A DNA stretch of 64,000 nucleotides. Source: Streptomyces sp. SID8352. Its GTDB lineage: Bacteria > Actinomycetota > Actinomycetes > Streptomycetales > Streptomycetaceae. Position 1 is the first letter of the stretch; each line of letters opens with the position of its first letter. The stretch covers positions 157,551-221,550 of the forward strand of contig NZ_WWGX01000022.1 of the NCBI RefSeq assembly GCF_009862265.1, read 5' to 3'. Positions 1 to 64,000 of the stretch are shown here, piece after piece. Position numbers and translations under genes: made by a program. The notes beneath the pieces were generated by a model, which saw only the letters and a list, made by a program, of their open reading frames with translations, was not told the origin of the DNA and did not search any database.

Positions 1-699
1 GGCGGCGCCCGCCGGGACGTCGTCCCGGCCCTCGACCACGACGGCCGGCTCCAGCGGGGAGGTGACGTCCTGGTTGCGGCTGTGCGCGGCCCAGTCGCGG
101 ATGCCGACGAGGACCATCACGAAGAAGATCGCGTAGACGATGCCGGAGAAGTACAGCTCGGAGTGGATGGCGAGCGGCACGCCGACGAGGTCGACCGCCA
201 GCCAGACGAACCAGAACTCCACGTACCGGCGGGCCTGCGTGTACATCGCGAGGATCGAGCCGACGAAGATCCAGGCGTCCGCGAGGATCATCCACATCGG
301 GGCGCCCGGGTAGAACGAGGCGTCGGTGGCCCGCAGCAGGGCGGCGAAACCGGTGGTGCCCAGCACCATCGCGGCGACGAGCACCGCGCGCTCACGCCCC
401 ATCGCCCAGCGGACGTTGATGGAGCCCTCCTTCTCGCGGCTGCGCTTCCACGTCGCCCAGCCCCAGGAGGCCGATGCTATGATCACGACCTGACGGGCCG
501 CGTTGCCCCCCAGGTGCACATTGAGGCTCGCGATCAGCAGCAGCACCGAGCCGAGGATCTGAACCGGCCAGGCCGTCAGGGACCGTCGCAGGGCCAGCCA
601 CACGGTGGCAAGCGCCAGGATGTTCCCCAGGAAGTCCGACCAGTACACGGGGATTCCGAACAGGTCGAACTGAGTGTTCAACCACTCGAATGCGCTCAT
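1..699 (-). CDS. PnuC/PnuX-family vitamin transporter, probable riboflavin importer (3' end outside window)
   Basis: The frame opens with ATG at 699 (MSAFEWLNTQFDLFGIPVYW) and stays open for 233 codons to the window edge, so the C-terminus is missing. It has about seven hydrophobic segments and the PnuC-family layout: a WGWATWKRSREKEG loop near residues 100-115 and a conserved C-terminal half beginning RRYVEFWFVWLAVDLVGVPL. Members import nicotinamide riboside (PnuC), riboflavin (PnuX/RibM) or thiamine (PnuT) down their gradient and trap them by phosphorylation. Here the gene is last in an operon with a riboflavin kinase 115 bp upstream, so riboflavin is the inferred substrate. The family is clear. 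The substrate rests on context only. Confidence 0.85.
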   Translation of the reverse strand, partial: MSAFEWLNTQFDLFGIPVYWSDFLGNILALATVWLALRRSLTAWPVQILGSVLLLIASLNVHLGGNAARQVVIIASASWGWATWKRSREKEGSINVRWAMGRERAVLVAAMVLGTTGFAALLRATDASFYPGAPMWMILADAWIFVGSILAMYTQARRYVEFWFVWLAVDLVGVPLAIHSELYFSGIVYAIFFVMVLVGIRDWAAHSRNQDVTSPLEPAVVVEGRDDVPAGAA

Positions 700-814
700 T
701 GTTAAACACCTTTGTTCGTCGGAGCAGGTCTGGCGTGGGGTCCAGGTGTCGTTGGCGGCCGTGACGGGCCGGAGGCGGCGGCGCGGGGCCGTCGGAGGGG
801 GAGCGGGGGGCCGC

Positions 815-1273
815 TCAGAGGGACGCGGTCCGCCGGTGCAGCGCGTGCACGGCGGTCAGCGCCCGTCTCCCGGAGGGGGAGGCGAGGAGGGCGTCGGAGC
901 GGGAGACGTCCCGTCGCGCGGCGTGCACCATGGCGGCCGGCGAGGAGAACTTCACGGTGTCCCTGATCCGTGCCACGAACCACACGCCGACGCGCTCTCC
1001 GTAGAACTCGTCCGTCGTGTCGTGGCAGTACACCTCGATGTGGATGTCCGCCGTGTCGCAGAAGGTCGGGTTCGACCCGATGCTGATCGTGCCGCGGTGA
1101 ACGGCACCCGTCGTGTGGCGGACGAGCCACCCGCTGTAGATCGCGGGCGCCGGGACCGGTGAGTCCGGGTCGGCCGCGATGTTGGCGGTCGGGAACCCGA
1201 GCCCGCGGCCCCGCCCGGCACCGTGCACCACGGTGCCGGTCAGGAGCGCGCGGGCGGTCGGGCGGTCAGGCAT
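815..1273 (-). CDS. Stand-alone riboflavin kinase (RcaA-like)
   Basis: A 152-residue protein consisting only of the flavokinase domain found at the C-terminus of bifunctional RibCF. Visible signatures are GRGLGFPTANIAADPD (residues 20-35, the nucleotide and flavin loop), SIGSNPTF, IHIEVYCHD and the RIRDTVKFSS segment. The FMN adenylyltransferase half is absent, so it should make FMN from riboflavin and ATP but not FAD. The chosen ATG at 1273 overlaps the stop of the upstream flavin reductase by 8 bp, which implies translational coupling; longer in-frame starts would run into the reductase gene. Because Streptomyces carry a housekeeping RibCF elsewhere, this copy is probably dedicated to the operon, either trapping imported riboflavin or supplying FMN to the neighbouring oxygenase. 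Confidence 0.9.
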   Translation of the reverse strand: MPDRPTARALLTGTVVHGAGRGRGLGFPTANIAADPDSPVPAPAIYSGWLVRHTTGAVHRGTISIGSNPTFCDTADIHIEVYCHDTTDEFYGERVGVWFVARIRDTVKFSSPAAMVHAARRDVSRSDALLASPSGRRALTAVHALHRRTASL

Positions 1274-1790
1274 GGGGAGCGAGCTCCCGGAACTGGCTGG
1301 TGTGGAAGACGAGCGGCTCGACACCGGAGAACAGCTCGGCGGTGAGCAGCTCCAGCAGGACGATCTCGTGGTCGCCGCCGTCGTACACGGCGCCCGCGCG
1401 GGCCGTCAGCCAGAGCGCCGCGTCGTCGATCAGCACGCCCCCCTCGGGGGTGGCGCGCCAGGTGACGCCGTCGAAGCGGTCCACGCCCCGGGACGCCAGG
1501 CGGCGGCACAGGCCCCCCTGGTCGCGGCTGAGCACGCTGAGCCCGAGGACGGGCGCCTCCGCCAGCCGCGGCCAGGTGGTCGAGGTGCGGGCCACGCTGA
1601 TCGCGACCATCGGCGGTTCGAGGGAGATCGAGACGAACGAACTCGCCGCGAACCCGACGGGCTCGGTACCGCGCAGCGCGCCGATGGCGACCACGCCGGT
1701 CGGGTAGGCCCCGAACGCCTGCCGCAGCGTCGCCGCGGTCAGCTCCGCGGGCACGGGCGCACCGGGCGGGTGGTGGACGGACGTGACCAT
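1266..1790 (-). CDS. Flavin reductase, HpaC/NtaB-type (RcaB-like)
   Basis: A 174-residue flavin reductase-like FMN-binding protein. Residues 18-60 (LRQAFGAYPTGVVAIG, then GFAASSFVSISLEPPMVAIS) form the standard start of this family. The HEIVLLELLTAELF strand near residue 140 belongs to the split-barrel core. These enzymes use NAD(P)H to reduce FMN and pass FMNH2 to a partner oxygenase by diffusion. The partner is the class II flavin monooxygenase immediately upstream (48-bp gap). ATG 1790 has a GAGGAAG ribosome binding site about 7 bases upstream. The flavin used in vivo (FMN or riboflavin) cannot be read from the sequence. Confidence 0.9.
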   Translation of the reverse strand: MVTSVHHPPGAPVPAELTAATLRQAFGAYPTGVVAIGALRGTEPVGFAASSFVSISLEPPMVAISVARTSTTWPRLAEAPVLGLSVLSRDQGGLCRRLASRGVDRFDGVTWRATPEGGVLIDDAALWLTARAGAVYDGGDHEIVLLELLTAELFSGVEPLVFHTSQFRELAPHA

Positions 1791-1837
1791 GGTGCTCGAC
1801 TTCCTCTCGTCACGGGGGGTTCTGGGCGCTTCGCCGG

Positions 1838-3184
1838 TCAGTGCCGGTACCGGGCGGCGGGGTGGGTGTCCGGCAGCGCGCTGCCGGGGGCGCCGGTGAG
1901 CCGCTCGCGCAGGCTCTCGCCCTCCGTGTACTCGCCGCGGAAGGCGCCGCGGGCCCGCAGGATCGGCAGCACCGACTCGACGAAGTCCGTGGTCGAGGCC
2001 GGCTGGACGGCCGGGGAGAGCAGGAAGCCGTCGAGGTCGGCGCCCTCGGCGAGCGCGCAGATCTCGTCCGCGATCTCCTCGGCGGTGCCCACCACCGGCC
2101 GGGCGCCCACGCCGTGGGTGTGCCAGTCGGCGAGGACGTCGCCGACGGTCTTGCCCGCGAAGCGCGCGACCTGGGTCTGCGACATCTCGGTGGACAGCTC
2201 CGTCATCGGCGTCTCGGGGGCGTACTTCGACAGGTCGAGCCCGGTGAACATGGCGTAGCTGGCGAGCGTGACCTCGGGGCGCTGGGCGTCGAGGATGCTC
2301 CGGTAGCGGCGCTCGGCGTCGGCGGTGGTGGCGCCGACGACACAGGAGAACGCCGACATGACCTTCACCTGGTCGGCGCGGCGGCCCGCCTTGACGGCCT
2401 CCTCGCGGATGGACGCGGTGTGCCCGGCGAGCTGCTCGACCGAGCCGCTGCCCACGAACATGCACTCGCCGTGCCGTCCGCCGACCCGGCGGCCGGCCGG
2501 GGAGGCGCCGGCCTGGAAGAGGACGGGCGTGCCCTGGGGGGAGCGGGCCGTGTTGCCGTAGCCCTCGGAGCGGAAGAACGGGCCCTCGTGCTTGACCAGG
2601 TGGACCTTGGCGGGGTCGGCGAACCGGCCGTCCTTGTCCTTCTCCAGGGCGTCCGGCTCCCAGGCGCCCTCCCAGTACTTGTAGACGAGGTCGAGGAAGT
2701 CCTCGGCCATGCGGTAGCGGTCGTCGTGGGCCACCATGTCCATGCCGAACGCCTTCACGGCGGTGTCGGCGGTGCCGGTGGTGACGACGTTCCAGCCGAT
2801 GCGGCCGCCGGAGAGCTGGTCGATCGTGGCCATGCGGCGGGCGAACGCGTACGGCGGTTCCACCAGGACGGAGCCGGTCATGACGAGACCCAGGTTCTTC
2901 GTCGTCGACAGCAGCGCGGAGGCGACGACCATCGGGTCGAGCCGCGGCAGGTCGAGGGTCTCCTCGGTGGCGATGGGCGGCCGGGAGCCGTTGATCTCGG
3001 ACCAGCCCCAGGCGTCCGCGAGGAAGAGGAAGTCCAGCTTCGCGTCCTCGCAGACCGCGGCGAGGTCGCGCCAGTACTCAAGGGTGTCGAAGAGGTGCCG
3101 TTGGCTGTCGGGGTGGCGCCAGGTGGCCGTGCCGCTCGCGTTGGTCTGCGCGTTCTCGAAGACGCCGATCTTGAGGTTCCTCAT
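1838..3184 (-). CDS. FMN-dependent two-component oxygenase, NtaA/SnaA/DszA family; probable riboflavin lyase (RcaE-like)
   Basis: A 448-residue bacterial-luciferase-fold monooxygenase of the NtaA/SnaA/DszA branch. Family marks are the KIGVFENAQ start, WRDLAAVCEDAKLDFLFLAD, the GGRIGWNVVTT segment after the active-site barrel strand, and SPQGTPVLFQAGASPAGR. The branch includes nitrilotriacetate, EDTA and dibenzothiophene-sulfone monooxygenases and riboflavin lyase RcaE, which uses FMNH2 and O2 to cleave riboflavin to lumichrome and ribose. The sequence alone gives the family. The riboflavin assignment is inferred from the operon: flavin reductase, riboflavin kinase and vitamin transporter downstream, ribokinase upstream (45-bp gap). 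Alternative substrates such as aromatic chelators or sulfones cannot be excluded, but would not explain the kinases. Confidence 0.8.
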   Translation of the reverse strand: MRNLKIGVFENAQTNASGTATWRHPDSQRHLFDTLEYWRDLAAVCEDAKLDFLFLADAWGWSEINGSRPPIATEETLDLPRLDPMVVASALLSTTKNLGLVMTGSVLVEPPYAFARRMATIDQLSGGRIGWNVVTTGTADTAVKAFGMDMVAHDDRYRMAEDFLDLVYKYWEGAWEPDALEKDKDGRFADPAKVHLVKHEGPFFRSEGYGNTARSPQGTPVLFQAGASPAGRRVGGRHGECMFVGSGSVEQLAGHTASIREEAVKAGRRADQVKVMSAFSCVVGATTADAERRYRSILDAQRPEVTLASYAMFTGLDLSKYAPETPMTELSTEMSQTQVARFAGKTVGDVLADWHTHGVGARPVVGTAEEIADEICALAEGADLDGFLLSPAVQPASTTDFVESVLPILRARGAFRGEYTEGESLRERLTGAPGSALPDTHPAARYRH

Positions 3185-3229
3185 GGGGTGGTTCTCCGTT
3201 GTGCTGGTGGGTGACCCGCGTTGGGGTGG

Positions 3230-4150
3230 TCAGGAGGCGGTGGTGACCGCGGGTACGTCGAGCTGGGCCGCGTACGGCATGGACGACTGGGCGCCCAGTC
3301 CGGTGACGGCGTGGGACGCGGCGCGCACGGCGCGTTCCACCGCGGCCGCGAGGCTTCCGCCCCGGCCGAGGGCGTCCGCGAGGGCGCCGCAGAAGGTGTC
3401 GCCTGCGCCCACGGTGTCGACGGCGTTCACGACGGGCGCGGGAACGTGGGTGATCGTCGGATCGTGCGCCTCCTTCAGGATGGCGCCGTCCGCGCCGAGT
3501 GTCACCACCACGGCCCGGCACGGCAGCGCGGCACCGGCCAGCAGCGCGCGCGCCCCGTCGAGGGTGGTGGGCGGCTCGGTTCCGAGCAGCGTGGCGAGTT
3601 CGCCCAGGTTGGGGACGAGGACGTCGACGGCGGCGAGGGTCTCCCGCGACGCCGGACGGGCGGGGGCCGGGTTGAGGACGACGAGTCCGCCCTGCTCACG
3701 GCCGCTCCGGACGGCGGCGTCCACCACGTCCTGGGCGATCTCGTTCTGGACGAGGACGACCTCGCCGGGCGAGCGGACCAGGCGGGCCGGGAGGTCCTCG
3801 ACGCCCAGTTCGGCGTTGGCCCCCGCGTTCACGACGATGGTGTTCTCGCCGTCGCTGTCCACGACCACCGCGGCGATCCCCGTGGGGACCCGCTCGTCCG
3901 ACCGCACGTCGGCGATGTCCACCCCTTCGGCGGCGAGCGCGCCGAGGATGGCGGTCCCGTCCGCGCCGACCCGGGCCACGAGGCGCACCCGCGAACCGAG
4001 GCGGGCGGCGGCGACGGCCTGGTTGGCGCCCTTGCCGCCGGTGCCCTCCACGAAGTGCCGGCTGAGAACGGTCTCGCCGGGGCGTGGCAGGTCCCGGACG
4101 GTCAGGACGAAGTCTCGGTTCACCGAACCGACGACCGTGATGGACGACAT
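3230..4150 (-). CDS. rbsK: Ribokinase, PfkB family (RcaD-like)
   Basis: A 306-residue PfkB-family sugar kinase. The sugar-binding GGKGANQAVAAARLG motif lies near residues 38-52, and the ATP-side DTVGAGDTFCGALADALG motif, with the catalytic Asp, near residue 250. The N-terminal GSVNRDFVLTV and the NPAPARP segment fit ribokinase. It would convert D-ribose and ATP to ribose 5-phosphate. Start choice: an AAGGAG site (4156-4161) lies 5 bases before ATG 4150, whereas the in-frame GTG at 4156 abuts it and is rejected. It is the first gene of the operon, with the palindromic operator directly upstream. In this context its ribose would come from cleavage of riboflavin. Confidence 0.88.
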   Translation of the reverse strand: MSSITVVGSVNRDFVLTVRDLPRPGETVLSRHFVEGTGGKGANQAVAAARLGSRVRLVARVGADGTAILGALAAEGVDIADVRSDERVPTGIAAVVVDSDGENTIVVNAGANAELGVEDLPARLVRSPGEVVLVQNEIAQDVVDAAVRSGREQGGLVVLNPAPARPASRETLAAVDVLVPNLGELATLLGTEPPTTLDGARALLAGAALPCRAVVVTLGADGAILKEAHDPTITHVPAPVVNAVDTVGAGDTFCGALADALGRGGSLAAAVERAVRAASHAVTGLGAQSSMPYAAQLDVPAVTTAS

Positions 4151-4160
4151 GGACACTCCT

Positions 4161-4178
4161 TGGGAGATCGATCTCCCA
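4161..4178. promoter_or_regulatory. Perfect 18-bp palindromic LacI-type operator
   Basis: TGGGAGATCGATCTCCCA is a perfect inverted repeat with a central CG step, the symmetry expected of LacI-family operators. It sits between the ribokinase RBS and the predicted -10 element, so a bound repressor would cover the transcription start. A partial half-site (ATCTCCC) recurs at 4224-4230 near the repressor gene and could serve autoregulation. Confidence 0.7.
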
Positions 4179-4179
4179 C

Positions 4180-4208
4180 ATGCTGTATCAGGGGTTCCCC
4201 GCCGTCAA
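4180..4208 (-). promoter_or_regulatory. Predicted promoter of the riboflavin-degradation operon
   Basis: On the minus strand TTGACG (4203-4208) is followed after 17 bases by CAGCAT (4180-4185). The spacing is ideal for a housekeeping sigma factor, although the -10 is imperfect. The start would fall inside the 4161-4178 palindrome. This is a prediction from sequence only. Confidence 0.45.
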
Positions 4209-4274
4209 GTACTCTCAGGCAAGATCTCCCGGCGACCGCCGCAGCCGTCCATCGACCGAGAAGGACACGCCCAC

Positions 4275-5267
4275 GTGACAGCGCCCCGACTCATCGACGT
4301 GGCCGAGGCGGCCGGTGTCTCCCGTGCCACCGCGTCACGCGTACTCGCGGGTACGCCCCGCAACGTCGCGCCCGATCTCGCGCGCCGCGTGGAGGAGGCC
4401 GCCCAGCGGCTCGGCTACCAGACCAACCACTCCGCGCGGGCCCTGCGCACCGGCACCACCGGCACCGTCGGCGTCGTCGTCCCCTCGCTCGCCAACCCCT
4501 ACTTCGTCCAGCTCGCCGACGCCCTGGCGCGGCGGGTGCGGGCGGGCGGGGGCACCCTGGTGGTCTCCGACGCGGACAACGACACCCGGATCGAGGCCGA
4601 GCAGATAGACGCCCTGCTCGGCGGCCCGGTGGACGGCCTGATCGTGGTCCCCGTCTCGGCGGGCGGGTCCGGGGCGGCCGTCCGCGCGGCGGCGGAACGC
4701 CGTCCCGTCGTGTTGTTCGACCGCTGGGCCGAGGGCTCCGGCACGGTCGCCGTCACCCTGGACAACGCCGCCGCGATCCGGCTCCTCGTCGAGCATCTGC
4801 GGGGCATAGGGCGCAGCCGGATCGCCCTGGTGGCCGCCGACCAGGCGTCCTCCTCCGGCGCCGAGCGCCTCGCCGCCTTCGTGGCGGCGCAGGGCCCCGA
4901 CGCCACCACCGTCCTGCTGCCCAACTTCACCACCGATTCGGGGCGGTTGGCGGGCCGCCGCATCATCGAGCAGGGCGACCGGATCGACGCCGTCGTCTGC
5001 GGCGCGGACGTCCTCGCGGTGGGCCTGGTCAGCACCCTGCACCGGTCCGCCGTCGCGGTGCCCGGCCAGATCGCCGTCACCGGCTTCGACGACACCGAGA
5101 TCCTGGAACTCCTCGACCCGCCGATCACCTCCATCAGGCACCCGCTCCCCGCCATGGCCGAACGCGCGCTGACCCTGCTCGGCGGCCCGGCCCGGCAGCG
5201 CTCGGAACGGGTCGAGCGGTTCGCCCCGGAACTGGTGGTCCGCGCCTCCACGGAACTGGCCGACTGA
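4275..5267 (+). CDS. LacI-family transcriptional repressor of the riboflavin operon
   Basis: A 330-residue regulator with a canonical N-terminal helix-turn-helix (LIDVAEAAGVSRATASRVLAG, residues 5-25), the hinge region (QRLGYQTNHSARALRTG) and a periplasmic-binding-protein-like sensor domain ending ITSIRHPLPAMAERALTLL. The start is GTG 4275, right before the HTH; upstream in-frame codons belong to no recognisable protein. It is divergent from the ribokinase operon with 124 bp between starts, and the perfect palindrome at 4161-4178 is its likely site. The effector is probably a small sugar-like or flavin-derived ligand (ribose, riboflavin or lumichrome). That is inference, since LacI ligands cannot be read from sequence. 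Confidence 0.88.
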   Translation: MTAPRLIDVAEAAGVSRATASRVLAGTPRNVAPDLARRVEEAAQRLGYQTNHSARALRTGTTGTVGVVVPSLANPYFVQLADALARRVRAGGGTLVVSDADNDTRIEAEQIDALLGGPVDGLIVVPVSAGGSGAAVRAAAERRPVVLFDRWAEGSGTVAVTLDNAAAIRLLVEHLRGIGRSRIALVAADQASSSGAERLAAFVAAQGPDATTVLLPNFTTDSGRLAGRRIIEQGDRIDAVVCGADVLAVGLVSTLHRSAVAVPGQIAVTGFDDTEILELLDPPITSIRHPLPAMAERALTLLGGPARQRSERVERFAPELVVRASTELAD

Positions 5268-5875
5268 CCTCGCCCGGCGGCGAGTCGGCGGAGGCCGAGC
5301 GCCGGGCGCCCGGCGCCGGGGCCCCCGGGCGCGGGCGGTCCCGGTGGTGCCCCGGCCCGTCCGACGGGGCGGGGTGCCGGTCCCGGTCGTGCGGGGAGGT
5401 GCAGTGCGGGGCGCTTGCGGTGGAGGCCCGGTGCGGCTGAGGACGGCCTGCCGGGGGTGGAGGCGGGCGGACGGGGCCTGGGGCCCCGGGGCGCGGATGG
5501 CCCGGGCGGTGTCCCGGCTCTTCCGGCGGGGCGGGGTGCCTGCTCCGGTCGTGCGCGGCGGGACGGGCCGGTTCGGGGTGCCCGCGCGGGTGCGGCGGGG
5601 CGTCGGGTGCGAGGGCGAGGGTGTCCGGGCGGGGGCGGGGGCTGGGCGGCCTGAAGGGGCCCGGGACCCGGGGCCCCGCCGCCGGTTGGGCAACAGGGTG
5701 AGGGACCTGCCGCGGGGTGTCCCGACCGGGCCCGCGGAGCGCGCGGGGCGGTGTCCCCCGGGGTGCGGAGCGACGGTCCCCGGTGGGGTGGGGCGACGGT
5801 CCCCGGAGGGGCGGGTCGGGGGTGACGCGCCGGGGAGCCAAAACCCGGTGACCCGCGGCGACGGCAGCGGGGACA
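5268..5875. other. Gene-free GC-rich spacer
   Basis: About 600 bp between the LacI gene and the AfsR-like gene. It contains only low-complexity CCGG-rich sequence and an 18-bp palindrome without loop at 5299-5316. Open frames here are Arg/Gly/Pro-rich with no domain. No promoter could be chosen with confidence. Confidence 0.6.
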
Positions 5876-8800
5876 ATGGAGGACGTGCGCTATCGCATTC
5901 TCGGCCCCACCCAGGCACTCCGCCCCGACGGCACCGCCGTCCCGGTCGGCGGCGCGCGGCTGCGTGCCCTGCTGACCGTGCTCGCCCTGCGACCCGGCCG
6001 CGCGGTGCCCGCGGGGCTGCTGGTGGAGGAGGTGTGGGGGGACGAACCGCCCGGTGACGCGCCGGGCGCGCTGCAGGCGCTGGTCGCGCGGTTGCGCCGG
6101 GCGCTCGGGGCGGCCGCGATCGCCTCCGAGGGCGGCGGCTACCGGCTCGTCGCCGCGGCCGACGACATCGACCTGTACCGCTTCGACCGGCTCGCCGCCG
6201 AGGGCACCCGGGCGCTGGCCGACGGCGACCCCGCCAAGGCGGCCGAGTGCCTGGACGACGCCCTCGCCCTCTGGAGCGGCCCGGCCCTGGCCGATCTCCC
6301 CGACCGCACCTCCGAGGCCGCCCGCTGGGACACCCGGCGGCTGGATGCCCTGCGTGCCCGGCACACCGCCGCCCTCGGCCTCGGCCGGGCCGAGCGGTCG
6401 CTGCCCGAGCTGACCGCCCTGTGCGACAGCCACCCCCTCGACGAACCCCTCCAGGCGCTGCGGCTGCGCGCCCTGCGCGACACCGGCCGGGCCGCCGAGG
6501 CGCTGGCGGCCTACGAGGACGTGCGGCGGCTGCTGGCGGAGCGGCTGGGCACCGACCCCGGGCCAGAACTCCGCGCCCTGCACGCGAGGCTGCTCGACCC
6601 CGGCGGGTCCGGCCCCGGTCCTGCCCGCCCCGGGGCTGCGTCGTACACCGGCCCGTCGCTTCGCGGCACCCCGAGCACCGGGCCACCGGACACCGGCGCG
6701 CCGGGCCCTGACGTACCGCACCCTGACGTACCGCACCCGGACGTACCGCACCCGGACGCGCCGCACCCGGACGCGCCGCACCCGGCTCCGGCGCGCCCCG
6801 GCCCGGCGGAGCGCCCCCTCGGCCCCGGCCGCCCGGGGCCGTCCCGCCCGGCCCCGGCGCCGTCCGCGCCGGCGGCCCCCGGGCCCGCGCGGGCGCCCGC
6901 ACCGGCGGCCCCGGCGCCCGGGACACGGGCACCGGCGGACTCCGCGCCGCAGGGCCCGCGTCCCGCCCCCGCCCCCGGCGCCCCGGCCGCCCGTCCGCGC
7001 GGCAACCTCCGGGCGCGGCTCACCTCCTTCGTCGGGCGGGACGCCGATCTGGCGGCGCTGCGGGAGGACCTCTCCGGCGCCCGGCTGGTCACCCTGCTCG
7101 GGCCCGGCGGGGCCGGGAAGACCCGGCTGTCGCTGGAGGCCGCCGAGGGGGCGGCGGACGCCGCGCGGGACGGTGCCTGGCTGGCCGAACTGGCCCCCGT
7201 GGACGACCCGGACGCCGTGCCGGAGGCGGTGCTGACCGCCGTCGGCGCCCGCGAGACCGTGCTCTACGGCGCCGGCGCCGAGGAGTTGAGGGCCGTCGCC
7301 GAGCGCCGGGCCACCGCCGTCGAACGCCTCGTGGAGCACTGCGGACGGCGCCGCATGCTGATCGTCCTCGACAACTGCGAGCACGTCGTGGACGCCGCCG
7401 CCCGCCTCGCCGAGGAGCTGCTCGCCCGCTGCCCGCACCTCACGGTCCTCGCCACCAGCCGCGAACCCCTGGGCGTTCCGGGGGAGTCGCTGCGGCCGGT
7501 GGAGCCGCTGCCGGAGCCCGCCGCGCTCCGGCTGCTCGCGGACCGGGGCGCCGCCGCCCGGCCGGGCTTCCGCCCCGGCGCCGACGAGGAGACCGCCGCG
7601 GCCTGCGCGGAGATCTGCCGCCGCCTCGACGGGCTGCCGCTCGCCATCGAACTGGCCGCCGCCCGGCTGCGGATGCTCACCCCCCGCCAGATCGCCGACC
7701 GCCTCGACGACCGCTTCCGCCTGCTCACCTCCGGCAGCCGCACCGTGCTGCCCCGCCAGCAGACCCTGCGCGCGGTCGTCGACTGGTCCTGGGACCTGCT
7801 CGACGAGGACGAGCGGGACACCCTGCGGCGGCTGTCGGTCTTCGCGGGCGGCTGCGACCTCGCCGCGGCCGAGGCCGTCTGCGGGCCCACCGCCCTGGAC
7901 ACCCTCGGCTCCCTCGTCGACAAGTCCCTGGTCGTCGCCGCCCCCTCGGGCGACGGGGAGATGCGCTACCGCCTGCTGGAGACCGTCGCGGAGTACGCCC
8001 GGGAACGGCTCGACGAGGCCGGCGGCCGGGCCGGGGCCGAGCGCGCGCACCTCACGTACTACCGCGAACTGGCCCGCACCACCGATCCGTTGCTGCGCGG
8101 ACCCCGGCAGCTCGCCGCCGTGGAACGGCTGGAGCGCGAGTACGAGAACCTCCGCACCGCCCTGCGCCACGCCGTGGCCCAACGGGACGAGCAGGAGGCA
8201 CTGTCCCTCTCCCTGTCGCTGATCTGGTACTGGCAGATGCGCGATCTGCGGGTGGAGGCCCGGAACTGGCTCCGTGAGGTCATGGGGCTGGGCCCGGACC
8301 CCTTCACCGAGCCGGCGCGCCCCGCCGAGCCGGTCTGGCAGCGGTGCACGGACGTGCCGCCGCCGCTGGGCGGCGAACTGCTCGCCGAGGCCCGGCGCGG
8401 CGTCCACCTCGCCCATCTCGCCTGTATGGACACCGAACTGGACGCCTGGCAGAACCCGGCGGCCCAGCGCAAGCTCGCCACCATCGCCCGCACCTACGAG
8501 CCCGGCATGCCGCAGACCTGCACCAGCCCCGGGCTGCTCTGGTTCTTCGCGGTGATGCTCACCGGCCAGGTGGACCGGCTGCACGAGATCATGGACGCCG
8601 CGGTGCGCACCTGCCGCGAGACCCCGGGCTTCGAGTGGGAGCTGGCCGGGAGCCTCCAGATGCGCGCCAACATGCTGGCCAACCGCACCCACTGGGCGGG
8701 CGACGCCACCCGGGACGCCGACGAGGCGCTGGAGATCTACGAGCGGCTCGGCGACGGCTGGGGCGTCGCCGAGGCCCTCGCCGCCCGCGCCGAGGCCCGG

Positions 8801-9520
8801 GAGCGCACCGGCCACTACCGGCTCGCCGCCGCCGACTACCGGGCCGCCGCCGAGCGCGCCGAAGAGCTGGGCGCCCATGTCCAGGTCGACAACCTGGCCG
8901 CCCGGCTCGGCAGCGTCCTGCTCCAGACCGGGGACCCGGCCGACGCGGGACGGGGCGAGGAGATCCTGCGCGGGGTGATCGACCGCGCCGAGGGCGGCGG
9001 CCACCACAGCGCGACGCCCTCCGCCCGGCTCGGCCTCGCCGCCCATCTGGGGCTGACCGGCCGCACCGGGGAGGCCCGGGAGCAGCTCAGGCTGCTGCGC
9101 GAGGAGTTCTCCCTCTCCAGCTTCGCCGTCTTCGACGGCTTCATCCTCGCCTCGGAGAGCTGGATCGAGACGCTGGAGGGGCGGCACGGGGAGTCGCTGG
9201 CGATGGTCCGCGACGCGCTGCGGCGGGCCGAGGACCCGCTGTCCGCGGCCATCGCCCCGCACATGGGCTCCGTCTACCTGACCGTCGCGGCGATGGCGCT
9301 GGCCCGGCTGGACGGCGGCCGGCGGGCGGTGGACGCCGCCCGGTGCCTGGGCGCCGCGGACGCGCTGCTGCCCCCCGGCCATGTGCGGTCGGCCGTGGAG
9401 TGGGAGAGCCACGACCGTGCCCTGCTGCGGCTCCGGGAGGTCCTCGACGAGGACGCGCTGACGGCCGCCCGCGCCGAGGGCGGCGGTCTCTCCCTGGGGG
9501 AGGCCGCCGCCCTGGTGTGA
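5876..9520 (+). CDS. AfsR-like SARP-NTPase-TPR transcriptional regulator
   Basis: A 1214-residue multidomain regulator. Residues 4-95 form the OmpR-like DNA-binding domain (YRILGPTQALRPDG, then LRARLRRALG-type recognition region). Residues 100-245 are the bacterial transcriptional activation domain (DLYRFDRLAAEG to LGTDPGPELRALH). A Pro-rich linker spans about 250-375. The STAND ATPase follows, with Walker A LLGPGGAGKTRLSLEAA (residue ~405), Walker B MLIVLDNCEHV and an ATSREPLGVPGE sensor. The C-terminal 500 residues are helical TPR-like. Such proteins activate antibiotic or developmental genes. GTG at 5885 is an alternative start. It is convergent with the ABC transporter genes, so its target is not evident. 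The linker carries an unusual pentapeptide repeat. Confidence 0.9.
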   Translation: MEDVRYRILGPTQALRPDGTAVPVGGARLRALLTVLALRPGRAVPAGLLVEEVWGDEPPGDAPGALQALVARLRRALGAAAIASEGGGYRLVAAADDIDLYRFDRLAAEGTRALADGDPAKAAECLDDALALWSGPALADLPDRTSEAARWDTRRLDALRARHTAALGLGRAERSLPELTALCDSHPLDEPLQALRLRALRDTGRAAEALAAYEDVRRLLAERLGTDPGPELRALHARLLDPGGSGPGPARPGAASYTGPSLRGTPSTGPPDTGAPGPDVPHPDVPHPDVPHPDAPHPDAPHPAPARPGPAERPLGPGRPGPSRPAPAPSAPAAPGPARAPAPAAPAPGTRAPADSAPQGPRPAPAPGAPAARPRGNLRARLTSFVGRDADLAALREDLSGARLVTLLGPGGAGKTRLSLEAAEGAADAARDGAWLAELAPVDDPDAVPEAVLTAVGARETVLYGAGAEELRAVAERRATAVERLVEHCGRRRMLIVLDNCEHVVDAAARLAEELLARCPHLTVLATSREPLGVPGESLRPVEPLPEPAALRLLADRGAAARPGFRPGADEETAAACAEICRRLDGLPLAIELAAARLRMLTPRQIADRLDDRFRLLTSGSRTVLPRQQTLRAVVDWSWDLLDEDERDTLRRLSVFAGGCDLAAAEAVCGPTALDTLGSLVDKSLVVAAPSGDGEMRYRLLETVAEYARERLDEAGGRAGAERAHLTYYRELARTTDPLLRGPRQLAAVERLEREYENLRTALRHAVAQRDEQEALSLSLSLIWYWQMRDLRVEARNWLREVMGLGPDPFTEPARPAEPVWQRCTDVPPPLGGELLAEARRGVHLAHLACMDTELDAWQNPAAQRKLATIARTYEPGMPQTCTSPGLLWFFAVMLTGQVDRLHEIMDAAVRTCRETPGFEWELAGSLQMRANMLANRTHWAGDATRDADEALEIYERLGDGWGVAEALAARAEARERTGHYRLAAADYRAAAERAEELGAHVQVDNLAARLGSVLLQTGDPADAGRGEEILRGVIDRAEGGGHHSATPSARLGLAAHLGLTGRTGEAREQLRLLREEFSLSSFAVFDGFILASESWIETLEGRHGESLAMVRDALRRAEDPLSAAIAPHMGSVYLTVAAMALARLDGGRRAVDAARCLGAADALLPPGHVRSAVEWESHDRALLRLREVLDEDALTAARAEGGGLSLGEAAALV
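6710..6784 (+). repeat. Five tandem 15-bp units encoding Asp-Val/Ala-Pro-His-Pro
   Basis: Inside the AfsR-like gene, gac-gtA/gcg-ccg-cac-ccN is repeated five times in frame (residues ~279-303), giving DVPHP three times and then DAPHP twice. It lies in the disordered linker between the SARP and ATPase domains and is probably variable in copy number between strains. Confidence 0.9.
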
Positions 9521-9539
9521 GCCGCGGACGGCCCGCCGG

Positions 9540-10370
9540 TCAGCTCTTGGTGCGGAACTTGTGGATGGCGACCGGTGCCATCAGCGCGGTGATCCCCGCC
9601 GACCAGGCCAGCGTCATCCACAGGCCGTGGGCGACCGGACCGCCCACCATCAGACCGCGCGCGGCGTCGGCCAGGTTCGACAGCGGGTTGTACTCGGTGA
9701 AGTTGCGCAGCCAGCCCGGCATGGAACCGGTCGGCGCGAAGATCGAGGAGCCGAACTGGAGCGGCATCAGCACCAGAAAGCCCATCGCCTGCACGGACTG
9801 CGCGTTCTTCATCGTCACCCCGAGGGTGAGGAAGATCCACATCAGCGCGGAGCCGAACAGCACCGACAGGCCCACGGAGGCCACCAGACCCGGCCAGTTG
9901 GTGATGTCGAAGCCGACCAGGACGCCGACGATCAGCAGCACCACGGTGGCGAACAGCATCCGCAGCAGCTCCACCGCGATCTTGGCGAACAGCACCGAGC
10001 CGCGGCCGATCGGCAGGGACCGGAAGCGGTCCATCACGCCGGAGTTGAAGTCCTGGTTGAAGCCGGTGCCGACCCCCTGGGCCATGTTCATGCCCATCAT
10101 GGCCATCAGCCCGGGCACCACGTACTGCACGTACTCCTGCTGCCCGCCGCCGAGGGACTGGCCGATCGAGCCGCCGAAGACGTAGACGAACAGCAGGGTG
10201 AAGATCACCGGAAAGAGGATGGCGTCGAACATCGACTCCGGGTCCTGCCGGATCCACAGCAGGTTGCGGCGGACCAGGGCGCCGGTGTGCCGCAGATGCC
10301 CGCGCAGCGTGATCCGGCTGTCGGCGGCCGGGGCCGCGGGGGCGGACGTCATGGTGGTGGCGGCGCTCAT
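9540..10370 (-). CDS. ABC-2 type transporter permease (DrrB-like)
   Basis: A 276-residue membrane protein of the ABC-2 (DrrB/NodJ) family. An N-terminal cytoplasmic stretch is followed by six predicted membrane helices. Family features are RNLLWIRQDPESMFDAILFPVIFTLLF near residues 35-60, the VVPGLMAMMGMNMAQG loop and the FAPTGSMPGWLRNFTEYNPLSNLADAARGL segment before the last helix. With the ATPase gene upstream (ATGA overlap at 10367-10370) it forms a drug or lipid exporter of DrrAB type. The substrate is unknown. The gene is convergent with the AfsR-like gene, 19 bp away. Confidence 0.9.
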   Translation of the reverse strand: MSAATTMTSAPAAPAADSRITLRGHLRHTGALVRRNLLWIRQDPESMFDAILFPVIFTLLFVYVFGGSIGQSLGGGQQEYVQYVVPGLMAMMGMNMAQGVGTGFNQDFNSGVMDRFRSLPIGRGSVLFAKIAVELLRMLFATVVLLIVGVLVGFDITNWPGLVASVGLSVLFGSALMWIFLTLGVTMKNAQSVQAMGFLVLMPLQFGSSIFAPTGSMPGWLRNFTEYNPLSNLADAARGLMVGGPVAHGLWMTLAWSAGITALMAPVAIHKFRTKS

Positions 10371-11395
10371 ACGGCGACCTCCTCGCGGGTCTCGGCGGCC
10401 GGGGCGTCCTGCTGGTCACCGGAGGCGTGGTGGCCGGTGAGGGAGAGGAACACCTCGTCCAGGCTGGGCAGTTCGGTGGTGATGGAGGCGATGGTGACGC
10501 CGCGCGCGGTGACCGCGCCGACCACCGCGGTCAGTTGCTCGTCGCTGAGGATGGGCACCAGCACGGCGCCCGCCCCGTCGTCGACGGTGGAGGAGGCGAG
10601 GCCGGTGATGCCCAGCTCGTCCAGGAACGCGGCCAGGGGGCGGGTCTGCGCCGGATCGGCGGGGCGCACGCGCAGGGTCCGGCCGCCGACCCTGGCCTTC
10701 AGCTCCTCGATGCCGCCCCGGGCGATGACCCTGCCGCGGTCCACCACGGTCAGCTCGGAGGCGAGCTGCTCCGCCTCCTCCATGTACTGGGTGGTGAGCA
10801 GCACGGTGACGCCGTCGCCGACCATGCTCTTGACCTCGTCCCACACCTCGTTGCGGGTGCGCGGGTCCAGGCCGGTGGTGGGCTCGTCCAGGTAGAGGAC
10901 GGCCGGGCGGCCGATCATGGACGCGGCCAGGTCCAGGCGGCGCCGCATGCCGCCGGAGTAGGTGGCGGCGGGCCGCCGGGCGGCCTCGGTGAGGGAGAAC
11001 CGCTCCAGCAGCTCGTCGGCCCGCGCGCGGGCCTCCTTGCGGGGCAGGTCGAGCAGCCGGCCGATGAGGTAGAGGTTCTCCCAGCCGGGGAGCTTCTCGT
11101 CAACGGAGGCGTACTGCCCGGTGAGCCCTATCACCCGGCGGAGCTGGCGGGGCTGCCGCACGACGTCGTAGCCGGCGACGCGGGCCTCCCCGGAGTCGGG
11201 CGTGATCAGTGTGGACAGCACGCGGACCAGGGTGGTCTTCCCGGCGCCGTTGGGGCCCAGCACCCCCATGACGGTGCCCGGCCGCACATCCAGGTCGACG
11301 CCGTCCAGCGCCTTGGTCTCGCCGTAGTGCTTGACCAGCCCCCGTACGGTGACCGCGCCCTCGGCGGCCGGGGCGTTTCGATCGCTTCGCTTCAT
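10367..11395 (-). CDS. ABC transporter ATP-binding protein (DrrA-like)
   Basis: A 342-residue ATPase with Walker A GPNGAGKTT (residue ~48), the Q-loop region GLTGQYASVDEKL, signature YSGGMRRRLDLA, Walker B VLYLDEPTTGLD and a DrrA-type C-terminal extension (residues ~225-340) ending in PSLDEVFLSLTGH. It powers the permease encoded downstream; the stop/start overlap implies stoichiometric synthesis. ATG 11395 (MKRSDRNAPAAEG) was chosen because sequence upstream is low-complexity. In actinomycetes such pairs export drugs, lipids or secondary metabolites and often give self-resistance. Confidence 0.92.
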   Translation of the reverse strand: MKRSDRNAPAAEGAVTVRGLVKHYGETKALDGVDLDVRPGTVMGVLGPNGAGKTTLVRVLSTLITPDSGEARVAGYDVVRQPRQLRRVIGLTGQYASVDEKLPGWENLYLIGRLLDLPRKEARARADELLERFSLTEAARRPAATYSGGMRRRLDLAASMIGRPAVLYLDEPTTGLDPRTRNEVWDEVKSMVGDGVTVLLTTQYMEEAEQLASELTVVDRGRVIARGGIEELKARVGGRTLRVRPADPAQTRPLAAFLDELGITGLASSTVDDGAGAVLVPILSDEQLTAVVGAVTARGVTIASITTELPSLDEVFLSLTGHHASGDQQDAPAAETREEVAV

Positions 11396-11569
11396 GCCCC
11401 AGACGCTCCCACGCGGCACTGACAAACCTCCGACAGGCCGCCGACATCCCGGGGGGCCGCCGCCGGGCCGCCGACATCCCGCCGACACGTCGGACCGTCC
11501 GGTGGCGGGGCGGGAGGGCCCCGGCAGGGCGCGCCCCCGCGTACGGCACCGCGGGGCCCCGGCAACGGG

Positions 11570-11606
11570 ACCGGCCCCGCCGACCGGGGTGGCCGACGGG
11601 GCCGGT
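11570..11606. terminator. Hairpin downstream of panB
   Basis: ACCGGCCCCG (11570-11579) pairs perfectly with CGGGGCCGGT (11597-11606) around a 17-base loop, 34 bp past the panB stop on the minus strand. There is no U-tract, which is usual for Streptomyces terminators. Confidence 0.5.
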
Positions 11607-11639
11607 GCGGTGCCGCGGTGGCCCCGGGCGGGGCCTTCC

Positions 11640-12515
11640 CTAGTGGACGGAGTGCTCCTCCAGCGGGAACGTTCCGCCGACGACGTCCTCGGCGTACGCC
11701 TTCGCCGCGTCGCCGATGATCCCGCGCAGGTCGGCGTACTGCTTCACGAACTTCGGCACCCGCCCGCCGGTCAGTCCGAGCATGTCGGTCCACACCAGCA
11801 CCTGGGCGTCCGTCCCCGCGCCCGCGCCGATGCCCACCGTCGGGATGTGCAGCGTCCGCGTCACCTCGGCGGCCAGCTCCGCCGGGACCAGCTCCAGGAC
11901 GACCGCGAAGGCGCCGGCGTCCTGCACCGCCTTGGCGTCGCGCAGCAACTGCTGGGCAGCCTCCTCGCCCCGGCCCTGCACGCGGTAGCCCATCGCGTTG
12001 ACCGACTGCGGGGTGAGCCCGATGTGGGCCATCACCGGGATGCCCGCCCCGACCAGCAGCTCGATCTGCCGGTGCGAGCGCTCGCCGCCCTCCAGCTTGA
12101 CCGCCCCGGCTCCGGCCTCCTTGACCAGGCGGGTGGCCGAGCGCAGCGCCTGCACCGGCCCCTCCTGGTACGAGCCGAACGGCAGGTCGGCCACGACCAG
12201 GGCGCGGCTCGTGCCCCGGACGACCGCCGCGGTCAGCATCGTCATCTCGTCCAGCGTCACGGGCACCGTGGTCTCGTAGCCCAGGTGACAGTTGCCCGCT
12301 GAGTCCCCGACGAGCAGCACGGGGATGCCCGCCTCGTCGAAGACGGACGCCGTCGAGGCGTCGTAGGCGGTGAGCATGGGCCACCTCTCGCCCCGCTCCT
12401 TGGCGACGGCGATGTCCCGCACGGTGATGCGCCGGCTGCTCCTGCCCCCGTACAGCGTGGGACCGGCCCCGGCGGGCGGGTGCTGGGGGGTCTGGGCAGC
12501 GGAAGGCTGCGTCAT
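11640..12515 (-). CDS. panB: 3-methyl-2-oxobutanoate hydroxymethyltransferase
   Basis: A 291-residue PanB, the first committed enzyme of pantothenate and CoA synthesis. It transfers a hydroxymethyl group from methylenetetrahydrofolate to 2-oxoisovalerate. Family landmarks are [28 protein letters not shown] (metal-binding Asp), [26 protein letters not shown] and the [19 protein letters not shown] block. The N-terminal 25 residues are a Pro/Ala-rich extension common in actinobacterial copies. It is transcribed alone, away from the divergent MFS gene 277 bp upstream. Confidence 0.97.
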
Positions 12516-12750
12516 GGCAACGGCTCCTTCATGTCATCTCGTGGCGCCCTGACGGCGTCCCCGGATCGTTTCCATGGTGGCACCCGGGTCCGCCGGATGG
12601 CTAGGGCCTCTCGTCCGGATCAGGCCGGATCAGGGAGCGGGCCTGATCCGGACGAACGACCCCGGGGCACCCCCGCCTCCGCCGGACGGCGGGCGGCCCG
12701 CTCCGGCCGGGTACCCGCTCCGGCACCGTAAAAGCTCGGTAAGATTTCCG

Positions 12751-12769
12751 ATACGGAACCGTCTCGTAT
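12751..12769. promoter_or_regulatory. Probable TetR operator upstream of the MFS exporter
   Basis: ATACGGAACCGTCTCGTAT is an imperfect inverted repeat (ATACG/CGTAT outer arms, AC/GT inner arms), 24 bp before the MFS start codon, in a locally AT-richer stretch. The TetR gene lies just downstream of the exporter, the common layout for self-regulated efflux. No direct proof. Confidence 0.5.
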
Positions 12770-12792
12770 TGTAAATACCCTAGGCTCGGCCC

Positions 12793-14385
12793 ATGACTAC
12801 TCCTGCCGCCCCGGCCTCCCGGCGCATACCGGAAGAGGTCCACCGGCGCCGCTGGGCCATCCTCGGTGTGCTCATGCTGGCCCTGCTGATCGTGGTGCTC
12901 GACAACTCGATCCTGAACGTCGCCATCAAGACCATCTCCACGCCCGGACCCACCGGGCTCGGCGCCAGCCAGAGCGAGCTGGAATGGGCGATCAACTCCT
13001 ACACCCTCGTCTTCGCCGGACTGCTCTTCACCGCCGGACTGCTCGGTGACCGGCTGGGCCGCAAGAAGGTGCTGCTCGGCGGACTCCTGGTGTTCGGCCT
13101 GGGCTCCGCGCTGGCCGCCTTCTCCGGCTCGCCCGGCGAGCTGATCGCCTACCGCGCGGTGATGGGCCTCGGCGCCGCCTTCGTCATGCCCGCCACCCTC
13201 GCGGTCCTCATGCACGTCTTCGAACGCGACGAGCAGCCCAAGGCCATCGGCCTGTGGGCGGGCGGCGTCGGCCTGGCCATCGCCATCGGCCCGATCACCG
13301 GCGGCCTGCTGCTGGACCACTTCTGGTGGGGCTCGGTCTTCCTGGTCAACGTGCCGATCGTCGCGCTGGCCGTCGTGCTGATGCTCTGGCTGGTCCCCGA
13401 CTCCCGCGACCCCCGGCCCGGACGCCTCGACCCGATCGGCGTCCTGCTCTCCGTCGTCGGCCTGGTCCTGCTGGTCTACGGCATCATCAAGGGCGGCCAG
13501 CTCGCCGACTTCACCGACCCCGCCGTCCTCGCCACCTGCGGCGCGGGACTCGCGGTCCTCGTCGTCTTCGTCGTCTTCGAGAAGCGCAGCGACCATCCGT
13601 CCATCGACATCGGCCACTTCCGGAACAAGGTCTTCTCCGCCGCCGTCTCCGCCATCGCGCTGGTCTTCTTCGCGCTGATGGGCGTCACCTTCTTCTCCGT
13701 CTTCTACCTGCAGAGCGTGCTCGGCCACACCCCGCTGGAGACCGGTCTGCTGATGCTGCCGCTGGCCGTCGCGCAACTGGTCTTCGCGCCCCGTGCCCGC
13801 CTGCTCGTCGACCGCTTCGGCTACCGGGCCACCACCAGCGTGGGCATGGGCCTCGTCGCCCTGATGCTGGCCGCGTTCGCCACCCTGGACACCGGTACGC
13901 CGCTCTGGCTGCTGGAGATCTACTTCTTCCTGATGGGCACCGGCATGGCGCACATCATGACCCCGACCAGCGTCGTCATCATGCAGGCCCTGCCCCGGGA
14001 GAAGGCCGGCTCGGCCTCCGCGCTCAGCAACACCTTCCGCCAGGTCGGCGGCGCCCTCGGCATCGCCGTCCTCGGTTCGGTGCTCTCCACCGCCTACCGC
14101 GACGGCATCGAGGGCGACCTCGGCGTGGTCCCCGCCGCGCTGCGGCACACCGCCGGCGAGTCCATCGAGGCCACCCTCGGCGTCGCCGCCGGGCTCGGAC
14201 CGCGGGGCGAGGCCCTGGTCGGCCCCGCCAACGACGCCTTCCTGCACGCCATGCACATCACCGCCGTCTGGGGCGCGGGCGTCGCCGTGATCGGCGTGGT
14301 CGTCCTGGCGCTCTTCCTGCCCGGCCGGGTCCCGGCGGACGTGTCCCGCGAGCCCGGGGCGGAACCGGCGGGCGCGGTGGAGTGA
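12793..14385 (+). CDS. MFS multidrug exporter, DHA2 (EmrB/QacA) family, 14 TM
   Basis: A 530-residue permease with about 14 membrane helices. Landmarks are [16 protein letters not shown] in helix 1, the motif A-like [16 protein letters not shown] (residues ~77-92), motif C-like [32 protein letters not shown], and [28 protein letters not shown] near residue 400. DHA2 proteins exchange drugs or lipophilic cations for protons. The TetR gene 61 bp downstream is probably co-transcribed and represses the pair through the site at 12751-12769. The substrate is unknown. Confidence 0.93.
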
Positions 14386-14446
14386 CGCCGCGCCCCCGCG
14401 ACGGGGGACAATCAGTGCCCGCCAGCAAGGGAGAGGACACCGCGAC

Positions 14447-15094
14447 GTGAGCCCCGCCGACCACCGCCCGGAGAGCGACTGCCCCCCTCGGGGACGACCC
14501 CGCAGCGAGGCGGTCGAACGCGCCATCATCGAGGGCGTGATGGAACTGCTGGAGCAGGGCATCCCGCTCGCGGAGCTGTCCATCGAGGGCATCGCCCGCA
14601 CCGCGGGCGTCGGCAAGGCCGCGATCTACCGGCGCTGGCGGGGCAAGGACGAGCTGTTCGTCGACGTCCTGCGCGCCGTCGAGCCCCCCGACCCGCCGCT
14701 GCCCGGCACCTCCATGCGCGACGACCTCGTCGTCCTGCTGGAGTGGCTGCGGCGGCGCGGACTGGCCGCCCGCTCGTCCGCGCTGGTGCACAGCGTGCAC
14801 TCGCAGATGAAGAGCAGCCCGAAGGTCTGGGCCGCCTACCACACCACCGTCGTCGAACCCCGGCGCAGGATCGGCATCGAGGTCCTGCGCCGGGGCCGGG
14901 ACAACGGCGAACTCCGGTCGGACGTCGACCTGGAGGTGCTCAACGACATCTTCGTCGGCCCCATGCTGGTGCGCGCCATCCTGCACCCGGAGGCCGGGCT
15001 CCCCGAGGGGCTGGCCGAACAAATCGTGGACACCGTCCTGGAGGGCCTGCGCCCGCCCGTCGCCGCGCGACCCGCCGCCGGGCCGCCCGTGTGA
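14447..15094 (+). CDS. TetR/AcrR-family regulator of the MFS exporter
   Basis: A 215-residue regulator. Residues 20-67 form the TetR HTH (ELSIEGIARTAGVGKAAIYRRWRGKDELFVDVL). The C-terminal ligand domain (VEPRRRIGIEVLRRGRDNGELRSDVDLEVLNDIFVGPMLVRAI) resembles TetR_C_11-type domains. The GTG start at 14447 has an AGGGAGAGGACA ribosome site upstream. It follows the exporter with a 61-bp gap on the same strand, which suggests drug-responsive control of that exporter and of itself. Confidence 0.9.
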   Translation: MSPADHRPESDCPPRGRPRSEAVERAIIEGVMELLEQGIPLAELSIEGIARTAGVGKAAIYRRWRGKDELFVDVLRAVEPPDPPLPGTSMRDDLVVLLEWLRRRGLAARSSALVHSVHSQMKSSPKVWAAYHTTVVEPRRRIGIEVLRRGRDNGELRSDVDLEVLNDIFVGPMLVRAILHPEAGLPEGLAEQIVDTVLEGLRPPVAARPAAGPPV

Positions 15095-15393
15095 CGCCCC
15101 CTCGGGGCGGGAGCCCGACGGTACGGGGAGGGCGACCGCGCGGGCCGCACCGGTGGGGCGCGGAGGGCCGGGTGGCACCGGGGGCGGGGCCCGGTGACGG
15201 TACGGCAGGGGAGCCGATTGTGCGGGTTCTGTCACAGAGCGCGCCCTCCCGGCCCGTTCCGGAACTCCGCGCGGCGGCCCGTTCGTCATCCTGCCGGTAC
15301 GGCCGTCCGCGGGGCGGCGGGAACGGAGCCGCTCATCCCCTAGGGTCTGAGACGCGGGGAGACGGTGGGCACGGCAGGCAGTGAGGCGGCGGT

Positions 15394-16434
15394 ATGGCGC
15401 AGCAGGCGTACATGGCGGACACGGACAACGGCGGCCCGGGACCCGAGCGCCGAGGAGCCCGGTTCCGGCGCCTGTTCAGCGGATGGCGCGGCGACCGGGG
15501 CGTCTGGCGCCGGGGCCTGGTCACCGCCGCCGTCGCCCTGGCCCTCGCCGCGGTCATGGCGGCGCACGCGCAGATCCCGAACACCATCGGCAACCTCGGC
15601 AGCCTCACGGAGACCTTCCTGCCCTGGTTCGGCCTGCTGGTCCCGGTGCTGCTGCTGGTCGCCCTGCTCCGCAAGTCGCTGACTGCGCTGATCGCCCTGG
15701 TGCTCCCGGCCACCGTGTGGTGCAACCTCTTCGGCGGCCTGCTCTTCGACAAGACCGGCCCCGGCGGCGACCTGATGGTGGCCACCCACAACGTCAACGC
15801 CGACAACGCCGACCCGGAGGGCACCGCCCGTGCCGTGGCCGCCTCCGGCGCGGACATCCTGGCGCTGGAGGAGCTGAAGGCGTCAGCGGTCCCCACCTAC
15901 GAGAAGGCCCTGGCGCCGACGTACCGCCACCACGCGGTGGTGGGCACGGTGGGGCTCTGGAGCAAGTACCCGATGGGCGAGGTCCGGGCCGTGGACATCC
16001 TGCTCGGCTGGAAGCGCGCGATGCGCGCCACGGTCACCACCCCGGACGGGCCCGTCGCGGTGTACGTCGCCCATCTGCCCTCCGTGCGCGTCAAGTTGGA
16101 GGCCGGGTTCACCGCCCGCCAGCGGGACAAGAGCGCCGACGCCCTCGGTGAGGCCATCGCCGACGAGACGCTCCCGCGCAAGATCCTGCTCGGCGACCTC
16201 AACGGCACCATGAACGACCGGTCGCTGAACGCCGTCACCTCCCAGATGCGCTCCTCGCAGGGCGCGGCGGGCAACGGATTCGGCTTCAGCTGGCCGGCCT
16301 CCTTCCCGATGGCCCGCATCGACCAGATCCTCGTCACCGGCGTGGAGCCGAGGAGCAGTTGGACCCTCCCGGCGACCGGCAGCGACCACCTCCCGCTCGC
16401 CGCCCGGCTCACCCTGCACCCCGACGGGTCCTGA
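15394..16434 (+). CDS. Endonuclease/exonuclease/phosphatase-family membrane protein
   Basis: A 346-residue protein with three predicted N-terminal membrane helices (residues ~40-60, 70-92, 97-115), followed by an extracytoplasmic EEP-fold catalytic domain. Motifs in order are MVATHNVNADNADPEG, the metal-binding Glu in ILALEELKAS, VYVAHLPS, GDLNGTMND and the C-terminal SDHLPLAARL with the catalytic Asp-His. Relatives are vancomycin-resistance VanJ-like and phosphodiesterase-like proteins acting on lipid or nucleotide phosphates at the cell surface. It stands alone; ATG 15412 is an alternative start. The substrate is unknown. Confidence 0.88.
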   Translation: MAQQAYMADTDNGGPGPERRGARFRRLFSGWRGDRGVWRRGLVTAAVALALAAVMAAHAQIPNTIGNLGSLTETFLPWFGLLVPVLLLVALLRKSLTALIALVLPATVWCNLFGGLLFDKTGPGGDLMVATHNVNADNADPEGTARAVAASGADILALEELKASAVPTYEKALAPTYRHHAVVGTVGLWSKYPMGEVRAVDILLGWKRAMRATVTTPDGPVAVYVAHLPSVRVKLEAGFTARQRDKSADALGEAIADETLPRKILLGDLNGTMNDRSLNAVTSQMRSSQGAAGNGFGFSWPASFPMARIDQILVTGVEPRSSWTLPATGSDHLPLAARLTLHPDGS

Positions 16435-16688
16435 CCCGTCCGGGGGCGCGGGGCCCGCCCCCGGCCACCGCCGCCCCGACGGTCAACACCCGCCGCGACG
16501 CCTTCACTTGACGGGGCGAGGGCGGTATTCTGGTTCGCGCTGTCCATCACTCCGGACCCGGTAGGGAGCGGCCCGACCCACACAGACACCGCCTACGCAC
16601 GCGCGGGTACAGGGACCCGGCACGTGCGACCCCCGTGGAGGTCTCGCGGGGCGCGTTGTCCGTGTGCGCCAAGTCCGCGGAGGTACCC

Positions 16689-17081
16689 ATGGACAGCACG
16701 ATCATTCTCGTCGTACTCGCCTGCTTCGGCGTCCTGGCCATCTTCGTCTGGTCGTTGCAGAGCTTCCTCAAGCAACTGCAGGGATTCCTCGACGACCTGC
16801 CCGAGTTCTTCGCCTCCTACCACCGCGCCCGGCGCGCGATGCGCGACCGGGGCGAGCGGGGCGAGCGGGACCCGGAGCGGCCGACGGAGGCGGATCCGCC
16901 CCGGGCGGACGCGGACGTCGTACCGGGACCGCCCGCGCCGAGGCCCGGGGCGCCGGAGTTCGAGCCGGCGGCCCCGGCTCCGCGGGAGGCCGCGGCTCCG
17001 GGGGAGGCGGCGGACCCCGCGCAGCCCGTGGTGGGGGACGCGGGCCCCCGGGAGGCGCCCCGGCGCGGCACGCCCGCCTGA
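16689..17081 (+). CDS. Small single-pass membrane protein, unknown function
   Basis: A 130-residue protein with one N-terminal membrane helix (IILVVLACFGVLAIFVW, residues 4-20), an amphipathic segment (LQSFLKQLQGFLDDLPEFFASYHRARRAMRD) and a long disordered Pro/Ala/Glu-rich tail. ATG 16689 is preferred over the earlier in-frame start because a GGAGG site (16679-16683) precedes it. No domain or family function is recognised. It is a lone gene between the EEP protein and a convergent hypothetical. Confidence 0.7.
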   Translation: MDSTIILVVLACFGVLAIFVWSLQSFLKQLQGFLDDLPEFFASYHRARRAMRDRGERGERDPERPTEADPPRADADVVPGPPAPRPGAPEFEPAAPAPREAAAPGEAADPAQPVVGDAGPREAPRRGTPA

Positions 17082-17188
17082 CCGTGGCCGCCGGGGGAGG
17101 CCGGTGCCCGCCTGACCGTGACCGCCGGGAGACCCGTGCCCGCCTGACCGCTCCCGTCCGGGGCACGGTCGGCGGTCCGGGCCGCTCC

Positions 17189-17761
17189 TCAGGAGTTCTC
17201 GACGAAGCCCGCGACGACGTCCACGGCCAGGCCGTCCGCGTCCAGCCGCCCGAAGAAGTGGACCGCCCCGTACCCGAACTGGTACTCGGTCACCACGTCG
17301 TCGTCGACCGGGTAGCCGTCCTCGTCGAAGGTGAACAGGAACCGTAGGCCGGCATCCAGCAGGGGCCGCACGGACGACTCCTCCCACTGCACCCGGTGCG
17401 CCTCGTCGGCGATCCGGATCAGCGCCGGGTCCGGCGCCCCGGGAGCCCCGGCCTCAAGCGACCGGCTCGCGAGGAACGGATGGGCTCCGGGGGCCCGCGC
17501 GCACCTCGGGGACGGGGAGTGCAGCACCGCGCGCAGGGCGATGTCCGGATGGCGGTCGTTGGGATCGCCGACGGCGTACCCCCGCCGCACGAGGACGGAG
17601 ACCTCGCGGTCCGCCTGCCACGGTGCGGTGCCCGCGGCGAGGGTGAACAGGTAGTGGTGCGTGTCCAGAACGGGGTGACCGGCGAGAACCCCCGGCGGAT
17701 CGCCCCCCAGCCGGGAACCGGTCACCGAGTCGCCCCGCGCGACCTTGAGCAGCACCACCAT
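17189..17761 (-). CDS. Conserved hypothetical protein
   Basis: A 190-residue soluble protein beginning MVVLLKVARGDSVTGSRLGG at ATG 17761; the upstream in-frame start adds only nine residues. The composition is mixed and coding-like (VREVSVLVRRGY-type strands, LLDAGLRFLFTFDEDGYPVDDDVVTEYQFGYG near the end). No family is recognised. It lies 105 bp downstream of the glnA2 stop, reading the same way but probably separately expressed. No regulatory clue is visible. Confidence 0.7.
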   Translation of the reverse strand: MVVLLKVARGDSVTGSRLGGDPPGVLAGHPVLDTHHYLFTLAAGTAPWQADREVSVLVRRGYAVGDPNDRHPDIALRAVLHSPSPRCARAPGAHPFLASRSLEAGAPGAPDPALIRIADEAHRVQWEESSVRPLLDAGLRFLFTFDEDGYPVDDDVVTEYQFGYGAVHFFGRLDADGLAVDVVAGFVENS

Positions 17762-17866
17762 CCCGCCATCGTAGGCGCCCCGGGACACCCGCGCGGGAGG
17801 CGCCCGGCGCCCGGTCCGGCGCCCCGGGCCGACACCCTGGGGACGCCCGCCCGGACCCGGCCCGCC

Positions 17867-19228
17867 CTACAGCACCGGCAGGGACCGCTTCAGCTCGAAC
17901 GCGGTGACCTGCGAGCGGTACTCCTCCCACTCCTGGCGCTTGTTGCGCAGGAAGAAGTCGAAGACGTGCTCGCCCAGCGTCTCGGCGACGAGGTCGCTGC
18001 GCTCCATCAGGGCCAGCGCCTCGCCGAGGTTCTGCGGGAGCGGCTCGATGCCCAGGGCGCGCCGCTCCGCGTCGGACAGCGCCCACACGTCGTCCTCGGC
18101 GCCCGGCGGGAGTTCGTAGCCCTCCTCGATGCCCTTGAGGCCGGCGGCGAGCAGGACGGCGTAGGTCAGGTACGGGTTGGCGCCGGAGTCGATCGAGCGG
18201 ATCTCCACCCGGGCCGAACCGGTCTTGCCCGGCTTGTACATGGGCACCCGGACCAGCGCCGAGCGGTTGTTGTGGCCCCAGCAGATGTACGACGGTGCCT
18301 CGCCGCCCGCCCCGGCGGTGCGCTCGGCGCCGCCCCAGATGCGCTTGTAGGAGTTGACCCACTGGTTGGTGACGGCGGAGATCTCCGCCGCGTGCCGCAG
18401 CAGCCCCGCGATGAAGGAGCGGCCGACCCGGGAGAGCTGGTACTCGGCGCCGGACTCGTAGAAGGCGTTGCGGTCGCCCTCGAACAGGGACAGGTGCGAG
18501 TGCATGCCCGAACCGGGGTACTCCGAGAACGGCTTGGGCATGAAGGTGGCCTGGAGGCCCTGCTCCAGCGCCACCTGCTTCATGACCAGGCGGAACGTCA
18601 TGATGTTGTCGGCGGTGGAGAGCGCGTCGGCGTAGCGCAGGTCGATCTCCTGCTGGCCGGGGGCGCCCTCGTGGTGGGAGAACTCCACCGAGATGCCCAT
18701 CGACTCCAGTTGGGTGATGGCCTGGCGGCGGAAGTCCATGCCGATGTTCTGCGGGGTGTGGTCGAAGTACCCGGAGTTGTCGGCGGGCGTGGGCACCGAG
18801 CCGTCCACCGGCTTGTCCTTCAGCAGGAAGAACTCGATCTCCGGGTGGGTGTAGAAGGTGAACCCCTGGTCGGAGGCGCGGGCCAGGGCCCGCTTGAGGA
18901 CGTAGCGCGGGTCCGCGAAGGACGGGGAGCCGTCCGGCATCAGGATGTCGCAGAACATGCGGGCCGTGCCGGGGGCCTCCGCGCGCCAGGGCAGCACCTG
19001 GAACGTGGACGGGTCCGGCTTGGCGATCATGTCGGACTCGTAGACCCGGGCGAAGCCCTCGATGGCCGAGCCGTCGAAGCCGATGCCCTCGTCGAAGGCC
19101 TGCTCCAGCTCGGCCGGGGCCACGGCCACGGACTTCAGGAAGCCCAGCACGTCCGTGAACCACAGCCGCACGAACCGGATGTCGCGCTCCTCCAGCGTCC
19201 GGATCACGAACTCCTGCTGCTTGTCCAT
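17867..19228 (-). CDS. glnA2: Glutamine synthetase-like protein GlnA2, probable gamma-glutamylpolyamine synthetase
   Basis: A 453-residue GS type I-fold enzyme: beta-grasp N-domain (DIRFVRLWFTDVLGFLKSVAV), substrate and metal residues in EIEFFLL and SHHEGAPGQQEIDLRYADAL, the GSGMHSHLSLF loop, and NRSALVRVP plus RVEIRSIDSGANPYLTYAVLLAAGL. Streptomyces carry several GlnA paralogues that are not true glutamine synthetases; the S. coelicolor orthologue GlnA2 has been reported to glutamylate polyamines, and the same activity is inferred here. The start is ATG 19228, with GGGGAAG six bases upstream; ATG 19243 lacks a usable site. No GlnR box was seen upstream, unlike glnA and glnII. Confidence 0.9.
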   Translation of the reverse strand: MDKQQEFVIRTLEERDIRFVRLWFTDVLGFLKSVAVAPAELEQAFDEGIGFDGSAIEGFARVYESDMIAKPDPSTFQVLPWRAEAPGTARMFCDILMPDGSPSFADPRYVLKRALARASDQGFTFYTHPEIEFFLLKDKPVDGSVPTPADNSGYFDHTPQNIGMDFRRQAITQLESMGISVEFSHHEGAPGQQEIDLRYADALSTADNIMTFRLVMKQVALEQGLQATFMPKPFSEYPGSGMHSHLSLFEGDRNAFYESGAEYQLSRVGRSFIAGLLRHAAEISAVTNQWVNSYKRIWGGAERTAGAGGEAPSYICWGHNNRSALVRVPMYKPGKTGSARVEIRSIDSGANPYLTYAVLLAAGLKGIEEGYELPPGAEDDVWALSDAERRALGIEPLPQNLGEALALMERSDLVAETLGEHVFDFFLRNKRQEWEEYRSQVTAFELKRSLPVL

Positions 19229-19520
19229 CTTCCGCTTCCCCATCCTTGCTGGTCAGGCCGCCCGTCTCCGGCACGGTGGAGGCGGTCGGGCACCTGAGCA
19301 TCACACCATGACGGCATGTCGTACGCGTCGCGGACCCACCGCCGGCGCCGCGTACCCCGGGCGCACCGCTCCTCCCGCAGCGTAGAGGCCGCCCGTTCGA
19401 TCGGGCCATTCCTGAGTGCCCGGCGCGACAGATCGTGTGATCTCTCTACGGGAGAGTTGGTCCGTACCACTACGATCAGCGGACTTTCACCGCCTCCCGT
19501 TTCCCAGAAGGGCACACCCC

Positions 19521-20195
19521 ATGGGTTCCGCCAACAAGAGCAGCAACACGGCGCGCCAGGACCGCATAGCCGGGATGCGCCGTGCCGAGCAGGCACGTGA
19601 GCGACGGAACCGCGTCCTCGTGATCACGGCCTCCGTGGTGGTCGTCGCCGGACTCGTCGCCGGCGGCGTCGCCCTCGTCCGCTCCCAGTCCGACGGCGGC
19701 GGCTCCGACGACACGGCGGCGACGAAGGCCAAGGTCTCCGGCAGGTTCGAGGCCGGCGCGGACGGCGTCAACACCTGGAAGGGCACCCTCGGCCGCGACC
19801 ACGTCACCACCAAGGTGACCTACCCGGTCGACCCCCCGGTCGGCGGTGACCACAACCAGGTCTGGATGAACTGCAACGGCGACGTCTACACCAAGCCGCT
19901 GAACAACGAGAACGCCGTCCACTCCCTGGAGCACGGCGCCGTGTGGGTGACCTACAACGACCGGGCGCCCAAGGCCGACGTCGAGGCGCTCGCGGCGAAG
20001 GTGAAGAAGACGCCGTACTCCCTGATGAGCCCGGACGGGAAGCAGAAGGACCCGATCATGCTCTCCGCCTGGGGCCACCAGCGCACGGTGACCGGCGCCG
20101 ACGACCCCGCCGTGGACGCCTTCTTCGGGAAGTTCGTCCAGGGCGAGCAGACCCCCGAGCCGGGCGCGGCCTGCACCAACGGGCTGGCGCAGTGA
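19521..20195 (+). CDS. DUF3105-family membrane-anchored protein
   Basis: A 224-residue protein. A charged cytoplasmic N-terminus (TARQDRIAGMRRAEQARERRNR) precedes one membrane helix (residues 35-56) and an extracytoplasmic DUF3105 domain with the family motif YPVDPPVGGDHNQVWMNC, the HSLEHGAVWVTY core and WGHQ. The conserved His and Cys residues suggest metal or redox chemistry, but no function is established. ATG 19521 directly precedes the coding-like sequence. The stop overlaps the start of the DUF305 gene (GTGA), so the two are translationally coupled and probably act together at the membrane. Confidence 0.9.
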   Translation: MGSANKSSNTARQDRIAGMRRAEQARERRNRVLVITASVVVVAGLVAGGVALVRSQSDGGGSDDTAATKAKVSGRFEAGADGVNTWKGTLGRDHVTTKVTYPVDPPVGGDHNQVWMNCNGDVYTKPLNNENAVHSLEHGAVWVTYNDRAPKADVEALAAKVKKTPYSLMSPDGKQKDPIMLSAWGHQRTVTGADDPAVDAFFGKFVQGEQTPEPGAACTNGLAQ

Positions 20196-20824
20196 GACGG
20201 GCCGCCGCCGGCTGGATCGCCGGGGCCGTGACGGCGGCGCTCGTCGCGGCCGGTGCCGTCACCTACGCGGTCGCGGGGGACGACGGCCCCGCGGCGCCGG
20301 CCGTCCCGGCGTCCGACTCGGCCGACGCCGGGTTCGCGCGCGACATGATGGTGCACCACCAGCAGGCCGTGGAGATGTCGTACGTCCTGCGCGACCGCAC
20401 CGACGACGAGGAGATCCGCCGCCTCGCCTACGACATCGCGCAGACCCAGGCCAACCAGCGGGGCATGATGATCGGCTGGCTGGACCTGTGGGGCCTGTCG
20501 AAGGTCTCGCCCGACCCGCCGATGACCTGGATGGGCATGGGCGACGCGCCCACGGCCGGGGACGGCTCGCTGATGCCGGGCATGGCCACCAACGCCGAGA
20601 TGGCCGAGCTGGGCCGGCTCAGCGGGAAGAAGGCCGAGGTCCTCTACCTCCAACTGATGATCGAGCACCACCGGGGCGGGGTGCACATGGCCGAGGGATG
20701 TGTGGAGCGCTGCGGGGTGGACGCGGAGAAGCGGCTGGCGCGGGGCATGGTCGAGTCGCAGCAGTCGGAGATCCGGCTGATGGTCGACCTGCTGATCAAG
20801 CGGGGCGCCAGACAGCGGGGCTGA
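20192..20824 (+). CDS. DUF305-family exported protein
   Basis: A 210-residue protein with a signal anchor (residues 6-27) and a DUF305 four-helix domain: FARDMMVHHQQAVEMSYVL near the start and YLQLMIEHHRGGVHMAEGC near residue 155. The paired MxxHHxxA/G motifs resemble ferritin-like and copper-binding CopM proteins, so metal binding in the cell envelope is plausible. The GTG start overlaps the DUF3105 stop. DUF305 and DUF3105 genes often occur together in actinobacteria. An 800-bp gene-free stretch follows. Confidence 0.9.
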   Translation: MRRAAAGWIAGAVTAALVAAGAVTYAVAGDDGPAAPAVPASDSADAGFARDMMVHHQQAVEMSYVLRDRTDDEEIRRLAYDIAQTQANQRGMMIGWLDLWGLSKVSPDPPMTWMGMGDAPTAGDGSLMPGMATNAEMAELGRLSGKKAEVLYLQLMIEHHRGGVHMAEGCVERCGVDAEKRLARGMVESQQSEIRLMVDLLIKRGARQRG

Positions 20825-21625
20825 TCCCGGGACCGGGGCGCCGGTCTCCGGCCGCTGCCGCCCGGTTCCGGCCCGGGCTGTCGGTTCCGGCCCGCGCCCC
20901 GGCTCCGGCCCGAGCCACCGGGCCCCGGCGGCGGCTGGTACCGCCCGGCCCCGGCTCCGGCTCGTGCCGCCCGGTCCCGGTCCCGGCTGGTGCCGCCCGG
21001 TCCCGGCTCCGGCTGGTGCCGCCCGGTCCCGGTCCCGGCTGGTGCCGCCCGGTCCCGGCCCCGGCTGGTGCCGCCCGGTCCCGGTCCCGGCTGGTGCCGC
21101 CCGGTCCCGGTCCCGGCTCGTGCCGCCCGGTCCCGGCCCCGGCTGGTGCCGCCCGGCTCCGGCCCGGGGTACCAGGCCCCGGCCCGGGCCACCAGGCCCC
21201 GGTTCGTGCCGTGTGGTTCAGGCCCGCCCCGCCTCGGGCGCCCCGCGTCGCCCCGCCCCGCGCCCGGGCGGGCCGGTGTCCGGCGCCGTGGGCGGGGCCC
21301 CGGACCTCGGCGACGGGCGCGCGGGCACCCGTCCGGCAGGGCCCGCCCCGGTGCGTGCGGAGAGGCGCCCGGTGCGCCGTGGGTGCTCCCGTCGTCCGTC
21401 CAGTGCCTTGCGGGGACCGGGACCTGGCCGGGGCCGCGCCCGGGGCGGCGGGGCTGCGGTCCCGCCCGGGGCCGGGCGCCGGGCCCGGCGCGGTCCGCCC
21501 GCCCGCCGGTCCGCCCGCCGGTCCGCGCGCCATCGGGGCCGGGCCGGGCGCGTCCCGCGTGCGGGGGAGCGGTCCGGACCCGCCGCACCACCCCATCGCG
21601 TCGGTCTGACGATTACACTGGTGCC
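20825..21625. other. Gene-free region upstream of nadE
   Basis: An 800-bp GC-rich stretch without a credible gene. The first third is dominated by the 26-bp minisatellite at 20939-21170. The rest is CCGG-rich, with long frames on both strands that are only Pro/Gly/Arg/Ala. The nadE promoter must lie at its right end. Confidence 0.7.
20939..21170. repeat. 26-bp minisatellite, about nine tandem copies
   Basis: The unit tgccgcccggtcccggtccc+ggctgg repeats with phase 26 from 20939 (starts at 20965, 20991, 21017, 21043, 21069, 21095, 21121 and 21147). Copies differ mainly at one GGTCCC/GGCTCC/GGCCCC triplet and at the final CTGG/CTCG. The unit is not a multiple of three, which argues against a coding repeat. 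Confidence 0.9.
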
Positions 21626-21626
21626 G
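21614..21626 (+). promoter_or_regulatory. Possible leaderless promoter of nadE
   Basis: TACACT (21614-21619) fits a -10 hexamer, and its start point would fall at or next to the GTG at 21626. No Shine-Dalgarno sequence precedes the GTG. This suggests a leaderless message, common in Streptomyces. The -35 is not clear. Confidence 0.35.
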
Positions 21627-23380
21627 TGCCCCAACTACGACTCGCCCTGAACCAGATCGACTCCCGTGTCGGCGACCTCGCCGCCAACGCGGACTCGGTC
21701 GTCCGCTGGACCCGGCACTCCGCCGAGCAGGGGGCCCACCTCGTGGCCTTCCCGGAGATGGTGCTGACCGGGTATCCCGTCGAGGACCTGGCCCTCAGGT
21801 CGTCCTTCGTCGAGGCCTCCCGCACGGCCCTGCGCGCGCTGGCCGCCCGCCTCGCCGAGGAGGGCCTCGGGGAGCTGCCGGTGGTCGTCGGCTACCTCGA
21901 CCGCGCCGACAGCGCGCGGCCCGTGTACGGCCGGCCCGCGGGCGCCCCGCGCAACGCGGCGGCGGTGCTGCACGGCGGCGAGGTGGCCCTGGCCTTCGCC
22001 AAGCACCACCTGCCCAACTACGGCGTCTTCGACGAGTACCGCTACTTCGTGCCCGGCGACACCCTGCCCGTGGTGCGCGTGCGCGGCGTCGACGTCGCCC
22101 TCGCCATCTGCGAGGACCTCTGGCAGGACGGCGGCCGGGTGCCCGCCACCCGCTCCGCGGGGGCCGGACTGCTGCTCTCCGTCAACGCCTCGCCGTACGA
22201 GCGGGACAAGGACGACACCCGTCTCGAACTGGTGCGCAAGCGCGCCCAGGAGGCCGGCTGCACCACCGCCTACCTCGCCATGACGGGCGGCCAGGACGAG
22301 CTGGTCTTCGACGGCGACTCCATCGTCGTCGACAGGGACGGCCGGGTCCTGACACGGGCCCCGCAGTTCTCCGAGTGCTGCGTGGTCGTCGACCTCGACC
22401 TGCCCGCGGCCGGCCCCGACGCCCCGTCCGGCGTGGTGGACGACGGGCTGCGCATCGACCGGGTCGTGCTCTCCGAGGAGCCGGTGCCCGCCTACGGGCC
22501 GGAGCTGCCCGGAGGGTGCGCCGAGCGGCTGGACGACGAGGAGGAGATCTACTCCGCGCTGGTCGTGGGGCTGCGGGCGTACGTCGAGAAGAACGGCTTC
22601 CGCTCGGTGCTGATCGGCCTGTCCGGCGGCATCGACTCGGCGCTGGTCGCCGCCATCGCCTGCGACGCGGTCGGAGCGGAGAACGTGTACGGCGTGTCGA
22701 TGCCGTCCAAGTACTCCTCGCAGCACTCCCGGGACGACGCGGCGGACCTGGCCCGCCGCACCGGACTGCACTACCGGACCGTCTCCATCGAGCCCATGTT
22801 CGACGCCTACATGGGCGCCCTGGGACTGACCGGGCTCGCCGAGGAGAACCTCCAGTCGCGGCTGCGCGGCACCCTGCTGATGGCGATCTCCAACCAGGAG
22901 GGCCACATCGTCCTGGCGCCCGGCAACAAGTCCGAGCTGGCGGTCGGCTACTCGACGCTCTACGGCGACTCGGTGGGCGCGTACGGGCCGATCAAGGACG
23001 TGTACAAGACGACCGTGTTCCGCCTCGCCGAGTGGCGCAACCGGGCGGCCGAGGAGCGCGGCGGGACGCCTCCGATCCCCGGCAACTCCATCACCAAGCC
23101 GCCCAGCGCGGAGCTGCGCCCGGACCAGGTCGACACCGACTCGCTGCCGGACTACCCGGTGCTCGACGCCATCCTGGAGCTGTACGTCGACCGGGACCGC
23201 GGGGCCGACGAGATCGTCGCCGCCGGGTACGACCGCGAGCTGGTGCTCAGGACGCTGCGGATGGTCGACACCGCCGAGTACAAGCGGCGGCAGTACCCGC
23301 CGGGCACCAAGATCTCGCCGAAGGGCTTCGGCAAGGACCGCAGGCTGCCCATCACCAACCGCTGGCGCGAGACGGGCTGA
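21626..23380 (+). CDS. nadE: Glutamine-dependent NAD+ synthetase
   Basis: A 584-residue two-domain enzyme that amidates nicotinic acid adenine dinucleotide to NAD+. Residues 1-270 are the nitrilase-like glutaminase, with catalytic Glu in FPEMVLTGYPVEDL, Lys in FAKHHLPNYGVFDEYRYF and Cys in VALAICEDLWQDGG. Residues ~310-584 are the synthetase, with the ATP loop IGLSGGIDSALVAA, then SMPSKYSSQHS, LAPGNKSELAVGYSTLYGD and the KISPKGFGKDRRLPITNRWR tail. The start is GTG 21626, where family similarity begins; the reading frame upstream is repeat DNA. It is expressed separately from glnE, which follows after 455 bp. Confidence 0.97.
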   Translation: MPQLRLALNQIDSRVGDLAANADSVVRWTRHSAEQGAHLVAFPEMVLTGYPVEDLALRSSFVEASRTALRALAARLAEEGLGELPVVVGYLDRADSARPVYGRPAGAPRNAAAVLHGGEVALAFAKHHLPNYGVFDEYRYFVPGDTLPVVRVRGVDVALAICEDLWQDGGRVPATRSAGAGLLLSVNASPYERDKDDTRLELVRKRAQEAGCTTAYLAMTGGQDELVFDGDSIVVDRDGRVLTRAPQFSECCVVVDLDLPAAGPDAPSGVVDDGLRIDRVVLSEEPVPAYGPELPGGCAERLDDEEEIYSALVVGLRAYVEKNGFRSVLIGLSGGIDSALVAAIACDAVGAENVYGVSMPSKYSSQHSRDDAADLARRTGLHYRTVSIEPMFDAYMGALGLTGLAEENLQSRLRGTLLMAISNQEGHIVLAPGNKSELAVGYSTLYGDSVGAYGPIKDVYKTTVFRLAEWRNRAAEERGGTPPIPGNSITKPPSAELRPDQVDTDSLPDYPVLDAILELYVDRDRGADEIVAAGYDRELVLRTLRMVDTAEYKRRQYPPGTKISPKGFGKDRRLPITNRWRETG

Positions 23381-23835
23381 CGCGCACCGCCACGGTCGCG
23401 GTGGAGGCCCCGTCCCGGCCGGCGCCGCTCACCGGCGGCGGGACCGGCTCCGGGGTGAGGCCCACGCCCCCACCGAACCGGCCCCGTCCGTCGCGCCCCG
23501 GAGCCGCGGGCCCCGGGGGCGGGCGGCCCGGGAGGGGCGGCGGCCCAGGGGCGGCCCGGGGAGACCGGCGGCTCAGGGGCGGGCGGCCCGTCGCGCGTGC
23601 GGCGGGCAGCCCGGGGAAGGGCGCGGCCGGGCCGGGTCCCCGGGGCGCCTCTGAGCGGTGGCGCCCGCCCGGAAGGGCCCCCGGCGGCCAGGGCCGCCGC
23701 CCGCGTACATTCGGGGGCGGGCGGCTCCGCGACGCACCCGGGCCGCCGCCGGGGGCCGGTCCGCCGCGGATCCGGGGCGCACAGCCCTTAGGCTCGGCCC
23801 GTGGGTTCGATCCGATGGTGCGGCGGGAGGCCGGA
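23381..23835. other. Gene-free spacer between nadE and glnE
   Basis: 455 bp of very GC-rich sequence (GGGGCGGGCGGCCCG-type runs). No credible frame, box or hairpin was picked out. The glnE ribosome site (GGGAGG, 23825-23830) is at its end. Confidence 0.55.
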
Positions 23836-26829
23836 ATGACGTCGCCGGGGCGCAGGAGCAGCACCTTCACCCGACTGCTGCGGCACGGCTTCACCGACCC
23901 CTCGGCCGCCGAGCGCCTCCTCGACGGGGTGGACCCGGCCGTGCGCGAGGACCCCGTGCTCCTGGAGGCCCTGGGCGCCACCGCCGATCCCGACCTCGCC
24001 CTGACCGGGCTGGTGCGGCTGCTGGAGGCCCAGCCCGACGCCACCGCCCGCCAAGGGCTCCTGGACACCCTCGTCTCGGCCAAGCCGCTGCGCGACCGCC
24101 TCCTCGGGGTGCTCGGCGCCTCCGAGGCGCTGGCCGACCACCTCGCCCGGCACTCCTCGGACTGGCAGTCCCTCGTCACCTACGGGCCGCGCGACCTGCA
24201 CCGCGGCATAGAGGAGTTCGAGGAGGGCCTCGCCGGGGCCGCCGACCCCGTCTCGCTGCGCGTCGCCTACCGCCGCTGCCTGCTCTCCATCGCCGCCCGC
24301 GACGTCTGCGGCACCATCGACGTCGCCGAGACCGCCGCCGAACTGGCCGACCTCGCCACCGCCACCCTGCGCGCCGCGCTCGCCCTGGCCGCGGCCGCCG
24401 CCCCCGAGGACGCCGCCCGGTGCCGGCTCGCCGTGATCGCCATGGGCAAGTGCGGCGGCCACGAGCTGAACTACGTCTCCGACGTCGACGTCATCTTCGT
24501 CGCCGAGCCCGCGGGGGACACCGACGAGGCGAAGGCCATGCGCTCCGCCGCCTCGCTCGCCGCGCACATGATGCGGATCTGCTCCGAGACCACCGTCGAG
24601 GGCTCCATCTGGCCCGTCGACGCCAATCTGCGCCCCGAGGGCCGCAACGGCCCCCTCGTCCGCACCCTCAGCAGCCATCTCGCCTACTACCAGCGCTGGG
24701 CCAAGACCTGGGAGTTCCAGGCCCTGCTCAAGGCCCGCCCGGTCGCCGGCGACCCGGAGCTGGGCGCCGCGTACACCGCCGCCCTCCAGCCCCTGGTCTG
24801 GCAGGCCGCCGAGCGCGAGAACTTCGTCCCCGACGTGCAGAAGATGCGCCGCCGGGTGGTGGAGAACATCCCCGCCGCCGAGGTCGACCGCCAGCTCAAG
24901 CTGGGCCCCGGCGGCCTGCGGGACGTCGAGTTCGCCGTCCAGCTCCTCCAGCTCGTGCACGGCCGCGCCGACACCTCCCTGCGCAGCGGCACCACCCTGG
25001 ACGCGCTCCGCGCGCTCGCCGACGGCGGCTACGTCGGCCGGGCCGACGCCGCCCAGCTCGACGAGGCGTACCGCTTCCTGCGCTCCATGGAGCACCGCAT
25101 CCAGCTCCACCGGCTGCGCCGCACCCATCTGGTGCCCGAGGACGAGGCCGACCTGCGCCGCCTCGGCCGCTCCCTCGGCCTGCGCAACGAGCCCGTCACC
25201 ACCCTGCTGCGCGCCTGGCGGCGGCACGCGGCCGTGGTCCGCCGGCTCCACGAGAAGATCTTCTACCGGCCGCTGCTCGACGCCGTCGCCCAGCTCGCGC
25301 CGGGGGAGTCCCGGCTCAGCCCGGAGGCCGCCCGGGAGCGCCTGGTCGCCCTCGGCTACGCCGACCCCGCCGCCGCCCTGCGCCATCTGGAGGCCCTCGC
25401 CTCCGGCGTCACCCGCGCCGCCGCGATCCAGCGCACCCTGCTGCCGGTGCTGCTCGGCTGGTTCGCGGACTCCGCCGACCCGGACGCCGGGCTGCTGAAC
25501 TTCCGCAAGGTCTCCGACGCCCTCGGCAAGACCCCCTGGTACCTGCGGCTGCTGCGCGACGAGGGGGCCGCCGCCGAGAACCTCGCCCGGGTGCTGTCCG
25601 CCGGGCGCCTCGCCCCCGACCTGCTGATGCGGGCCCCCGAGGCGGTCGCCCTGCTCGGCGACGGCGGCGGCGGGCTGGCCCCGCGCGCCCGCGCGCAACT
25701 GGAGCAGGAGGCGCTCGCCGCCGTCCGCCGCGCCGACGGCGCCGTCCAGGCCGTCACCGCGGCCCGCGGCATGCGCCGCCGCGAGCTGTTCCGCACCGCC
25801 GCCGCCGACATCATCGCCACCTACGGCACCGAGGCCCGCCCCGCCGAGGGCGACGAGGGCACCCTGGTCGACCGGGTCGGGGACGCCGTCTCCGACCTCA
25901 CCGCCGCGACCCTCGCGGGCACCCTGCGCGCCGTGGTCCGCGAGGGGTGGGGCGACACCCTGCCGGCCCGGTTCGCGATCATCGGCATGGGCCGCTTCGG
26001 CGGCCACGAGCTGGGCTACGGCTCCGACGCCGACGTCCTCTTCGTGCACGAGCCCCGCGAGGGCGTCGACGAGCGGGAGGCCGCCGCGGCCGCCACCCGG
26101 GTCGTCACCGAGATGCGCCGGCTGCTCCAGGTCCCCAGCGCCGACCCGCCGCTGGTCATCGACGCCGACCTGCGCCCCGAGGGCCGCACCGGGCCCCTCT
26201 CCCGCACCCTGGGCTCCTACGAGGCGTACTACCGGCGCTGGTCGCTGACCTGGGAGTCGCACGCCCTGCTGCGGGCCGAGTTCGTGGCCGGGGACGAGGA
26301 GCTGGGGCGGCGGTTCACCGCCCTGGCCGACCCGCTGCGCTATCCGGCGGGAGGGCTGCCGGAGGAGGCGGCGCGGGAGATCCGGCGCCTGAAGGCCCGG
26401 ATGGAGACGGAGCGGCTGCCGCGCGGCTCCGACCCCAAGCTGCACGCCAAGCTGGGCCCGGGCGGGCTGTCCGACGTGGAGTGGACGGTGCAGCTCCTCC
26501 AGCTGCGGCACGGCCACGAGGTGCCGGAACTGCGCACCACCCGCACCCGCCGGGCCCTGGCCGCCGCGACCGGCGCCGGGCTGATCGGTGCCGAGGACGC
26601 GGCCGTCCTGGACGAGGCGTGGGTGCTGGCCACCCGGGTGCGCAACGCGGTCATGCTGGTCCGGGGCAGGGCGGGCGACACCTTCCCCTCCGACGCCCGC
26701 GAGCTGGCCGCGGTGGGCCGCTACCTCGGCTACGGCTCCGGTCACGCCGGGGACATGCTCGACGCCTACCGGCGCACCACCCGGCGGGCCAGGACGGTGG
26801 TGGAATCCCTCTTCTACGGCGCGGAATAG
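23836..26829 (+). CDS. glnE: Bifunctional glutamine synthetase adenylyltransferase/adenylyl-removing enzyme
   Basis: A 997-residue GlnE, the usual length in Streptomyces. It controls GlnA activity by adding or removing AMP on a tyrosine. Two nucleotidyltransferase domains are visible: the N-terminal one around residue 203 (MGKCGGHELNYVSDVDVIF) and the C-terminal one around residue 716 (GMGRFGGHELGYGSDADVLF). Each is followed by its DLRPEGR and LGPGGL.DVE-type motifs and linked helical bundles. ATG 23836 (MTSPGRRSSTFTRLLRHGF) has GGGAGG five bases upstream and is preferred to the upstream GTG/ATG. The substrate GlnA in this window keeps the target tyrosine. A terminator hairpin follows. Confidence 0.96.
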   Translation: MTSPGRRSSTFTRLLRHGFTDPSAAERLLDGVDPAVREDPVLLEALGATADPDLALTGLVRLLEAQPDATARQGLLDTLVSAKPLRDRLLGVLGASEALADHLARHSSDWQSLVTYGPRDLHRGIEEFEEGLAGAADPVSLRVAYRRCLLSIAARDVCGTIDVAETAAELADLATATLRAALALAAAAAPEDAARCRLAVIAMGKCGGHELNYVSDVDVIFVAEPAGDTDEAKAMRSAASLAAHMMRICSETTVEGSIWPVDANLRPEGRNGPLVRTLSSHLAYYQRWAKTWEFQALLKARPVAGDPELGAAYTAALQPLVWQAAERENFVPDVQKMRRRVVENIPAAEVDRQLKLGPGGLRDVEFAVQLLQLVHGRADTSLRSGTTLDALRALADGGYVGRADAAQLDEAYRFLRSMEHRIQLHRLRRTHLVPEDEADLRRLGRSLGLRNEPVTTLLRAWRRHAAVVRRLHEKIFYRPLLDAVAQLAPGESRLSPEAARERLVALGYADPAAALRHLEALASGVTRAAAIQRTLLPVLLGWFADSADPDAGLLNFRKVSDALGKTPWYLRLLRDEGAAAENLARVLSAGRLAPDLLMRAPEAVALLGDGGGGLAPRARAQLEQEALAAVRRADGAVQAVTAARGMRRRELFRTAAADIIATYGTEARPAEGDEGTLVDRVGDAVSDLTAATLAGTLRAVVREGWGDTLPARFAIIGMGRFGGHELGYGSDADVLFVHEPREGVDEREAAAAATRVVTEMRRLLQVPSADPPLVIDADLRPEGRTGPLSRTLGSYEAYYRRWSLTWESHALLRAEFVAGDEELGRRFTALADPLRYPAGGLPEEAAREIRRLKARMETERLPRGSDPKLHAKLGPGGLSDVEWTVQLLQLRHGHEVPELRTTRTRRALAAATGAGLIGAEDAAVLDEAWVLATRVRNAVMLVRGRAGDTFPSDARELAAVGRYLGYGSGHAGDMLDAYRRTTRRARTVVESLFYGAE

Positions 26830-26836
26830 GCCGCCG

Positions 26837-26866
26837 GCCCGGCGCGCACGGCGGCCCGCGCCGGGC
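26837..26866. terminator. Bidirectional terminator between glnE and PAP2 gene
   Basis: GCCCGGCGCG (26837-26846) pairs perfectly with CGCGCCGGGC (26857-26866) over a 10-base loop. It lies in the 42-bp gap between two convergent stop codons and can serve both genes. Confidence 0.6.
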
Positions 26867-26871
26867 CCGCC

Positions 26872-27741
26872 TCAGCGCGCGGGCACGCTCCGCCCGTCCC
26901 CGGAACGTTCCGGCAGCGGCTCCGGCACCCTCGGCAGCGCGTACGGCAGCCGCCCGTACCAGGCCGTCGCCACCGCGAACCCCGCGGCCAGGCAGAGCAG
27001 CCCGCCCACCGCGTCCAGCCAGAAGTGGTTGGCCGTCGCCACGATCACCACCAGCGTCAGCACCGGGTACAGCAGCCCCAGCACCCGCGCCCACGGCACC
27101 GAGGCCAGCGCGAACAGGGTCAGCCCGCACCACACCGACCACCCGATGTGCATCGACGGCATCGCGGCGTACTGGTTGGACATGTTCTTCAGGTCGCCGG
27201 AGGCCATCGACCCCCAGGTGTCGTGGACCAGGACGGTGTCGATGAACCCGCCCCCGTTCATCAACCGGGGCGGTGCGAGCGGATACAAGTAGTAACCGGC
27301 GAGCGCCGCGCCGGTCGTGGCGAACAGCACCAGCCGCGTGGCCCCGTACCGTCCCGGGTGGTAGCGGTAGAGCCACACCAGGACACCCAGCGTCACCACG
27401 AAGTGCAGTGTCGCGTAGTAGTAGTTCATGCCGACGATCAGCCACGTGACGGAGTTGACCGCGTGGTTCACCGACTTCTCGACGGCGATGCCGAGTTGCT
27501 GCTGGGTCTGCCAGATCCAGTCGGCGTTGCGCAGCGCCTTCCCCCGCTGTTCCGGCACGGCGTTGCGGACCATCGAGTACGTCCAGTAACTCACCGCGAT
27601 CAGCAGGACCTCGAACCACAGCCGGGGCCGCCGCGGGGTGCGCATCCGGCGCAGGAGCCGCCGCCCCGACGCCCCGTCAGCGACAGGGCGCCGGGGGGCC
27701 TCGCCGAGGCCTTCCGAAGTCGTCGTGATCGCGTCGCCCAT
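26872..27741 (-). CDS. PAP2-superfamily membrane protein
   Basis: A 289-residue protein with about six membrane helices. Phosphatase-like motifs are GMNYYYATLHF, a divergent first motif in GYYLYPLAPPRLMN, AAMPSMHIGWSVW (PSMH motif) and VVIVATANHFWLDAVGG (HxxxD motif). This combination matches inositol phosphorylceramide synthase/AUR1-like PAP2 proteins, which transfer phospho-head groups on lipids. The substrate is unknown. ATG 27741 (MGDAITTTSEG) begins the better-conserved part; upstream codons are low quality. It is convergent with glnE. The stretch from 27742 to malR contains no further gene. Confidence 0.85.
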   Translation of the reverse strand: MGDAITTTSEGLGEAPRRPVADGASGRRLLRRMRTPRRPRLWFEVLLIAVSYWTYSMVRNAVPEQRGKALRNADWIWQTQQQLGIAVEKSVNHAVNSVTWLIVGMNYYYATLHFVVTLGVLVWLYRYHPGRYGATRLVLFATTGAALAGYYLYPLAPPRLMNGGGFIDTVLVHDTWGSMASGDLKNMSNQYAAMPSMHIGWSVWCGLTLFALASVPWARVLGLLYPVLTLVVIVATANHFWLDAVGGLLCLAAGFAVATAWYGRLPYALPRVPEPLPERSGDGRSVPAR

Positions 27742-27886
27742 AGGTCCAGAGTCTGCCAGAAAAGCCTTCTTTCCCCGATCATCCCCCCACCGGTCCACGC
27801 GCGCACACGCAGGGCCCCGCGAACCGCCCGGAGCGGGCCCCCAAAAGGGCCGGGAAAGGGGAGAAAGTGCCTGGTCCGGCGGGTGT

Positions 27887-28921
27887 TCAGCCCCGTCCGC
27901 GATCGCCCGGCGCCGAGGCGGTCGAACCGCGCACCACCAGTTCCGGCATGAACACGAACTCGCTGTGCGGGGCGGGCGTTCCGCCGATCTCCTCCAGCAG
28001 CGTCCGCACCGCGGCCTGCCCCATCGCCGGGACCGGCTTGCGCACGGTGGTCAGCGGCGGGTCGGTGAAGGCGATCAGCGGGGAGTCGTCGAAACCGACG
28101 ACGGAGACGTCACGGGGCACCTCCAGGCCCCGCTGCCGGGCGGCGCGTATCGCGCCCAGCGCCATCATGTCGCTCGCGCACACCACCGCGGTGCAGTCCC
28201 GCTCGATCAGCGCGCCCGCCGCCGCCTGGCCGCCCTCCAGCGTGTACAGGGAGTGCTGGATCAACTCCTCCGCCACGGTCTCGGAGTCCAGGCCGAGTTG
28301 CTCGCGCATCACGGTCAGGAAGCCCTCGATCTTGCGCTGCACCGGCACGAACCGCTTCGGCCCGAGGGCCAGTCCGATCCGGGTGTGCCCCAGCGAGACG
28401 AGGTGGGTGACGGCGAGGTGCATCGCGGCCCGGTCGTCGGGGGAGATGAACGGCGCCTGCACCTTCGGGGAGAAGCCGTCGACCAGTACGAACGGCACCC
28501 CCCGGGCCCGCAGCCGCTCGTAGCGCTGGGTGTCGGCGGTGGTGTCGGCGTGCAGCCCGGAGACGTAGATGATGCCGGAGACCCCCCGGTCGACCAGCAT
28601 CTCGGTCAGCTCGTCCTCGGTGGAGCCGCCCGGTGTCTGGGTGGCGAGGACGGGGGTGTAGCCCTGGCGGGTCAGCGCCTGGCCGATGACCTGGGCCAGC
28701 GCCGGGAAGATGGGGTTCTCCAGCTCCGGGGTGATCAGTCCGACCAGCCCCTCGCTGCGCTGCCGCAACCGCACGGGACGCTCGTAGCCGAGGACGTCGA
28801 GAGCGGCGAGTACGGAGTGGCGGGTGGCGGCGGCGACGCCCGGCTTCCCGTTGAGGACCCGGCTGACCGTCGCTTCGCTCACCCCCGCCTGGGCGGCGAT
28901 GTCGGCAAGCCGTGTGGTCAC
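27887..28921 (-). CDS. malR: LacI-family maltose repressor MalR
   Basis: A 344-residue LacI regulator: HTH TRLADIAAQAGVSEATVSRVLNG (residues 3-25), hinge-region LGYERPVRLRQRSEG and a sugar-binding core with TPELENPIFPALAQVIGQAL and VVGFDDSPLIAFTDPPLTTVRKP. Sequence and length match Streptomyces MalR, which represses maltose/maltodextrin uptake and hydrolysis genes and is relieved by maltose-type sugars. GTG 28921 gives the usual family length; ATG 29014 would add a 31-residue non-conserved extension. It is divergent from a maltose-type promoter whose binding-protein gene appears deleted. Motifs of CTTGCA type lie on both sides of the intergenic region. Confidence 0.9.
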   Translation of the reverse strand: MTTRLADIAAQAGVSEATVSRVLNGKPGVAAATRHSVLAALDVLGYERPVRLRQRSEGLVGLITPELENPIFPALAQVIGQALTRQGYTPVLATQTPGGSTEDELTEMLVDRGVSGIIYVSGLHADTTADTQRYERLRARGVPFVLVDGFSPKVQAPFISPDDRAAMHLAVTHLVSLGHTRIGLALGPKRFVPVQRKIEGFLTVMREQLGLDSETVAEELIQHSLYTLEGGQAAAGALIERDCTAVVCASDMMALGAIRAARQRGLEVPRDVSVVGFDDSPLIAFTDPPLTTVRKPVPAMGQAAVRTLLEEIGGTPAPHSEFVFMPELVVRGSTASAPGDRGRG

Positions 28922-29037
28922 ACCGGTGGACTGTACCTGCCGTAGATCCCTTTGCGCACCGACGGGCCGCCGCCCGCGGTCCGTCGGGCGCCCCGGCGCG
29001 GGCTGCTGCGTCATCGCGGTCCCTGGGAGAAGTCGTG

Positions 29038-29060
29038 GCAAGGGCTTGCGGAGTCTTGCA
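29038..29060. promoter_or_regulatory. MalR-type box, malR-proximal
   Basis: GCAAGGGCTTGC (29038-29049) is an inverted repeat of GCAAG/CTTGC, followed by CTTGCA at 29055-29060. MalR of Streptomyces is known to bind CTTGCAG-type repeats, so this is a probable autoregulatory site. Confidence 0.55.
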
Positions 29061-29147
29061 CAACCGGCCCGATACCGCTCGGGCGTCGACAACAACCGGC
29101 TTCCCGTGATCGCTCGGAGCCTCGGCCCGGGGCGACTCACCGGATCT

Positions 29148-29168
29148 CTTGCGCTTTTTTTCTGCAAG
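29148..29168. promoter_or_regulatory. MalR-type box at the former malE promoter
   Basis: CTTGC (29148-29152) and GCAAG (29164-29168) flank an 11-base T-rich centre, giving an inverted repeat of MalR half-sites. It lies about 125 bp upstream of the orphan start codon at 29293 and would now control the GH13 gene. Confidence 0.5.
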
Positions 29169-29292
29169 TCCTTTCGTCCGGCTCGCGTCGCTGTTACGTT
29201 CACGTCGCCCGGCGGCGGCAACGGCGCGGTCGGCGGCGGGCGCGGCGGACGGGCCCGCCCGCACACCCGGGCCCTCACCCCGAGGAGAACTC

Positions 29293-29316
29293 ATGCGGCG
29301 TGGCACGGCGGCCACC
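29293..29316 (+). pseudogene. Possible 5' remnant of malE (binding-protein start codon and first codons)
   Basis: ATG 29293 is preceded by a strong GAGGAG site and opens MRRGTAAT, plausible as the start of a lipoprotein signal peptide. The frame then becomes Pro/Arg-rich nonsense and runs out of phase through the GH13 gene. In other Streptomyces malE, malF and malG sit exactly here between malR and the glucosidase. I infer a deletion that removed them. The MalE match is from memory and unverified. Confidence 0.4.
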
Positions 29317-29452
29317 GTCCCGCCGGCCCCCGCGCCCCGGTGGCGAGGGCGGCGGCAGCGGTGCCCACCGGACCCCTCCGTCACCGCGGAGCCGCCCCGC
29401 CGCCGGCCCGCCGCCACCGTGCCCCCCGACCGACCCCGTACGCGAGGACACC

Positions 29453-31168
29453 ATGAGCCAGCAGCACACCGCCGCCCCGGTCCCCACCCCCGCACCGGCC
29501 CCCACCCGGGCCGTGGCCCCCACCCCCGCCCGGCCCGCCGCCGCACCCCGCGACTGGTGGCGGGACGCGGTCATCTACCAGATCTACCCCCGCAGCTTCG
29601 CCGACAGCGACGGCGACGGGATGGGCGACCTGGAAGGCGCCCGCACCCGCCTGCCGTACCTGCGCGACCTCGGGGTGGACGCCGTGTGGCTAAGCCCCTT
29701 CTACGCCTCCCCGCAGGCCGACGCCGGGTACGACGTCGCCGACTACCGGGCCGTCGACCCCGTTTTCGGCACCCTCGCCGACGCCGACGCGCTGATCCGC
29801 GACGCCCACGGGCTGGGCCTGCGCGTCATCGTCGACCTCGTACCCAACCACTCCTCCGACCGGCACGAGTGGTTCCGGCGCGCCCTCGCCGAGGGCCCCG
29901 GATCGCCCTGCCGGGACCGCTACCACTTCCGGCCCGGCAAGGGCCCCCGCGGGGAACTGCCGCCCAACGACTGGGAGTCCGTCTTCGGCGGCCCCGCGTG
30001 GACCCGGGTCACCGAGCCGGACGGCACACCGGGGGAGTGGTACCTGCACCTCTTCGCCCCCGAGCAGCCCGACTTCAACTGGGAACACCCCGCCGTCGGC
30101 GACGAGTTCAGGTCCATCCTGCGGTTCTGGCTCGACAGGGGCGTCGACGGGTTCCGCGTCGACGTCGCCCACGGCATGGTGAAGGCCGAGGGCCTGCCCG
30201 ACCTGGAGTCGGGGGAGCAGCTCAAACTGCTGGGCAGCGGCGTCATGCCCTTCTTCGACCAGGACGGCGTCCACGCCATCTACCGGCAGTGGCGGCTGAT
30301 CCTCGGCGAGTACCCCGGCGAGCGGATCTTCGTCGCGGAGGCCTGGACGCCCACCGTCGAGCGGACCGCCCGCTACGTCCGCCCCGACGAGCTGCACCAG
30401 GCGTTCAACTTCCAGTACCTCACCACCCACTGGGACGCGGCCGAGCTGCGCTCCGTCATCGACCGGACCCTGGACGCCATGCGCCCGGTCGGTGCCCCCG
30501 CCACCTGGGTGCTCTCCAACCACGACGTCACCCGGCACGCCACCCGCTTCGCCAACCCGCCCGGCCTCGGCACCCAGATCCGCCTCGCCGGGGACCGCGG
30601 GACGGGCCTGCGCCGGGCGCGCGCCGCCACCCTCCTCATGCTGGCCCTGCCCGGATCGGCCTACGTCTACCAGGGCGAGGAACTCGGCCTGCCGGACGTC
30701 GTCGACCTGCCCGACGCGGTGCGCCAGGACCCGGCCTACTTCCGCGGCGACGGCCAGGACGGCTTCCGCGACGGCTGCCGGGTGCCTCTCCCGTGGACCC
30801 GCGGCGGCACCTCGTACGGCTTCGGCGGCGGGGGGAGCTGGCTGCCGCAGCCGGAGGGCTGGGGCGCACTGAGCGTCGAGGCGCAGACCGGTGTGCCCGG
30901 CTCCACCCTGGAGCTGTACCGGGCCGCGCTGGCCGCCCGCCGCGCCCACCCCGACCTGGGCGCGGGCGACGCCGTCCAGTGGCTCCCCGCGCCCGAGGGC
31001 GTCCTCGCGCTGCGCCGGGGCCGCTTCGTCTGCACGGCCAACACCACCCGCGAGCCGGTGGTCCTCCCCACCCCCGGACGCCTCCTCCTGTCCAGCGCCG
31101 ACACCGCGACGGAAGGACCGGAGACGGTGCTGCCCCCGGACGCGACGCTCTGGTGGGACGCCCCCTGA
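29453..31168 (+). CDS. aglA: GH13 alpha-glucosidase (AglA-like, maltose locus)
   Basis: A 571-residue cytoplasmic GH13 enzyme without a signal peptide. Conserved regions in order are WWRDAVIYQIYPRSFADSDGDGMGDL (residue ~35), DLVPNHSS (region I), GFRVDVAHG (region II, nucleophile Asp), FVAEAW (region III, acid/base Glu) and SNHDVTRHATRF (region IV, stabiliser Asp). The QIYPRSFADSDGDG pattern is that of oligo-1,4/1,6-glucosidases, which release glucose from imported maltose or maltodextrin. The Ala/Pro/Thr-rich first 30 residues are a linker. ATG 29453 has GAGGACACC upstream. It is expected to be under MalR, but the cognate MalEFG transporter is missing. Confidence 0.93.
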   Translation: MSQQHTAAPVPTPAPAPTRAVAPTPARPAAAPRDWWRDAVIYQIYPRSFADSDGDGMGDLEGARTRLPYLRDLGVDAVWLSPFYASPQADAGYDVADYRAVDPVFGTLADADALIRDAHGLGLRVIVDLVPNHSSDRHEWFRRALAEGPGSPCRDRYHFRPGKGPRGELPPNDWESVFGGPAWTRVTEPDGTPGEWYLHLFAPEQPDFNWEHPAVGDEFRSILRFWLDRGVDGFRVDVAHGMVKAEGLPDLESGEQLKLLGSGVMPFFDQDGVHAIYRQWRLILGEYPGERIFVAEAWTPTVERTARYVRPDELHQAFNFQYLTTHWDAAELRSVIDRTLDAMRPVGAPATWVLSNHDVTRHATRFANPPGLGTQIRLAGDRGTGLRRARAATLLMLALPGSAYVYQGEELGLPDVVDLPDAVRQDPAYFRGDGQDGFRDGCRVPLPWTRGGTSYGFGGGGSWLPQPEGWGALSVEAQTGVPGSTLELYRAALAARRAHPDLGAGDAVQWLPAPEGVLALRRGRFVCTANTTREPVVLPTPGRLLLSSADTATEGPETVLPPDATLWWDAP

Positions 31169-31476
31169 CCCGCCCGCGGGGGAACGGTTTCCGGCCGTCG
31201 CCGCCCCCGGGCCCCGCCGTCGTCCGTACGCCGGCGGAGGGCCTCGGGGGCGGTACGGGGGCCGCCGGTCCGCAAGCGCTTTCCTCCGCATTCACCGTTC
31301 TTGCCGCAAGGATTGCGCGAAAGGGTGCCCTGCCGCCCCGCCGGAGGCCGCGAGGGCGCCCCGCCGACGGGCACCGAACGGTTCCGGTCGCGCCGTCACC
31401 GTGTTTGCTCCGGCCAACTCGCCTCTCGCGGAGGGAAGTTAGGGTGAGCCTCGCTGTCCGGAGAACAGGAGGGCCC
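31169..31476. other. Gene-free spacer with possible promoter region
   Basis: 308 bp between the glucosidase and the isomerase gene. It holds a TTAGGGTGAGCCT segment (31439-31451) that loosely resembles one arm of an iron box, too degenerate to call. No gene seen. Confidence 0.4.
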
Positions 31477-31839
31477 ATGCCGCAGATCACCGTCGACTAC
31501 TCCGTCGAACTCGCGGACGGTTTCGACCGCCCCGCCCTCGCGCGGGAACTGCACAGCGCCGTCACCGGAATCGCGTATGCCGGACCGGCGGTGTGCCGGA
31601 CCCGCTTCCGTCCCGTCGAGGACGTCGTGGTCGGCCCCGGCGACCAGGGCCGGGGCCAGGTCCTCGTCCACGTCGGCATCGCCCTGCCGTTCGGGCGCAC
31701 CGACGACGTCCAGCGCCGCCTCACCGGGGCGGTGGTGGAGCTGGTGCGGCGGCGGGTGCGGACACCTCCCGGCATGGTGCTGCACGTGTCGGCCGAGTCC
31801 CGCGACCGGGAGAACTCCTACCGCGAGTCGACGGGCTGA
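31477..31839 (+). CDS. 5-carboxymethyl-2-hydroxymuconate isomerase-like tautomerase
   Basis: A 120-residue protein of the CHMI/HpcD branch of the tautomerase superfamily. After Met removal it would start with the catalytic Pro (MPQITVDYSVEL). The rest matches the CHMI layout (ALARELHSAVTGIA, RPVEDVVVGPGDQG, VLVHVGIALPFGRT). CHMI isomerises a muconate in homoprotocatechuate degradation, but no other gene of that pathway is nearby, so the real substrate is open. The AGGAGG site lies six bases before ATG 31477. Its 3' end overlaps the convergent TetR gene by 22 bp. Confidence 0.8.
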   Translation: MPQITVDYSVELADGFDRPALARELHSAVTGIAYAGPAVCRTRFRPVEDVVVGPGDQGRGQVLVHVGIALPFGRTDDVQRRLTGAVVELVRRRVRTPPGMVLHVSAESRDRENSYRESTG

Positions 31840-32525
31840 CCCAGCAGTCCGGTGAGCCGGCCGGCCAGCTCCGCGAAGGGGCCGTCGGCCGGCTCGCCGG
31901 CCATCACGCGCCGCACCAGCGCGGCCGTCCCCTCGTCCTGGACGGCGCCCACCGCCAGCAGCGCGGCGAAGTCGTGCACGAGCTGCGTCTCCAGCTCGGC
32001 GCGCGGCACCCGCCGCCCTTCCAGCCAGATCAGCGCCTTCGACTCGGCCAGCGAGATCCAGGACCGGACCACCAGCTCCAGCCGCGCGGGCGGGTCGGCC
32101 ACCTCCAGATGCGCCAGGATCTGCCGGTAGGCGGCCAGCCGCACGGAGTCGACCAGGGCGTTCTCCGTGGCGGAGCCGACGGCCGGACCGCCGCGCAACA
32201 GCGCGGAGAAGACCGGACCGTGCCGGTCGGCGAAGTCCAGGCAGCGCCCGGTCACCCGCAGCAGCCGCGCCCCCAGCGGGCCCGTTCGCGGCTCCTCGAA
32301 CCGCGCCGCCAGGTCCTCCGCGGCACGCCCCAGCGCGGCCTCGTACAGGCTGAGTTTGCCGGGGAAGTAGTGGTAGACCAGCGGGCGCGAGATGCCCGCC
32401 GCCGACGCTATCTCGTCGAGTGAGACCTCATCGGGCGAGCGGCGGCCGAACAGGTCGAGGGCGACGCCGATCAACTGCTCCCGGCGCTCCTCGACGCCCA
32501 TCCTGCGACGCGCCCCGATAGCCAT
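31818..32525 (-). CDS. TetR-family transcriptional regulator
   Basis: A 235-residue regulator with HTH VSLDEIASAAGISRPLVYHYFPGKLSLYEAAL (residues ~34-65) and an all-helical ligand domain. The motif LVYHYFPGKLSLYEAALGRAAEDLAARF is found in many Streptomyces TetRs of unknown ligand. ATG 32525 reads MAIGARRRMGVEERREQ; ATG 32501 (MGVEERREQ) is an alternative. It is convergent with the CHMI-like gene, with overlapping 3' ends. No operator could be identified. Confidence 0.88.
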   Translation of the reverse strand: MAIGARRRMGVEERREQLIGVALDLFGRRSPDEVSLDEIASAAGISRPLVYHYFPGKLSLYEAALGRAAEDLAARFEEPRTGPLGARLLRVTGRCLDFADRHGPVFSALLRGGPAVGSATENALVDSVRLAAYRQILAHLEVADPPARLELVVRSWISLAESKALIWLEGRRVPRAELETQLVHDFAALLAVGAVQDEGTAALVRRVMAGEPADGPFAELAGRLTGLLGQPVDSR

Positions 32526-32765
32526 GTGCCCACCCTACCGAGCGGATCCGGACCCCGGAGGACCCGGCCGGGCCGGCGCCGGCGGACCCGGCACGCTGCG
32601 GTCACGGCACTGGTCAGGGCATGTCCGACGATTGCCGTCGTCACCCGTGGGGCGGCCGCGGGGCGTCGGGTGCGTGCTCCCGGTTCACCGGCCCCGGGCC
32701 TTGGTGCTGGATGTACCCGGGGCCGGGGCCGGGGCAGGGGCAGGGGTTGGTGCCGGGGCCGGTGC

Positions 32766-32828
32766 GGCGGGAGTGCGTGCATGGGGTCGTGAGGCGGACG
32801 GGAACGGTCGGACCTGCCTCAGCCGCCC
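32766..32828. repeat. Dispersed 63-bp repeat, copy A, with hairpin starting at a stop codon
   Basis: This stretch is about 55/63 identical to 49803-49866. Read on the minus strand, TGA of the preceding gene begins TGAGGC, which pairs with GCCTCA 26 bases on, with an inner GGTC/GACC; a conserved GCACGCACTCCCGCC tail follows. It looks like a mobile or duplicated terminator module. Confidence 0.65.
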
Positions 32829-34777
32829 AGCCCGGTGATGGTCCCGCCGCCCTCCAGCGTGCCCTTCAGCTCCGCCCGCGCGCCCTGTTCCGCCGCCGCC
32901 GTCAGCAGACCGCCTTCGGCGGAGCCGGTCACGCCGCCGCTCGCCGCGATGGACGCCACGTCCCCGCCGCCGGCCGCGAGCAGGTACCAGTGCCCGCCGG
33001 ACGACTTCCACAGCACCCCCGCCAGCACCCGCGGATCGCGTTCCCCGCAGGCCCGTACGTCCTCGGCGCGCGCCGTCACCGCGCCCACGGTGCCGCCCGG
33101 CGTACGGAACTGGGCCGTCACCCGCGCCCCCTCGCCCCGCCAGGTCTCCGCCCGGGTGCACACCCAGGTGCCCGCGCCCGTCCCGTCGGGCAGCGGCTGC
33201 GCCGCGAACTCCCAGGCGTTCACCGACCGCACCCCCTGCCCGCGCACCGCGCCCAGCGAGCAGGCGTACGGCGCCCAGTCGGCCAGCGCCTCCGCGTCGG
33301 AGAGGTCGCCGGGGTCGCCGGGCCGCCCGGTGGTGAGACGGGCCGGGACCAGTTCACCGAGGTCCGTCAGCACCCGGGTGAGCGAACCACCGTCCCCCGG
33401 GGCGCCGTTGGCGTCCTCGGTCAGCGCGAGCACGTTCCAGGAGGCGCAGCCGCCGGGGGCCTGCGCCGCCGGACCGGCCAGCGGTGAGGTCACCCCGCCG
33501 GCCAGCGACAGCGCGGTCGGCTCCGCCCCGGCGTCGGTCAGGTCCCGCTGCGCCGCCGATGTCACCCAGGGCGCCGTCAGATAGCGCACGTTGCCGTCGG
33601 CGCGGCCCAGCACCACCGCGTCCGCGCCGCTCAGCCCGTCGCCGTCGGTCCGCGCGAAGTCCAGCGCCGCGCCCCGGGTGTCGTCCCGCGGCTCGGCGTA
33701 GCGGACGACGCGCAGCCCGTCGAACAGGATCACCACCCGCGCGTTGTCGACGTTCCCGGCGTAGAGCAGCCGGGCCGGGCCGGAGGGACCGCCGGTCGCG
33801 GTGCCGGGCGTCGCCGACACGGACACCGCCTCGCCGGGCCGGGCCCACACCGCGAGGGCGCGGCGCAGCAACTCCCGGTCCCCGGTGAGGTCGCCGCGGA
33901 CCGGCCACACCGAGAGGTCGGCCCGCGCGGCGGTGCGCCAGTCGTCGGCCCCGGCCCTGGTCAGTCGGCCGGGGTCGAGGGCCGCCTCGGCCGCCGGATT
34001 GCGCGCGTAGGCCGGTGCGGCCGGACCGTCCGGCCCCCAGCCGTCGCCGGGCAGGCCCAGCAGCGCCCCGCACACCACCAGGGCCGCCCCGGCGACCAGC
34101 GCGGCACGGCCGTGCTGGCGCCGGCGCAGCAGATCGGTCGGCCGTGCCTGCAGCGAGCAGGCGTCGAACTCCGGCGAGGACAGCAGCCGGTACCGGGCGG
34201 GGACCTCACCGGCCTCCAGAAGAGCGTCCTCCGGGTCCGGGGCACCGGCGGCGTCCAGCAGCTCCGCCACCTCGTCGTCGGACATCCGCTCCAGACCGCG
34301 CAGCACATGGGCGGCCCGGGCCGGTGCCGACAGCTCCGACAGCTCCTGGTCCAGGGCGAGTTCGTCGGCACCGCCGGAACGCGGGTAGAGGACGAGCCCC
34401 CGCACCCGGGGCAGCAGCGGCGGGAGCTGGGACCGGCGGGGCAGGGCCGGACGCCGCAGCGGGCGGGCCGCCTCCAGCGCCGTCCGCACCACGCGCAACC
34501 GCACCAGGGCGTACCCCGGGTCGCCGCCGCGCCCGGCCGACTGCGCGGGGATCAGCGGCGAGGTGGTGCGGTTCCGGGGCAGCGCGCGCTGGACGAGGGC
34601 GTGCGCGGTCAGGACCCGGCGGCGTCGGCCGAGGCCGGGCGGCAGGATCAGATAGGCCAGCCGGACCAGTCGCGGGTAGTGCTCGACGAGCGCGGCCTCG
34701 GCCTGCTCGACGTCGACGACCGCGTCGGAGGAGGCGGAGGAGGGCGCGGGGCGCTGGGCGACATCCTGTGACTGCAC
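32819..34777 (-). CDS. Sigma-factor-like cytoplasmic domain fused to membrane helix and extracytoplasmic domain, unknown function
   Basis: A 652-residue protein. Residues 25-110 resemble a degenerate sigma-70 region 2 (VEQAEAALVEHYPRLVRLAYLILPP). Residues ~145-185 resemble region 4 (LDQELSELSAPARAAHVLRGLERMSDDEVAELLD). A single membrane helix (RAALVAGAALVVCGALLGL) lies near residues 222-245, and about 400 residues are predicted outside, with a conserved CASWNVLALTEDANG segment and three or four Cys. This order suggests a membrane-tethered, sigma-derived protein, possibly a sensor, rather than an active sigma factor. The start is GTG 34777. The gene stands alone. The function is not known. Confidence 0.75.
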   Translation of the reverse strand: MQSQDVAQRPAPSSASSDAVVDVEQAEAALVEHYPRLVRLAYLILPPGLGRRRRVLTAHALVQRALPRNRTTSPLIPAQSAGRGGDPGYALVRLRVVRTALEAARPLRRPALPRRSQLPPLLPRVRGLVLYPRSGGADELALDQELSELSAPARAAHVLRGLERMSDDEVAELLDAAGAPDPEDALLEAGEVPARYRLLSSPEFDACSLQARPTDLLRRRQHGRAALVAGAALVVCGALLGLPGDGWGPDGPAAPAYARNPAAEAALDPGRLTRAGADDWRTAARADLSVWPVRGDLTGDRELLRRALAVWARPGEAVSVSATPGTATGGPSGPARLLYAGNVDNARVVILFDGLRVVRYAEPRDDTRGAALDFARTDGDGLSGADAVVLGRADGNVRYLTAPWVTSAAQRDLTDAGAEPTALSLAGGVTSPLAGPAAQAPGGCASWNVLALTEDANGAPGDGGSLTRVLTDLGELVPARLTTGRPGDPGDLSDAEALADWAPYACSLGAVRGQGVRSVNAWEFAAQPLPDGTGAGTWVCTRAETWRGEGARVTAQFRTPGGTVGAVTARAEDVRACGERDPRVLAGVLWKSSGGHWYLLAAGGGDVASIAASGGVTGSAEGGLLTAAAEQGARAELKGTLEGGGTITGLGG

Positions 34778-34815
34778 GCCCAGCGCAACGAGCGACCCGG
34801 CACTTGGTCACCGCT

Positions 34816-34940
34816 CCGCGCGCGTCGCGGTCTTCCCTTCCGTGCCGCCCCGCGCATGTTGCGGTCTTCCTTTTCGTGCCGCCCCGCGCGCGTTGTGGTC
34901 TTCCCTCTCCGTCGCCGGGCGCGCGTCGCGGTCCGGTCCC
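34816..34940. repeat. 34-bp minisatellite, about 3.5 copies
   Basis: Units starting with CCGCGC at 34816, 34850 and 34884, with a partial fourth copy, share GCGTCGCGGTCTTCCCTTCC-like sequence (variants GTTGCGG, GTTGTGG). The period is 34 bp, not a multiple of three. It lies just upstream of the sigma-like gene's start. Confidence 0.75.
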
Positions 34941-34967
34941 CGCCTCCGGACCGGGCGGTGGTGCCGG

Positions 34968-35981
34968 CTACACCTCCGGGGCGCCCGCGATCCCCAGGAC
35001 CCGGGCCTCCGTCTCCGGGTCCAGGCCCACCGCCGGACGGTCCGGTCGCAGCGGGGTCACGCCGTCGAGGGAGAGGAGCCAGTCCCAGGTGTCGGCGACG
35101 GTGTCGGCGACCGGTCGGCAGACCAGACCGGCGGCCAGGGCGCGGGAGACGTCCGCGCCGTGCAGCGCGTCATGCATCTCGCCGCCCGGCGGCACCCACA
35201 CCGGCAGCCCGGTCCACGGCTCGATCCCGGCGCCGGTGATCACCTCCGGTGCCGTCCAGCGGAGTTCCGCCGCGCCGCCGGTGACCCGGGCGCAGGCGTC
35301 CAGCAGGGTGCCCGTCGTGGCGTGGCCGCGGGGCGAGACGAGGGTGTACGGCCCGCTCAGCCCGCGCGTCACCGCCCCCAGCACCCAGTCGGCCAGGTCG
35401 CGGACGTCGACGTACTGCAACGGCAGGTCGCGGGGCCCGGGGGCCAGGACCGGGCCGCCGCGCGCCATCCGGCCCAGCCACCAGGGCAGCCGCCCGACGT
35501 TCTCGTACGGCCCGAGGATCAGCCCCGCGCGGACCAGTACCGAGCGGTCCGCGCCGAAGGCGTCCACGGCGGCCAGTTCGCCGCCGCGCTTGTCCCGCGC
35601 GTAGTCGAGCCGCTCCGCGTCCGCCGAGGCGCCCTCGACCAGCGGGGCGTCCTCGGTGTGACCGGCGGGCGGCGCCCAGGCGTACACCGAGCGGCTCGAC
35701 ACGTACACGTACCGTCCGGCGCGCCCCCGCAGCAGCCGGGCCGCGTCGCGCACCGCGCGGGGCGCCCCCGCCCAGGTGTCGACGACCGCGTCCCAGCCGC
35801 CGCCGTCGGCGAGGGCGGCGAGCCCGTCCGGCCCGGTCCGGTCACCGCGCAGCGGGCGGGCGCCGGGCGGTGCCGGGTGCCGTCCGCGGTGCAGGACGGT
35901 CACCTCCCAGCCGCGCCCCAGTGCCGCCTCCACCACGGCCCGCCCCACGAACTCCGTACCGCCCAGCACCAGTAGTCGCAT
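34968..35981 (-). CDS. NAD-dependent epimerase/dehydratase-family protein
   Basis: A 337-residue extended short-chain dehydrogenase. The N-terminal dinucleotide loop is atypical (MRLLVLGGTEFVGRAVVEAAL, GGTxFVG), the form used by plant CSP41-like and actinobacterial SDR proteins. Further marks are VYVSSRSVYA and a Tyr/Lys pair in RLDYARDKRGGE (catalytic YxxxK). The C-terminal half (YVDVRDLADWVLGAV) matches the family. The substrate is unknown. ATG 35981 begins the beta strand directly; the GTG at 35990 is an alternative. It is transcribed alone, 33 bp from a minisatellite at its 3' side. Confidence 0.85.
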   Translation of the reverse strand: MRLLVLGGTEFVGRAVVEAALGRGWEVTVLHRGRHPAPPGARPLRGDRTGPDGLAALADGGGWDAVVDTWAGAPRAVRDAARLLRGRAGRYVYVSSRSVYAWAPPAGHTEDAPLVEGASADAERLDYARDKRGGELAAVDAFGADRSVLVRAGLILGPYENVGRLPWWLGRMARGGPVLAPGPRDLPLQYVDVRDLADWVLGAVTRGLSGPYTLVSPRGHATTGTLLDACARVTGGAAELRWTAPEVITGAGIEPWTGLPVWVPPGGEMHDALHGADVSRALAAGLVCRPVADTVADTWDWLLSLDGVTPLRPDRPAVGLDPETEARVLGIAGAPEV

Positions 35982-36244
35982 GCCGGACACTCTGCCGGGC
36001 CGCGTCGGCCCGGGGAACGGCGCTCTGCCGAGGGCAGAGCCGGGGCGTGGAGCCGCGGAGCCGCCGGTGCGGCGGGGCGGGTGGCCCGGGGGCGTGGTCC
36101 GGGTCGGAGGCCGGGGCCGTCAGCCGGGGCCGGGGTCGGGGCCGGCCCCCGCTGACGGGTGGTCCGGGTGCCCCCGAAGTCCCGGGCGACACCCACGGCC
36201 CGGCCGGCCCGGGTGAGCCCGGCGGCCCGGACGGTCCCGTGGGG

Positions 36245-36829
36245 TCAACGGCTCACCGGAGGCGTGTACTTGTAGCCGACCCGGCGCACGGTCTGGATGG
36301 TCCGCCGGTGCTCCGCGCCCAGCTTCCGGCGCAGCCGCGCCACGTGCACGTCCACGGTGCGGCCGTCGCCGACGTGCCCGTAGCCCCACACGGTGGTGAC
36401 CAGGTGGTCGCGGGAGTGCACCCGGTGGGGGTGCGCGACGAGATGGGCGAGCAGCTCGAACTCCAGGTAGGTCAGGTCGAGTTCGCGTCCGTCGACGGCG
36501 GCGGTCCGCCGCGCGGGATCGATCCGCACCAGCGGGTCCGCCGCCCCGGTGGCGGTGGCCTCCGGCGCCGCCGTGCCCGGCAGGGTCCGGTCCCGGTCGG
36601 CGGGGACCAGCACGAGGTAGCCGACCATCGGCGGGCGGCCCGGCAGGGAGGGCAGGGTGTGCGGGGGAGCGGGCAGCCAGGTGGCGCCCGGCGGGATGAG
36701 GTCGGCCATGTCCACCACGTCGTCCCGGCCGACGGCGCGCAGCCGGTGCCGTGCGCCGGGGGAGGGGTGGCCGGGTGCGGTGGCGGAGGGATCGAGGGGG
36801 ACGGTGGTCAGGGAACGGTGGGTCGCCAT
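36245..36829 (-). CDS. glnRII: GlnRII, OmpR-type winged-helix regulator without receiver domain
   Basis: A 194-residue protein whose last 95 residues are an OmpR-type winged helix: LDLTYLEFELLAHLVAHPHRVHSRDHLVTTVWGYG, then RTVDVHVARLRRKLGAEHRRTIQTVRRVGYKY. The N-terminal half is not a recognisable receiver domain and lacks a clear phospho-Asp pocket. Its location 519 bp beyond the 3' end of glnII and the same domain plan point to GlnRII, which in S. coelicolor binds the same glnA, glnII and amtB promoters as GlnR. It therefore probably modulates the two glutamine synthetase genes in this window. The symbol rests on synteny and domain plan. Confidence 0.8.
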   Translation of the reverse strand: MATHRSLTTVPLDPSATAPGHPSPGARHRLRAVGRDDVVDMADLIPPGATWLPAPPHTLPSLPGRPPMVGYLVLVPADRDRTLPGTAAPEATATGAADPLVRIDPARRTAAVDGRELDLTYLEFELLAHLVAHPHRVHSRDHLVTTVWGYGHVGDGRTVDVHVARLRRKLGAEHRRTIQTVRRVGYKYTPPVSR

Positions 36830-36950
36830 GGGACGTCAGCTCTTTCGCGCGAGATGTTCGTCGAGGAGGGCGACGGCCACGAGATGGTGGTCGGGGCGTC
36901 GCGGGGACGTACGTCGTGCGCGCCGGGCCGGGGGCCGTGGGTGTGCGGCT

Positions 36951-37073
36951 CTAGCCGGCTCGCGCGATCGTCGCGCGGCAACACACCCGGTCGAAGTCGT
37001 GGTGCTGACGGGAAGGCCAGAAGGGCTCGAGGTCGTGGCGACCCGTCGCTGCGTACTTCCGGAAGCTGGCCAT
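36951..37073 (-). CDS. Possible 40-residue small protein between glnRII and glnII
   Basis: ATG 37073 opens a frame of 40 residues beginning MASFRKYAATGRHDLEPFWP and ending in CCRATIARAG. About 34 of 39 third positions are G or C, and the composition (Phe, His, Asp, Tyr, Trp, Cys) is unlike the Arg/Pro/Gly noise of non-coding frames here. The ribosome site is weak (GAGGGC). No family is recognised. The location beside nitrogen-control genes makes it worth testing. Confidence 0.45.
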   Translation of the reverse strand: MASFRKYAATGRHDLEPFWPSRQHHDFDRVCCRATIARAG

Positions 37074-37347
37074 GCCCTCATTGAAGCAGACGGCGGCACC
37101 GGGCAGTAGCCGCCTTCTCACTGCGTGGACAGCGCACCGGACCACTCCGTGGACACCCCGCGGTGTCAACGGGCCCTCCGGGCGGCCCTGTTGACGGCTC
37201 CCTGGCCGGTCGGGGGCCGGTCGGGGGCCGGAGCGGGGCCCGGGGACGGGGCGAAGGGGCACCCTCCGGCGTGACGGAGAGCACCCCTTCGGACGGGACG
37301 CGGCGGGACGGACCCGGGAGGACCCGGAAAGAGGATCCGGGCGGGGG

Positions 37348-38379
37348 TCAGACCTGGCCGGCCTTCTCCAGGGCGGCGCAGCAGGTGTCGACGATCAGCC
37401 GGGTCACCACGTACGGGTCGACGTTGGCGTTGGGGCGGCGGTCCTCGATGTACCCCTTGCCGTCCCGCTCGACCTGCCACGGGATGCGGACCGAGGCACC
37501 GCGGTCCGCGACGCCGTACGAGTACTCGTTCCACGGAGCGGTCTCGTGCAGGCCGGTGAGGCGGTCGTCGATGCCCGCGCCGTAGTTCTTGACGTGGTCC
37601 ATCGGCTTGGAGCCCTCGCCGAGCGACTCGCAGGCGGTGATGATCGCCGCGTAGCCCTCGCGCATCGCCCGGGTGGAGAAGTTGGTGTGCGCGCCGGCGC
37701 CGTTCCAGTCCCCCTTGACCGGCTTGGGGTCGAGGGTGGCGGAGACGCCGAAGTCCTCGGCGGTGCGGTAGAGCAGCCAGCGGGCCACCCAGAGCTGGTC
37801 GGAGACCTCCAGCGGCGACAGCGGGCCGACCTGGAACTCCCACTGGCCGGGCATGACCTCGGCGTTGATGCCGGAGATGCCGAGACCGGCCCGCAGGCAG
37901 TTGTCCAGGTGGGCCTCGACGACGTCGCGCCCGAAGATCTCGTCCGAGCCGACCCCGCAGTAGTAGCCGCCCTGCGCGGCCGGGAAGCCGCCCTCGGGGA
38001 AGCCGAGCGGACGGGAGCCCTTGAAGAAGGTGTACTCCTGCTCGATGCCGAAGACCGGCTCCTGACCGGCGAACCGCTCGCTCACCGCGGCCAGTTCGGT
38101 GCGGGTGTTGCTCGGGTGCGGGGTGAGGTCGGTGTCCAGCACCTCGCAGAGCACCAGGAGGTCCTCGCCGCCGCGGATCGGGTCGGGGCAGGCGAAGACC
38201 GGCCGCAGCACGCAGTCCGAGGTGTGCCCGGCGGCCTGGTTGGTGGAGGACCCGTCGAAGCCCCAGAGCGGGAGGGCCTCCAGGCCGGCCGGGGAGCCCG
38301 CCATGACCTTCGTCTTGGAACGGAGCTTGGCCGTCGGCTCGGTACCGTCGATCCAGATGTACTCGGCCTTGAAGGTCAC
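37348..38379 (-). CDS. glnII: Glutamine synthetase type II (eukaryotic-type)
   Basis: A 343-residue GSII, an octameric/decameric heat-labile glutamine synthetase making glutamine from glutamate, ammonia and ATP. Family landmarks are FKAEYIWIDGTEP, LPLWGFDGSSTNQA, EQEYTFFKGSRPLGFPEGG, the GINAEVMPGQWEFQVGP block and WNGAGAHTNFSTRAMREGG-like region. GSII is not adenylylated and the GlnA target tyrosine is absent. GTG 38379 has AAGGAAG at a proper distance, whereas the GTG nine bases earlier abuts it. The GlnR box at 38480-38517 predicts induction under nitrogen limitation. Confidence 0.97.
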   Translation of the reverse strand: MTFKAEYIWIDGTEPTAKLRSKTKVMAGSPAGLEALPLWGFDGSSTNQAAGHTSDCVLRPVFACPDPIRGGEDLLVLCEVLDTDLTPHPSNTRTELAAVSERFAGQEPVFGIEQEYTFFKGSRPLGFPEGGFPAAQGGYYCGVGSDEIFGRDVVEAHLDNCLRAGLGISGINAEVMPGQWEFQVGPLSPLEVSDQLWVARWLLYRTAEDFGVSATLDPKPVKGDWNGAGAHTNFSTRAMREGYAAIITACESLGEGSKPMDHVKNYGAGIDDRLTGLHETAPWNEYSYGVADRGASVRIPWQVERDGKGYIEDRRPNANVDPYVVTRLIVDTCCAALEKAGQV

Positions 38380-38479
38380 GGGGGCCACTTCCTTGGGAGG
38401 GGTCTGCGGGTCGGACGCGCTCCGCGCCCGCCACGGCGCCGGTCGCCGCGTCCACTGCTCCGCAGCCTGCCAACGCGCG

Positions 38480-38517
38480 ATTTCCCGGCCGTTGCCCGAA
38501 TGTGAACCCCGTGTTAC
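38480..38517 (-). promoter_or_regulatory. GlnR box upstream of glnII
   Basis: On the minus strand GTAAC-n6-TTCAC-n6-GCAAC-n6-GAAAT follows the GlnR consensus (gTnAc-n6-GaAAc repeated) with exact 6-base spacing. It lies about 100-140 bp upstream of the glnII start. GlnR, and possibly GlnRII, should bind here. Confidence 0.8.
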
Positions 38518-38600
38518 CCGCGCGGCGGTGTGACCGGCCTCACGCCCCCGCGCCGGGTGCTCCCGCCGGGGCGAGGCTCCCCGCCGGGAGCGCGGCGTCC

Positions 38601-38960
38601 CTACCGGGACAGGGCGTCCCGTACCGCCTCGTCCGTGCGGGCGACGACGGCCGTCCCGTCCTCCGCCGTGATGATCGGCCGTTGGATCAGCCGGGGGTGC
38701 TCGCTCAGCGCGGTGACCCAGCGGTCGCGCGCCGCCTCGTCGCGGGGCCAGTCCCCCATCCCCAGTTCCTTGGCCACCGCCTCGCCCGTACGGGTGATGT
38801 CCCACGGTTCGAGTCCGAGCCGGCCGAGCACCGCGCGGATCTCGTCGGCGGTCGGCACGTCCTCCAGATAGCGGCGCACGGTGTAGTCGGCGCCCTCGGC
38901 GTCGAGCAGGCTCAGCGCGCTGCGGCACTTCGAACAGGCCGGATTGATCCAGATCTCCAT
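38601..38960 (-). CDS. ArsC/Spx-family thioredoxin-fold reductase
   Basis: A 119-residue ArsC-family protein. The CxxC motif (NPACSKCRSALSLL, residues 6-19) is followed by DYTVRRYLEDVPTADEIRAVLGRLG and the RPIITAEDGTAVVAR segment near the end, typical of ArsC/YfgD. Such proteins are arsenate reductases or uncharacterised thiol reductases; no arsenic genes are nearby, so the function is open. ATG 38960 is where similarity starts; the upstream frame is Gly/Arg-rich. Confidence 0.85.
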   Translation of the reverse strand: MEIWINPACSKCRSALSLLDAEGADYTVRRYLEDVPTADEIRAVLGRLGLEPWDITRTGEAVAKELGMGDWPRDEAARDRWVTALSEHPRLIQRPIITAEDGTAVVARTDEAVRDALSR

Positions 38961-39049
38961 GCCCGTACCGTAGCCAACGGGCCTCGACCCCCGCCCGGCT
39001 CCGCGCCCCGACGCCCGCCCCGTGGCCCGGCCGCGCGGGCGGCCCGGGC

Positions 39050-39214
39050 TCACTTCTCACCCTTGGTCCCGGACCTGCCCCGGACCTCCTCCGGCGGACG
39101 CCTGTCCAGTGGTGTTCGAATTTTGGCCATCCCGCGCACCCGGGAGTCGCCCTTGTGCGACGGTACGCCAACAGCCTTGTCCACCAGGTCATTTGATGGT
39201 GTCGCGGACTTCAT
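39050..39214 (-). CDS. Doubtful 54-residue small ORF
   Basis: The frame from ATG 39214 reads MKSATPSNDLVDKAVGVPSHK and ends near 39050. Its Lys/Asp-rich composition is protein-like, but many third positions are A or T, no ribosome site is visible, and it faces the promoter region of the gene at 39304. It may simply reflect the AT-richer DNA in this 343-bp gap. Confidence 0.25.
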   Translation of the reverse strand: MKSATPSNDLVDKAVGVPSHKGDSRVRGMAKIRTPLDRRPPEEVRGRSGTKGEK

Positions 39215-39303
39215 GGATGTCAGTGTCAGGACGTAAAATATGAGGAGTGTTCGAAGGTGGCGCCGGGGTGGCCGGCGGCACCCGACCGCGCCAGGAGGAT
39301 GAC

Positions 39304-39636
39304 GTGCCCGCTGCCGCACCGAAGCAGACGCCGACACCCGCGCCGAAGCCCCCGCCCACCCAGTCGACCGCCCAGCGCCCCGTCCCGCTCGACCTGCCCT
39401 ACCAGCCCGTGGCCAAGCACCCGCTGCCCGCCGGGCGGCCCCGCGAGTGGTACGTCACGCACAACCGGAGGCTCAAGGCGATGCGCCTGGCCATCGCCCT
39501 GCTGGACTCCGGCGTCTACCTGCCCCAGCAGGCCCGCGACGCGAGGATCCGCAGCACCGCGGCGACCATCGGTGTCCACCCGCCGTCGGCCACCACCTGC
39601 CGCATGGTGCGCGTCCTCATGCGCGACCCCCGCTGA
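39304..39636 (+). CDS. Small Lys/Arg-rich hypothetical protein
   Basis: A 110-residue protein with an N-terminal Pro/Thr/Gln-rich tail and a C-terminal helical part (REWYVTHNRRLKAMRLAIALLDSGVYLPQQARDARIRSTAATIGVHPPSATTCRMVRVLMRD). GTG 39304 is chosen because a perfect AGGAGG (39292-39297) stands six bases before it; the GTG at 39247 has none. The conserved-looking HNRRLKAMRLAIALLDSGVY core suggests a real Streptomyces family, but no function is known. The upstream region is AT-rich for this genome. Confidence 0.75.
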   Translation: MPAAAPKQTPTPAPKPPPTQSTAQRPVPLDLPYQPVAKHPLPAGRPREWYVTHNRRLKAMRLAIALLDSGVYLPQQARDARIRSTAATIGVHPPSATTCRMVRVLMRDPR

Positions 39637-39809
39637 CCCGGCCCGCCGGCCGCCCGCACCCCGGGCTCCGGCGGGCCCCGCACCCGGGTCCCGCGTGCGG
39701 AACCGCCGCACCGCACCCGCCCGGCGTCCCCTTCCCCGGTCCGCCGGGCGCGGCCGGGGCCGGGCAGGGGGAGGCCGGGGCCGGACGGGGGAGCGGTCGG
39801 GGCCCGGCT

Positions 39810-40478
39810 TCACATGCCGGGCGCGCCCCAGACCGGGAACCAGCGGCCGAGGTCCTTCTCCACCGGCAGGTCGTCCCCGAGCGCCGCCCGTACCCGCAGC
39901 TCCAGCGGGTTGTCCCGCCGCTCCCGGGTCCCGGGCAGCGGGGCGAACGGATAGAAGGTGCCGCGCTTGTAGAGGTAGACCAGGGCCAGCGACCGCCCGC
40001 CCGCGGCCCCGTCCCCGGCGGCGGCCGGGCCCTCCCCGGCGCCCCTGGGGTCCTCCGGGGCTCCCGCGCCGTCAGTGTCGCCCGTGTCGAGGAATCCCGC
40101 CAGGGAGCAGAGGAGCTGCGGGCCGAAGCCGTTCGCCTCCAGGGTGCTGTTGACCGCGTGCAGGTCGTTGACCAGCTCCGGGAGCTCGTCGGGGGAGCGG
40201 CGGGAGACCAGCCAGGAGTAGCCGTAGGCGTCGCGGCTCAGCCCGACCGGCGTACGGCCCGCGTCGGCGTCGAGCAGGGCGCGGACCTCGCGGTGGGTCT
40301 GCTCGAAGGCCGCGCCCTCCACCGTCGCGAAGCACACCGCCCCCTGTCCGGTGGGCCGGAAGCCGGTCGCCGCCTCCAGCGTCACCGCCGCCGAGGGCAG
40401 GGCGAAGAGCCGGTCGAGATCGGGCCGTACGGGCCTGGTCCGGCCGAGCAGGATGTCCAGCAGCCCCACGGCGCTCAA
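39810..40478 (-). CDS. pspAB: PspA-associated protein PspAB
   Basis: A 222-residue soluble protein of the PspAB family (MSAVGLLDILLGRTRPVRPDLDRLFALPSAAVTLEA start, DAYGYSWLVSRRSPDELPELVNDLHAVNSTLEANGFGPQLLCSLAGF core, FYPFAPLPGTRERRDNPLELRVRAAL end). In actinobacteria it co-occurs with HtpX and PspA and is thought to help membrane-stress responses. The start overlaps the htpX stop (ATGA, 40475-40478), so the two are coupled. A residue ~130-160 stretch of Gly/Ala/Pro is a disordered insert. Molecular activity is not established. Confidence 0.85.
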   Translation of the reverse strand: MSAVGLLDILLGRTRPVRPDLDRLFALPSAAVTLEAATGFRPTGQGAVCFATVEGAAFEQTHREVRALLDADAGRTPVGLSRDAYGYSWLVSRRSPDELPELVNDLHAVNSTLEANGFGPQLLCSLAGFLDTGDTDGAGAPEDPRGAGEGPAAAGDGAAGGRSLALVYLYKRGTFYPFAPLPGTRERRDNPLELRVRAALGDDLPVEKDLGRWFPVWGAPGM

Positions 40479-41392
40479 CCCTCCCCGGGCCCGGCCGGCC
40501 CGCCCAGTTCGGCGGAGATCCGGCCGAGCTGGTCGAGGCGCTGCTCCAGGCTCGGGTGGGTGGAGAAGAACCGGCCGACACCCGGGTCCGCGCCGAGCGC
40601 GGGGGTGAAGTAGAAGGCGTTGAACGCCTGCGCCGTGCGCAGGTCCTTGGTCGGGATACGGGCGATCTCCCCGCTCACCTTGGTGAGCGCCGCCGCCAGG
40701 GCCGAGGGACGGCCGGTGAGGAAGGCCGCCGCCCGGTCCGCCGCCAGCTCCCGGTACCGCGACAGCGCCCGGATCAGCAGGAAGCTGATCGCGTACACGG
40801 CGGCCGAGACGCCCATCACGGCCGCGAGGATGACCACGGTGTTCTGGTCCCGCCGCCCGAAGAGCTGGGAGTAGAAGGCGAACCGCACCATCAGCCCCGC
40901 GATCACCCCCAGGAACGACGCGACGGTGATCACGGCGACGTCCTTGTGGGCCACGTGGGACAGCTCGTGCGCGAGCACCCCCTCCAGCTCCTCGGGCTCC
41001 AGCCGCCGCAGCAGTCCGGTGGTGACGCAGACCACCGCGTTGTCCGGGTTGCGCCCGGTCGCGAACGCGTTCGGCATGTCCATGTCGGACACGGCGACCA
41101 CCGGCTTCGGCATGTCCGCCATCGCCGCCAGCCGGTCGACCACGCCGTGCAGCCCGGGATACTCGTCCCGCTCCACGACCCGGCCGCGCATGGCGAAGAG
41201 GGCGATCCGGTCGGAGAACCAGAACTGCGCGGCGAACAGCAGCCCCACGATCACCACGACCAGCACCCAGGACTTCAGCAGCGCGATCAGCGCCGCGACG
41301 AACCCCACGTACAGCAGGCCGAGCAGGAACAGGGTGATCCCCATGCGCACGGTCAGCCTGCGGTCGCTCCGGAAGCGGCTCGGCATCTCCAT
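40475..41392 (-). CDS. htpX: Membrane zinc metalloprotease HtpX
   Basis: A 305-residue M48-family protease. Two N-terminal membrane helices (residues ~20-60) precede a zinc site HELSHVAHKD (residue ~140), then two further helices (AVITVASFLGVIAGLMV and NTVVILAAVMGVSAAVYAISFLLI) and the third ligand in SRYRELAADRAAA. HtpX degrades misfolded membrane proteins, facing the cytoplasm. The C-terminal FFSTHPSLEQRLDQLGRI is typical. ATG 41392 is preferred; ATG 41386 is also possible. It is the first gene of a two-gene unit with pspAB. Confidence 0.95.
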   Translation of the reverse strand: MEMPSRFRSDRRLTVRMGITLFLLGLLYVGFVAALIALLKSWVLVVVIVGLLFAAQFWFSDRIALFAMRGRVVERDEYPGLHGVVDRLAAMADMPKPVVAVSDMDMPNAFATGRNPDNAVVCVTTGLLRRLEPEELEGVLAHELSHVAHKDVAVITVASFLGVIAGLMVRFAFYSQLFGRRDQNTVVILAAVMGVSAAVYAISFLLIRALSRYRELAADRAAAFLTGRPSALAAALTKVSGEIARIPTKDLRTAQAFNAFYFTPALGADPGVGRFFSTHPSLEQRLDQLGRISAELGGPAGPGEG

Positions 41393-41443
41393 CACCCCGC
41401 AGTCAGGCACTCGTCCCGCTGTCCAGTGTGCACCCGGGAGGGC

Positions 41444-41701
41444 TCAGTGGGGCGACCGGAGGTTCACGTAGCCCAGCAGCACGACCACGGCGGCCACGCA
41501 GCCCAGCACCACGGCCGTGGACACCCACGAGGACCGCCGCCGCCCGCCCCGGTACTCCGGGTCGGCCCGGAAGGGCACGGGCCCGGGCGGGTTCTCCTTC
41601 CACCGGGCGGCCAGCATCCGCGCCCGCGCCGAGGGCTCCTTGTGCGCGGCGTCCTCCGCCCACCTCAGATCGAACTCGGGCTCCTCGTCCCGCTCGGCCA
41701 T
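41444..41701 (-). CDS. Small C-tail membrane protein, unknown
   Basis: An 85-residue protein with an acidic N-terminus (MAERDEEPEFDLRWAEDAAHK), a basic middle (RARMLAARWKENPPGPV, then RGGRRRSSW) and a C-terminal membrane helix (STAVVLGCVAAVVVLLGYV). It is probably anchored with the N-terminus inside. ATG 41701 is preferred over 41737. No family function is recognised. It lies 51 bp upstream of htpX on the same strand, so it may be co-transcribed with the htpX-pspAB unit. Confidence 0.75.
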   Translation of the reverse strand: MAERDEEPEFDLRWAEDAAHKEPSARARMLAARWKENPPGPVPFRADPEYRGGRRRSSWVSTAVVLGCVAAVVVLLGYVNLRSPH

Positions 41702-41865
41702 CCCCGTTCCCTCTCCCCGTGTGATCCGATCGAACAACCGTGCCAGTAAACACGATCGCTCTCACCGTCACCGCCTCCAGCGGCGTTTTTCGGGCGGACG
41801 TTCCGCGCCCCCGTCCGCCCCGGGACGGCGGCGGTCGGCGGCGGGCACCCGGCGCGCAAACGGCG

Positions 41866-41912
41866 TCGAGGGCCGCTCCCCCTCCGGCGACCGGAAGGGA
41901 AGCGGCCCTCGA
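41866..41912. terminator. Terminator hairpin downstream of glnA
   Basis: TCGAGGGCCGCT (41866-41877) pairs perfectly with AGCGGCCCTCGA (41901-41912) around a 23-base loop, 70 bp past the glnA stop. No T-run follows. It may also serve transcripts from the left. Confidence 0.6.
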
Positions 41913-41982
41913 CGGGCGGGTCCGTGCACGGCCGGGGGACGGACCCGGGCGCCCGGCCCGCGTCCGTCCCCCGGTCCGCGTC

Positions 41983-43392
41983 CTAGACGTCGAAGTACAG
42001 CTCGAACTCGTGGGGGTGCGGGCGGAGCTGGAGGGGGGCGATCTCGGTGGTGCGCTTGAGGTCGATCCAGGTCTCGATCAGGTCCGGCGTGAAGACGTCG
42101 CCCTGGAGGAGGAACTCGTGGTCTGCCTCCAGGCGGTTCAGGACCGCGTCCAGGGAGGTCGGGACCTGGGCCACGTTCGCGTGCTCCTCGGGAGCCAGCT
42201 CGTAGAGGTCCTTGTCGATCGGATCGGCCGGTTCGATCTTGTTCTTGATGCCGTCCAGACCGGCCAGCAGCAGCGCCGAGAAGGCCAGGTACGGGTTGCC
42301 CGAGGCGTCCGGGGCGCGGAACTCGACGCGCTTGGCCTTCGGGTTGGAGCCCGTGATCGGGATGCGCATCGCGGCGGAGCGGTTGCGCTGCGAGTACACC
42401 AGGTTCACCGGCGCCTCGAAGCCCGGCACCAGGCGGTGGTAGGAGTTCACCGTCGGGTTGGTGAACGCCAGCAGCGACGGGGCGTGCTTGAGGATGCCGC
42501 CGATGTAGTAGCGGGCGGTGTCGGACAGCCCGGCGTAGCCCTGCTCGTCGTAGAAGAGCGGCTCGCCGTTGGTCCACAGCGACTGGTGGACGTGCATGCC
42601 CGAACCGTTGTCACCGAAGATCGGCTTCGGCATGAAGGTCGCCGTCTTGCCGTTCTTCCACGCCACGTTCTTGATGATGTACTTGAAGAGCTGGAGGTCG
42701 TCGGCGGCGGCCAGCAGCGTGTTGAACCGGTAGTTGATCTCGGCCTGGCCGGCGGTGCCCACCTCGTGGTGCAGGCGCTCCATCTTCAGGCCGGAGCGCT
42801 CCAGCTCCAGCGCCATCTCGGCGCGCAGGTCCGCGAAGTGGTCGACCGGCGGGACGGGGAAGTAGCCGCCCTTGTAGCGGACCTTGTACCCCCGGTTGTC
42901 CTCCAGGGCGCCGGTGTTCCAGGCTCCGGCCTCGGAGTCGATGTGGTAGAACGACTCGTTCTCGGCCGTCTTGAAGCGCACGCTGTCGAAGACGTAGAAC
43001 TCGGCCTCCGGGCCGAAGAACGCGGTGTCCGCGATGCCGGTGGAGGCCAGGTACGCCTCCGCCTTCCGCGCCACGTTCCGCGGGTCGCGGGAGTACTGCT
43101 CACCCGTGATCGGGTCGTGGATGAAGAAGTTGACGTTGAGCGTCTTGTCCCGGCGGAACGGGTCGATCCGCGCCGTCGACAGGTCGGGGCGCAGGGACAT
43201 GTCCGACTCGTGGATGGCCTGGAAGCCGCGGATCGACGATCCGTCGAAGGCCTGCTCCTCGTCGGGGTCGAACGCCTCGGCGGGCAGCGTGAAGTGCTGC
43301 ATGACGCCCGGCAGGTCGCAGAAGCGGACGTCGACGAACTTGACCTCCTCGTCCGCGATGAACTTCTTGGCCTCGTCGGCGTTCTGGAACAT
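41983..43392 (-). CDS. glnA: Glutamine synthetase type I (beta)
   Basis: A 469-residue dodecameric glutamine synthetase, the main ammonia-assimilating enzyme. Marks are the beta-grasp ([21 protein letters not shown]), [58 protein letters not shown] and [18 protein letters not shown]. The adenylylation target is present as the Tyr of [10 protein letters not shown] near residue 397, so GlnE (this window) can switch it off. ATG 43392 begins [11 protein letters not shown] with a GGAGGAG-like site. The GlnR box at 43490-43527 lies about 100 bp upstream, predicting nitrogen control. Confidence 0.98.
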
Positions 43393-43489
43393 CCAGCTCC
43401 TCCTACTCCCGACCGTCCCGCCGGGGTGGTAGATCCTTCGTGCGGCCAGTGCGGGCGGGCCCGCGCTCCCCCGACCCTAGGGACGGGGG

Positions 43490-43527
43490 GTTTCTCGTGC
43501 GTGACCCGTTTGTTTCACAGAAGTTAA
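43490..43527 (-). promoter_or_regulatory. GlnR box upstream of glnA
   Basis: On the minus strand TTAAC-n6-GAAAC-n6-GTCAC-n6-GAAAC matches the GlnR consensus with exact 6-base spacers. It lies in the 383-bp region between glnA and the divergent RDD gene, upstream of glnA. The match is better than at glnII. No other element was identified in this intergenic region. Confidence 0.85.
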
Positions 43528-43775
43528 CCGCCGGGATCCGGGCCCGGGGCCGTCCCGCGGTCCCCGACGCCGGATGCGGCACCTCACCGCGCTGTCCGAA
43601 CGTCCGCATACATCCAGTATGCGGACGCCCCGCCGCCCCGCGACGCACCGCGTCCGGCGCCGCGCGCCGACCGACCGCGGATCGCGGGACGCGGGCCCGG
43701 GGCGGGGTGCGCACGGCCCCCGCCGCCCGCACCCCGCCCTCCGGGAGCCGTGCGCGGGCGCAGTACCGTGGTCGG

Positions 43776-44243
43776 GTGGACAACAGGCAAGCAATCGGAT
43801 CGTGGCTCTCCGGGCCGCGCTCGGCCATCGAGGAGGCCGGCGCCGACCTCGGCTACCGGGGCGAGCAGCTCGGCCTGCCGGAGGAGGGGCCCGGTTCCCT
43901 CGCCCGCCCGGGGCGCCGGCTCGGGGCGCTGGCGGTCGACTGGGGGCTGTGCCTCCTGATCGCCCACGCCCTGATCACCGACGGCTACGGGCAGACGACC
44001 TCCAACTGGGCCCTGCTCATCTTCTTCGCCCTGGGCGTCCTCACCGTCGGCACCCTCGGCTTCACCCCGGGCAAGCGCCTCTTCGGGCTGCGGGTGGTGG
44101 AACTGGGCACCGGCCGGGTGAATCCGCTGCGCGCGCTGCTGCGGACGGCGCTGCTGTGCGTGGCGGTCCCGGCGCTGATCTGGGACCGAGACGGCCGAGG
44201 GCTGCACGACCGGCTGGCCCGCACGGTGGAGGTCCGGACCTGA
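43776..44243 (+). CDS. RDD-family membrane protein
   Basis: A 155-residue RDD protein. A soluble N-terminus (DNRQAIGSWLSGPRSAIEEAGADLGYRGEQLGLPEEG) precedes three predicted membrane helices: RRLGALAVDWGLCLLIAHAL (with the family Arg and Asp), NWALLIFFALGVLTVGTLG and LLRTALLCVAVPALIWDRDGRGLHDR. TPGKRLFGLRV is the standard RDD motif. Function is unknown, possibly ion or osmolyte transport. The GTG 43776 start is where coding character begins. It is divergent from glnA, sharing the GlnR-containing intergenic region. Confidence 0.85.
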   Translation: MDNRQAIGSWLSGPRSAIEEAGADLGYRGEQLGLPEEGPGSLARPGRRLGALAVDWGLCLLIAHALITDGYGQTTSNWALLIFFALGVLTVGTLGFTPGKRLFGLRVVELGTGRVNPLRALLRTALLCVAVPALIWDRDGRGLHDRLARTVEVRT

Positions 44244-44632
44244 CCTCCGGGTCACCTCCCGTCAGGCCCCTGCCCGGTCCCCGTACGGGAGCGGCCCGGC
44301 GTCCCGTACGGGTACCGGGCCGGTCCCTCCGGGCTCTACCGGCCGCCCTCCCCGTAGGCGCCCGCCCCCCCCGAAGGGGTCTGCCGGCCCTCGGCCCTCC
44401 CCGTAGGGGTGCCGCCCGCCGCCCCTCAGCGCCCGCCCCGGGTGCGCGGCTTACCGGCCGGAGTTCCCGGCCCCTTCCCGGGATCCCCGGCCCCTCCCGG
44501 AGTTCCCGGCCCCCGCGGAGCCCTGAGCCCCCTACGGGAGCCGGGGCCGCTCCGCGAACGGCGACGGGGCACCCGGAGTAGCGATCCGGGTGCCCCATCG
44601 CCGTACCGCCGTCGGAGTGGCGGGCGGTGCGG
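44244..44632. other. GC-rich spacer between convergent genes
   Basis: 389 bp with repeated CCCGTACGGG and CCCTCCCCGTAG motifs and a strong hairpin at 44566-44596. No gene is seen. Confidence 0.5.
44566..44596. terminator. Bidirectional terminator hairpin
   Basis: GGGGCACCCGGA (44566-44577) pairs perfectly with TCCGGGTGCCCC (44585-44596) over a 7-base loop. It lies between the convergent RDD and DUF4191 genes, close to the latter's stop. Confidence 0.7.
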
Positions 44633-45337
44633 TCAGCGCTGGCGGGGGTTGCCGCCCTTCGGGAGGCGCATGCCCTTCGGCATCGGGCCCTTGGGGAGCG
44701 GCATGTTGCTCATCAGGTCGCCCAGCGCGCGCAGCCGGTCGTTGGTCACGGTGACCTGCGGGCCGGTCAGGACGCGCGGGAGCTTGAGCATGGAGGTGCG
44801 CAGCTTCTTCAGCGGCACCTGGCCCTCGTCGGTGCCCACGATCAGGTCGTGCACCGGGACGTCGGCCACGATCCGGTTCATCTTCTTCTTCTCGGCCGCG
44901 AGCAGGGGCTTCACCCGGTTCGGGTTGCCCTCGGCGACCAGCACGATGCCGGCCTTGCCGACCGCCCGGTGCACCACGTCCTGGCTGCGGTTCATCGCCA
45001 CCGCCGGGGTCGTCGTCCAGCCCCGGCCGATGTTGTCCAGCACGGCGGCCGCCGCGCCCGGCTGGCCCTCCATCTGCCCGAAGGCCGCCCGCTCGGCACG
45101 GCGCCCGAAGACGATCGCCGTCGCGAGGAAGGCGAGCAGCAGGCCCAGGATGCCGAGATAGATGGGGTGACCGACCAGGAAACCGATCGCGAGAAGGACA
45201 CCGAGGACGGTGACACCGACAGCCGCGAGTACAAGACCGATCTTCTTGTCGGCCTTGCGGGTCATCTTGTAGGTCAGGGCGATCTGCTTCAGCCGCCCGG
45301 GATTCGCAGCGTCCGCTGCAGGTTCCTTCCTCGCCAT
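44633..45337 (-). CDS. DUF4191-family membrane protein
   Basis: A 234-residue protein with the DUF4191 plan: basic N-terminus (GRLKQIALTYKMTRKADKKI), two membrane helices (residues ~35-80, GLVLAAVGVTVLGVLLAIGFLVGHPIYLGILGLLLAFLATAIVF), then a soluble domain (QMEGQPGAAAAVLDNIGRGWTTTPAVAMNRSQDVVHRAVGKAGIVLVAEG) and a Lys/Pro-rich tail. It is widespread in Actinobacteria and usually sits next to lipA. No function has been shown. It lies downstream of lipA and of a small conserved gene on the same strand. Confidence 0.93.
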   Translation of the reverse strand: MARKEPAADAANPGRLKQIALTYKMTRKADKKIGLVLAAVGVTVLGVLLAIGFLVGHPIYLGILGLLLAFLATAIVFGRRAERAAFGQMEGQPGAAAAVLDNIGRGWTTTPAVAMNRSQDVVHRAVGKAGIVLVAEGNPNRVKPLLAAEKKKMNRIVADVPVHDLIVGTDEGQVPLKKLRTSMLKLPRVLTGPQVTVTNDRLRALGDLMSNMPLPKGPMPKGMRLPKGGNPRQR

Positions 45338-45490
45338 GCCGGGAAGTCTACGTGCCCCCGAAAGCGCGGACGACGGCGGCGCCCGGCCGGGGGCCGACGG
45401 CGCCCGGCCGGGGGCCGACGGCGTCCGGCCGGAACGGCGTGGAGAGGGGCGGGGCGGCGCGCGGCGCGGCCCGCCCGGCGGGGAGGCGGG

Positions 45491-45694
45491 TCAGCGCTCG
45501 GAGGCGACGGCCCGCTCCAGCACCCGCTCTGCCTCGACCCGGTCCCTGGCCCGGCGGCGGTCCTCCAGGACGGAGTTCCAGGCGTTGCGGCGCGCGGTGC
45601 GCTGGCCGCCGCTCAGGAGCAGTGACTCGACGGCCCGCAGGGCGCCGGTGAACGACGGGATCGCGGTGGCGCGGACGGACGGCGCGGCCTGCAT
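45491..45694 (-). CDS. Small conserved actinobacterial protein downstream of lipA
   Basis: A 67-residue helical, basic protein (MQAAPSVRATAIPSFTGALRAVESLLL, then QRTARRNAWNSVLEDRRRARDRVEAERVLE). It is a short Streptomyces family of unknown function that sits between lipA and the DUF4191 gene. ATG 45694 is preferred over 45757; the extra 21 residues are low quality. The Arg-rich C-terminal helix could bind nucleic acid, but this is a guess. Confidence 0.65.
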   Translation of the reverse strand: MQAAPSVRATAIPSFTGALRAVESLLLSGGQRTARRNAWNSVLEDRRRARDRVEAERVLERAVASER

Positions 45695-45965
45695 GGTGGA
45701 GGTCCCCCCTCGATACGGCTCCGGCATACGGTGCGCATGGCGTGAAACCAGGGTCACTGACTCGTGTTACCAGGGCGTGACCCACTGGTCAAACGCGCAT
45801 GAAGCACCGGTGCCGGGGCCCGGAACGACGGCGCGGCCCCGGCCGTGCCCCCTGGCTGCGGGAACGGTCGGGGCCGCGTCGTCACGGCTTCTACTGGTCG
45901 GTAGCATCCTGTGCCCGACCTCACACGCCCCCGTCCGGCTCCGGGCGGCGGCGCGCGGTGGTGCG

Positions 45966-46931
45966 TCAGAGGGCCTGCCCGGCGACGACGGTGTCGCGCT
46001 TCTCCACGGCCATCCGGTACAGGCGCCCGGCGCGGTAGGAGGACCGGACCAGCGGACCGGACATCACGCCGGAGAAGCCGATCTCCTCGGCCTCCTCCTT
46101 CAGCTCCACGAACTCCTGCGGCTTGACCCAGCGCTCCACCGGGTGGTGGCGGACCGAGGGGCGCAGGTACTGGGTGATGGTGATCAGCTCGCAGCCGGCC
46201 TCGTGGAGCTGGGCGAGGGCCTCGCTGATCTCCTCGCGGGTCTCGCCCATGCCGAGGATCAGGTTGGACTTGGTGACCAGGCCGAAGTCGCGGGCCTCGG
46301 TGATGACCCGCAGGGAGCGCTCGTAGCGGAAGCCGGGGCGGATGCGCTTGAAGATGCGGGGCACCGTCTCGACGTTGTGCGCGAACACCTCGGGGCGGGA
46401 CTCGAAGACCTCGCGCAGCAGCTCCGGCACGGCGTTGAAGTCCGGGGCGAGCAGCTCGACCTTGGTCCGGCCCTCCTCGCGCCCCGCCGTCTGCTCGTGG
46501 ATCTGGCGGACCGTCTCGGCGTAGAGCCAGGCGCCGCCGTCCTCCAGGTCGTCGCGGGCGACGCCGGTGATGGTGGCGTAGTTGAGGTCCATGCTGACCA
46601 CGGACTCGCCCACCCGGCGCGGCTCGTCGCGGTCGAGCGCCTCGGGCCTGCCGGTGTCGATCTGGCAGAAGTCGCAGCGCCGGGTGCACTGGTCGCCGCC
46701 GATGAGGAAGGTCGCCTCGCGGTCCTCCCAGCACTCGTAGATGTTCGGGCAGCCGGCTTCCTGGCAGACCGTGTGCAGGCCCTCGCTCTTCACGAGGTTC
46801 TGCATCTTGGTGTACTCGGGGCCCATTTTCGCCCGGGTCTTGATCCACTCGGGCTTGCGCTCGATGGGGGTCTGGCTGTTGCGGACCTCAAGGCGCAGCA
46901 TTTTGCGTCCGTCGGGTGCGACTGCGGACAC
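45966..46931 (-). CDS. lipA: Lipoyl synthase
   Basis: A 321-residue radical-SAM enzyme that inserts two sulfurs into protein-bound octanoyl groups. Both iron-sulfur clusters are visible: the auxiliary cluster cysteines in [16 protein letters not shown] (residues ~56-70) and the radical-SAM CxxxCxxC in [11 protein letters not shown] (residue ~82). The end ([10 protein letters not shown]) is typical. It serves the E2 lipoyl domains of SucB in this window. The start is GTG 46931. LipB is encoded 253 bp upstream on the same strand. Confidence 0.98.
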
Positions 46932-47184
46932 GACCGGCTCCCTAGCGATTGATTCTTCGGCGACCTTCAGGGTACGCCCGTTGATTTGATGCCCGGTGGG
47001 GGCGTCCGCCTTGGTGTGACCGGCCCGCCGGGCCGCTCCGGCCCGGCTCCGGCCGGGTCCCGTACGGCTCCGGCGGTTCCGGCCCGGCTCCGGCCGCCCG
47101 GCCCCGGCGGTGCGGTGGCCCGGCCGCCGGGACCGCCGCGACGGAGCGCGCGACAGGCGAACGGCCGGGCGGGAGGGCCGACCG

Positions 47185-48072
47185 CTAGGCCGCCGGAACC
47201 CGCCCGGCCGGGGGCGCCTGCCCGGCCGTCGACACCTTCTCCCGTGCCGGCGTCCCCTCCCGTGCCGTCTTCCCGTCCTCCGCCGCCCCCGCGACCTCGC
47301 GCGGGCGCGGCTCCGCCTTCTCCAGCACCTCCCGCAGATGGCGCTCCACCACGGGCAGCACGTCGTCGACGGTCACCTCGCGGCCCAGCTCCGCGGAGAG
47401 CGAGGCGACGCCCGCGTCCCGGATGCCGCACGGGATGATCCGGTCGAACCACTTGTTGTCCGGGTTCACGTTCAGCGAGAAGCCGTGCATGGTGACGCCC
47501 TTGGCCACCCGGATGCCGATGGCGGCGATCTTCCGGTCCTCGCGGCGCTGGCCCGCGTTGGAGGGGGCGTACTCGGGCCCGTTGAGCCGGGGGTCGAACT
47601 CCTCGTCCGCCAGCCGGGGGTCCAGGTCCAGGGAGAGACCGCCGGCCGACGGCAGGGAGGCGACCGGGTCGCCCAGCACCCACACGCCGCTGCGGCCCTC
47701 GATCCGCGTCGCCTCCAGGCCGAACTCGGCGCAGACGCGGATCAGCGCCTCCTCCAGCCGCCGCACGTGCGCCACCACGTCCACCGGGCGCGGGAGCTTC
47801 TGGATCGGGTAGCCCACGAGCTGGCCCGGACCGTGCCAGGTGATCTTGCCGCCGCGGTCCACGTCGATGACGGGGGTGCCGTCGAGGGGCCGCTCGACGT
47901 CCGCCGTGCGGCGCCCCGCGGTGTAGACCGGGGGGTGCTCGACCAGCAGCACGGTGTCGGGGATCTCGTCGGCGAACCGCGCCGCGTGCACCCGGCGCTG
48001 CTCGTCCCACGCCTCCCGGTACTCCACGGCCCGTTCACCGAACCCCATGCGGACGAACCGCAGCTCACTCAC
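47185..48072 (-). CDS. lipB: Octanoyltransferase
   Basis: A 295-residue LipB that moves octanoate from acyl carrier protein to the lipoyl-domain lysine. Landmarks are [31 protein letters not shown] (substrate-binding His region), [23 protein letters not shown] (catalytic Lys) and [12 protein letters not shown] with the catalytic Cys. A 40-residue insertion ([40 protein letters not shown]) precedes the lysine motif, and the last 50 residues are disordered. GTG 48072 has GGGGAGG eight bases upstream. Confidence 0.95.
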
Positions 48073-48327
48073 GGCAGGAGCCTCCCCTGGACGGTCGTAA
48101 GGCACGCAACGTGCCCACGCCACTGTACGTCCGGCGTTCATCGGACCACCGCCGTCGGTCCCGTCAGCCGCGAGGGGCAATCCTCACACGATCGGATGAA
48201 TGCCTGTCGATTTGTGCGAGCGTCCGTTCACCCTCCGCTACATTCACGCCGACCACGAGCCATAAGGGCTGCTCACAGGCGCTCCGGGACGTCGAACGCC
48301 CCGGAAGGCAGGAGACCGCACCGCACC

Positions 48328-49794
48328 ATGACGGAACGACCCGCGCAGCGCACCCCCAACCGCCAGCTCGCCGCGCTCATCGCCGAAGCGGGGTTCTCCA
48401 ACGCGGGTCTCGCGCGACGCGTCGACCAGCTCGGCACCGAACACGGGCTGGACCTCAGATACGACAAGACCTCCGTCACCCGGTGGCTGCGCGGCCAGCA
48501 GCCGCGCGGCACCGCCCCCGCACTGATCGCGGAGGTCTTCGCCCGCCGCCTCGGCCGCCGCCTCACCGCCCAGGACCTCGGCCTGGACGCCTGCGCCCCG
48601 GTCTACGCGGGGCTGGAGTTCGCCGCGACCCCCGCCGAGGCCGTCGACATCGTCAGCGGGCTCTGGCGCAAGGACTCCGGCAGCCACGCCGAACTGCGAA
48701 AGATCGCCTTCACCCCGGCCGGCCTGGTCGTGCCCAGCCGGGACTGGCTGATCGGCCGCCCCGACGACCGGGTCGCCCACACCGAGAAGCCCGTCCGCGT
48801 CCCCGCCCAGGGCGGGCGCCCCGTGCCGCCCCGGGTTCCGGCGCCCGGCGGCCCCGCCCGCCGCCGCCCCGTCGGGGACCGCGGCCCCGGCCAGCGGATC
48901 TCCGGCGGCGACCTCGCCGCGCTGCGCTCGGTCGGCGAGCTGTTCCGCAGCATCGACGACCGGTACGGCGGAGGCCACGCCCGCCAGGCCCTGGTGCGCT
49001 ACCTCGAACACGAGCTGGAGCCCATGCTGCGCGCCACCTACGGCGAGCAGACCGGCCGCCGGCTGTTCGGCGCCGCCGCCGACCTGACCCGGCTGGCCGG
49101 CTGGACCTCGTACGACATCGCCGCGCACGGGCTCGCCCAGCGGTACTTCGTGCAGGCGCTGCGGCTGGCCCAGGCCGCCGGGGACCGGGCGTACGGCAGC
49201 TATGTGCTGGTCACCATGAGCCGCCAGGCCGTCTACCTCGGCCACGGACGCGAGGCCGTCCAGCTCACCCGGGTCGCCCAGCAGGGCGTCGGCACCTCCG
49301 CGCCGCCCGTGGTGCAGACGCTGCTGCACGCCGCCGAGGCGCGGGCGCACGCGGTGATCGGCGAGGTCCGGGCCTGCACCGCCGCCCTGGTGCGGGCCGA
49401 GCGCGCGCTGGAGGCCGCCCGGCCCGGCGACGACGTGCCGCACTGGGCGCGCTTCTTCGACGAGGCCCAGCTCGCGGACGAACTCGGGCACTGCCACCGC
49501 GACCTCCAGCAGTTCCGCGCCTCCGCCCAGTACGCGGAGCGCTCGCTGCTGCTGCGGGCTCCCGTCTTCGCCCGCAGCCGGCTCTTCTGCCGGGTCGTCC
49601 TCGCCACCGCCCGCCTCGGCCTCGGCGAACTCGACCAGGCGTGCCAGCTCGGCGCGGAGGCGGCCGGACAGGCCGTGGAGATGCGGTCGGTGCGGGCGGC
49701 GGAGTACGTCCGCGACTTCGAACGGCGGCTGGAGCCCTACCGGGACGCGGCCCCCGTGCGCGGCTACCGCGACCGGGTGGCCGCGCTCCGGTAG
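48328..49794 (+). CDS. Helix-turn-helix/TPR regulator (NsdA-like)
   Basis: A 488-residue Streptomyces regulator. Residues 10-65 hold an HTH-like region (LAALIAEAGFSNAGLARRVDQL, then SVTRWLRGQQPRG). A Pro/Arg linker (residues ~150-195) and a long all-helical TPR-like domain follow (FVQALRLAQAAGDRAYGSYVLVTMSRQAVYLGHGREAV). This plan matches NsdA/BldD-neighbour type repressors of antibiotic production and development, so a role in differentiation is possible. ATG 48328 sits after GGCAGGAGA. It is divergent from lipB across 255 bp. Confidence 0.8.
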   Translation: MTERPAQRTPNRQLAALIAEAGFSNAGLARRVDQLGTEHGLDLRYDKTSVTRWLRGQQPRGTAPALIAEVFARRLGRRLTAQDLGLDACAPVYAGLEFAATPAEAVDIVSGLWRKDSGSHAELRKIAFTPAGLVVPSRDWLIGRPDDRVAHTEKPVRVPAQGGRPVPPRVPAPGGPARRRPVGDRGPGQRISGGDLAALRSVGELFRSIDDRYGGGHARQALVRYLEHELEPMLRATYGEQTGRRLFGAAADLTRLAGWTSYDIAAHGLAQRYFVQALRLAQAAGDRAYGSYVLVTMSRQAVYLGHGREAVQLTRVAQQGVGTSAPPVVQTLLHAAEARAHAVIGEVRACTAALVRAERALEAARPGDDVPHWARFFDEAQLADELGHCHRDLQQFRASAQYAERSLLLRAPVFARSRLFCRVVLATARLGLGELDQACQLGAEAAGQAVEMRSVRAAEYVRDFERRLEPYRDAAPVRGYRDRVAALR

Positions 49795-49802
49795 CCGCGC
49801 CC

Positions 49803-49866
49803 GGCGGGAGTGCGTGCGGGGCGTCGTGAGGCGGGCGGGAACGGCCGGACAGGCCTCAGGCCGCCC
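49803..49866. repeat. Dispersed 63-bp repeat, copy B
   Basis: About 55/63 identical to 32766-32828. On the minus strand the stop codon of the FAD oxidoreductase begins TGAGGCCTGTCC, whose TGAGGC pairs with GCCTCA further on, followed by the same GCACGCACTCCCGCC tail. It lies in the convergent gap with the TPR regulator, so it may terminate both genes. Confidence 0.65.
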
Positions 49867-51259
49867 GGACCGCGGCGGCGGACTCGGCGGTGTGCATGGG
49901 GCGGCCCGCGCCCAGGTCCGCCAGCACGGCCGCCGAGGCGCGCCGGGCCGAGCGCAGCGCGCCCTCGACGGTGCTGGTGTCGCGGTGGTCGCCGCACACG
50001 TACAGGCCCGCCAGCAGGCGCACCGGCCGCAGCGGATCGTGCGGCGGCCGCATCGTGGGAACCGCCTCGTCCGTGCGGTGCACGGCGAGCGTCTCCCAGC
50101 GGGCGGTCGAGGTGCCGTACAGCCGCCCCAGATGGATGCGGACGGCGGTGTCCACGTCGGCCGGCGGTGGACCCAGCACCGTGGAGGAGACCAGGGCGCG
50201 GCCGGCCGGGGCGCGCGACGGGTCCACCTGGCTGACGACCGCCGTGTGGGCGACGGGCCCGCCGCGGTCGGAGTCCAGCAGGAGGGAGGCGCCCGTCGCC
50301 GGGGGGATGTCGGTGGTGTGGTGGACCACCGTCACCGGGTGGAAGTCCGGTACCCGCAGACCGGGCAGCAGCTCGGCCGCGGCGCGCGCGTCGGTCGCCA
50401 CCAGGACGGCGCGGCAGCGGAAGACGCCGTGCTCGGCCGTGGTCACGGCGTTGGTGGCCACCGAGGTGACCCGCACCCCGGTGTGCAGGGTGCCCGGCGG
50501 CAGTGCCCCGGCCAGCGTCTCCGGCAGGGCCTCCGCGCCGCCCTCCGGCAGGCCGAGCCGGCCCCGGGCGAAGGCGTGCAGCGCCAGGTCGGCGCACCGG
50601 CTGGAGGTGGTCAGGTCCGGATCGCACAGCAGCGCGGCGAGCAGGGGCCGCAGGAAGCCGTCGACGGTACGGGCGGGCAGCCCCCGGGCGGCGAGCGCCC
50701 GCGCCGCGGGCAGCTCGGGCCGGGCCAGCAGCCGCTCGACCGGGGTGCCCGCGAGGCGGCCGAGCGCCGCCCCGAGCCGGGCCTGGTCCACGGAGGACCC
50801 GAGCGGGGCGCCCGCCCGGGTGCGCGGCCCGGGGACCGGCAGGCGCGGCGCCCGGTGCGCGGCGGAGGGCAGCCGGGCCCCCGGACCGGTCCGGGGGGCG
50901 CTCGCCAGGGCGCGTACGGCATGCAGTGCGCCCCTCGCGCTTCGCGGCCGGGCGGGGGTGCCGGCGCGGTGGTGGCGCCCCTCGCTGTGCAGCAGCACCC
51001 CGGGGGCGAACGGCAGCACGGCCAGGCCGTCCAGTCCGGGGGTGAGCCGCATTTCGGGGTGGGCGGTGGGCAGCAGCTGCCCGATCCGGTCGAGCCGGAA
51101 GCCGTCGATCTTCTCCGTCGCCATCCGGCCGCCCACGGCGGGGGCGGCCTCCAGGACCACGGTCGACACTCCTGCGCCGGTCAGCCGGTGGGCCGCGGCG
51201 AGACCGGCGACACCGGCCCCCACGACGACGACATCCACCTGGTACGCGGGCTCAAGCAC
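49856..51259 (-). CDS. FAD-dependent amine-oxidase/protoporphyrinogen-oxidase-like oxidoreductase
   Basis: A 467-residue flavoprotein. The dinucleotide-binding loop VVVVGAGVAGLAAAHRL (residue ~10) is followed by VLEAAPAVGGRM, the RCRAVLVATDARAAAELL segment, and a C-terminal FAD motif (LLAGLYVCGDHRDTSTVEGALRSARRASAAV). The CGDHRDTSTVEGAL ending is typical of FAD-dependent oxidoreductases related to phytoene desaturases and PPO. The substrate is not predictable. The start is GTG 51259. A Pro/Arg-rich part (residues ~95-140) may be disordered. Confidence 0.85.
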   Translation of the reverse strand: MLEPAYQVDVVVVGAGVAGLAAAHRLTGAGVSTVVLEAAPAVGGRMATEKIDGFRLDRIGQLLPTAHPEMRLTPGLDGLAVLPFAPGVLLHSEGRHHRAGTPARPRSARGALHAVRALASAPRTGPGARLPSAAHRAPRLPVPGPRTRAGAPLGSSVDQARLGAALGRLAGTPVERLLARPELPAARALAARGLPARTVDGFLRPLLAALLCDPDLTTSSRCADLALHAFARGRLGLPEGGAEALPETLAGALPPGTLHTGVRVTSVATNAVTTAEHGVFRCRAVLVATDARAAAELLPGLRVPDFHPVTVVHHTTDIPPATGASLLLDSDRGGPVAHTAVVSQVDPSRAPAGRALVSSTVLGPPPADVDTAVRIHLGRLYGTSTARWETLAVHRTDEAVPTMRPPHDPLRPVRLLAGLYVCGDHRDTSTVEGALRSARRASAAVLADLGAGRPMHTAESAAAVRAA

Positions 51260-51698
51260 GTGCCCCTCCTCTGGGGTTGCGCGGCCGCCGGGGGTGGGGA
51301 GCCCCCAACCAGCTTGTGGGATACCCGAGTTGCTCCCAGACTAGGGCCGCCCCTCCGTGGCGGGGGTGGCACGGACCGAGGGCACGGTCGCACGACGGTC
51401 GCACACGGGTGCCGCGACGGCCCGGGCACCGGCACGGGATGCCCGCCGGGAGCACCGGCGGCGGCAGGGGGCGGCCGGGCCACCGGGCCGGGGCCGGGGA
51501 ACCGGCGGCCCGGTGCGGCCCCGGACGCCCGCACGGCACCCCCGCTCGCCGGGGCCCGCCCGGCACCCTCCCCGTACGGGACCGGCCCGCCCGGCCCGGA
51601 GATCCCCGCGGTGCCTGCCGGCCCCCTGCACCGGGTGCCCCATCGGGCGGCCGGGGAAGGGACCCGCCGTGCCCCGTGCCCCGTGCCCGGGACCGCCC
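51260..51698. other. Gene-free spacer between the FAD oxidoreductase and the TIGR01777 protein
   Basis: 439 bp of GC-rich sequence with a less GC-rich patch at 51305-51350, immediately upstream of the FAD gene, that could hold its promoter. No gene or clear hairpin was identified. Confidence 0.45.
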
Positions 51699-52637
51699 CT
51701 ACAGGGCCGCCCGGATCGCGTCGTCCACCGCGGGGAACGCGAAGCGGAAGTCCGAGCCGAGCAGCCGGGCCGGCCGGACCCGGGCGCTGCCCAGCACGTC
51801 CCCGGCCAGCTCGCCCAGGACCGCCCGCAGCACCGGCGCGGGCACCGGGAACGGCGTCGGCCGGCGCAGCACCCGTCCCATCGCCGCGGTGACCTCGCGG
51901 TTGGTCACCGGGTCCGGGGCGGTCACGTTGAACGGCCCCGACAGGTCCGCGCGCTCCAGCAGATGCCGCAGCGCGGCCACCTCGTCGTGCAGCGCCACGA
52001 AGGACCAGTACTGCGAACCGTCGCCCAGCCGACCGCCGAGCCCCGCCCGGAACAGCGGGAACAGCCGCCCCCAGGCGCCGCCCCCGCGGGCCACGACGAG
52101 CCCCGTCCGCGCGAACACCGTCCGCACCCCCGCCTGCCGCGCGGGCTCCGCCGCCGCCTCCCACTCCACGCAGAGCGCGGGCAGGAAGCCCTCGCCCGGC
52201 GGCGCGTCCTCGTCGACCGCCCGGTCGCCCGTCTCGCCGTAGTAGCCGATCGCGCTGCCGTTCAGGAAGACCTCCGGCGGACGCTCCAGCGAGGCCACCG
52301 CCTCCGCGAGCGCCGTCGTGCCGTGCACCCGGCTGCTGCGCAGCCGCGTCTTGTACGCGTCGGTCCAGCGCCGGTCGCCGATGCCCGCCCCGGCCAGATT
52401 GACCACCGCGTCGCACCCGTCGAGCCCGGCCGCGTCCACCCGGCCCGCCTCCGGGTCCCACCGCACCTCGTCCGGGCCGCGCGGGTCACGGCGCACCAGC
52501 CGCACCACCTCGTGCCCGTCCGCGGTGAGCGACCGCGTCAGGGCGCCGCCGATCAGCCCCGACGCCCCCGCCACCGCGATCCGCCGCCCCCGGCCGCCCG
52601 CGCCGCCGCGCCCGCCGTCCATCTCCTCGTCGTCCAT
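51699..52637 (-). CDS. TIGR01777-family epimerase (SulA/YfcH-like)
   Basis: A 312-residue extended SDR: nucleotide loop RIAVAGASGLIGGALTRSL (GxxGxxG) near residue 20, DAVVNLAGAGI, the LNGSAIGYYGETGDRAVDEDAPPGEGFL block, and the C-terminal DUF1731 domain (VLGELAGDVLGSARVRPARLLGSDFRFAFP). This is the actinobacterial TIGR01777 family of unknown substrate; relatives have been linked to cell-division control. The Gly-rich N-terminus precedes the first strand. ATG 52637 is the first clear start. It diverges from the GNAT gene (73 bp). Confidence 0.88.
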   Translation of the reverse strand: MDDEEMDGGRGGAGGRGRRIAVAGASGLIGGALTRSLTADGHEVVRLVRRDPRGPDEVRWDPEAGRVDAAGLDGCDAVVNLAGAGIGDRRWTDAYKTRLRSSRVHGTTALAEAVASLERPPEVFLNGSAIGYYGETGDRAVDEDAPPGEGFLPALCVEWEAAAEPARQAGVRTVFARTGLVVARGGGAWGRLFPLFRAGLGGRLGDGSQYWSFVALHDEVAALRHLLERADLSGPFNVTAPDPVTNREVTAAMGRVLRRPTPFPVPAPVLRAVLGELAGDVLGSARVRPARLLGSDFRFAFPAVDDAIRAAL

Positions 52638-52710
52638 GAGGGCATCCTGCCGGTCGGACCGGGGAAAACCCGGGACCGCGCGGCCCGGCACGCGTCGTAC
52701 AGTGGGCGCC

Positions 52711-53208
52711 ATGCCCGTCCCGTACATACGTCGTGGCAGGTCGGAGGACGAGCAGGCGCTGCGCCTGATCGACCGGGAGACCTGGTCCACACTGCACGCC
52801 GTCTCACCCCCGCCCGGACCGGACGACCCGTTCTTCCGCGACCACTCGGGGCCGGACGACCACTTCGTCGCCGAACTCGACGGCCGCGTCGTCGGCTACG
52901 TCCGACTCGGCTTCCCCACCCCGCTGGCCGCCAACCGCCACGTCCGCCAGATCCGCGGCCTCGCCGTCTCGGACGCCGCCCGCGGCCACGGTGCCGGGCG
53001 GGCCCTGGTGCGCGCCGCCGTCCAGGACGCCCGGGACGTCGGCGCCCGCCGCATCACCCTGCGCGTCCTCGGCCCCAACACCGCCGCCCGCAGGCTCTAC
53101 GAGTCGGAGGGCTTCGTCGTCGAGGGCGTCCAGCCCGGGGAGTTCCACCTCGGCGACGCCTATGTCGACGACGTCCTGATGGGCCTGACCTTCACGGCCC
53201 CGGCCTGA
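52711..53208 (+). CDS. GNAT-family N-acetyltransferase
   Basis: A 165-residue acetyltransferase with the GNAT core: FVAELDGRVVGYVRLG, IRGLAVSDAARGHGAGRALVRAA (acetyl-CoA P-loop, motif A) and RITLRVLGPNTAARRLYESEGFVVEG (motif B). Probably acetylates a small molecule or protein amine. The neighbours give no substrate clue. ATG 52711 is the only start consistent with the N-terminal strand; it reads away from the TIGR01777 gene. Confidence 0.9.
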   Translation: MPVPYIRRGRSEDEQALRLIDRETWSTLHAVSPPPGPDDPFFRDHSGPDDHFVAELDGRVVGYVRLGFPTPLAANRHVRQIRGLAVSDAARGHGAGRALVRAAVQDARDVGARRITLRVLGPNTAARRLYESEGFVVEGVQPGEFHLGDAYVDDVLMGLTFTAPA

Positions 53209-53281
53209 CCTCCCGGCCCCGGTTCCACCGGGCGGCAGCGCCCGCGTCGCGGGCGGGCCCGACCCGGCGGACAGTGGGTCC

Positions 53282-54103
53282 ATGCGTGATCCCCGAGGAC
53301 CGCGCGGGGCCCGCACCCCGCGCCGGGCCCGCCTGCGACGGGCGGGCACCGTGCTGCTCGGCTGTCTGCCCGGCCTCGCCGCCGTCGCCGCCCTGGGCCT
53401 GTGCGCGGCCGGTGTGGAGCGGGCCGCCGGGCGCGACACCGGCGCCGGCGCCGTCCGCGCCCCCGGCCGACACACCGCGCCCCGGCCGGACATCGTGCCC
53501 CGCTCCGTCTGGCTCGGCGCCGCCGCCCGGCCGCAGCCGGCCCCCCGCTACGACGACGAGGTCCGCGCCGTCTTCGTCCACCACACCGACACCCCCAACC
53601 ACTACGACTGCGCCGACACACCGGCCATCCTGCGCGGGGTGTACGCCGGCCAGACCGGGGCGCGGGACTGGGACGACATCGGCTACAACTTCGTCGTCGA
53701 CCGCTGCGGCACCGTCTACGAGGGCCGCGCCGGGGGCATCGACCGCGCGGTCACCGGCGCGCACACCCAGGGCTTCAACCACCGCACGGTCGGCATCGCC
53801 GCCCTGGGCACCTTCACCGAGGGCGTTCCGGTGCCGGACGCGCTGGCCGACTCCATCGCCGCTGTCGCCGCGTGGAAGCTCGGCACCACCGACACCGATC
53901 CGCGCGGCCGGGTCGGTCTGGTCTCCAGCAACGGACTGAGCCGGTACGCGGCCGGAGCCACCGCCCGGCTGCCCACCCTCGCCGGGCACGACCAGGGCTA
54001 CCAGACGAGCTGCCCGGGAGCGGCCCTCACCGCCCGCCTCCCCGGCATCAGAGACCTGGCCGCGAGCCTCCAGGGCCGCGCGACCGCCACCCCGGCCCGC
54101 TGA
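53282..54103 (+). CDS. Peptidoglycan recognition-type N-acetylmuramoyl-L-alanine amidase
   Basis: A 273-residue exported protein: Arg-rich N-terminus and signal anchor (residues 22-45), then a PGRP/amidase_2 domain (residues ~70-265). Zinc-ligand and catalytic positions include the first His of VFVHHTDTPN, IGYNFVVDRCGTVYEGRAGG, the GAHTQGFNHRTVGIAALGTF block and the C-terminal GHDQGYQTSCPG with the His/Cys ligands. It cleaves the amide between MurNAc and the stem peptide in cell-wall remodelling. It reads in the same direction as the GNAT gene, 73 bp after it. Confidence 0.92.
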   Translation: MRDPRGPRGARTPRRARLRRAGTVLLGCLPGLAAVAALGLCAAGVERAAGRDTGAGAVRAPGRHTAPRPDIVPRSVWLGAAARPQPAPRYDDEVRAVFVHHTDTPNHYDCADTPAILRGVYAGQTGARDWDDIGYNFVVDRCGTVYEGRAGGIDRAVTGAHTQGFNHRTVGIAALGTFTEGVPVPDALADSIAAVAAWKLGTTDTDPRGRVGLVSSNGLSRYAAGATARLPTLAGHDQGYQTSCPGAALTARLPGIRDLAASLQGRATATPAR

Positions 54104-54354
54104 ACCTCCGCCCCGGCCCCTTCCAACTGCCGCCGTGCCCGTCCCGCCGCCGTGCGCGTCCCGTCACGGGTCTCGTTCCGTCACCGGGCCCGCGTCGCGT
54201 CTCCCGCCGCCGCGCCCGCATTGCCGTCCTGTCACCGGGCCCGTCCCGCCGCCGTGCCCGCGCCGCCGTTCCGCCGTCGTGCCCGTCCCGCCGTCCGGAG
54301 CGGGGCGCCGCTCCCGGCGTCCCGGGCACCCCCGTCGGCAGGGCGCCGCGCCGC

Positions 54355-54876
54355 TCAGTCGGTGCCGAACCGCTCCCAGAGCCTCGGCAGCCGCGCGGCC
54401 ACCGCCCCCGCGTCCTCCAGGTCCAGCGGGGTGCCCAGCGGCTCCGGGGGCGCCGGGGCGATGCCCAGATCGGGGGCGACGGTGCCGGTGAGCTGCTCGT
54501 ACGCCTCGTCGGCGGCGTACCCCAGGTCCTCGCCGTCCCCGTCCAGTTCCTCGTCGAAGTCGTCCAGCAGCTCCGCGAGGGCGTCGGGGTCGTGCACCGC
54601 GCCCTCGTACGTCTCGCGGCCCTGGCCGATCAGCCAGCAGCGGAAGTAGTCGAAGGCGTCGTCGCTGGCGCCGCCCAGCAGCAGCCAGGCGGCGGCCCAC
54701 AGGTCCCAGGTGAAGGCCCGGTTGTAGCGGGCCTCGAAGTGACGGGAGAAGTCCAGCACCAGCTCCGGGTCCTGCTCCAGGAGCCGCTCCAGCAGCAGGT
54801 CGGCCTGGTCCTCGGGGTCCCCGTCGGCACCCTGCCGGGTGGTGTCGATCAGCTCCCAGAACTCCGTCTCGTCCAT
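54355..54876 (-). CDS. DUF4240-domain protein
   Basis: A 173-residue acidic protein (MDETEFWELIDTTRQG start; FTWDLWAAAWLLLGGASDDAFDYFRCWLIGQGRETYEGAV; the DFDEELDGDGEDLGYAADEAYEQL acid tract). DUF4240 proteins resemble the WGR-associated and DNA-modification-linked family of unknown function. ATG 54876 overlaps the stop of the WYL regulator gene (ATGA), so the two are translationally coupled; GTG 54879 is an alternative. The gene-free gap to the amidase gene (54104-54354) is repeat-rich. Confidence 0.88.
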   Translation of the reverse strand: MDETEFWELIDTTRQGADGDPEDQADLLLERLLEQDPELVLDFSRHFEARYNRAFTWDLWAAAWLLLGGASDDAFDYFRCWLIGQGRETYEGAVHDPDALAELLDDFDEELDGDGEDLGYAADEAYEQLTGTVAPDLGIAPAPPEPLGTPLDLEDAGAVAARLPRLWERFGTD

Positions 54877-56219
54877 CACGGGTCCAGCATCGTCCCTGCG
54901 CGGGGACGACGCACCCCGGGGTGGGGGAGGTGCCGGGGCCGGGGCGACGGGGGCACGGCACGCCCGCCCCGGGCCGGACGGGCCGGGCTCCCGCCCCGCT
55001 CACCCCCGTAGAGGTCCGCGATCCGCCGCGCGTCCCGGGCGAGGCGTTCCCGCAGTGGCCCGGGTTCCAGTACCTCCGCCTCCGGACCGAGGCCCCGCAC
55101 CTGCGCGTGGGCCACCTCCTCGGACTCCACCGGGAGCGTCACCGTCACCCAGCCCGCCGCGTCCGGCGGGCCCGCGCCCTCCAGGGCCTCCCGCGCGGCC
55201 GGGGCGTCCACCGCGTGCGGCAGGGCGCGCACCCCCTGGGGGGAGAGCCGGACCACGATCCGCGTCCGCAGCAGCGAGCGCGCGAACCCCGCCGCACGCT
55301 CCGCCCAGAACGCGGGCAGGTCGAACCCCTCGTCCCGCGCGAACCGCCCGCCGCGGCCCGCTCCGCCGCCCGGTCCGCCGTCCTCCCCGCCCGGTCCGAC
55401 GGCCGTGAACCGGTCGATCCGGTACACCCGGAAGCCGCCCCCGCCGCCCCCGCCGCCCGGCGCCCTGCCCTCCGCGGCCGGGCGGCCCTCCGGTCCGCCG
55501 CCCGGCGCTCCGCCACCGGAGGCACCGCCCCCAGAGGCCCCGCGGTGGTCAGCTCCTCCGTCCGGCGGGACACCGGCGTCCTGGCCTCCGCCCACCGGGC
55601 CGACGGCACCGGGGGCTCCGCCCGCCGGGCCGGCGGCACCGGGGGCTCCGCCCGCCGCGGCCCGCGCGCACAGGTACCAGACGCCCGCCTTCAGCACGAG
55701 CCCGTACGGCTCCAGCTCCCGCACGACCTCCCGGTCCCCCCGCCGGTAGCGCGTCGCGATCCGCCGGTCGTCCCACACCGCCTCCGCCACCGCGGGCAGC
55801 AGCGGGGGCGTGCGCGGCTCGCGGAACCAGCCCGGCGCGTCCAGGTGGAACCGCTGCGCCGCAGTCCGGGGCGCGTCCCGCAGGGACGGCAGCAGCGCCG
55901 CCGACACCTTCAGCCGGGCCGCCGACGCGGCGTCCTCCAGCCCCATGTCGCGCAGCGCCCCCGGCACCCCCGACAGGAACAGCGCCTCCGCCTCACCGCG
56001 CGCCAGCCCCGTCAGCCGGGTCCGGTAGCCGCCGACCAGCCGGTAGCCGCCCGTCCGGCCCCGCTCCGCGTAGACCGGCACCCCGGCCTCCGACAACGCC
56101 TGCGCGTCCCGGGTGACCGTCCGCTCCGACACCTCCAGCTCCCGGGCGAGTTCGGCGGCGGTCATGGACGGGCGGGACTGGAGCAGCAGCACCATTCTGA
56201 TCAACCGGGCAGCACGCAT
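54876..56219 (-). CDS. DeoR-type HTH, WYL-domain regulator with Gly-rich insert
   Basis: A 447-residue regulator: HTH TAAELARELEVSERTVTRDAQALSEAGVPVYAERGRTGGYRL (residues 20-60), a linker, a WYL domain that begins RIATRYRRGDREVVRELEPYGLVLKAGVWYLCAR (residues ~153-186) and resumes FRVYRIDRFTAV (residues 263-274), and a C-terminal WCX domain. A 75-residue Gly/Pro/Ala insert (188-262) splits the WYL fold, and a second Gly-rich run covers 276-292. WYL proteins sense nucleic acid or small ligands. The last 30 residues are Arg/Pro-rich. Confidence 0.85.
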   Translation of the reverse strand: MRAARLIRMVLLLQSRPSMTAAELARELEVSERTVTRDAQALSEAGVPVYAERGRTGGYRLVGGYRTRLTGLARGEAEALFLSGVPGALRDMGLEDAASAARLKVSAALLPSLRDAPRTAAQRFHLDAPGWFREPRTPPLLPAVAEAVWDDRRIATRYRRGDREVVRELEPYGLVLKAGVWYLCARAAAGGAPGAAGPAGGAPGAVGPVGGGQDAGVPPDGGADHRGASGGGASGGGAPGGGPEGRPAAEGRAPGGGGGGGGFRVYRIDRFTAVGPGGEDGGPGGGAGRGGRFARDEGFDLPAFWAERAAGFARSLLRTRIVVRLSPQGVRALPHAVDAPAAREALEGAGPPDAAGWVTVTLPVESEEVAHAQVRGLGPEAEVLEPGPLRERLARDARRIADLYGGERGGSPARPARGGRAVPPSPRPRHLPHPGVRRPRAGTMLDP

Positions 56220-56304
56220 GGGGACAGCATGCGGCAGGGCCCCCGCCGGAGCGGGGGCCCTGCCACCGGAAACGGTCCGGCACTCCGGGCGCCGGCACCC
56301 GTCC

Positions 56305-59007
56305 CTACAGGCCGTAGCGCTCGCGCGCCTCCTTCACGGCCGTCGCCTTGACCTCGCCGCGGCGGGTGAGCCGGGCCAGGGCCGCGACCACGATGGACTC
56401 GGCGTCCACCCCGAAGTAGCGGCGGGCGTTCTCCCGGGTGTCCGACAGGCCGAAGCCGTCGGTGCCCAGCGACGACCAGTCCTGCTCGACCCACTGCGCG
56501 ATCTGGTCCGGGACCTGGCGCATGTAGTCGGAGACCGCCAGCACCGGACCCTCGGCGCCCTGGAGCGCCTGGCGCACGTACGGCACCCGGTCCTCGCCGC
56601 GCAGCACCGCCGCGTCGGCCTCCATCGCGTCCCGGCGCAGCTCCGTCCAGGAGGTCGCGGACCACACGTCGGCGGCCACGCCCCACTCCTCGGCGAGGAG
56701 CCGCTGCGCCTTCAGCGCCCAGTGGATCGCGGTGCCCGAGCCGAGGAGCTGGATGCGGGGCGCGTTGGCCGCCGGGGACAGCCCGGCCGACTCGGCCGTG
56801 TTGAAGCGGTACAGACCCTTGACGATGCCCTCGTCGATGCCGGGCAGGGACGGCTTGGCGGGCTGCCGGAGCGGCTCGTTGTAGACCGTCAGGTAGTAGA
56901 AGACGTCCTGGTCCTCGCCCGGACGCGGCTCGCCGAACATGCGGCGCATGCCGTCCTTGACGATGGTGGCGATCTCGTAGGCGAACGCCGGGTCGTACGT
57001 CAGCGCGGCCGGGTTGGTCGCCGCGATGGCCGGGGAGTGGCCGTCCGCGTGCTGGAGGCCCTCGCCGGTCAGCGTGGTCCGGCCGGCGGTGGCGCCGACC
57101 AGGAAGCCGCGGCCGAGCTGGTCGCCGAGCTGCCACATCTGGTCGCCGGTGCGCTGCCAGCCGAACATCGAGTAGTAGATGTAGAACGGGATCATCATCT
57201 CGCCGTGCGTCGCGTACGACGTCGTGGCGGCGATGAACTCGGCCATGGCACCGGCCTCGGTGATCCCCTCGTTGAAGATCTGGCCGTTCTTCGCCTCCTT
57301 GTAGTACATCAGCTGGTCGCGGTCGACCGGCTCGTACGTCTGGCCGAGGGGCGAGTAGATGCCGAGGGAGGGGAAGAGGCTCTCCATGCCGAAGGTGCGG
57401 GCCTCGTCGGGGACGATCGGGACCCAGCGCCTGCCGGTCTCCTTGTCCCGGACCAGGTCCTTGACCAGGCGGACGAAGGCCATGGTGGTGGCCACGTTCT
57501 GGGTGCCGGAGCCCTTGTCGAAGGCGGTGAACGCCTTGTCCGCGGGCATCGGCAGCGGCGCGACCGGGTGGACGCGGCGGGCCGGGGCGGGGCCGCCGAG
57601 GGCCGCGCGGCGCTCCTGGAGGTAGCGGACCTCCGGGGAGTCGGCGCCCGGGTGGCCGTAGGGGACCACGCCGTCGACGAAGGCGCTGTCCTGGATCGGC
57701 AGGCCGAGGCGGTCGCGCATCGCCTTGAACTCGTCCACCGAGAGCTTCTTCATCTGGTGGTTGGCGTTCTTGGAGGCGAAGCCGTCACCGAGGGTGTGGC
57801 CCTTGACGGTCTGCGCCAGGATCACGGTCGGCGCGCCCTTGTGGGCGAGCGCGGCCCGGTAGGCGGCGTAGACCTTGCGGGACTCGTGGCCGCCGCGCGA
57901 GAGGTGGAAGCACTCGAGGATCTTGTCGTCGCTCAGCAGCTTCGCCATCTCGACGAGTGCCGGGTCCTTGCCGAAGAAGTCCTCGCGGATGTAGGCGGCG
58001 TCGCGCGTCTGGTACGTCTGTACCTGCGCGTCGGGTACCTGGCGCAGCCGGCGGACCAGCGCGCCCGTGGTGTCGAGCTGGAACAGCTCGTCCCAGGCGG
58101 TGCCCCACAGGGTCTTGACGACGTTCCACCCGGCCCCGCGGAACTGGGCCTCAAGCTCCTGCACGATCTTGAAGTTGGCGCGGACCGGACCGTCGAGGCG
58201 CTGCAGGTTGCAGTTGATGACGAAGGTCAGGTTGTCCAGGCCCTCGCGGGCGGCGAGGGTGAGCGCGGTGGTCGACTCCGGCTCGTCCATCTCGCCGTCG
58301 CCGAGGAACGCCCAGACGTGGGACTCGGAGACGTCCTTGATGCCGCGGCTGGTCAGGTAGCGGTTGAACCGCGCCTGGTAGATCGAGGAGATCGGGCCGA
58401 GGCCCATGGAGACCGTCGGGAACTCCCACAGCCAGGGCAGCCGCCGCGGGTGCGGGTAGGACGGCAGGCCGTCACCGCCGGCCTCGCGGCGGAAGTTGTC
58501 GAGCTGCGCCTCGGAGAGGCGGCCGTCGAGGAAGGCGCGGGCGTAGATGCCGGGTGAGGCGTGGCCCTGGATGTAGAGCTGGTCGCCGGAGCCGTCACCC
58601 TCCTTGCCCTTGAAGAAGTGGTTGAAGCCGGTCTCGTACAGCCAGGCGGCGGAGGCGAAGGTGGCGATGTGGCCGCCGACGCCGTACTTGCTGCCGCGGG
58701 TCACCATGGCCGCCGCGTTCCAGCGGTTCCAGGCGGTGATCCTGGCCTCCATCTCCTCGTCGCCGTCCACGGTGGGTTCGGCGGCGGTGGGGATGGAGTT
58801 GACGTAGTCGGTCTCCAGGAGCTTCGGCAGGGCGATGCCGGCGCCCTCGGCGCGCTCCAGTGTGCGGCGCATCAGATACGCGGCACGGTGCGGCCCGGCC
58901 GCCTTGGTGACGGCGTCCAGGGAGGCCTGCCATTCGGCGGTCTCCTCCGGGTCGCGGTCCGGGAGCTGGTCGAGCTCGCTCGGCTGGATGGCCTTGGGGT
59001 CGGTCAT
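56305..59007 (-). CDS. aceE: Pyruvate dehydrogenase E1 component (homodimeric)
   Basis: A 900-residue thiamine-diphosphate enzyme that decarboxylates pyruvate and reductively acetylates E2 lipoyl groups. It is the single-chain (AceE) type. Landmarks are YIQGHASPGIYARAFLDG, LGDGEMDEPES (cofactor loop) and the INCNLQRLDGPVRAN segment. C-terminal parts include PFYIYYSMFGWQRTGDQMW and LLGSGTAIHWALKAQRLL. ATG 59007 (MTDPKAIQPSELDQL) has an AGGAAGG site upstream; ATG 59040 is an alternative. A strong inverted repeat lies 120 bp upstream at 59127-59143. Confidence 0.97.
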   Translation of the reverse strand: MTDPKAIQPSELDQLPDRDPEETAEWQASLDAVTKAAGPHRAAYLMRRTLERAEGAGIALPKLLETDYVNSIPTAAEPTVDGDEEMEARITAWNRWNAAAMVTRGSKYGVGGHIATFASAAWLYETGFNHFFKGKEGDGSGDQLYIQGHASPGIYARAFLDGRLSEAQLDNFRREAGGDGLPSYPHPRRLPWLWEFPTVSMGLGPISSIYQARFNRYLTSRGIKDVSESHVWAFLGDGEMDEPESTTALTLAAREGLDNLTFVINCNLQRLDGPVRANFKIVQELEAQFRGAGWNVVKTLWGTAWDELFQLDTTGALVRRLRQVPDAQVQTYQTRDAAYIREDFFGKDPALVEMAKLLSDDKILECFHLSRGGHESRKVYAAYRAALAHKGAPTVILAQTVKGHTLGDGFASKNANHQMKKLSVDEFKAMRDRLGLPIQDSAFVDGVVPYGHPGADSPEVRYLQERRAALGGPAPARRVHPVAPLPMPADKAFTAFDKGSGTQNVATTMAFVRLVKDLVRDKETGRRWVPIVPDEARTFGMESLFPSLGIYSPLGQTYEPVDRDQLMYYKEAKNGQIFNEGITEAGAMAEFIAATTSYATHGEMMIPFYIYYSMFGWQRTGDQMWQLGDQLGRGFLVGATAGRTTLTGEGLQHADGHSPAIAATNPAALTYDPAFAYEIATIVKDGMRRMFGEPRPGEDQDVFYYLTVYNEPLRQPAKPSLPGIDEGIVKGLYRFNTAESAGLSPAANAPRIQLLGSGTAIHWALKAQRLLAEEWGVAADVWSATSWTELRRDAMEADAAVLRGEDRVPYVRQALQGAEGPVLAVSDYMRQVPDQIAQWVEQDWSSLGTDGFGLSDTRENARRYFGVDAESIVVAALARLTRRGEVKATAVKEARERYGL

Positions 59008-59126
59008 GTCGCCGCCTTCCTCAGTCGAAGGGGGTTCCCTCATCGGTAAGGGTTCAGGGGTGCCCTTGGTCTTTGGCAGGACAGGGCTGGAGCTCTGGTG
59101 GAAGCCCATCGGTGACTGTAACGCGC

Positions 59127-59143
59127 TGATCGATGATCGATCA
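59127..59143. promoter_or_regulatory. Perfect 8-bp inverted repeat upstream of aceE (candidate operator)
   Basis: TGATCGAT-G-ATCGATCA is a perfect inverted repeat centred 128 bp upstream of the aceE start codon. The GntR-family gene 345 bp away is a candidate binder. The rest of the 480-bp gap (59008-59487) holds no gene. No sequence of this type was noticed in the promoter of the GntR gene. Confidence 0.5.
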
Positions 59144-59487
59144 AAGGGTTGCGGGGGAAAACCTCTTGATATGGAGAAAGTCGGCACGGGGTGCCTCCGG
59201 CAGTGGCACGGAGTGACGGTGTGGAGCGGGGATTTTCGCAGGTGAGCGGGGGTGTCCGCGCGACCGCGGAGGCGTCCCGGACGGGGCCGCGCGGGGGGTG
59301 TTCGCGCGCTCTCCGCGCCCCTGATGGGGAGGTTCTGGATGATATGACCGGTACGGGCGCGCAAGGGATGTTTCCGTACAGTTGGTCGCATCGTCGATCG
59401 CGCTGCCGGGAGCCGGTTCCGGGTGTGCGCGGGTGTGCGCGGGGGTGCCCGGTGGGGCGGGGCCGGGTGCTCGGGGCCCGGCGGCGG

Positions 59488-60111
59488 TCAGGCGCGGGGG
59501 GCGCAGCCCAGGACGTGGGACTTGACCAGATCGGCGATGAGGGGGTCGCGGCGCCGGAAGGCGGCCACCAGTTCCTCGTGCTCCTCGGCGTAGGACTGCT
59601 GCACGGTGCCCAGCCACCGTATCGACAGGGCCGTGAACACCTCGATGCCCAGCCCCTCCCAGGTGTGCAGCAGCACCGCGTTGCCCGCCGCCCGCACCAT
59701 CTCCCGGTGAAAGCCCACCGTGTGCCGGACCTGGCCGGTCCCGTCGGAGACCCGGTCGGCCTCGTACAGCGCGGCCACGTGGGGTTCCAGCGCCGAGCAG
59801 TCCCGGGCCAGCCGGTCCGCCGCCAGCTCCGCCGCGATGGCCTCCAGGCCCGCCCGCACGGGGTAGCTCTCCTCCAGGTCGGCGGCGGTCAGGTTGCGCA
59901 CCCGGACGCCCTTGTTCGGCGCCGACTCGATCAGCCGCAGCGACTCCAGCTCGCGCAGGGCCTCCCGCACCGGTGTCTGGCTGACCTCCAGCTCCGTGGC
60001 GATCCGCCGCTCCACGATCCGCTCGCCCGGCTTCCAGCGCCCGCTGATGATCCCTTCCAGGATGTGCTCGCGGATCTGTTCGCGCAGCGAGTGGACGACG
60101 GGCGCGGTCAT
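59488..60111 (-). CDS. GntR-family (FadR/FCD) transcriptional regulator
   Basis: A 207-residue GntR protein: winged-helix domain LREQIREHILEGIISGRWKPGERIVERRIATELEVSQTPVREALRELESLRLI (residues 9-61), then an FCD-type ligand domain (PVRAGLEAIAAELAADR, LHTWEGLGIEV). The metal-binding His positions are ambiguous. FCD-type GntR proteins often sense organic acids, so regulation of the neighbouring pyruvate/2-oxoacid dehydrogenase genes is likely. The start is ATG 60111 with GGAGCCC; a GTATTGTCTAAAC-like stretch in its promoter region (60156-60172) could be its own operator. Confidence 0.85.
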   Translation of the reverse strand: MTAPVVHSLREQIREHILEGIISGRWKPGERIVERRIATELEVSQTPVREALRELESLRLIESAPNKGVRVRNLTAADLEESYPVRAGLEAIAAELAADRLARDCSALEPHVAALYEADRVSDGTGQVRHTVGFHREMVRAAGNAVLLHTWEGLGIEVFTALSIRWLGTVQQSYAEEHEELVAAFRRRDPLIADLVKSHVLGCAPRA

Positions 60112-60261
60112 GAGGGCTCCTTAGGAGGGGGCCCCTTCGGCCCCCGTGGGGCGTTGACGGTTTAGACAATACGGCCGTCACGGCGCGCGCGAGGGGCGCG
60201 CGGCGGCGCTTTCACGCAGGTGAGACGAGGCTTACACGGCGCACATGGGCCGCGACACAAC

Positions 60262-60297
60262 GGTGCCCCCGTCCGGAAGCTTCCGGACGGGGGCACC
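60262..60297. terminator. Terminator: 36-bp perfect palindrome after sucB
   Basis: GGTGCCCCCGTCCGGAAG (60262-60279) is followed immediately by its exact reverse complement (60280-60297). It lies 25 bp downstream of the sucB stop and upstream of the GntR gene's promoter. With no spacer, a 4-base loop would form at the centre. Confidence 0.75.
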
Positions 60298-60321
60298 GCG
60301 CAGACCCTCTGGCAGGGGGTT

Positions 60322-62127
60322 CTACAGGCCCAGCTCGACCTCGAACTCGCCCGCCTCCAGGATCGCCTTGACCGCCGTCAGGTAACGGGCGGCGTCGGCG
60401 CCGTCCACCAGACGGTGGTCGTACGACAGGGTCAGGTACGTCATGTCGCGGACGCCGATGACCGTGCCGTCCTCCGTCTCGATGACGGCCGGACGCTTGA
60501 CCGTGGCACCGATGCCGAGGATGGCGACCTGGCCCGGCGGCACGATGATCGTGTCGAACAGCGCGCCGCGCGAGCCGGTGTTGCTGATGGTGAAGGTCGC
60601 GCCGGACAGCTCGTCCGGGGTGATCCGGCCGGCCCGCACCTTGCCCGCCAGGTCGGCGGTGGCCTTGGCGATGCCGGCCAGGTTGAGGTCGCCCGAGTTC
60701 TTGATGACCGGGGTCATCAGGCCCTTCTCGGAGTCCACCGCGATACCGACGTGCTCGGTGTCGAAGTAGGTGATGGTCCCCTCGGCCTCGTTGATCCGGG
60801 CGTTGACGGCCGGGTGGGCCTTCAGCGCCTGGGCGGCGGCCTTGACGTAGAAGGGCATCGGGGAGAGCTTGACGCCCTCGCGGGCCGCGAACGCGTCCTT
60901 CGCCCGGGCGCGCAGCTTCATCAGACGCGTGACGTCGACCTCGACGACCGACGAGAGCTGGGCCTGCTCGCGCAGGGCCTTGACCATGTTGTCGCCGATG
61001 ACCTTGCGGATGCGGGGCATCTTGACGGTCTGCCCGCGCAGCGGGGAGGCCTCCAGGGAGGGGGCCTTCCGCGCGGCCGGGGCAGCGGCGGCAGGGGCGG
61101 CCGCCGGGGCCGGGGCGGCCTTGGCGGCCTCCGCGGCGGCGGTCACGTCCTGCTTGCGGATGCGTCCGCCGATGCCGGTGCCCTTGACGGTGGACAGGTC
61201 GACGCCGTGCTCGGCGGCGAGCTTGCGCACCAGCGGGGTGACGTACGCGCCGTCGTCCGCGGGCTGGGCGGCGGCGGGGGCGGCCGGGGCGGCGGGAGCC
61301 GCGACCGGGGCCGGAGCCGCGGGGGCCGGGGCGGGAGCCGCCACCGGGGCGGGGGCGGCCGGGGCCGGGGCGGGCGCCTGCGGGGCAGCGGCGGCGGGGG
61401 CCGGAGCGGCCGGGGCCGGAGCCGGGGCGGCGGGAGCCGCGGGGGCGGCCGGGGCCGGAGCGGCCGCCGGGGCGGGGGCGGCCGGGGCGGCGGCGGGCGC
61501 GGCACCGGCGGCGCCGATGACGGCCAGCTTGGCGCCGACCTCGGCGGTCTCGTCCTCGCCGACCACGATCTCCAGCAGGGTGCCGGAGGCGGGCGCCGGG
61601 ATCTCGGTGTCGACCTTGTCGGTGGACACCTCCAGCAGCGGCTCGTCGGCCTCGACGCTGTCGCCGACCGACTTCAGCCAGCGGGTGACGGTGCCCTCGG
61701 TGACGGACTCGCCGAGCGCGGGCAGGACCACGTCCGTGCCCTCGGCGGAGCCGCCGCCGGCGGTGGTCTCGGCGGCCGGAGCGGGCGCCGGGGCGGCCTG
61801 CTCGGTGGAGGGGGCGGCCGGGGCGGGCTCGGGAGCCGCCTCGGCGACCGGCTGGGCCTCGGCGGCGGGCTGGGCCGCCGGGGCGCCGGAGCCGTCGTCG
61901 ATGACGGCCAGCTCGGCGCCGACCTCGACCGTCTCGTCCTCGGCGACCTTGATGGAGGACAGCACGCCGGAGGCGGGCGCCGGGATCTCGGTGTCGACCT
62001 TGTCGGTCGAGACCTCGAGCAACGGCTCGTCGGCCTCGACGCGCTCACCCTCGGCCTTCAGCCAGCGGGTGACGGTGCCCTCGGTGACGCTCTCACCGAG
62101 CGCGGGAAGGGTTACGGAAACCGCCAT
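60322..62127 (-). CDS. sucB: 2-oxoglutarate/pyruvate dehydrogenase E2 (dihydrolipoamide acyltransferase)
   Basis: A 601-residue E2 with two N-terminal lipoyl domains (residues 1-77 and 132-208) with lipoyl lysines at K43 and K171 in [17 protein letters not shown]. Two long Ala/Pro linkers (~80-125 and ~210-290) follow, then a peripheral-subunit-binding domain ([34 protein letters not shown]) and the catalytic domain ending [16 protein letters not shown] (HxxxDG). Actinobacteria use such a shared E2 with AceE, so it may serve PDH as well as another 2-oxoacid complex. It is 60 bp downstream of lpd, probably the same operon. Confidence 0.95.
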
Positions 62128-62187
62128 GGTTTCGGTTGCTCCTTACGAATTGCGGAAGTCTGTGTCGTCGCGCCCAGTGCCCGAGGG

Positions 62188-63576
62188 TCAGTCGTGGACG
62201 TGCAGCGGCTTGCCGGCCAGAGCCAGGTGCGCCTCGCCCAGCGCCTCGTTCTGCGTCGGGTGGGGGTGGATGAACTGGGCCACCTCGGCGGGCAGCGCCT
62301 CCCAGTTGTAGATGAGCTGGGCCTCGCCGACCTGCTCACCCATGCGGTCGCCCACCATGTGGATGCCGACCACGGCGCCGTCCTTGACCTGGACGAGCTT
62401 GATCTCGCCGGAGGTCTTCAGGATCTTGCTCCTGCCGTTGCCCGCCAGGTTGTACTTCAGTGCGACGACCTTGTCCGCGCCGTAGATCTCCTTGGCCCGG
62501 GCCTCGGTGAGACCGACGGAGGCGACCTCCGGGTGGCAGTACGTCACCCGGGGCACACCGTCGTAGTCGACCGGGACGGCCTTGACGCCGGCGAGCCGCT
62601 CCGCCACCAGGATGCCCTCGGCGAAGCCGACGTGGGCGAGCTGGAGGGTCGGGACGAGGTCGCCGACGGCGGAGACCGTCGGGACGTTGGTGCGCATGTA
62701 CTCGTCGACGAGGACATAGCCGCGGTCCATGGCGACCCCGGCCTCCTCGTAGCCGAGCCCCTGCGAGACCGGGCCGCGGCCGATGGCGACCAGCAGGACC
62801 TCGGCCTCGAACTCCTTGCCGTCGGCGAGGGTGACCTTGACGCCGTCCTGGGTGTACTCGGCCTTCTGGAAGAAGGTGCCCAGGTTGAACTTGATGCCCC
62901 GCTTGCGGAAGGCGCGCTCCAGCAGCTTGGAGCTGTTCTCGTCCTCGGCCGGCACCAGGTGCTTGAGGCCCTCGACGATGGTCACGTCGGTGCCGAAGGA
63001 CTTCCACGCGGAGGCGAACTCGACGCCGATGACGCCGCCGCCCAGGATGATCGCGGACTTCGGCACGCGGTCCAGGACGAGGGCGTGGTCGGAGGAGATG
63101 ATCCGGTTGCCGTCGATGTCCAGGCCCGGCAGCGACTTCGGCACGGAGCCGGTCGCCAGCAGGACGTGGCGGCCCTCGATACGCTGCCCGTTCACGTCGA
63201 CGGAGGTCGGGGAGGACAGCCGGCCCTCACCCTCGATGTAGTTCACCTTGCGCAGGGCGATCAGACCCTGCAGGCCCTTGTACAGGCCCGCGACCACGTC
63301 GTCCTTGTACTTGTGGACGGCCGGTACGTCGATGCCCTCGAAGGTGGCCCTGACACCGAACTGCTCGCTCTCGCGAGCCTGGTCCGCGATCTCGCCCGCG
63401 TGCAGCAGGGCCTTGGTGGGGATGCAGCCCCGGTGCAGGCAGGTACCGCCGACCTTGTCCTTCTCGATCAGGGCGACGTCCAGGCCCAGCTGCGCCCCGC
63501 GCAGCGCCGCGGCGTAACCACCGCTGCCGCCGCCGAGGATCACTAGGTCGAAAACGGTGCTGGCGTCGTTCGCCAC
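62188..63576 (-). CDS. lpd: Dihydrolipoyl dehydrogenase (E3)
   Basis: A 462-residue FAD disulfide oxidoreductase that reoxidises the E2 dihydrolipoyl groups with NAD+. Features are FDLVILGGGSGGYAAALRGAQLG (FAD), the redox pair GGTCLHRGCIPTK (CxxxxC), ILGGGVIGVEFASAWKSFG (NAD), LLVAIGRGP, VSAVGDLVPTLQLAHVGFAEG and the interface base HPHPTQNEAL. The start is GTG 63576 (VANDASTVFD) with GGAGG seven bases upstream. It is the first gene of lpd-sucB. The remaining 424 bp to the window edge are intergenic. Confidence 0.98.
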   Translation of the reverse strand: MANDASTVFDLVILGGGSGGYAAALRGAQLGLDVALIEKDKVGGTCLHRGCIPTKALLHAGEIADQARESEQFGVRATFEGIDVPAVHKYKDDVVAGLYKGLQGLIALRKVNYIEGEGRLSSPTSVDVNGQRIEGRHVLLATGSVPKSLPGLDIDGNRIISSDHALVLDRVPKSAIILGGGVIGVEFASAWKSFGTDVTIVEGLKHLVPAEDENSSKLLERAFRKRGIKFNLGTFFQKAEYTQDGVKVTLADGKEFEAEVLLVAIGRGPVSQGLGYEEAGVAMDRGYVLVDEYMRTNVPTVSAVGDLVPTLQLAHVGFAEGILVAERLAGVKAVPVDYDGVPRVTYCHPEVASVGLTEARAKEIYGADKVVALKYNLAGNGRSKILKTSGEIKLVQVKDGAVVGIHMVGDRMGEQVGEAQLIYNWEALPAEVAQFIHPHPTQNEALGEAHLALAGKPLHVHD

Positions 63577-64000
63577 GTCACGTCCTCCATGCATTGCGCC
63601 ACGCCGGTCTCCAGTGACCGGTCGGCGGCTGGTGTCCGGCCGCTCATTGTTCTCGGCCCTTAGGTGGGGCCCTGTCCTGCCGAGCCCCATCTTCGCACTT
63701 GTGGGAGCCGAACGAGACGCGGGGCCGGGGTGTGAGACACCCCACGTTCGCTCGGCGCGGACACCGGCACGGCGCCGCCGGGCGCCGCGGTCCGGGCCGC
63801 GGCGGGCTCCCGGAGCCCCGCGCGGTCCGGACGCGGACGGCGGGTTCCGCCCGTCGTCCCCGGTGGGCGGGCGTGCGGGCCGGACGCGGAGCGCCGCACG
63901 GAGGTGATGCGTCCACATACCGGACGTACCCGGATGTTCCGGCGGGCGGCACCGGATCCGGGGCGGGCGCACGCACCGGACCGGTCCCGGGGACCCGGGA
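63577..64000. other. Intergenic region upstream of lpd to window end
   Basis: 424 bp upstream of lpd with no gene identified. It is GC-rich and rich in short inverted repeats (for example GACCGG and CGGGTC clusters), and holds the lpd promoter. A divergent gene may begin beyond the edge. Confidence 0.5.

Follow-up and report, generated by a model that had tools for sequence, protein, structure and literature searches.

A Streptomyces maltose locus very probably reduced to malR and aglA by deletion of malEFG and loss of downstream amylase genes

Introduction

Earlier work in S. coelicolor and S. lividans has dealt with the regulator MalR and the malEFG genes. The Streptomyces malR-malEFG-aglA operon and the locus analysed here, which lies in a 64-kb stretch of DNA from Streptomyces sp. 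SID8352 (hereafter the window), share a divergent malR, repeats with a CTTGCAG core, a downstream aglA and the same flanking genes, whereas the operon contains malE, malF, malG and downstream amylase and amylase-pullulanase genes and the locus in the window has aglA as its first gene. CTTGCAG is given as the core MalR site in one report (PMC5526262). How did malR and aglA become neighbours in this strain, and what may they do there? The question reaches beyond one strain: here nature has supplied a deletion mutant in a regulon that is well studied, its junction can be read to within about 23 bases, and together with parallel losses in the genus it offers a chance to ask what MalR and AglA do without import. 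The evidence set out below indicates that the locus is very probably a derived mal operon, shaped by a deletion of about 3.3 kb and by a second, downstream loss of amylase genes.

Results and discussion

Relics of malE and of the malG-aglA spacer flank the junction

The initial annotation had read the locus as a clean malEFG deletion that kept regulator and hydrolase, and the parts that it named are in place: malR with its putative boxes, GAGGAG followed by the ATG at 29293 that opens MRRGTAAT, and the glucosidase as the next coding gene, 160 bp on, at the ATG at 29453. MalR shows 84-91% identity to its best match in most congeners, where the gene occupies the same place. Between malR and aglA, one exact candidate MalR core and near cores stand at positions that align with those of relatives; by site scan, the exact one, in the inverted repeat of the malE promoter, is the single CTTGCAG core in the 64-kb window, and the direct repeat reads CTTGCAG..CTTGCAC in most relatives (Table 1). 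Judged by its sequence, the locus has a mal-type divergent malR, putative MalR core sites and a terminal aglA-type GH13 glucosidase, and it lacks malE, malF and malG. Since malEFG are absent from the locus and no close MalE or MalF was found in the genome, we regard it as a deletion derivative and not as a working maltodextrin operon.

Table 1. Features of the malR-aglA locus and its flanks (positions in the window)
Feature	Position	Strand	Basis and remarks
PAP2 membrane protein	26872..27798	-	Pfam PF14378; flank on the malR side, same neighbour in relatives
malR, LacI-family regulator, 375 aa	27887..29014	-	Pfam LacI and Peripla_BP_3
MalR operator-like direct repeat CTTGCGG..CTTGCAC	29045..29061	+	alignment, site scan
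MalR operator-like inverted repeat CTTGCGC..CTGCAAG	29148..29168	+	alignment, site scan
Conserved malE promoter block GCTGTTACGTTCACGTCGCCC	29190..29210	+	alignment; identical or nearly so in most aligned relatives
malE ribosome site GAGGAG	29282..29287	+	sequence; aligns with AAGGAG of relatives
malE relic, codons 1-8 (MRRGTAAT) plus one base	29293..29317	+	alignment, consensus of 18 relatives
Interval holding the deletion junction, at its widest	29318..29340		end of malE match and start of spacer/stem-loop
Decayed copy of the malG-aglA stem-loop	29341..29408	+	model R1, blastn to relatives' spacer, fold
aglA ribosome site GAGGA	29444..29448	+	sequence
aglA, GH13 alpha-glucosidase, 571 aa, uninterrupted	29453..31168	+	Pfam PF00128
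Site of second loss (genes for a secreted-type alpha-amylase and an amylase-pullulanase)	31169..31476		spacing compared with relatives
Small CHMI-like gene, flank past the amylase genes	31477..31839	+	Pfam PF02962 just under cut-off; relatives' DNA matches
TetR-family regulator, conserved flank	31818..32525	-	Pfam; same neighbour in relatives

The frame at 29293 proved similar to malE starts. Relatives' malE opens MRRGIAAT, and 23 of 25 bases at 29293 match the malE start consensus of 18 relatives. The next-best match elsewhere in the window reached 17/25; another 164 kb from the same genome gave 18/25 at most, and eight Markov shuffles gave best values of 18-19/25, which rules out a malE start arisen there by chance. 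On the other side, 29318-29452 matches the relatives' malG-aglA spacer, one such alignment showing 77% identity across 96 bases (E 1e-12). The junction is bounded by the end of the malE match at 29317 and by the start of the stem-loop model at 29341, and some spacer matches begin before the latter, as early as 29318. Between these points about 3.3 kb is missing (median 3337, range 3258-3447, in 74 relatives), a stretch with the whole of malF and malG and most of malE. The deletion would thus have joined codon 8 of malE to the spacer upstream of aglA, and no observation made here contradicts it. That the short arrangement is instead an error of a draft assembly in 114 contigs is very improbable, because a contig of 573 kb runs across the junction, the malE-start and spacer relics both show sequence changes absent from aligned relatives, and the assembly contains neither a malE match at E<=1e-30 nor a close malF.

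The short form is derived

Related aglA loci carry malEFG in 78 of 80 cases, and the remaining two run into contig ends; the short arrangement is therefore not common to relatives, and it is derived. The window aglA is 78-87% identical (best segment) to these 80 loci, and the window sits among malEFG-bearing type-1 rows of the tree (support 82, not starred). The opposite polarity, an ancestral short form with malEFG inserted in relatives, could draw on other congeners that have no malEFG at the same place. It is ruled out by the relics of malE and of the malG-aglA spacer at both ends of the junction and by the 78 of 80 relatives with malEFG, and the other mal locus type also has these genes, in diverged form.

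A second loss removed amylase genes downstream of aglA

In most relatives, genes for a secreted amylase and an amylase-pullulanase follow aglA, and both are missing here. In the window, 308 bp separate aglA from the conserved gene that comes next, versus a median of 7170 bp (least 1168) at 34 relatives' loci, which puts the downstream loss at about 6.9 kb by the relatives' median. The closest relative of the secreted amylase in the genome is a match of only E 6e-4. The proposal of a malEFG deletion that kept regulator and hydrolase holds, whereas the extent first given to the loss was too small. The second event would have taken the secreted amylase and amylase-pullulanase genes, leaving malR, the divergent promoter with its putative MalR boxes, and aglA, which now directly follows that promoter. 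When 31169-31476 was examined for remains of the amylase promoter, the ungapped match of 19/40 was at chance level, equalled by 77 of 500 random stretches. Three near-MalR cores are grouped at 31270-31310, a suggestive arrangement.

Comparable losses have occurred several times in the genus

This is an ordinary type of gene loss whose scar is unusually readable, and comparable losses have occurred several times in the genus. Among 392 sampled genomes, 11 others have no MalE at the locus, and on the tree used the fewest changes that account for the MalE losses are eight. Eight of these loci were read base by base (G031, G178, G136, G182, G174, G373, G277 and G296), and for three (G392, G118 and G211) the comparison was one of gene content. 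A deletion shared with any of the eight loci read by base is ruled out, as their scars are different ones. In G031/G178, G136, G182, G277, G296 and others, as in the window, malEFG were lost beside PAP2 and aglA was kept, but their scars differ from the malE-start scar of the window. The mal promoter region runs straight into aglA, by eye, in G031/G178, whose scars resemble each other, and in G136, and no malE start was seen in these three; G182 holds malE and malG fragments, G277 holds malR and malG fragments, and malR is gone in G296. The absence in G174 is less sure because a contig edge lies just past aglA. About 3.6-3.7 kb separates malR and aglA in G195 and G248, so that the transporter genes fit there. 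G399 (55% complete), with a frameshifted yet present mal locus, was left out of the losses, and G010 was left without assignment.

All 11 loci keep aglA, and malR is missing in four and broken in two. Of the 12 MalE-less genomes, 10 have no relative of the secreted amylase, with 12 MalE-bearing genomes of our choosing as controls; in G136 and G174, where contig ends make the site beside aglA unreadable, the whole genomes were searched. Retention of aglA in 12/12 and loss of the amylase relative in 10/12 suggest that AglA does more than serve feeding and may, for instance, process the maltose released by trehalose and glycogen turnover.

Internal sugar metabolism remains, and a substitute importer is unlikely

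The initial annotation stated that no ABC transporter genes are present, which is correct at the locus and incorrect genome-wide, where 60 permease-domain and 12 SBP_bac_1 matches were found, none of them closely related to MalE or MalF. It had also predicted that the strain either no longer takes up maltose or maltodextrin or does so through a different transporter, and this prediction still stands. The genome is one of 8/392 without a MalE match at E<=1e-30, and its best MalF relative is 31% identical (E 4e-31), the top identity being 35% over 120 residues. A relocated malEFG was accordingly not found in the assembly by searches with MalE, MalF and SBP_bac_1, MalG not being queried alone.

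A non-orthologous transporter might now bring in maltose or maltodextrin and thereby feed AglA and MalR. The 12 SBP_bac_1 proteins, the many permease-domain matches and the one OB_MalK-bearing ATPase that remains would provide material for it. The distance of the MalF relatives makes such a substitute unlikely, as does the loss of the secreted amylase. Moreover, among the 7 of 12 SBP_bac_1 proteins scanned, none reaches the MalE cut-off, one is an NgcE above its cut-off, and three others adjoin GH20, GH3 and GH1 genes for chitin- or cellulose-use enzymes. Among the parts examined (MalF relatives, SBP_bac_1 proteins and the seven scanned), no good substitute was found.

The genome encodes TreS, GlgE, GlgB, TreY and TreZ, two GlgX proteins and, under its cut-off, a maltokinase-like protein, which indicates that internal maltose and maltodextrin metabolism remains. 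Most likely, then, starch and maltodextrin feeding was lost and aglA was left behind the MalR promoter. The strain would no longer feed on external starch or maltodextrin through the mal route, and MalR probably still controls aglA. AglA may act mainly on maltose and short maltodextrins from internal trehalose and glycogen turnover, a proposal that we hold tentatively, at somewhat below an even chance. A maltase gene adjoining the gene of its LacI-type repressor is also described for Actinoplanes sp. SE50/110, where amlE lies beside amlR (PMC6828939). This organism also has malEFG, whereas the pair in the window is a remnant after malEFG deletion, and we claim no membership in that system.

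AglA changes quickly and keeps its motifs

If the entire locus has been decaying since starch feeding was lost, malR and aglA would be leftovers without a selected role. Rates were compared with 36 relatives for AglA and MalR and with 31 for PAP2. The window AglA evolves fastest of 37, with a median amino-acid distance of 0.146 versus a taxa median of 0.086, and carries 11 changes of its own at alignment columns that do not vary among the other 36 sequences, against a median of 1 for the other taxa; MalR ranks 3/37. The rapid change of AglA fits relaxed or shifted constraint and counts against a maintained role for aglA. Decay would also account for the altered stem-loop, for the change of one MalR half-site from CTTGCAG to CTTGCGG, and for the loss or breakage of malR in other lineages. 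Against it, malR and aglA are uninterrupted, the median pairwise dN/dS of AglA is 0.25, well under 1, and aglA persists in all 11 other MalE-less loci, even where malR is missing or broken. In alignment with the nearest solved structure by sequence, the alpha-glucosidase 8yif (540 bits), the motifs GFRVDVAH, FVAEAW and NHD, which we take to hold the GH13 catalytic residues, are in place. Decay of the whole locus is thus possible and on balance rather doubtful.

A covarying stem-loop lies in the malG-aglA spacer

The comparison also exposed a conserved, covarying stem-loop in the relatives' malG-aglA spacer, a candidate element for setting expression. From 113 spacers taken, 88 had at least 11 of 14 loop bases; the set used was narrowed to the 74 (71 distinct) that had at least 13/14 and sufficient flanking sequence. 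Because spacers were picked by loop bases, the near-constant loop is partly due to this selection, whereas the stem was not selected. We offer, as a speculation more probably wrong than right, that repeated importer loss in Streptomyces fused the MalR-controlled promoter to aglA more than once and so changed a feeding operon into an internal maltose-balancing switch, and that the spacer encodes a structured RNA, its loop nearly constant, setting transporter versus hydrolase output, whose constraint was lost once the transporter genes were gone. No Rfam family matched the window at gathering score, and all 18 Rfam matches on 8600-8900 of the locus L041 were far under their gathering scores. With model R1, the genome has one match at E<=0.1, the copy in the window (E 0.022), which is weak alone, given that chance-level matches of E 0.05-0.1 arise in other genomes. 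This copy folds at -49.6 kcal/mol, with a z of -2.85.

Deletion of malEFG between malR and aglA

In the window, malR and aglA are both in place, and the genes next to them (for a PAP2 protein beyond malR, a CHMI-like gene and a TetR regulator beyond aglA) also flank the mal operon in congeners. The assembly comprises 7.78 Mb in 114 contigs, with a listed completeness of 100. Upstream of the deletion, the alignment to relatives takes in the MalR boxes, promoter block and ribosome site and ends after 25 bases of malE. The 25-base malE-start consensus of 18 relatives was matched at 23 of 25 positions at 29293, against 17 for the runner-up in the window and 19 for the best of eight Markov shuffles. 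Downstream, the sequence up to aglA matches the malG-aglA spacer of relatives (e.g. 77% over 96 bases, E 1e-12). Because malE is matched upstream and the spacer downstream, everything from malE codon 9 through to the spacer is missing; this stretch spans between 3258 and 3447 bp in the 74 relatives measured, with a median of 3337 bp. The initial annotation, which had noted malR and the glucosidase gene without malEFG and read this as a deletion that kept regulator and hydrolase, is thus confirmed in its observation and supported in its reading. The arrangement is a variant of a known locus, produced by lineage-specific operon reduction. The malE relic and aglA lie in different reading frames. 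On a purely mechanical reading, the relic's frame stays open across the whole of aglA and runs on, in phase, into the CHMI-like gene; translation begun at the former malE start would pass through aglA in the wrong frame, and this long open frame is taken as no gene.

Coordinates of features at the mal locus and of stem-loop copies
Feature	Sequence	Position	Strand	Remark
malR	window	27887-29014	minus	uninterrupted
aglA, GH13 glucosidase	window	29453-31168	plus	uninterrupted
Open frame from malE relic	window	29293-31839		
Deletion junction	window	inside 29318-29340		
Match to malG-aglA spacer	window	29318-29452		
Near-MalR cores	window	31270-31310		three, clustered
Second LacI-type protein region	window	4287-5252	plus	33% identical to MalR
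malG-aglA stem-loop	window	29341-29408		
malG-aglA stem-loop	L041	8722-8787		
malG-aglA stem-loop	L097	7881-7946		
malG-aglA stem-loop	other 69 sequences of alignment A1			
IS605-type OrfB/TnpB gene with fragmentary malG end	L174	198-1600		gene directly upstream of malG end, which precedes aglA

The presence of malEFG is normal in other Streptomyces genomes, as the initial annotation had it. We compared 40 malR regions from other genomes (38 from 35 congeners, two from other genera), and 34 of the 38 from congeners had all of MalE, MalF and MalG. Loci of the first type have malR, then divergent malE-malF-malG-aglA and mostly, after these, genes for an alpha-amylase and a large amylase-pullulanase. 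At L041, a relative's locus, Pfam amylase domains are found in the amylase, whose N-terminus reads like that of a secreted protein; the larger protein scores above the pullulanase-type cut-off of NCBIfam and also contains an amylase domain. An independent AglA scan, limited to the best 80 loci of named organisms and possibly missing records very close to this genome, found all three proteins in 78. One exception (L111) starts at a contig edge. In the other (L174, Streptomyces violaceoruber NRRL S-981), all that is left of malEFG is a broken malG piece behind an IS605-type OrfB/TnpB gene, and the contig ends beyond; since the amylases do not adjoin aglA there either, L174 may represent another independent loss. 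A second, diverged mal locus type also occurs in the genus (L055-L076); in most of these loci MalE shares 41-50% identity with that of the first type, and malEFG is often flanked by two malR and two aglA genes.

Loss of starch enzymes and of maltose uptake genes

The window has 308 bp between aglA and the CHMI-like gene, whereas the median in 34 relatives' loci is 7170 bp (least 1168). A search of the genome with a relative's secreted amylase gave nothing better than E 6e-4. The amylase domain of the L041 amylase-pullulanase scores 339 bits, and PF00128 matches of comparable strength in the genome are only AglA and two contig-end copies (~270 bits), the copy on contig C20 being TreS. Judged from these searches, the secreted amylase and, probably, the amylase-pullulanase are also gone from the genome. 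The genome still has GlgE, GlgB, TreY, TreZ and two GlgX proteins, as well as a protein that resembles maltokinase but scores below its cut-off. Downstream of aglA, at the place of the relatives' amylase promoter, lie three near-MalR cores (CCGCAAG, CTTGCCG, CCGCAAG), possibly a relic of that promoter region, though not significant by the test tried.

The missing genes were also looked for elsewhere, as the deletion reading invited. MalE of L041 found no match in the genome at E<=1e-30; among MalF relatives, the best match has 31% identity (E 4e-31), and identity peaks at 35%, over 120 residues. The genome encodes 12 SBP_bac_1 binding proteins, and none of the seven scanned reached the MalE cut-off: one is NgcE, above its cut-off, and three others adjoin GH20, GH3 and GH1 genes. 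No replacement maltose transporter is evident among these seven of 12. One OB_MalK-bearing ATPase is left, which would be accounted for by a shared MsiK serving other importers.

Function of the remaining genes

The GH13 motifs of AglA are in place when it is aligned to the solved alpha-glucosidase 8yif. The sole exact CTTGCAG, the MalR core taken from PMC5526262, within the 64 kb window lies in the malR-aglA promoter; in S. coelicolor, binding assays confirmed MalR sites of the same intergenic region, one overlapping a GlnR site (PMC6988585). Of 37 AglA proteins compared, the window's evolves fastest (its median distance is 0.146, the median of taxa 0.086). At columns where the other 36 all agree it has 11 private changes, vs one for the median taxon, and its median pairwise dN/dS is 0.25 vs 0.165 among others. 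On this sequence evidence, aglA is therefore under constraint, but less or differently than in relatives. MalR ranks third of 37 in rate. The GlgE pathway, studied in S. venezuelae, produces intracellular maltose from trehalose (PMC5042117), and PMC6828939 reports that S. coelicolor, S. lividans and S. glaucescens extracts lacked maltose phosphorylase activity. We infer that AglA may clear such intracellular maltose in this strain.

Recurrent loss of malEFG in the genus

Among 392 sampled congeneric genomes, this one included, eight, again including it, had no MalE match at E<=1e-30, and four more (G118, G211, G277, G296) had weak matches only and loci without MalE. G399, whose mal locus is frameshifted but present, was excluded from the loss count, and G010 was not assigned. 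MalE is absent at the locus in the window and 11 other genomes. All 12 keep aglA there; the copies in G174, G373, G392, G118 and G211 are more divergent, at 61-68% identity to that of the window. MalR was matched in eight, but the gene is cut short in G277 and disrupted in G373. An amylase adjoins aglA in none of the 12 loci, two of which end too early to judge. Genome-wide, nine of the 11 others lack an amylase match at E<=1e-20, the exceptions being a 60% relative in G373 and a fragment in G174; all 12 MalE-bearing controls, hand-picked by us, have one. Amylase is thus missing from 10 of 12 MalE-less genomes, window included, vs 0 of 12 controls (Fisher p 6.7e-5, kinship ignored). The deletion scars differ from the window's in the eight MalE-less loci compared base by base. 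A quick tree built from PAP2 and MalR, with 59 rows, needs at least eight changes to accommodate the 12 rows without MalE, and starred branches of the group table (G399 counted, window left out) force at least five; with many branches weak, the number is approximate. Most deserving of further study are these parallel losses in which aglA persists, and the stem-loop between malG and aglA.

A conserved stem-loop in the malG-aglA spacer

In most type-1 loci, the ordinary malR-malEFG-aglA form, the near-constant loop CCATCCGACCCCGCTG is enclosed by a long GC stem in the malG-aglA spacer. The constancy of this loop is overstated, as it was used in row selection; the stem was not selected. Pairing holds in 98.6% of stem cells over 71 distinct sequences. 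Both-sided changes occur at 11 of 13 pairs and in 40 cells, vs shuffle averages of 3.3 and 4.5 and at most 4 and 6 in slid versions. Because one-sided changes stay paired as G-U in plus-strand RNA, the alignment favours a transcript of this strand. The element matches no Rfam family, and no description was found by title or abstract start among the matches listed, with subscription literature mostly outside scope. Our model of the element, R1, found one strong copy in each of six MalEFG-bearing type-1 genomes tried (E<=3.2e-10), two of them with a second, chance-level match, and none or chance-level matches in nine other genomes; in this genome its single match is the window copy (E 0.022). 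Since the window copy has a paired stem but an altered loop, and L174 a nearly kept loop but a partly broken stem, the stem-loop may serve the intact operon. In the spacers of L048, L101, L103, L113, L139, L153 and L157, what looks like a small mobile repeat, short and GC-rich (such as ...GGGGGGACCCCCA), seems by eye to lie within the 5' arm.
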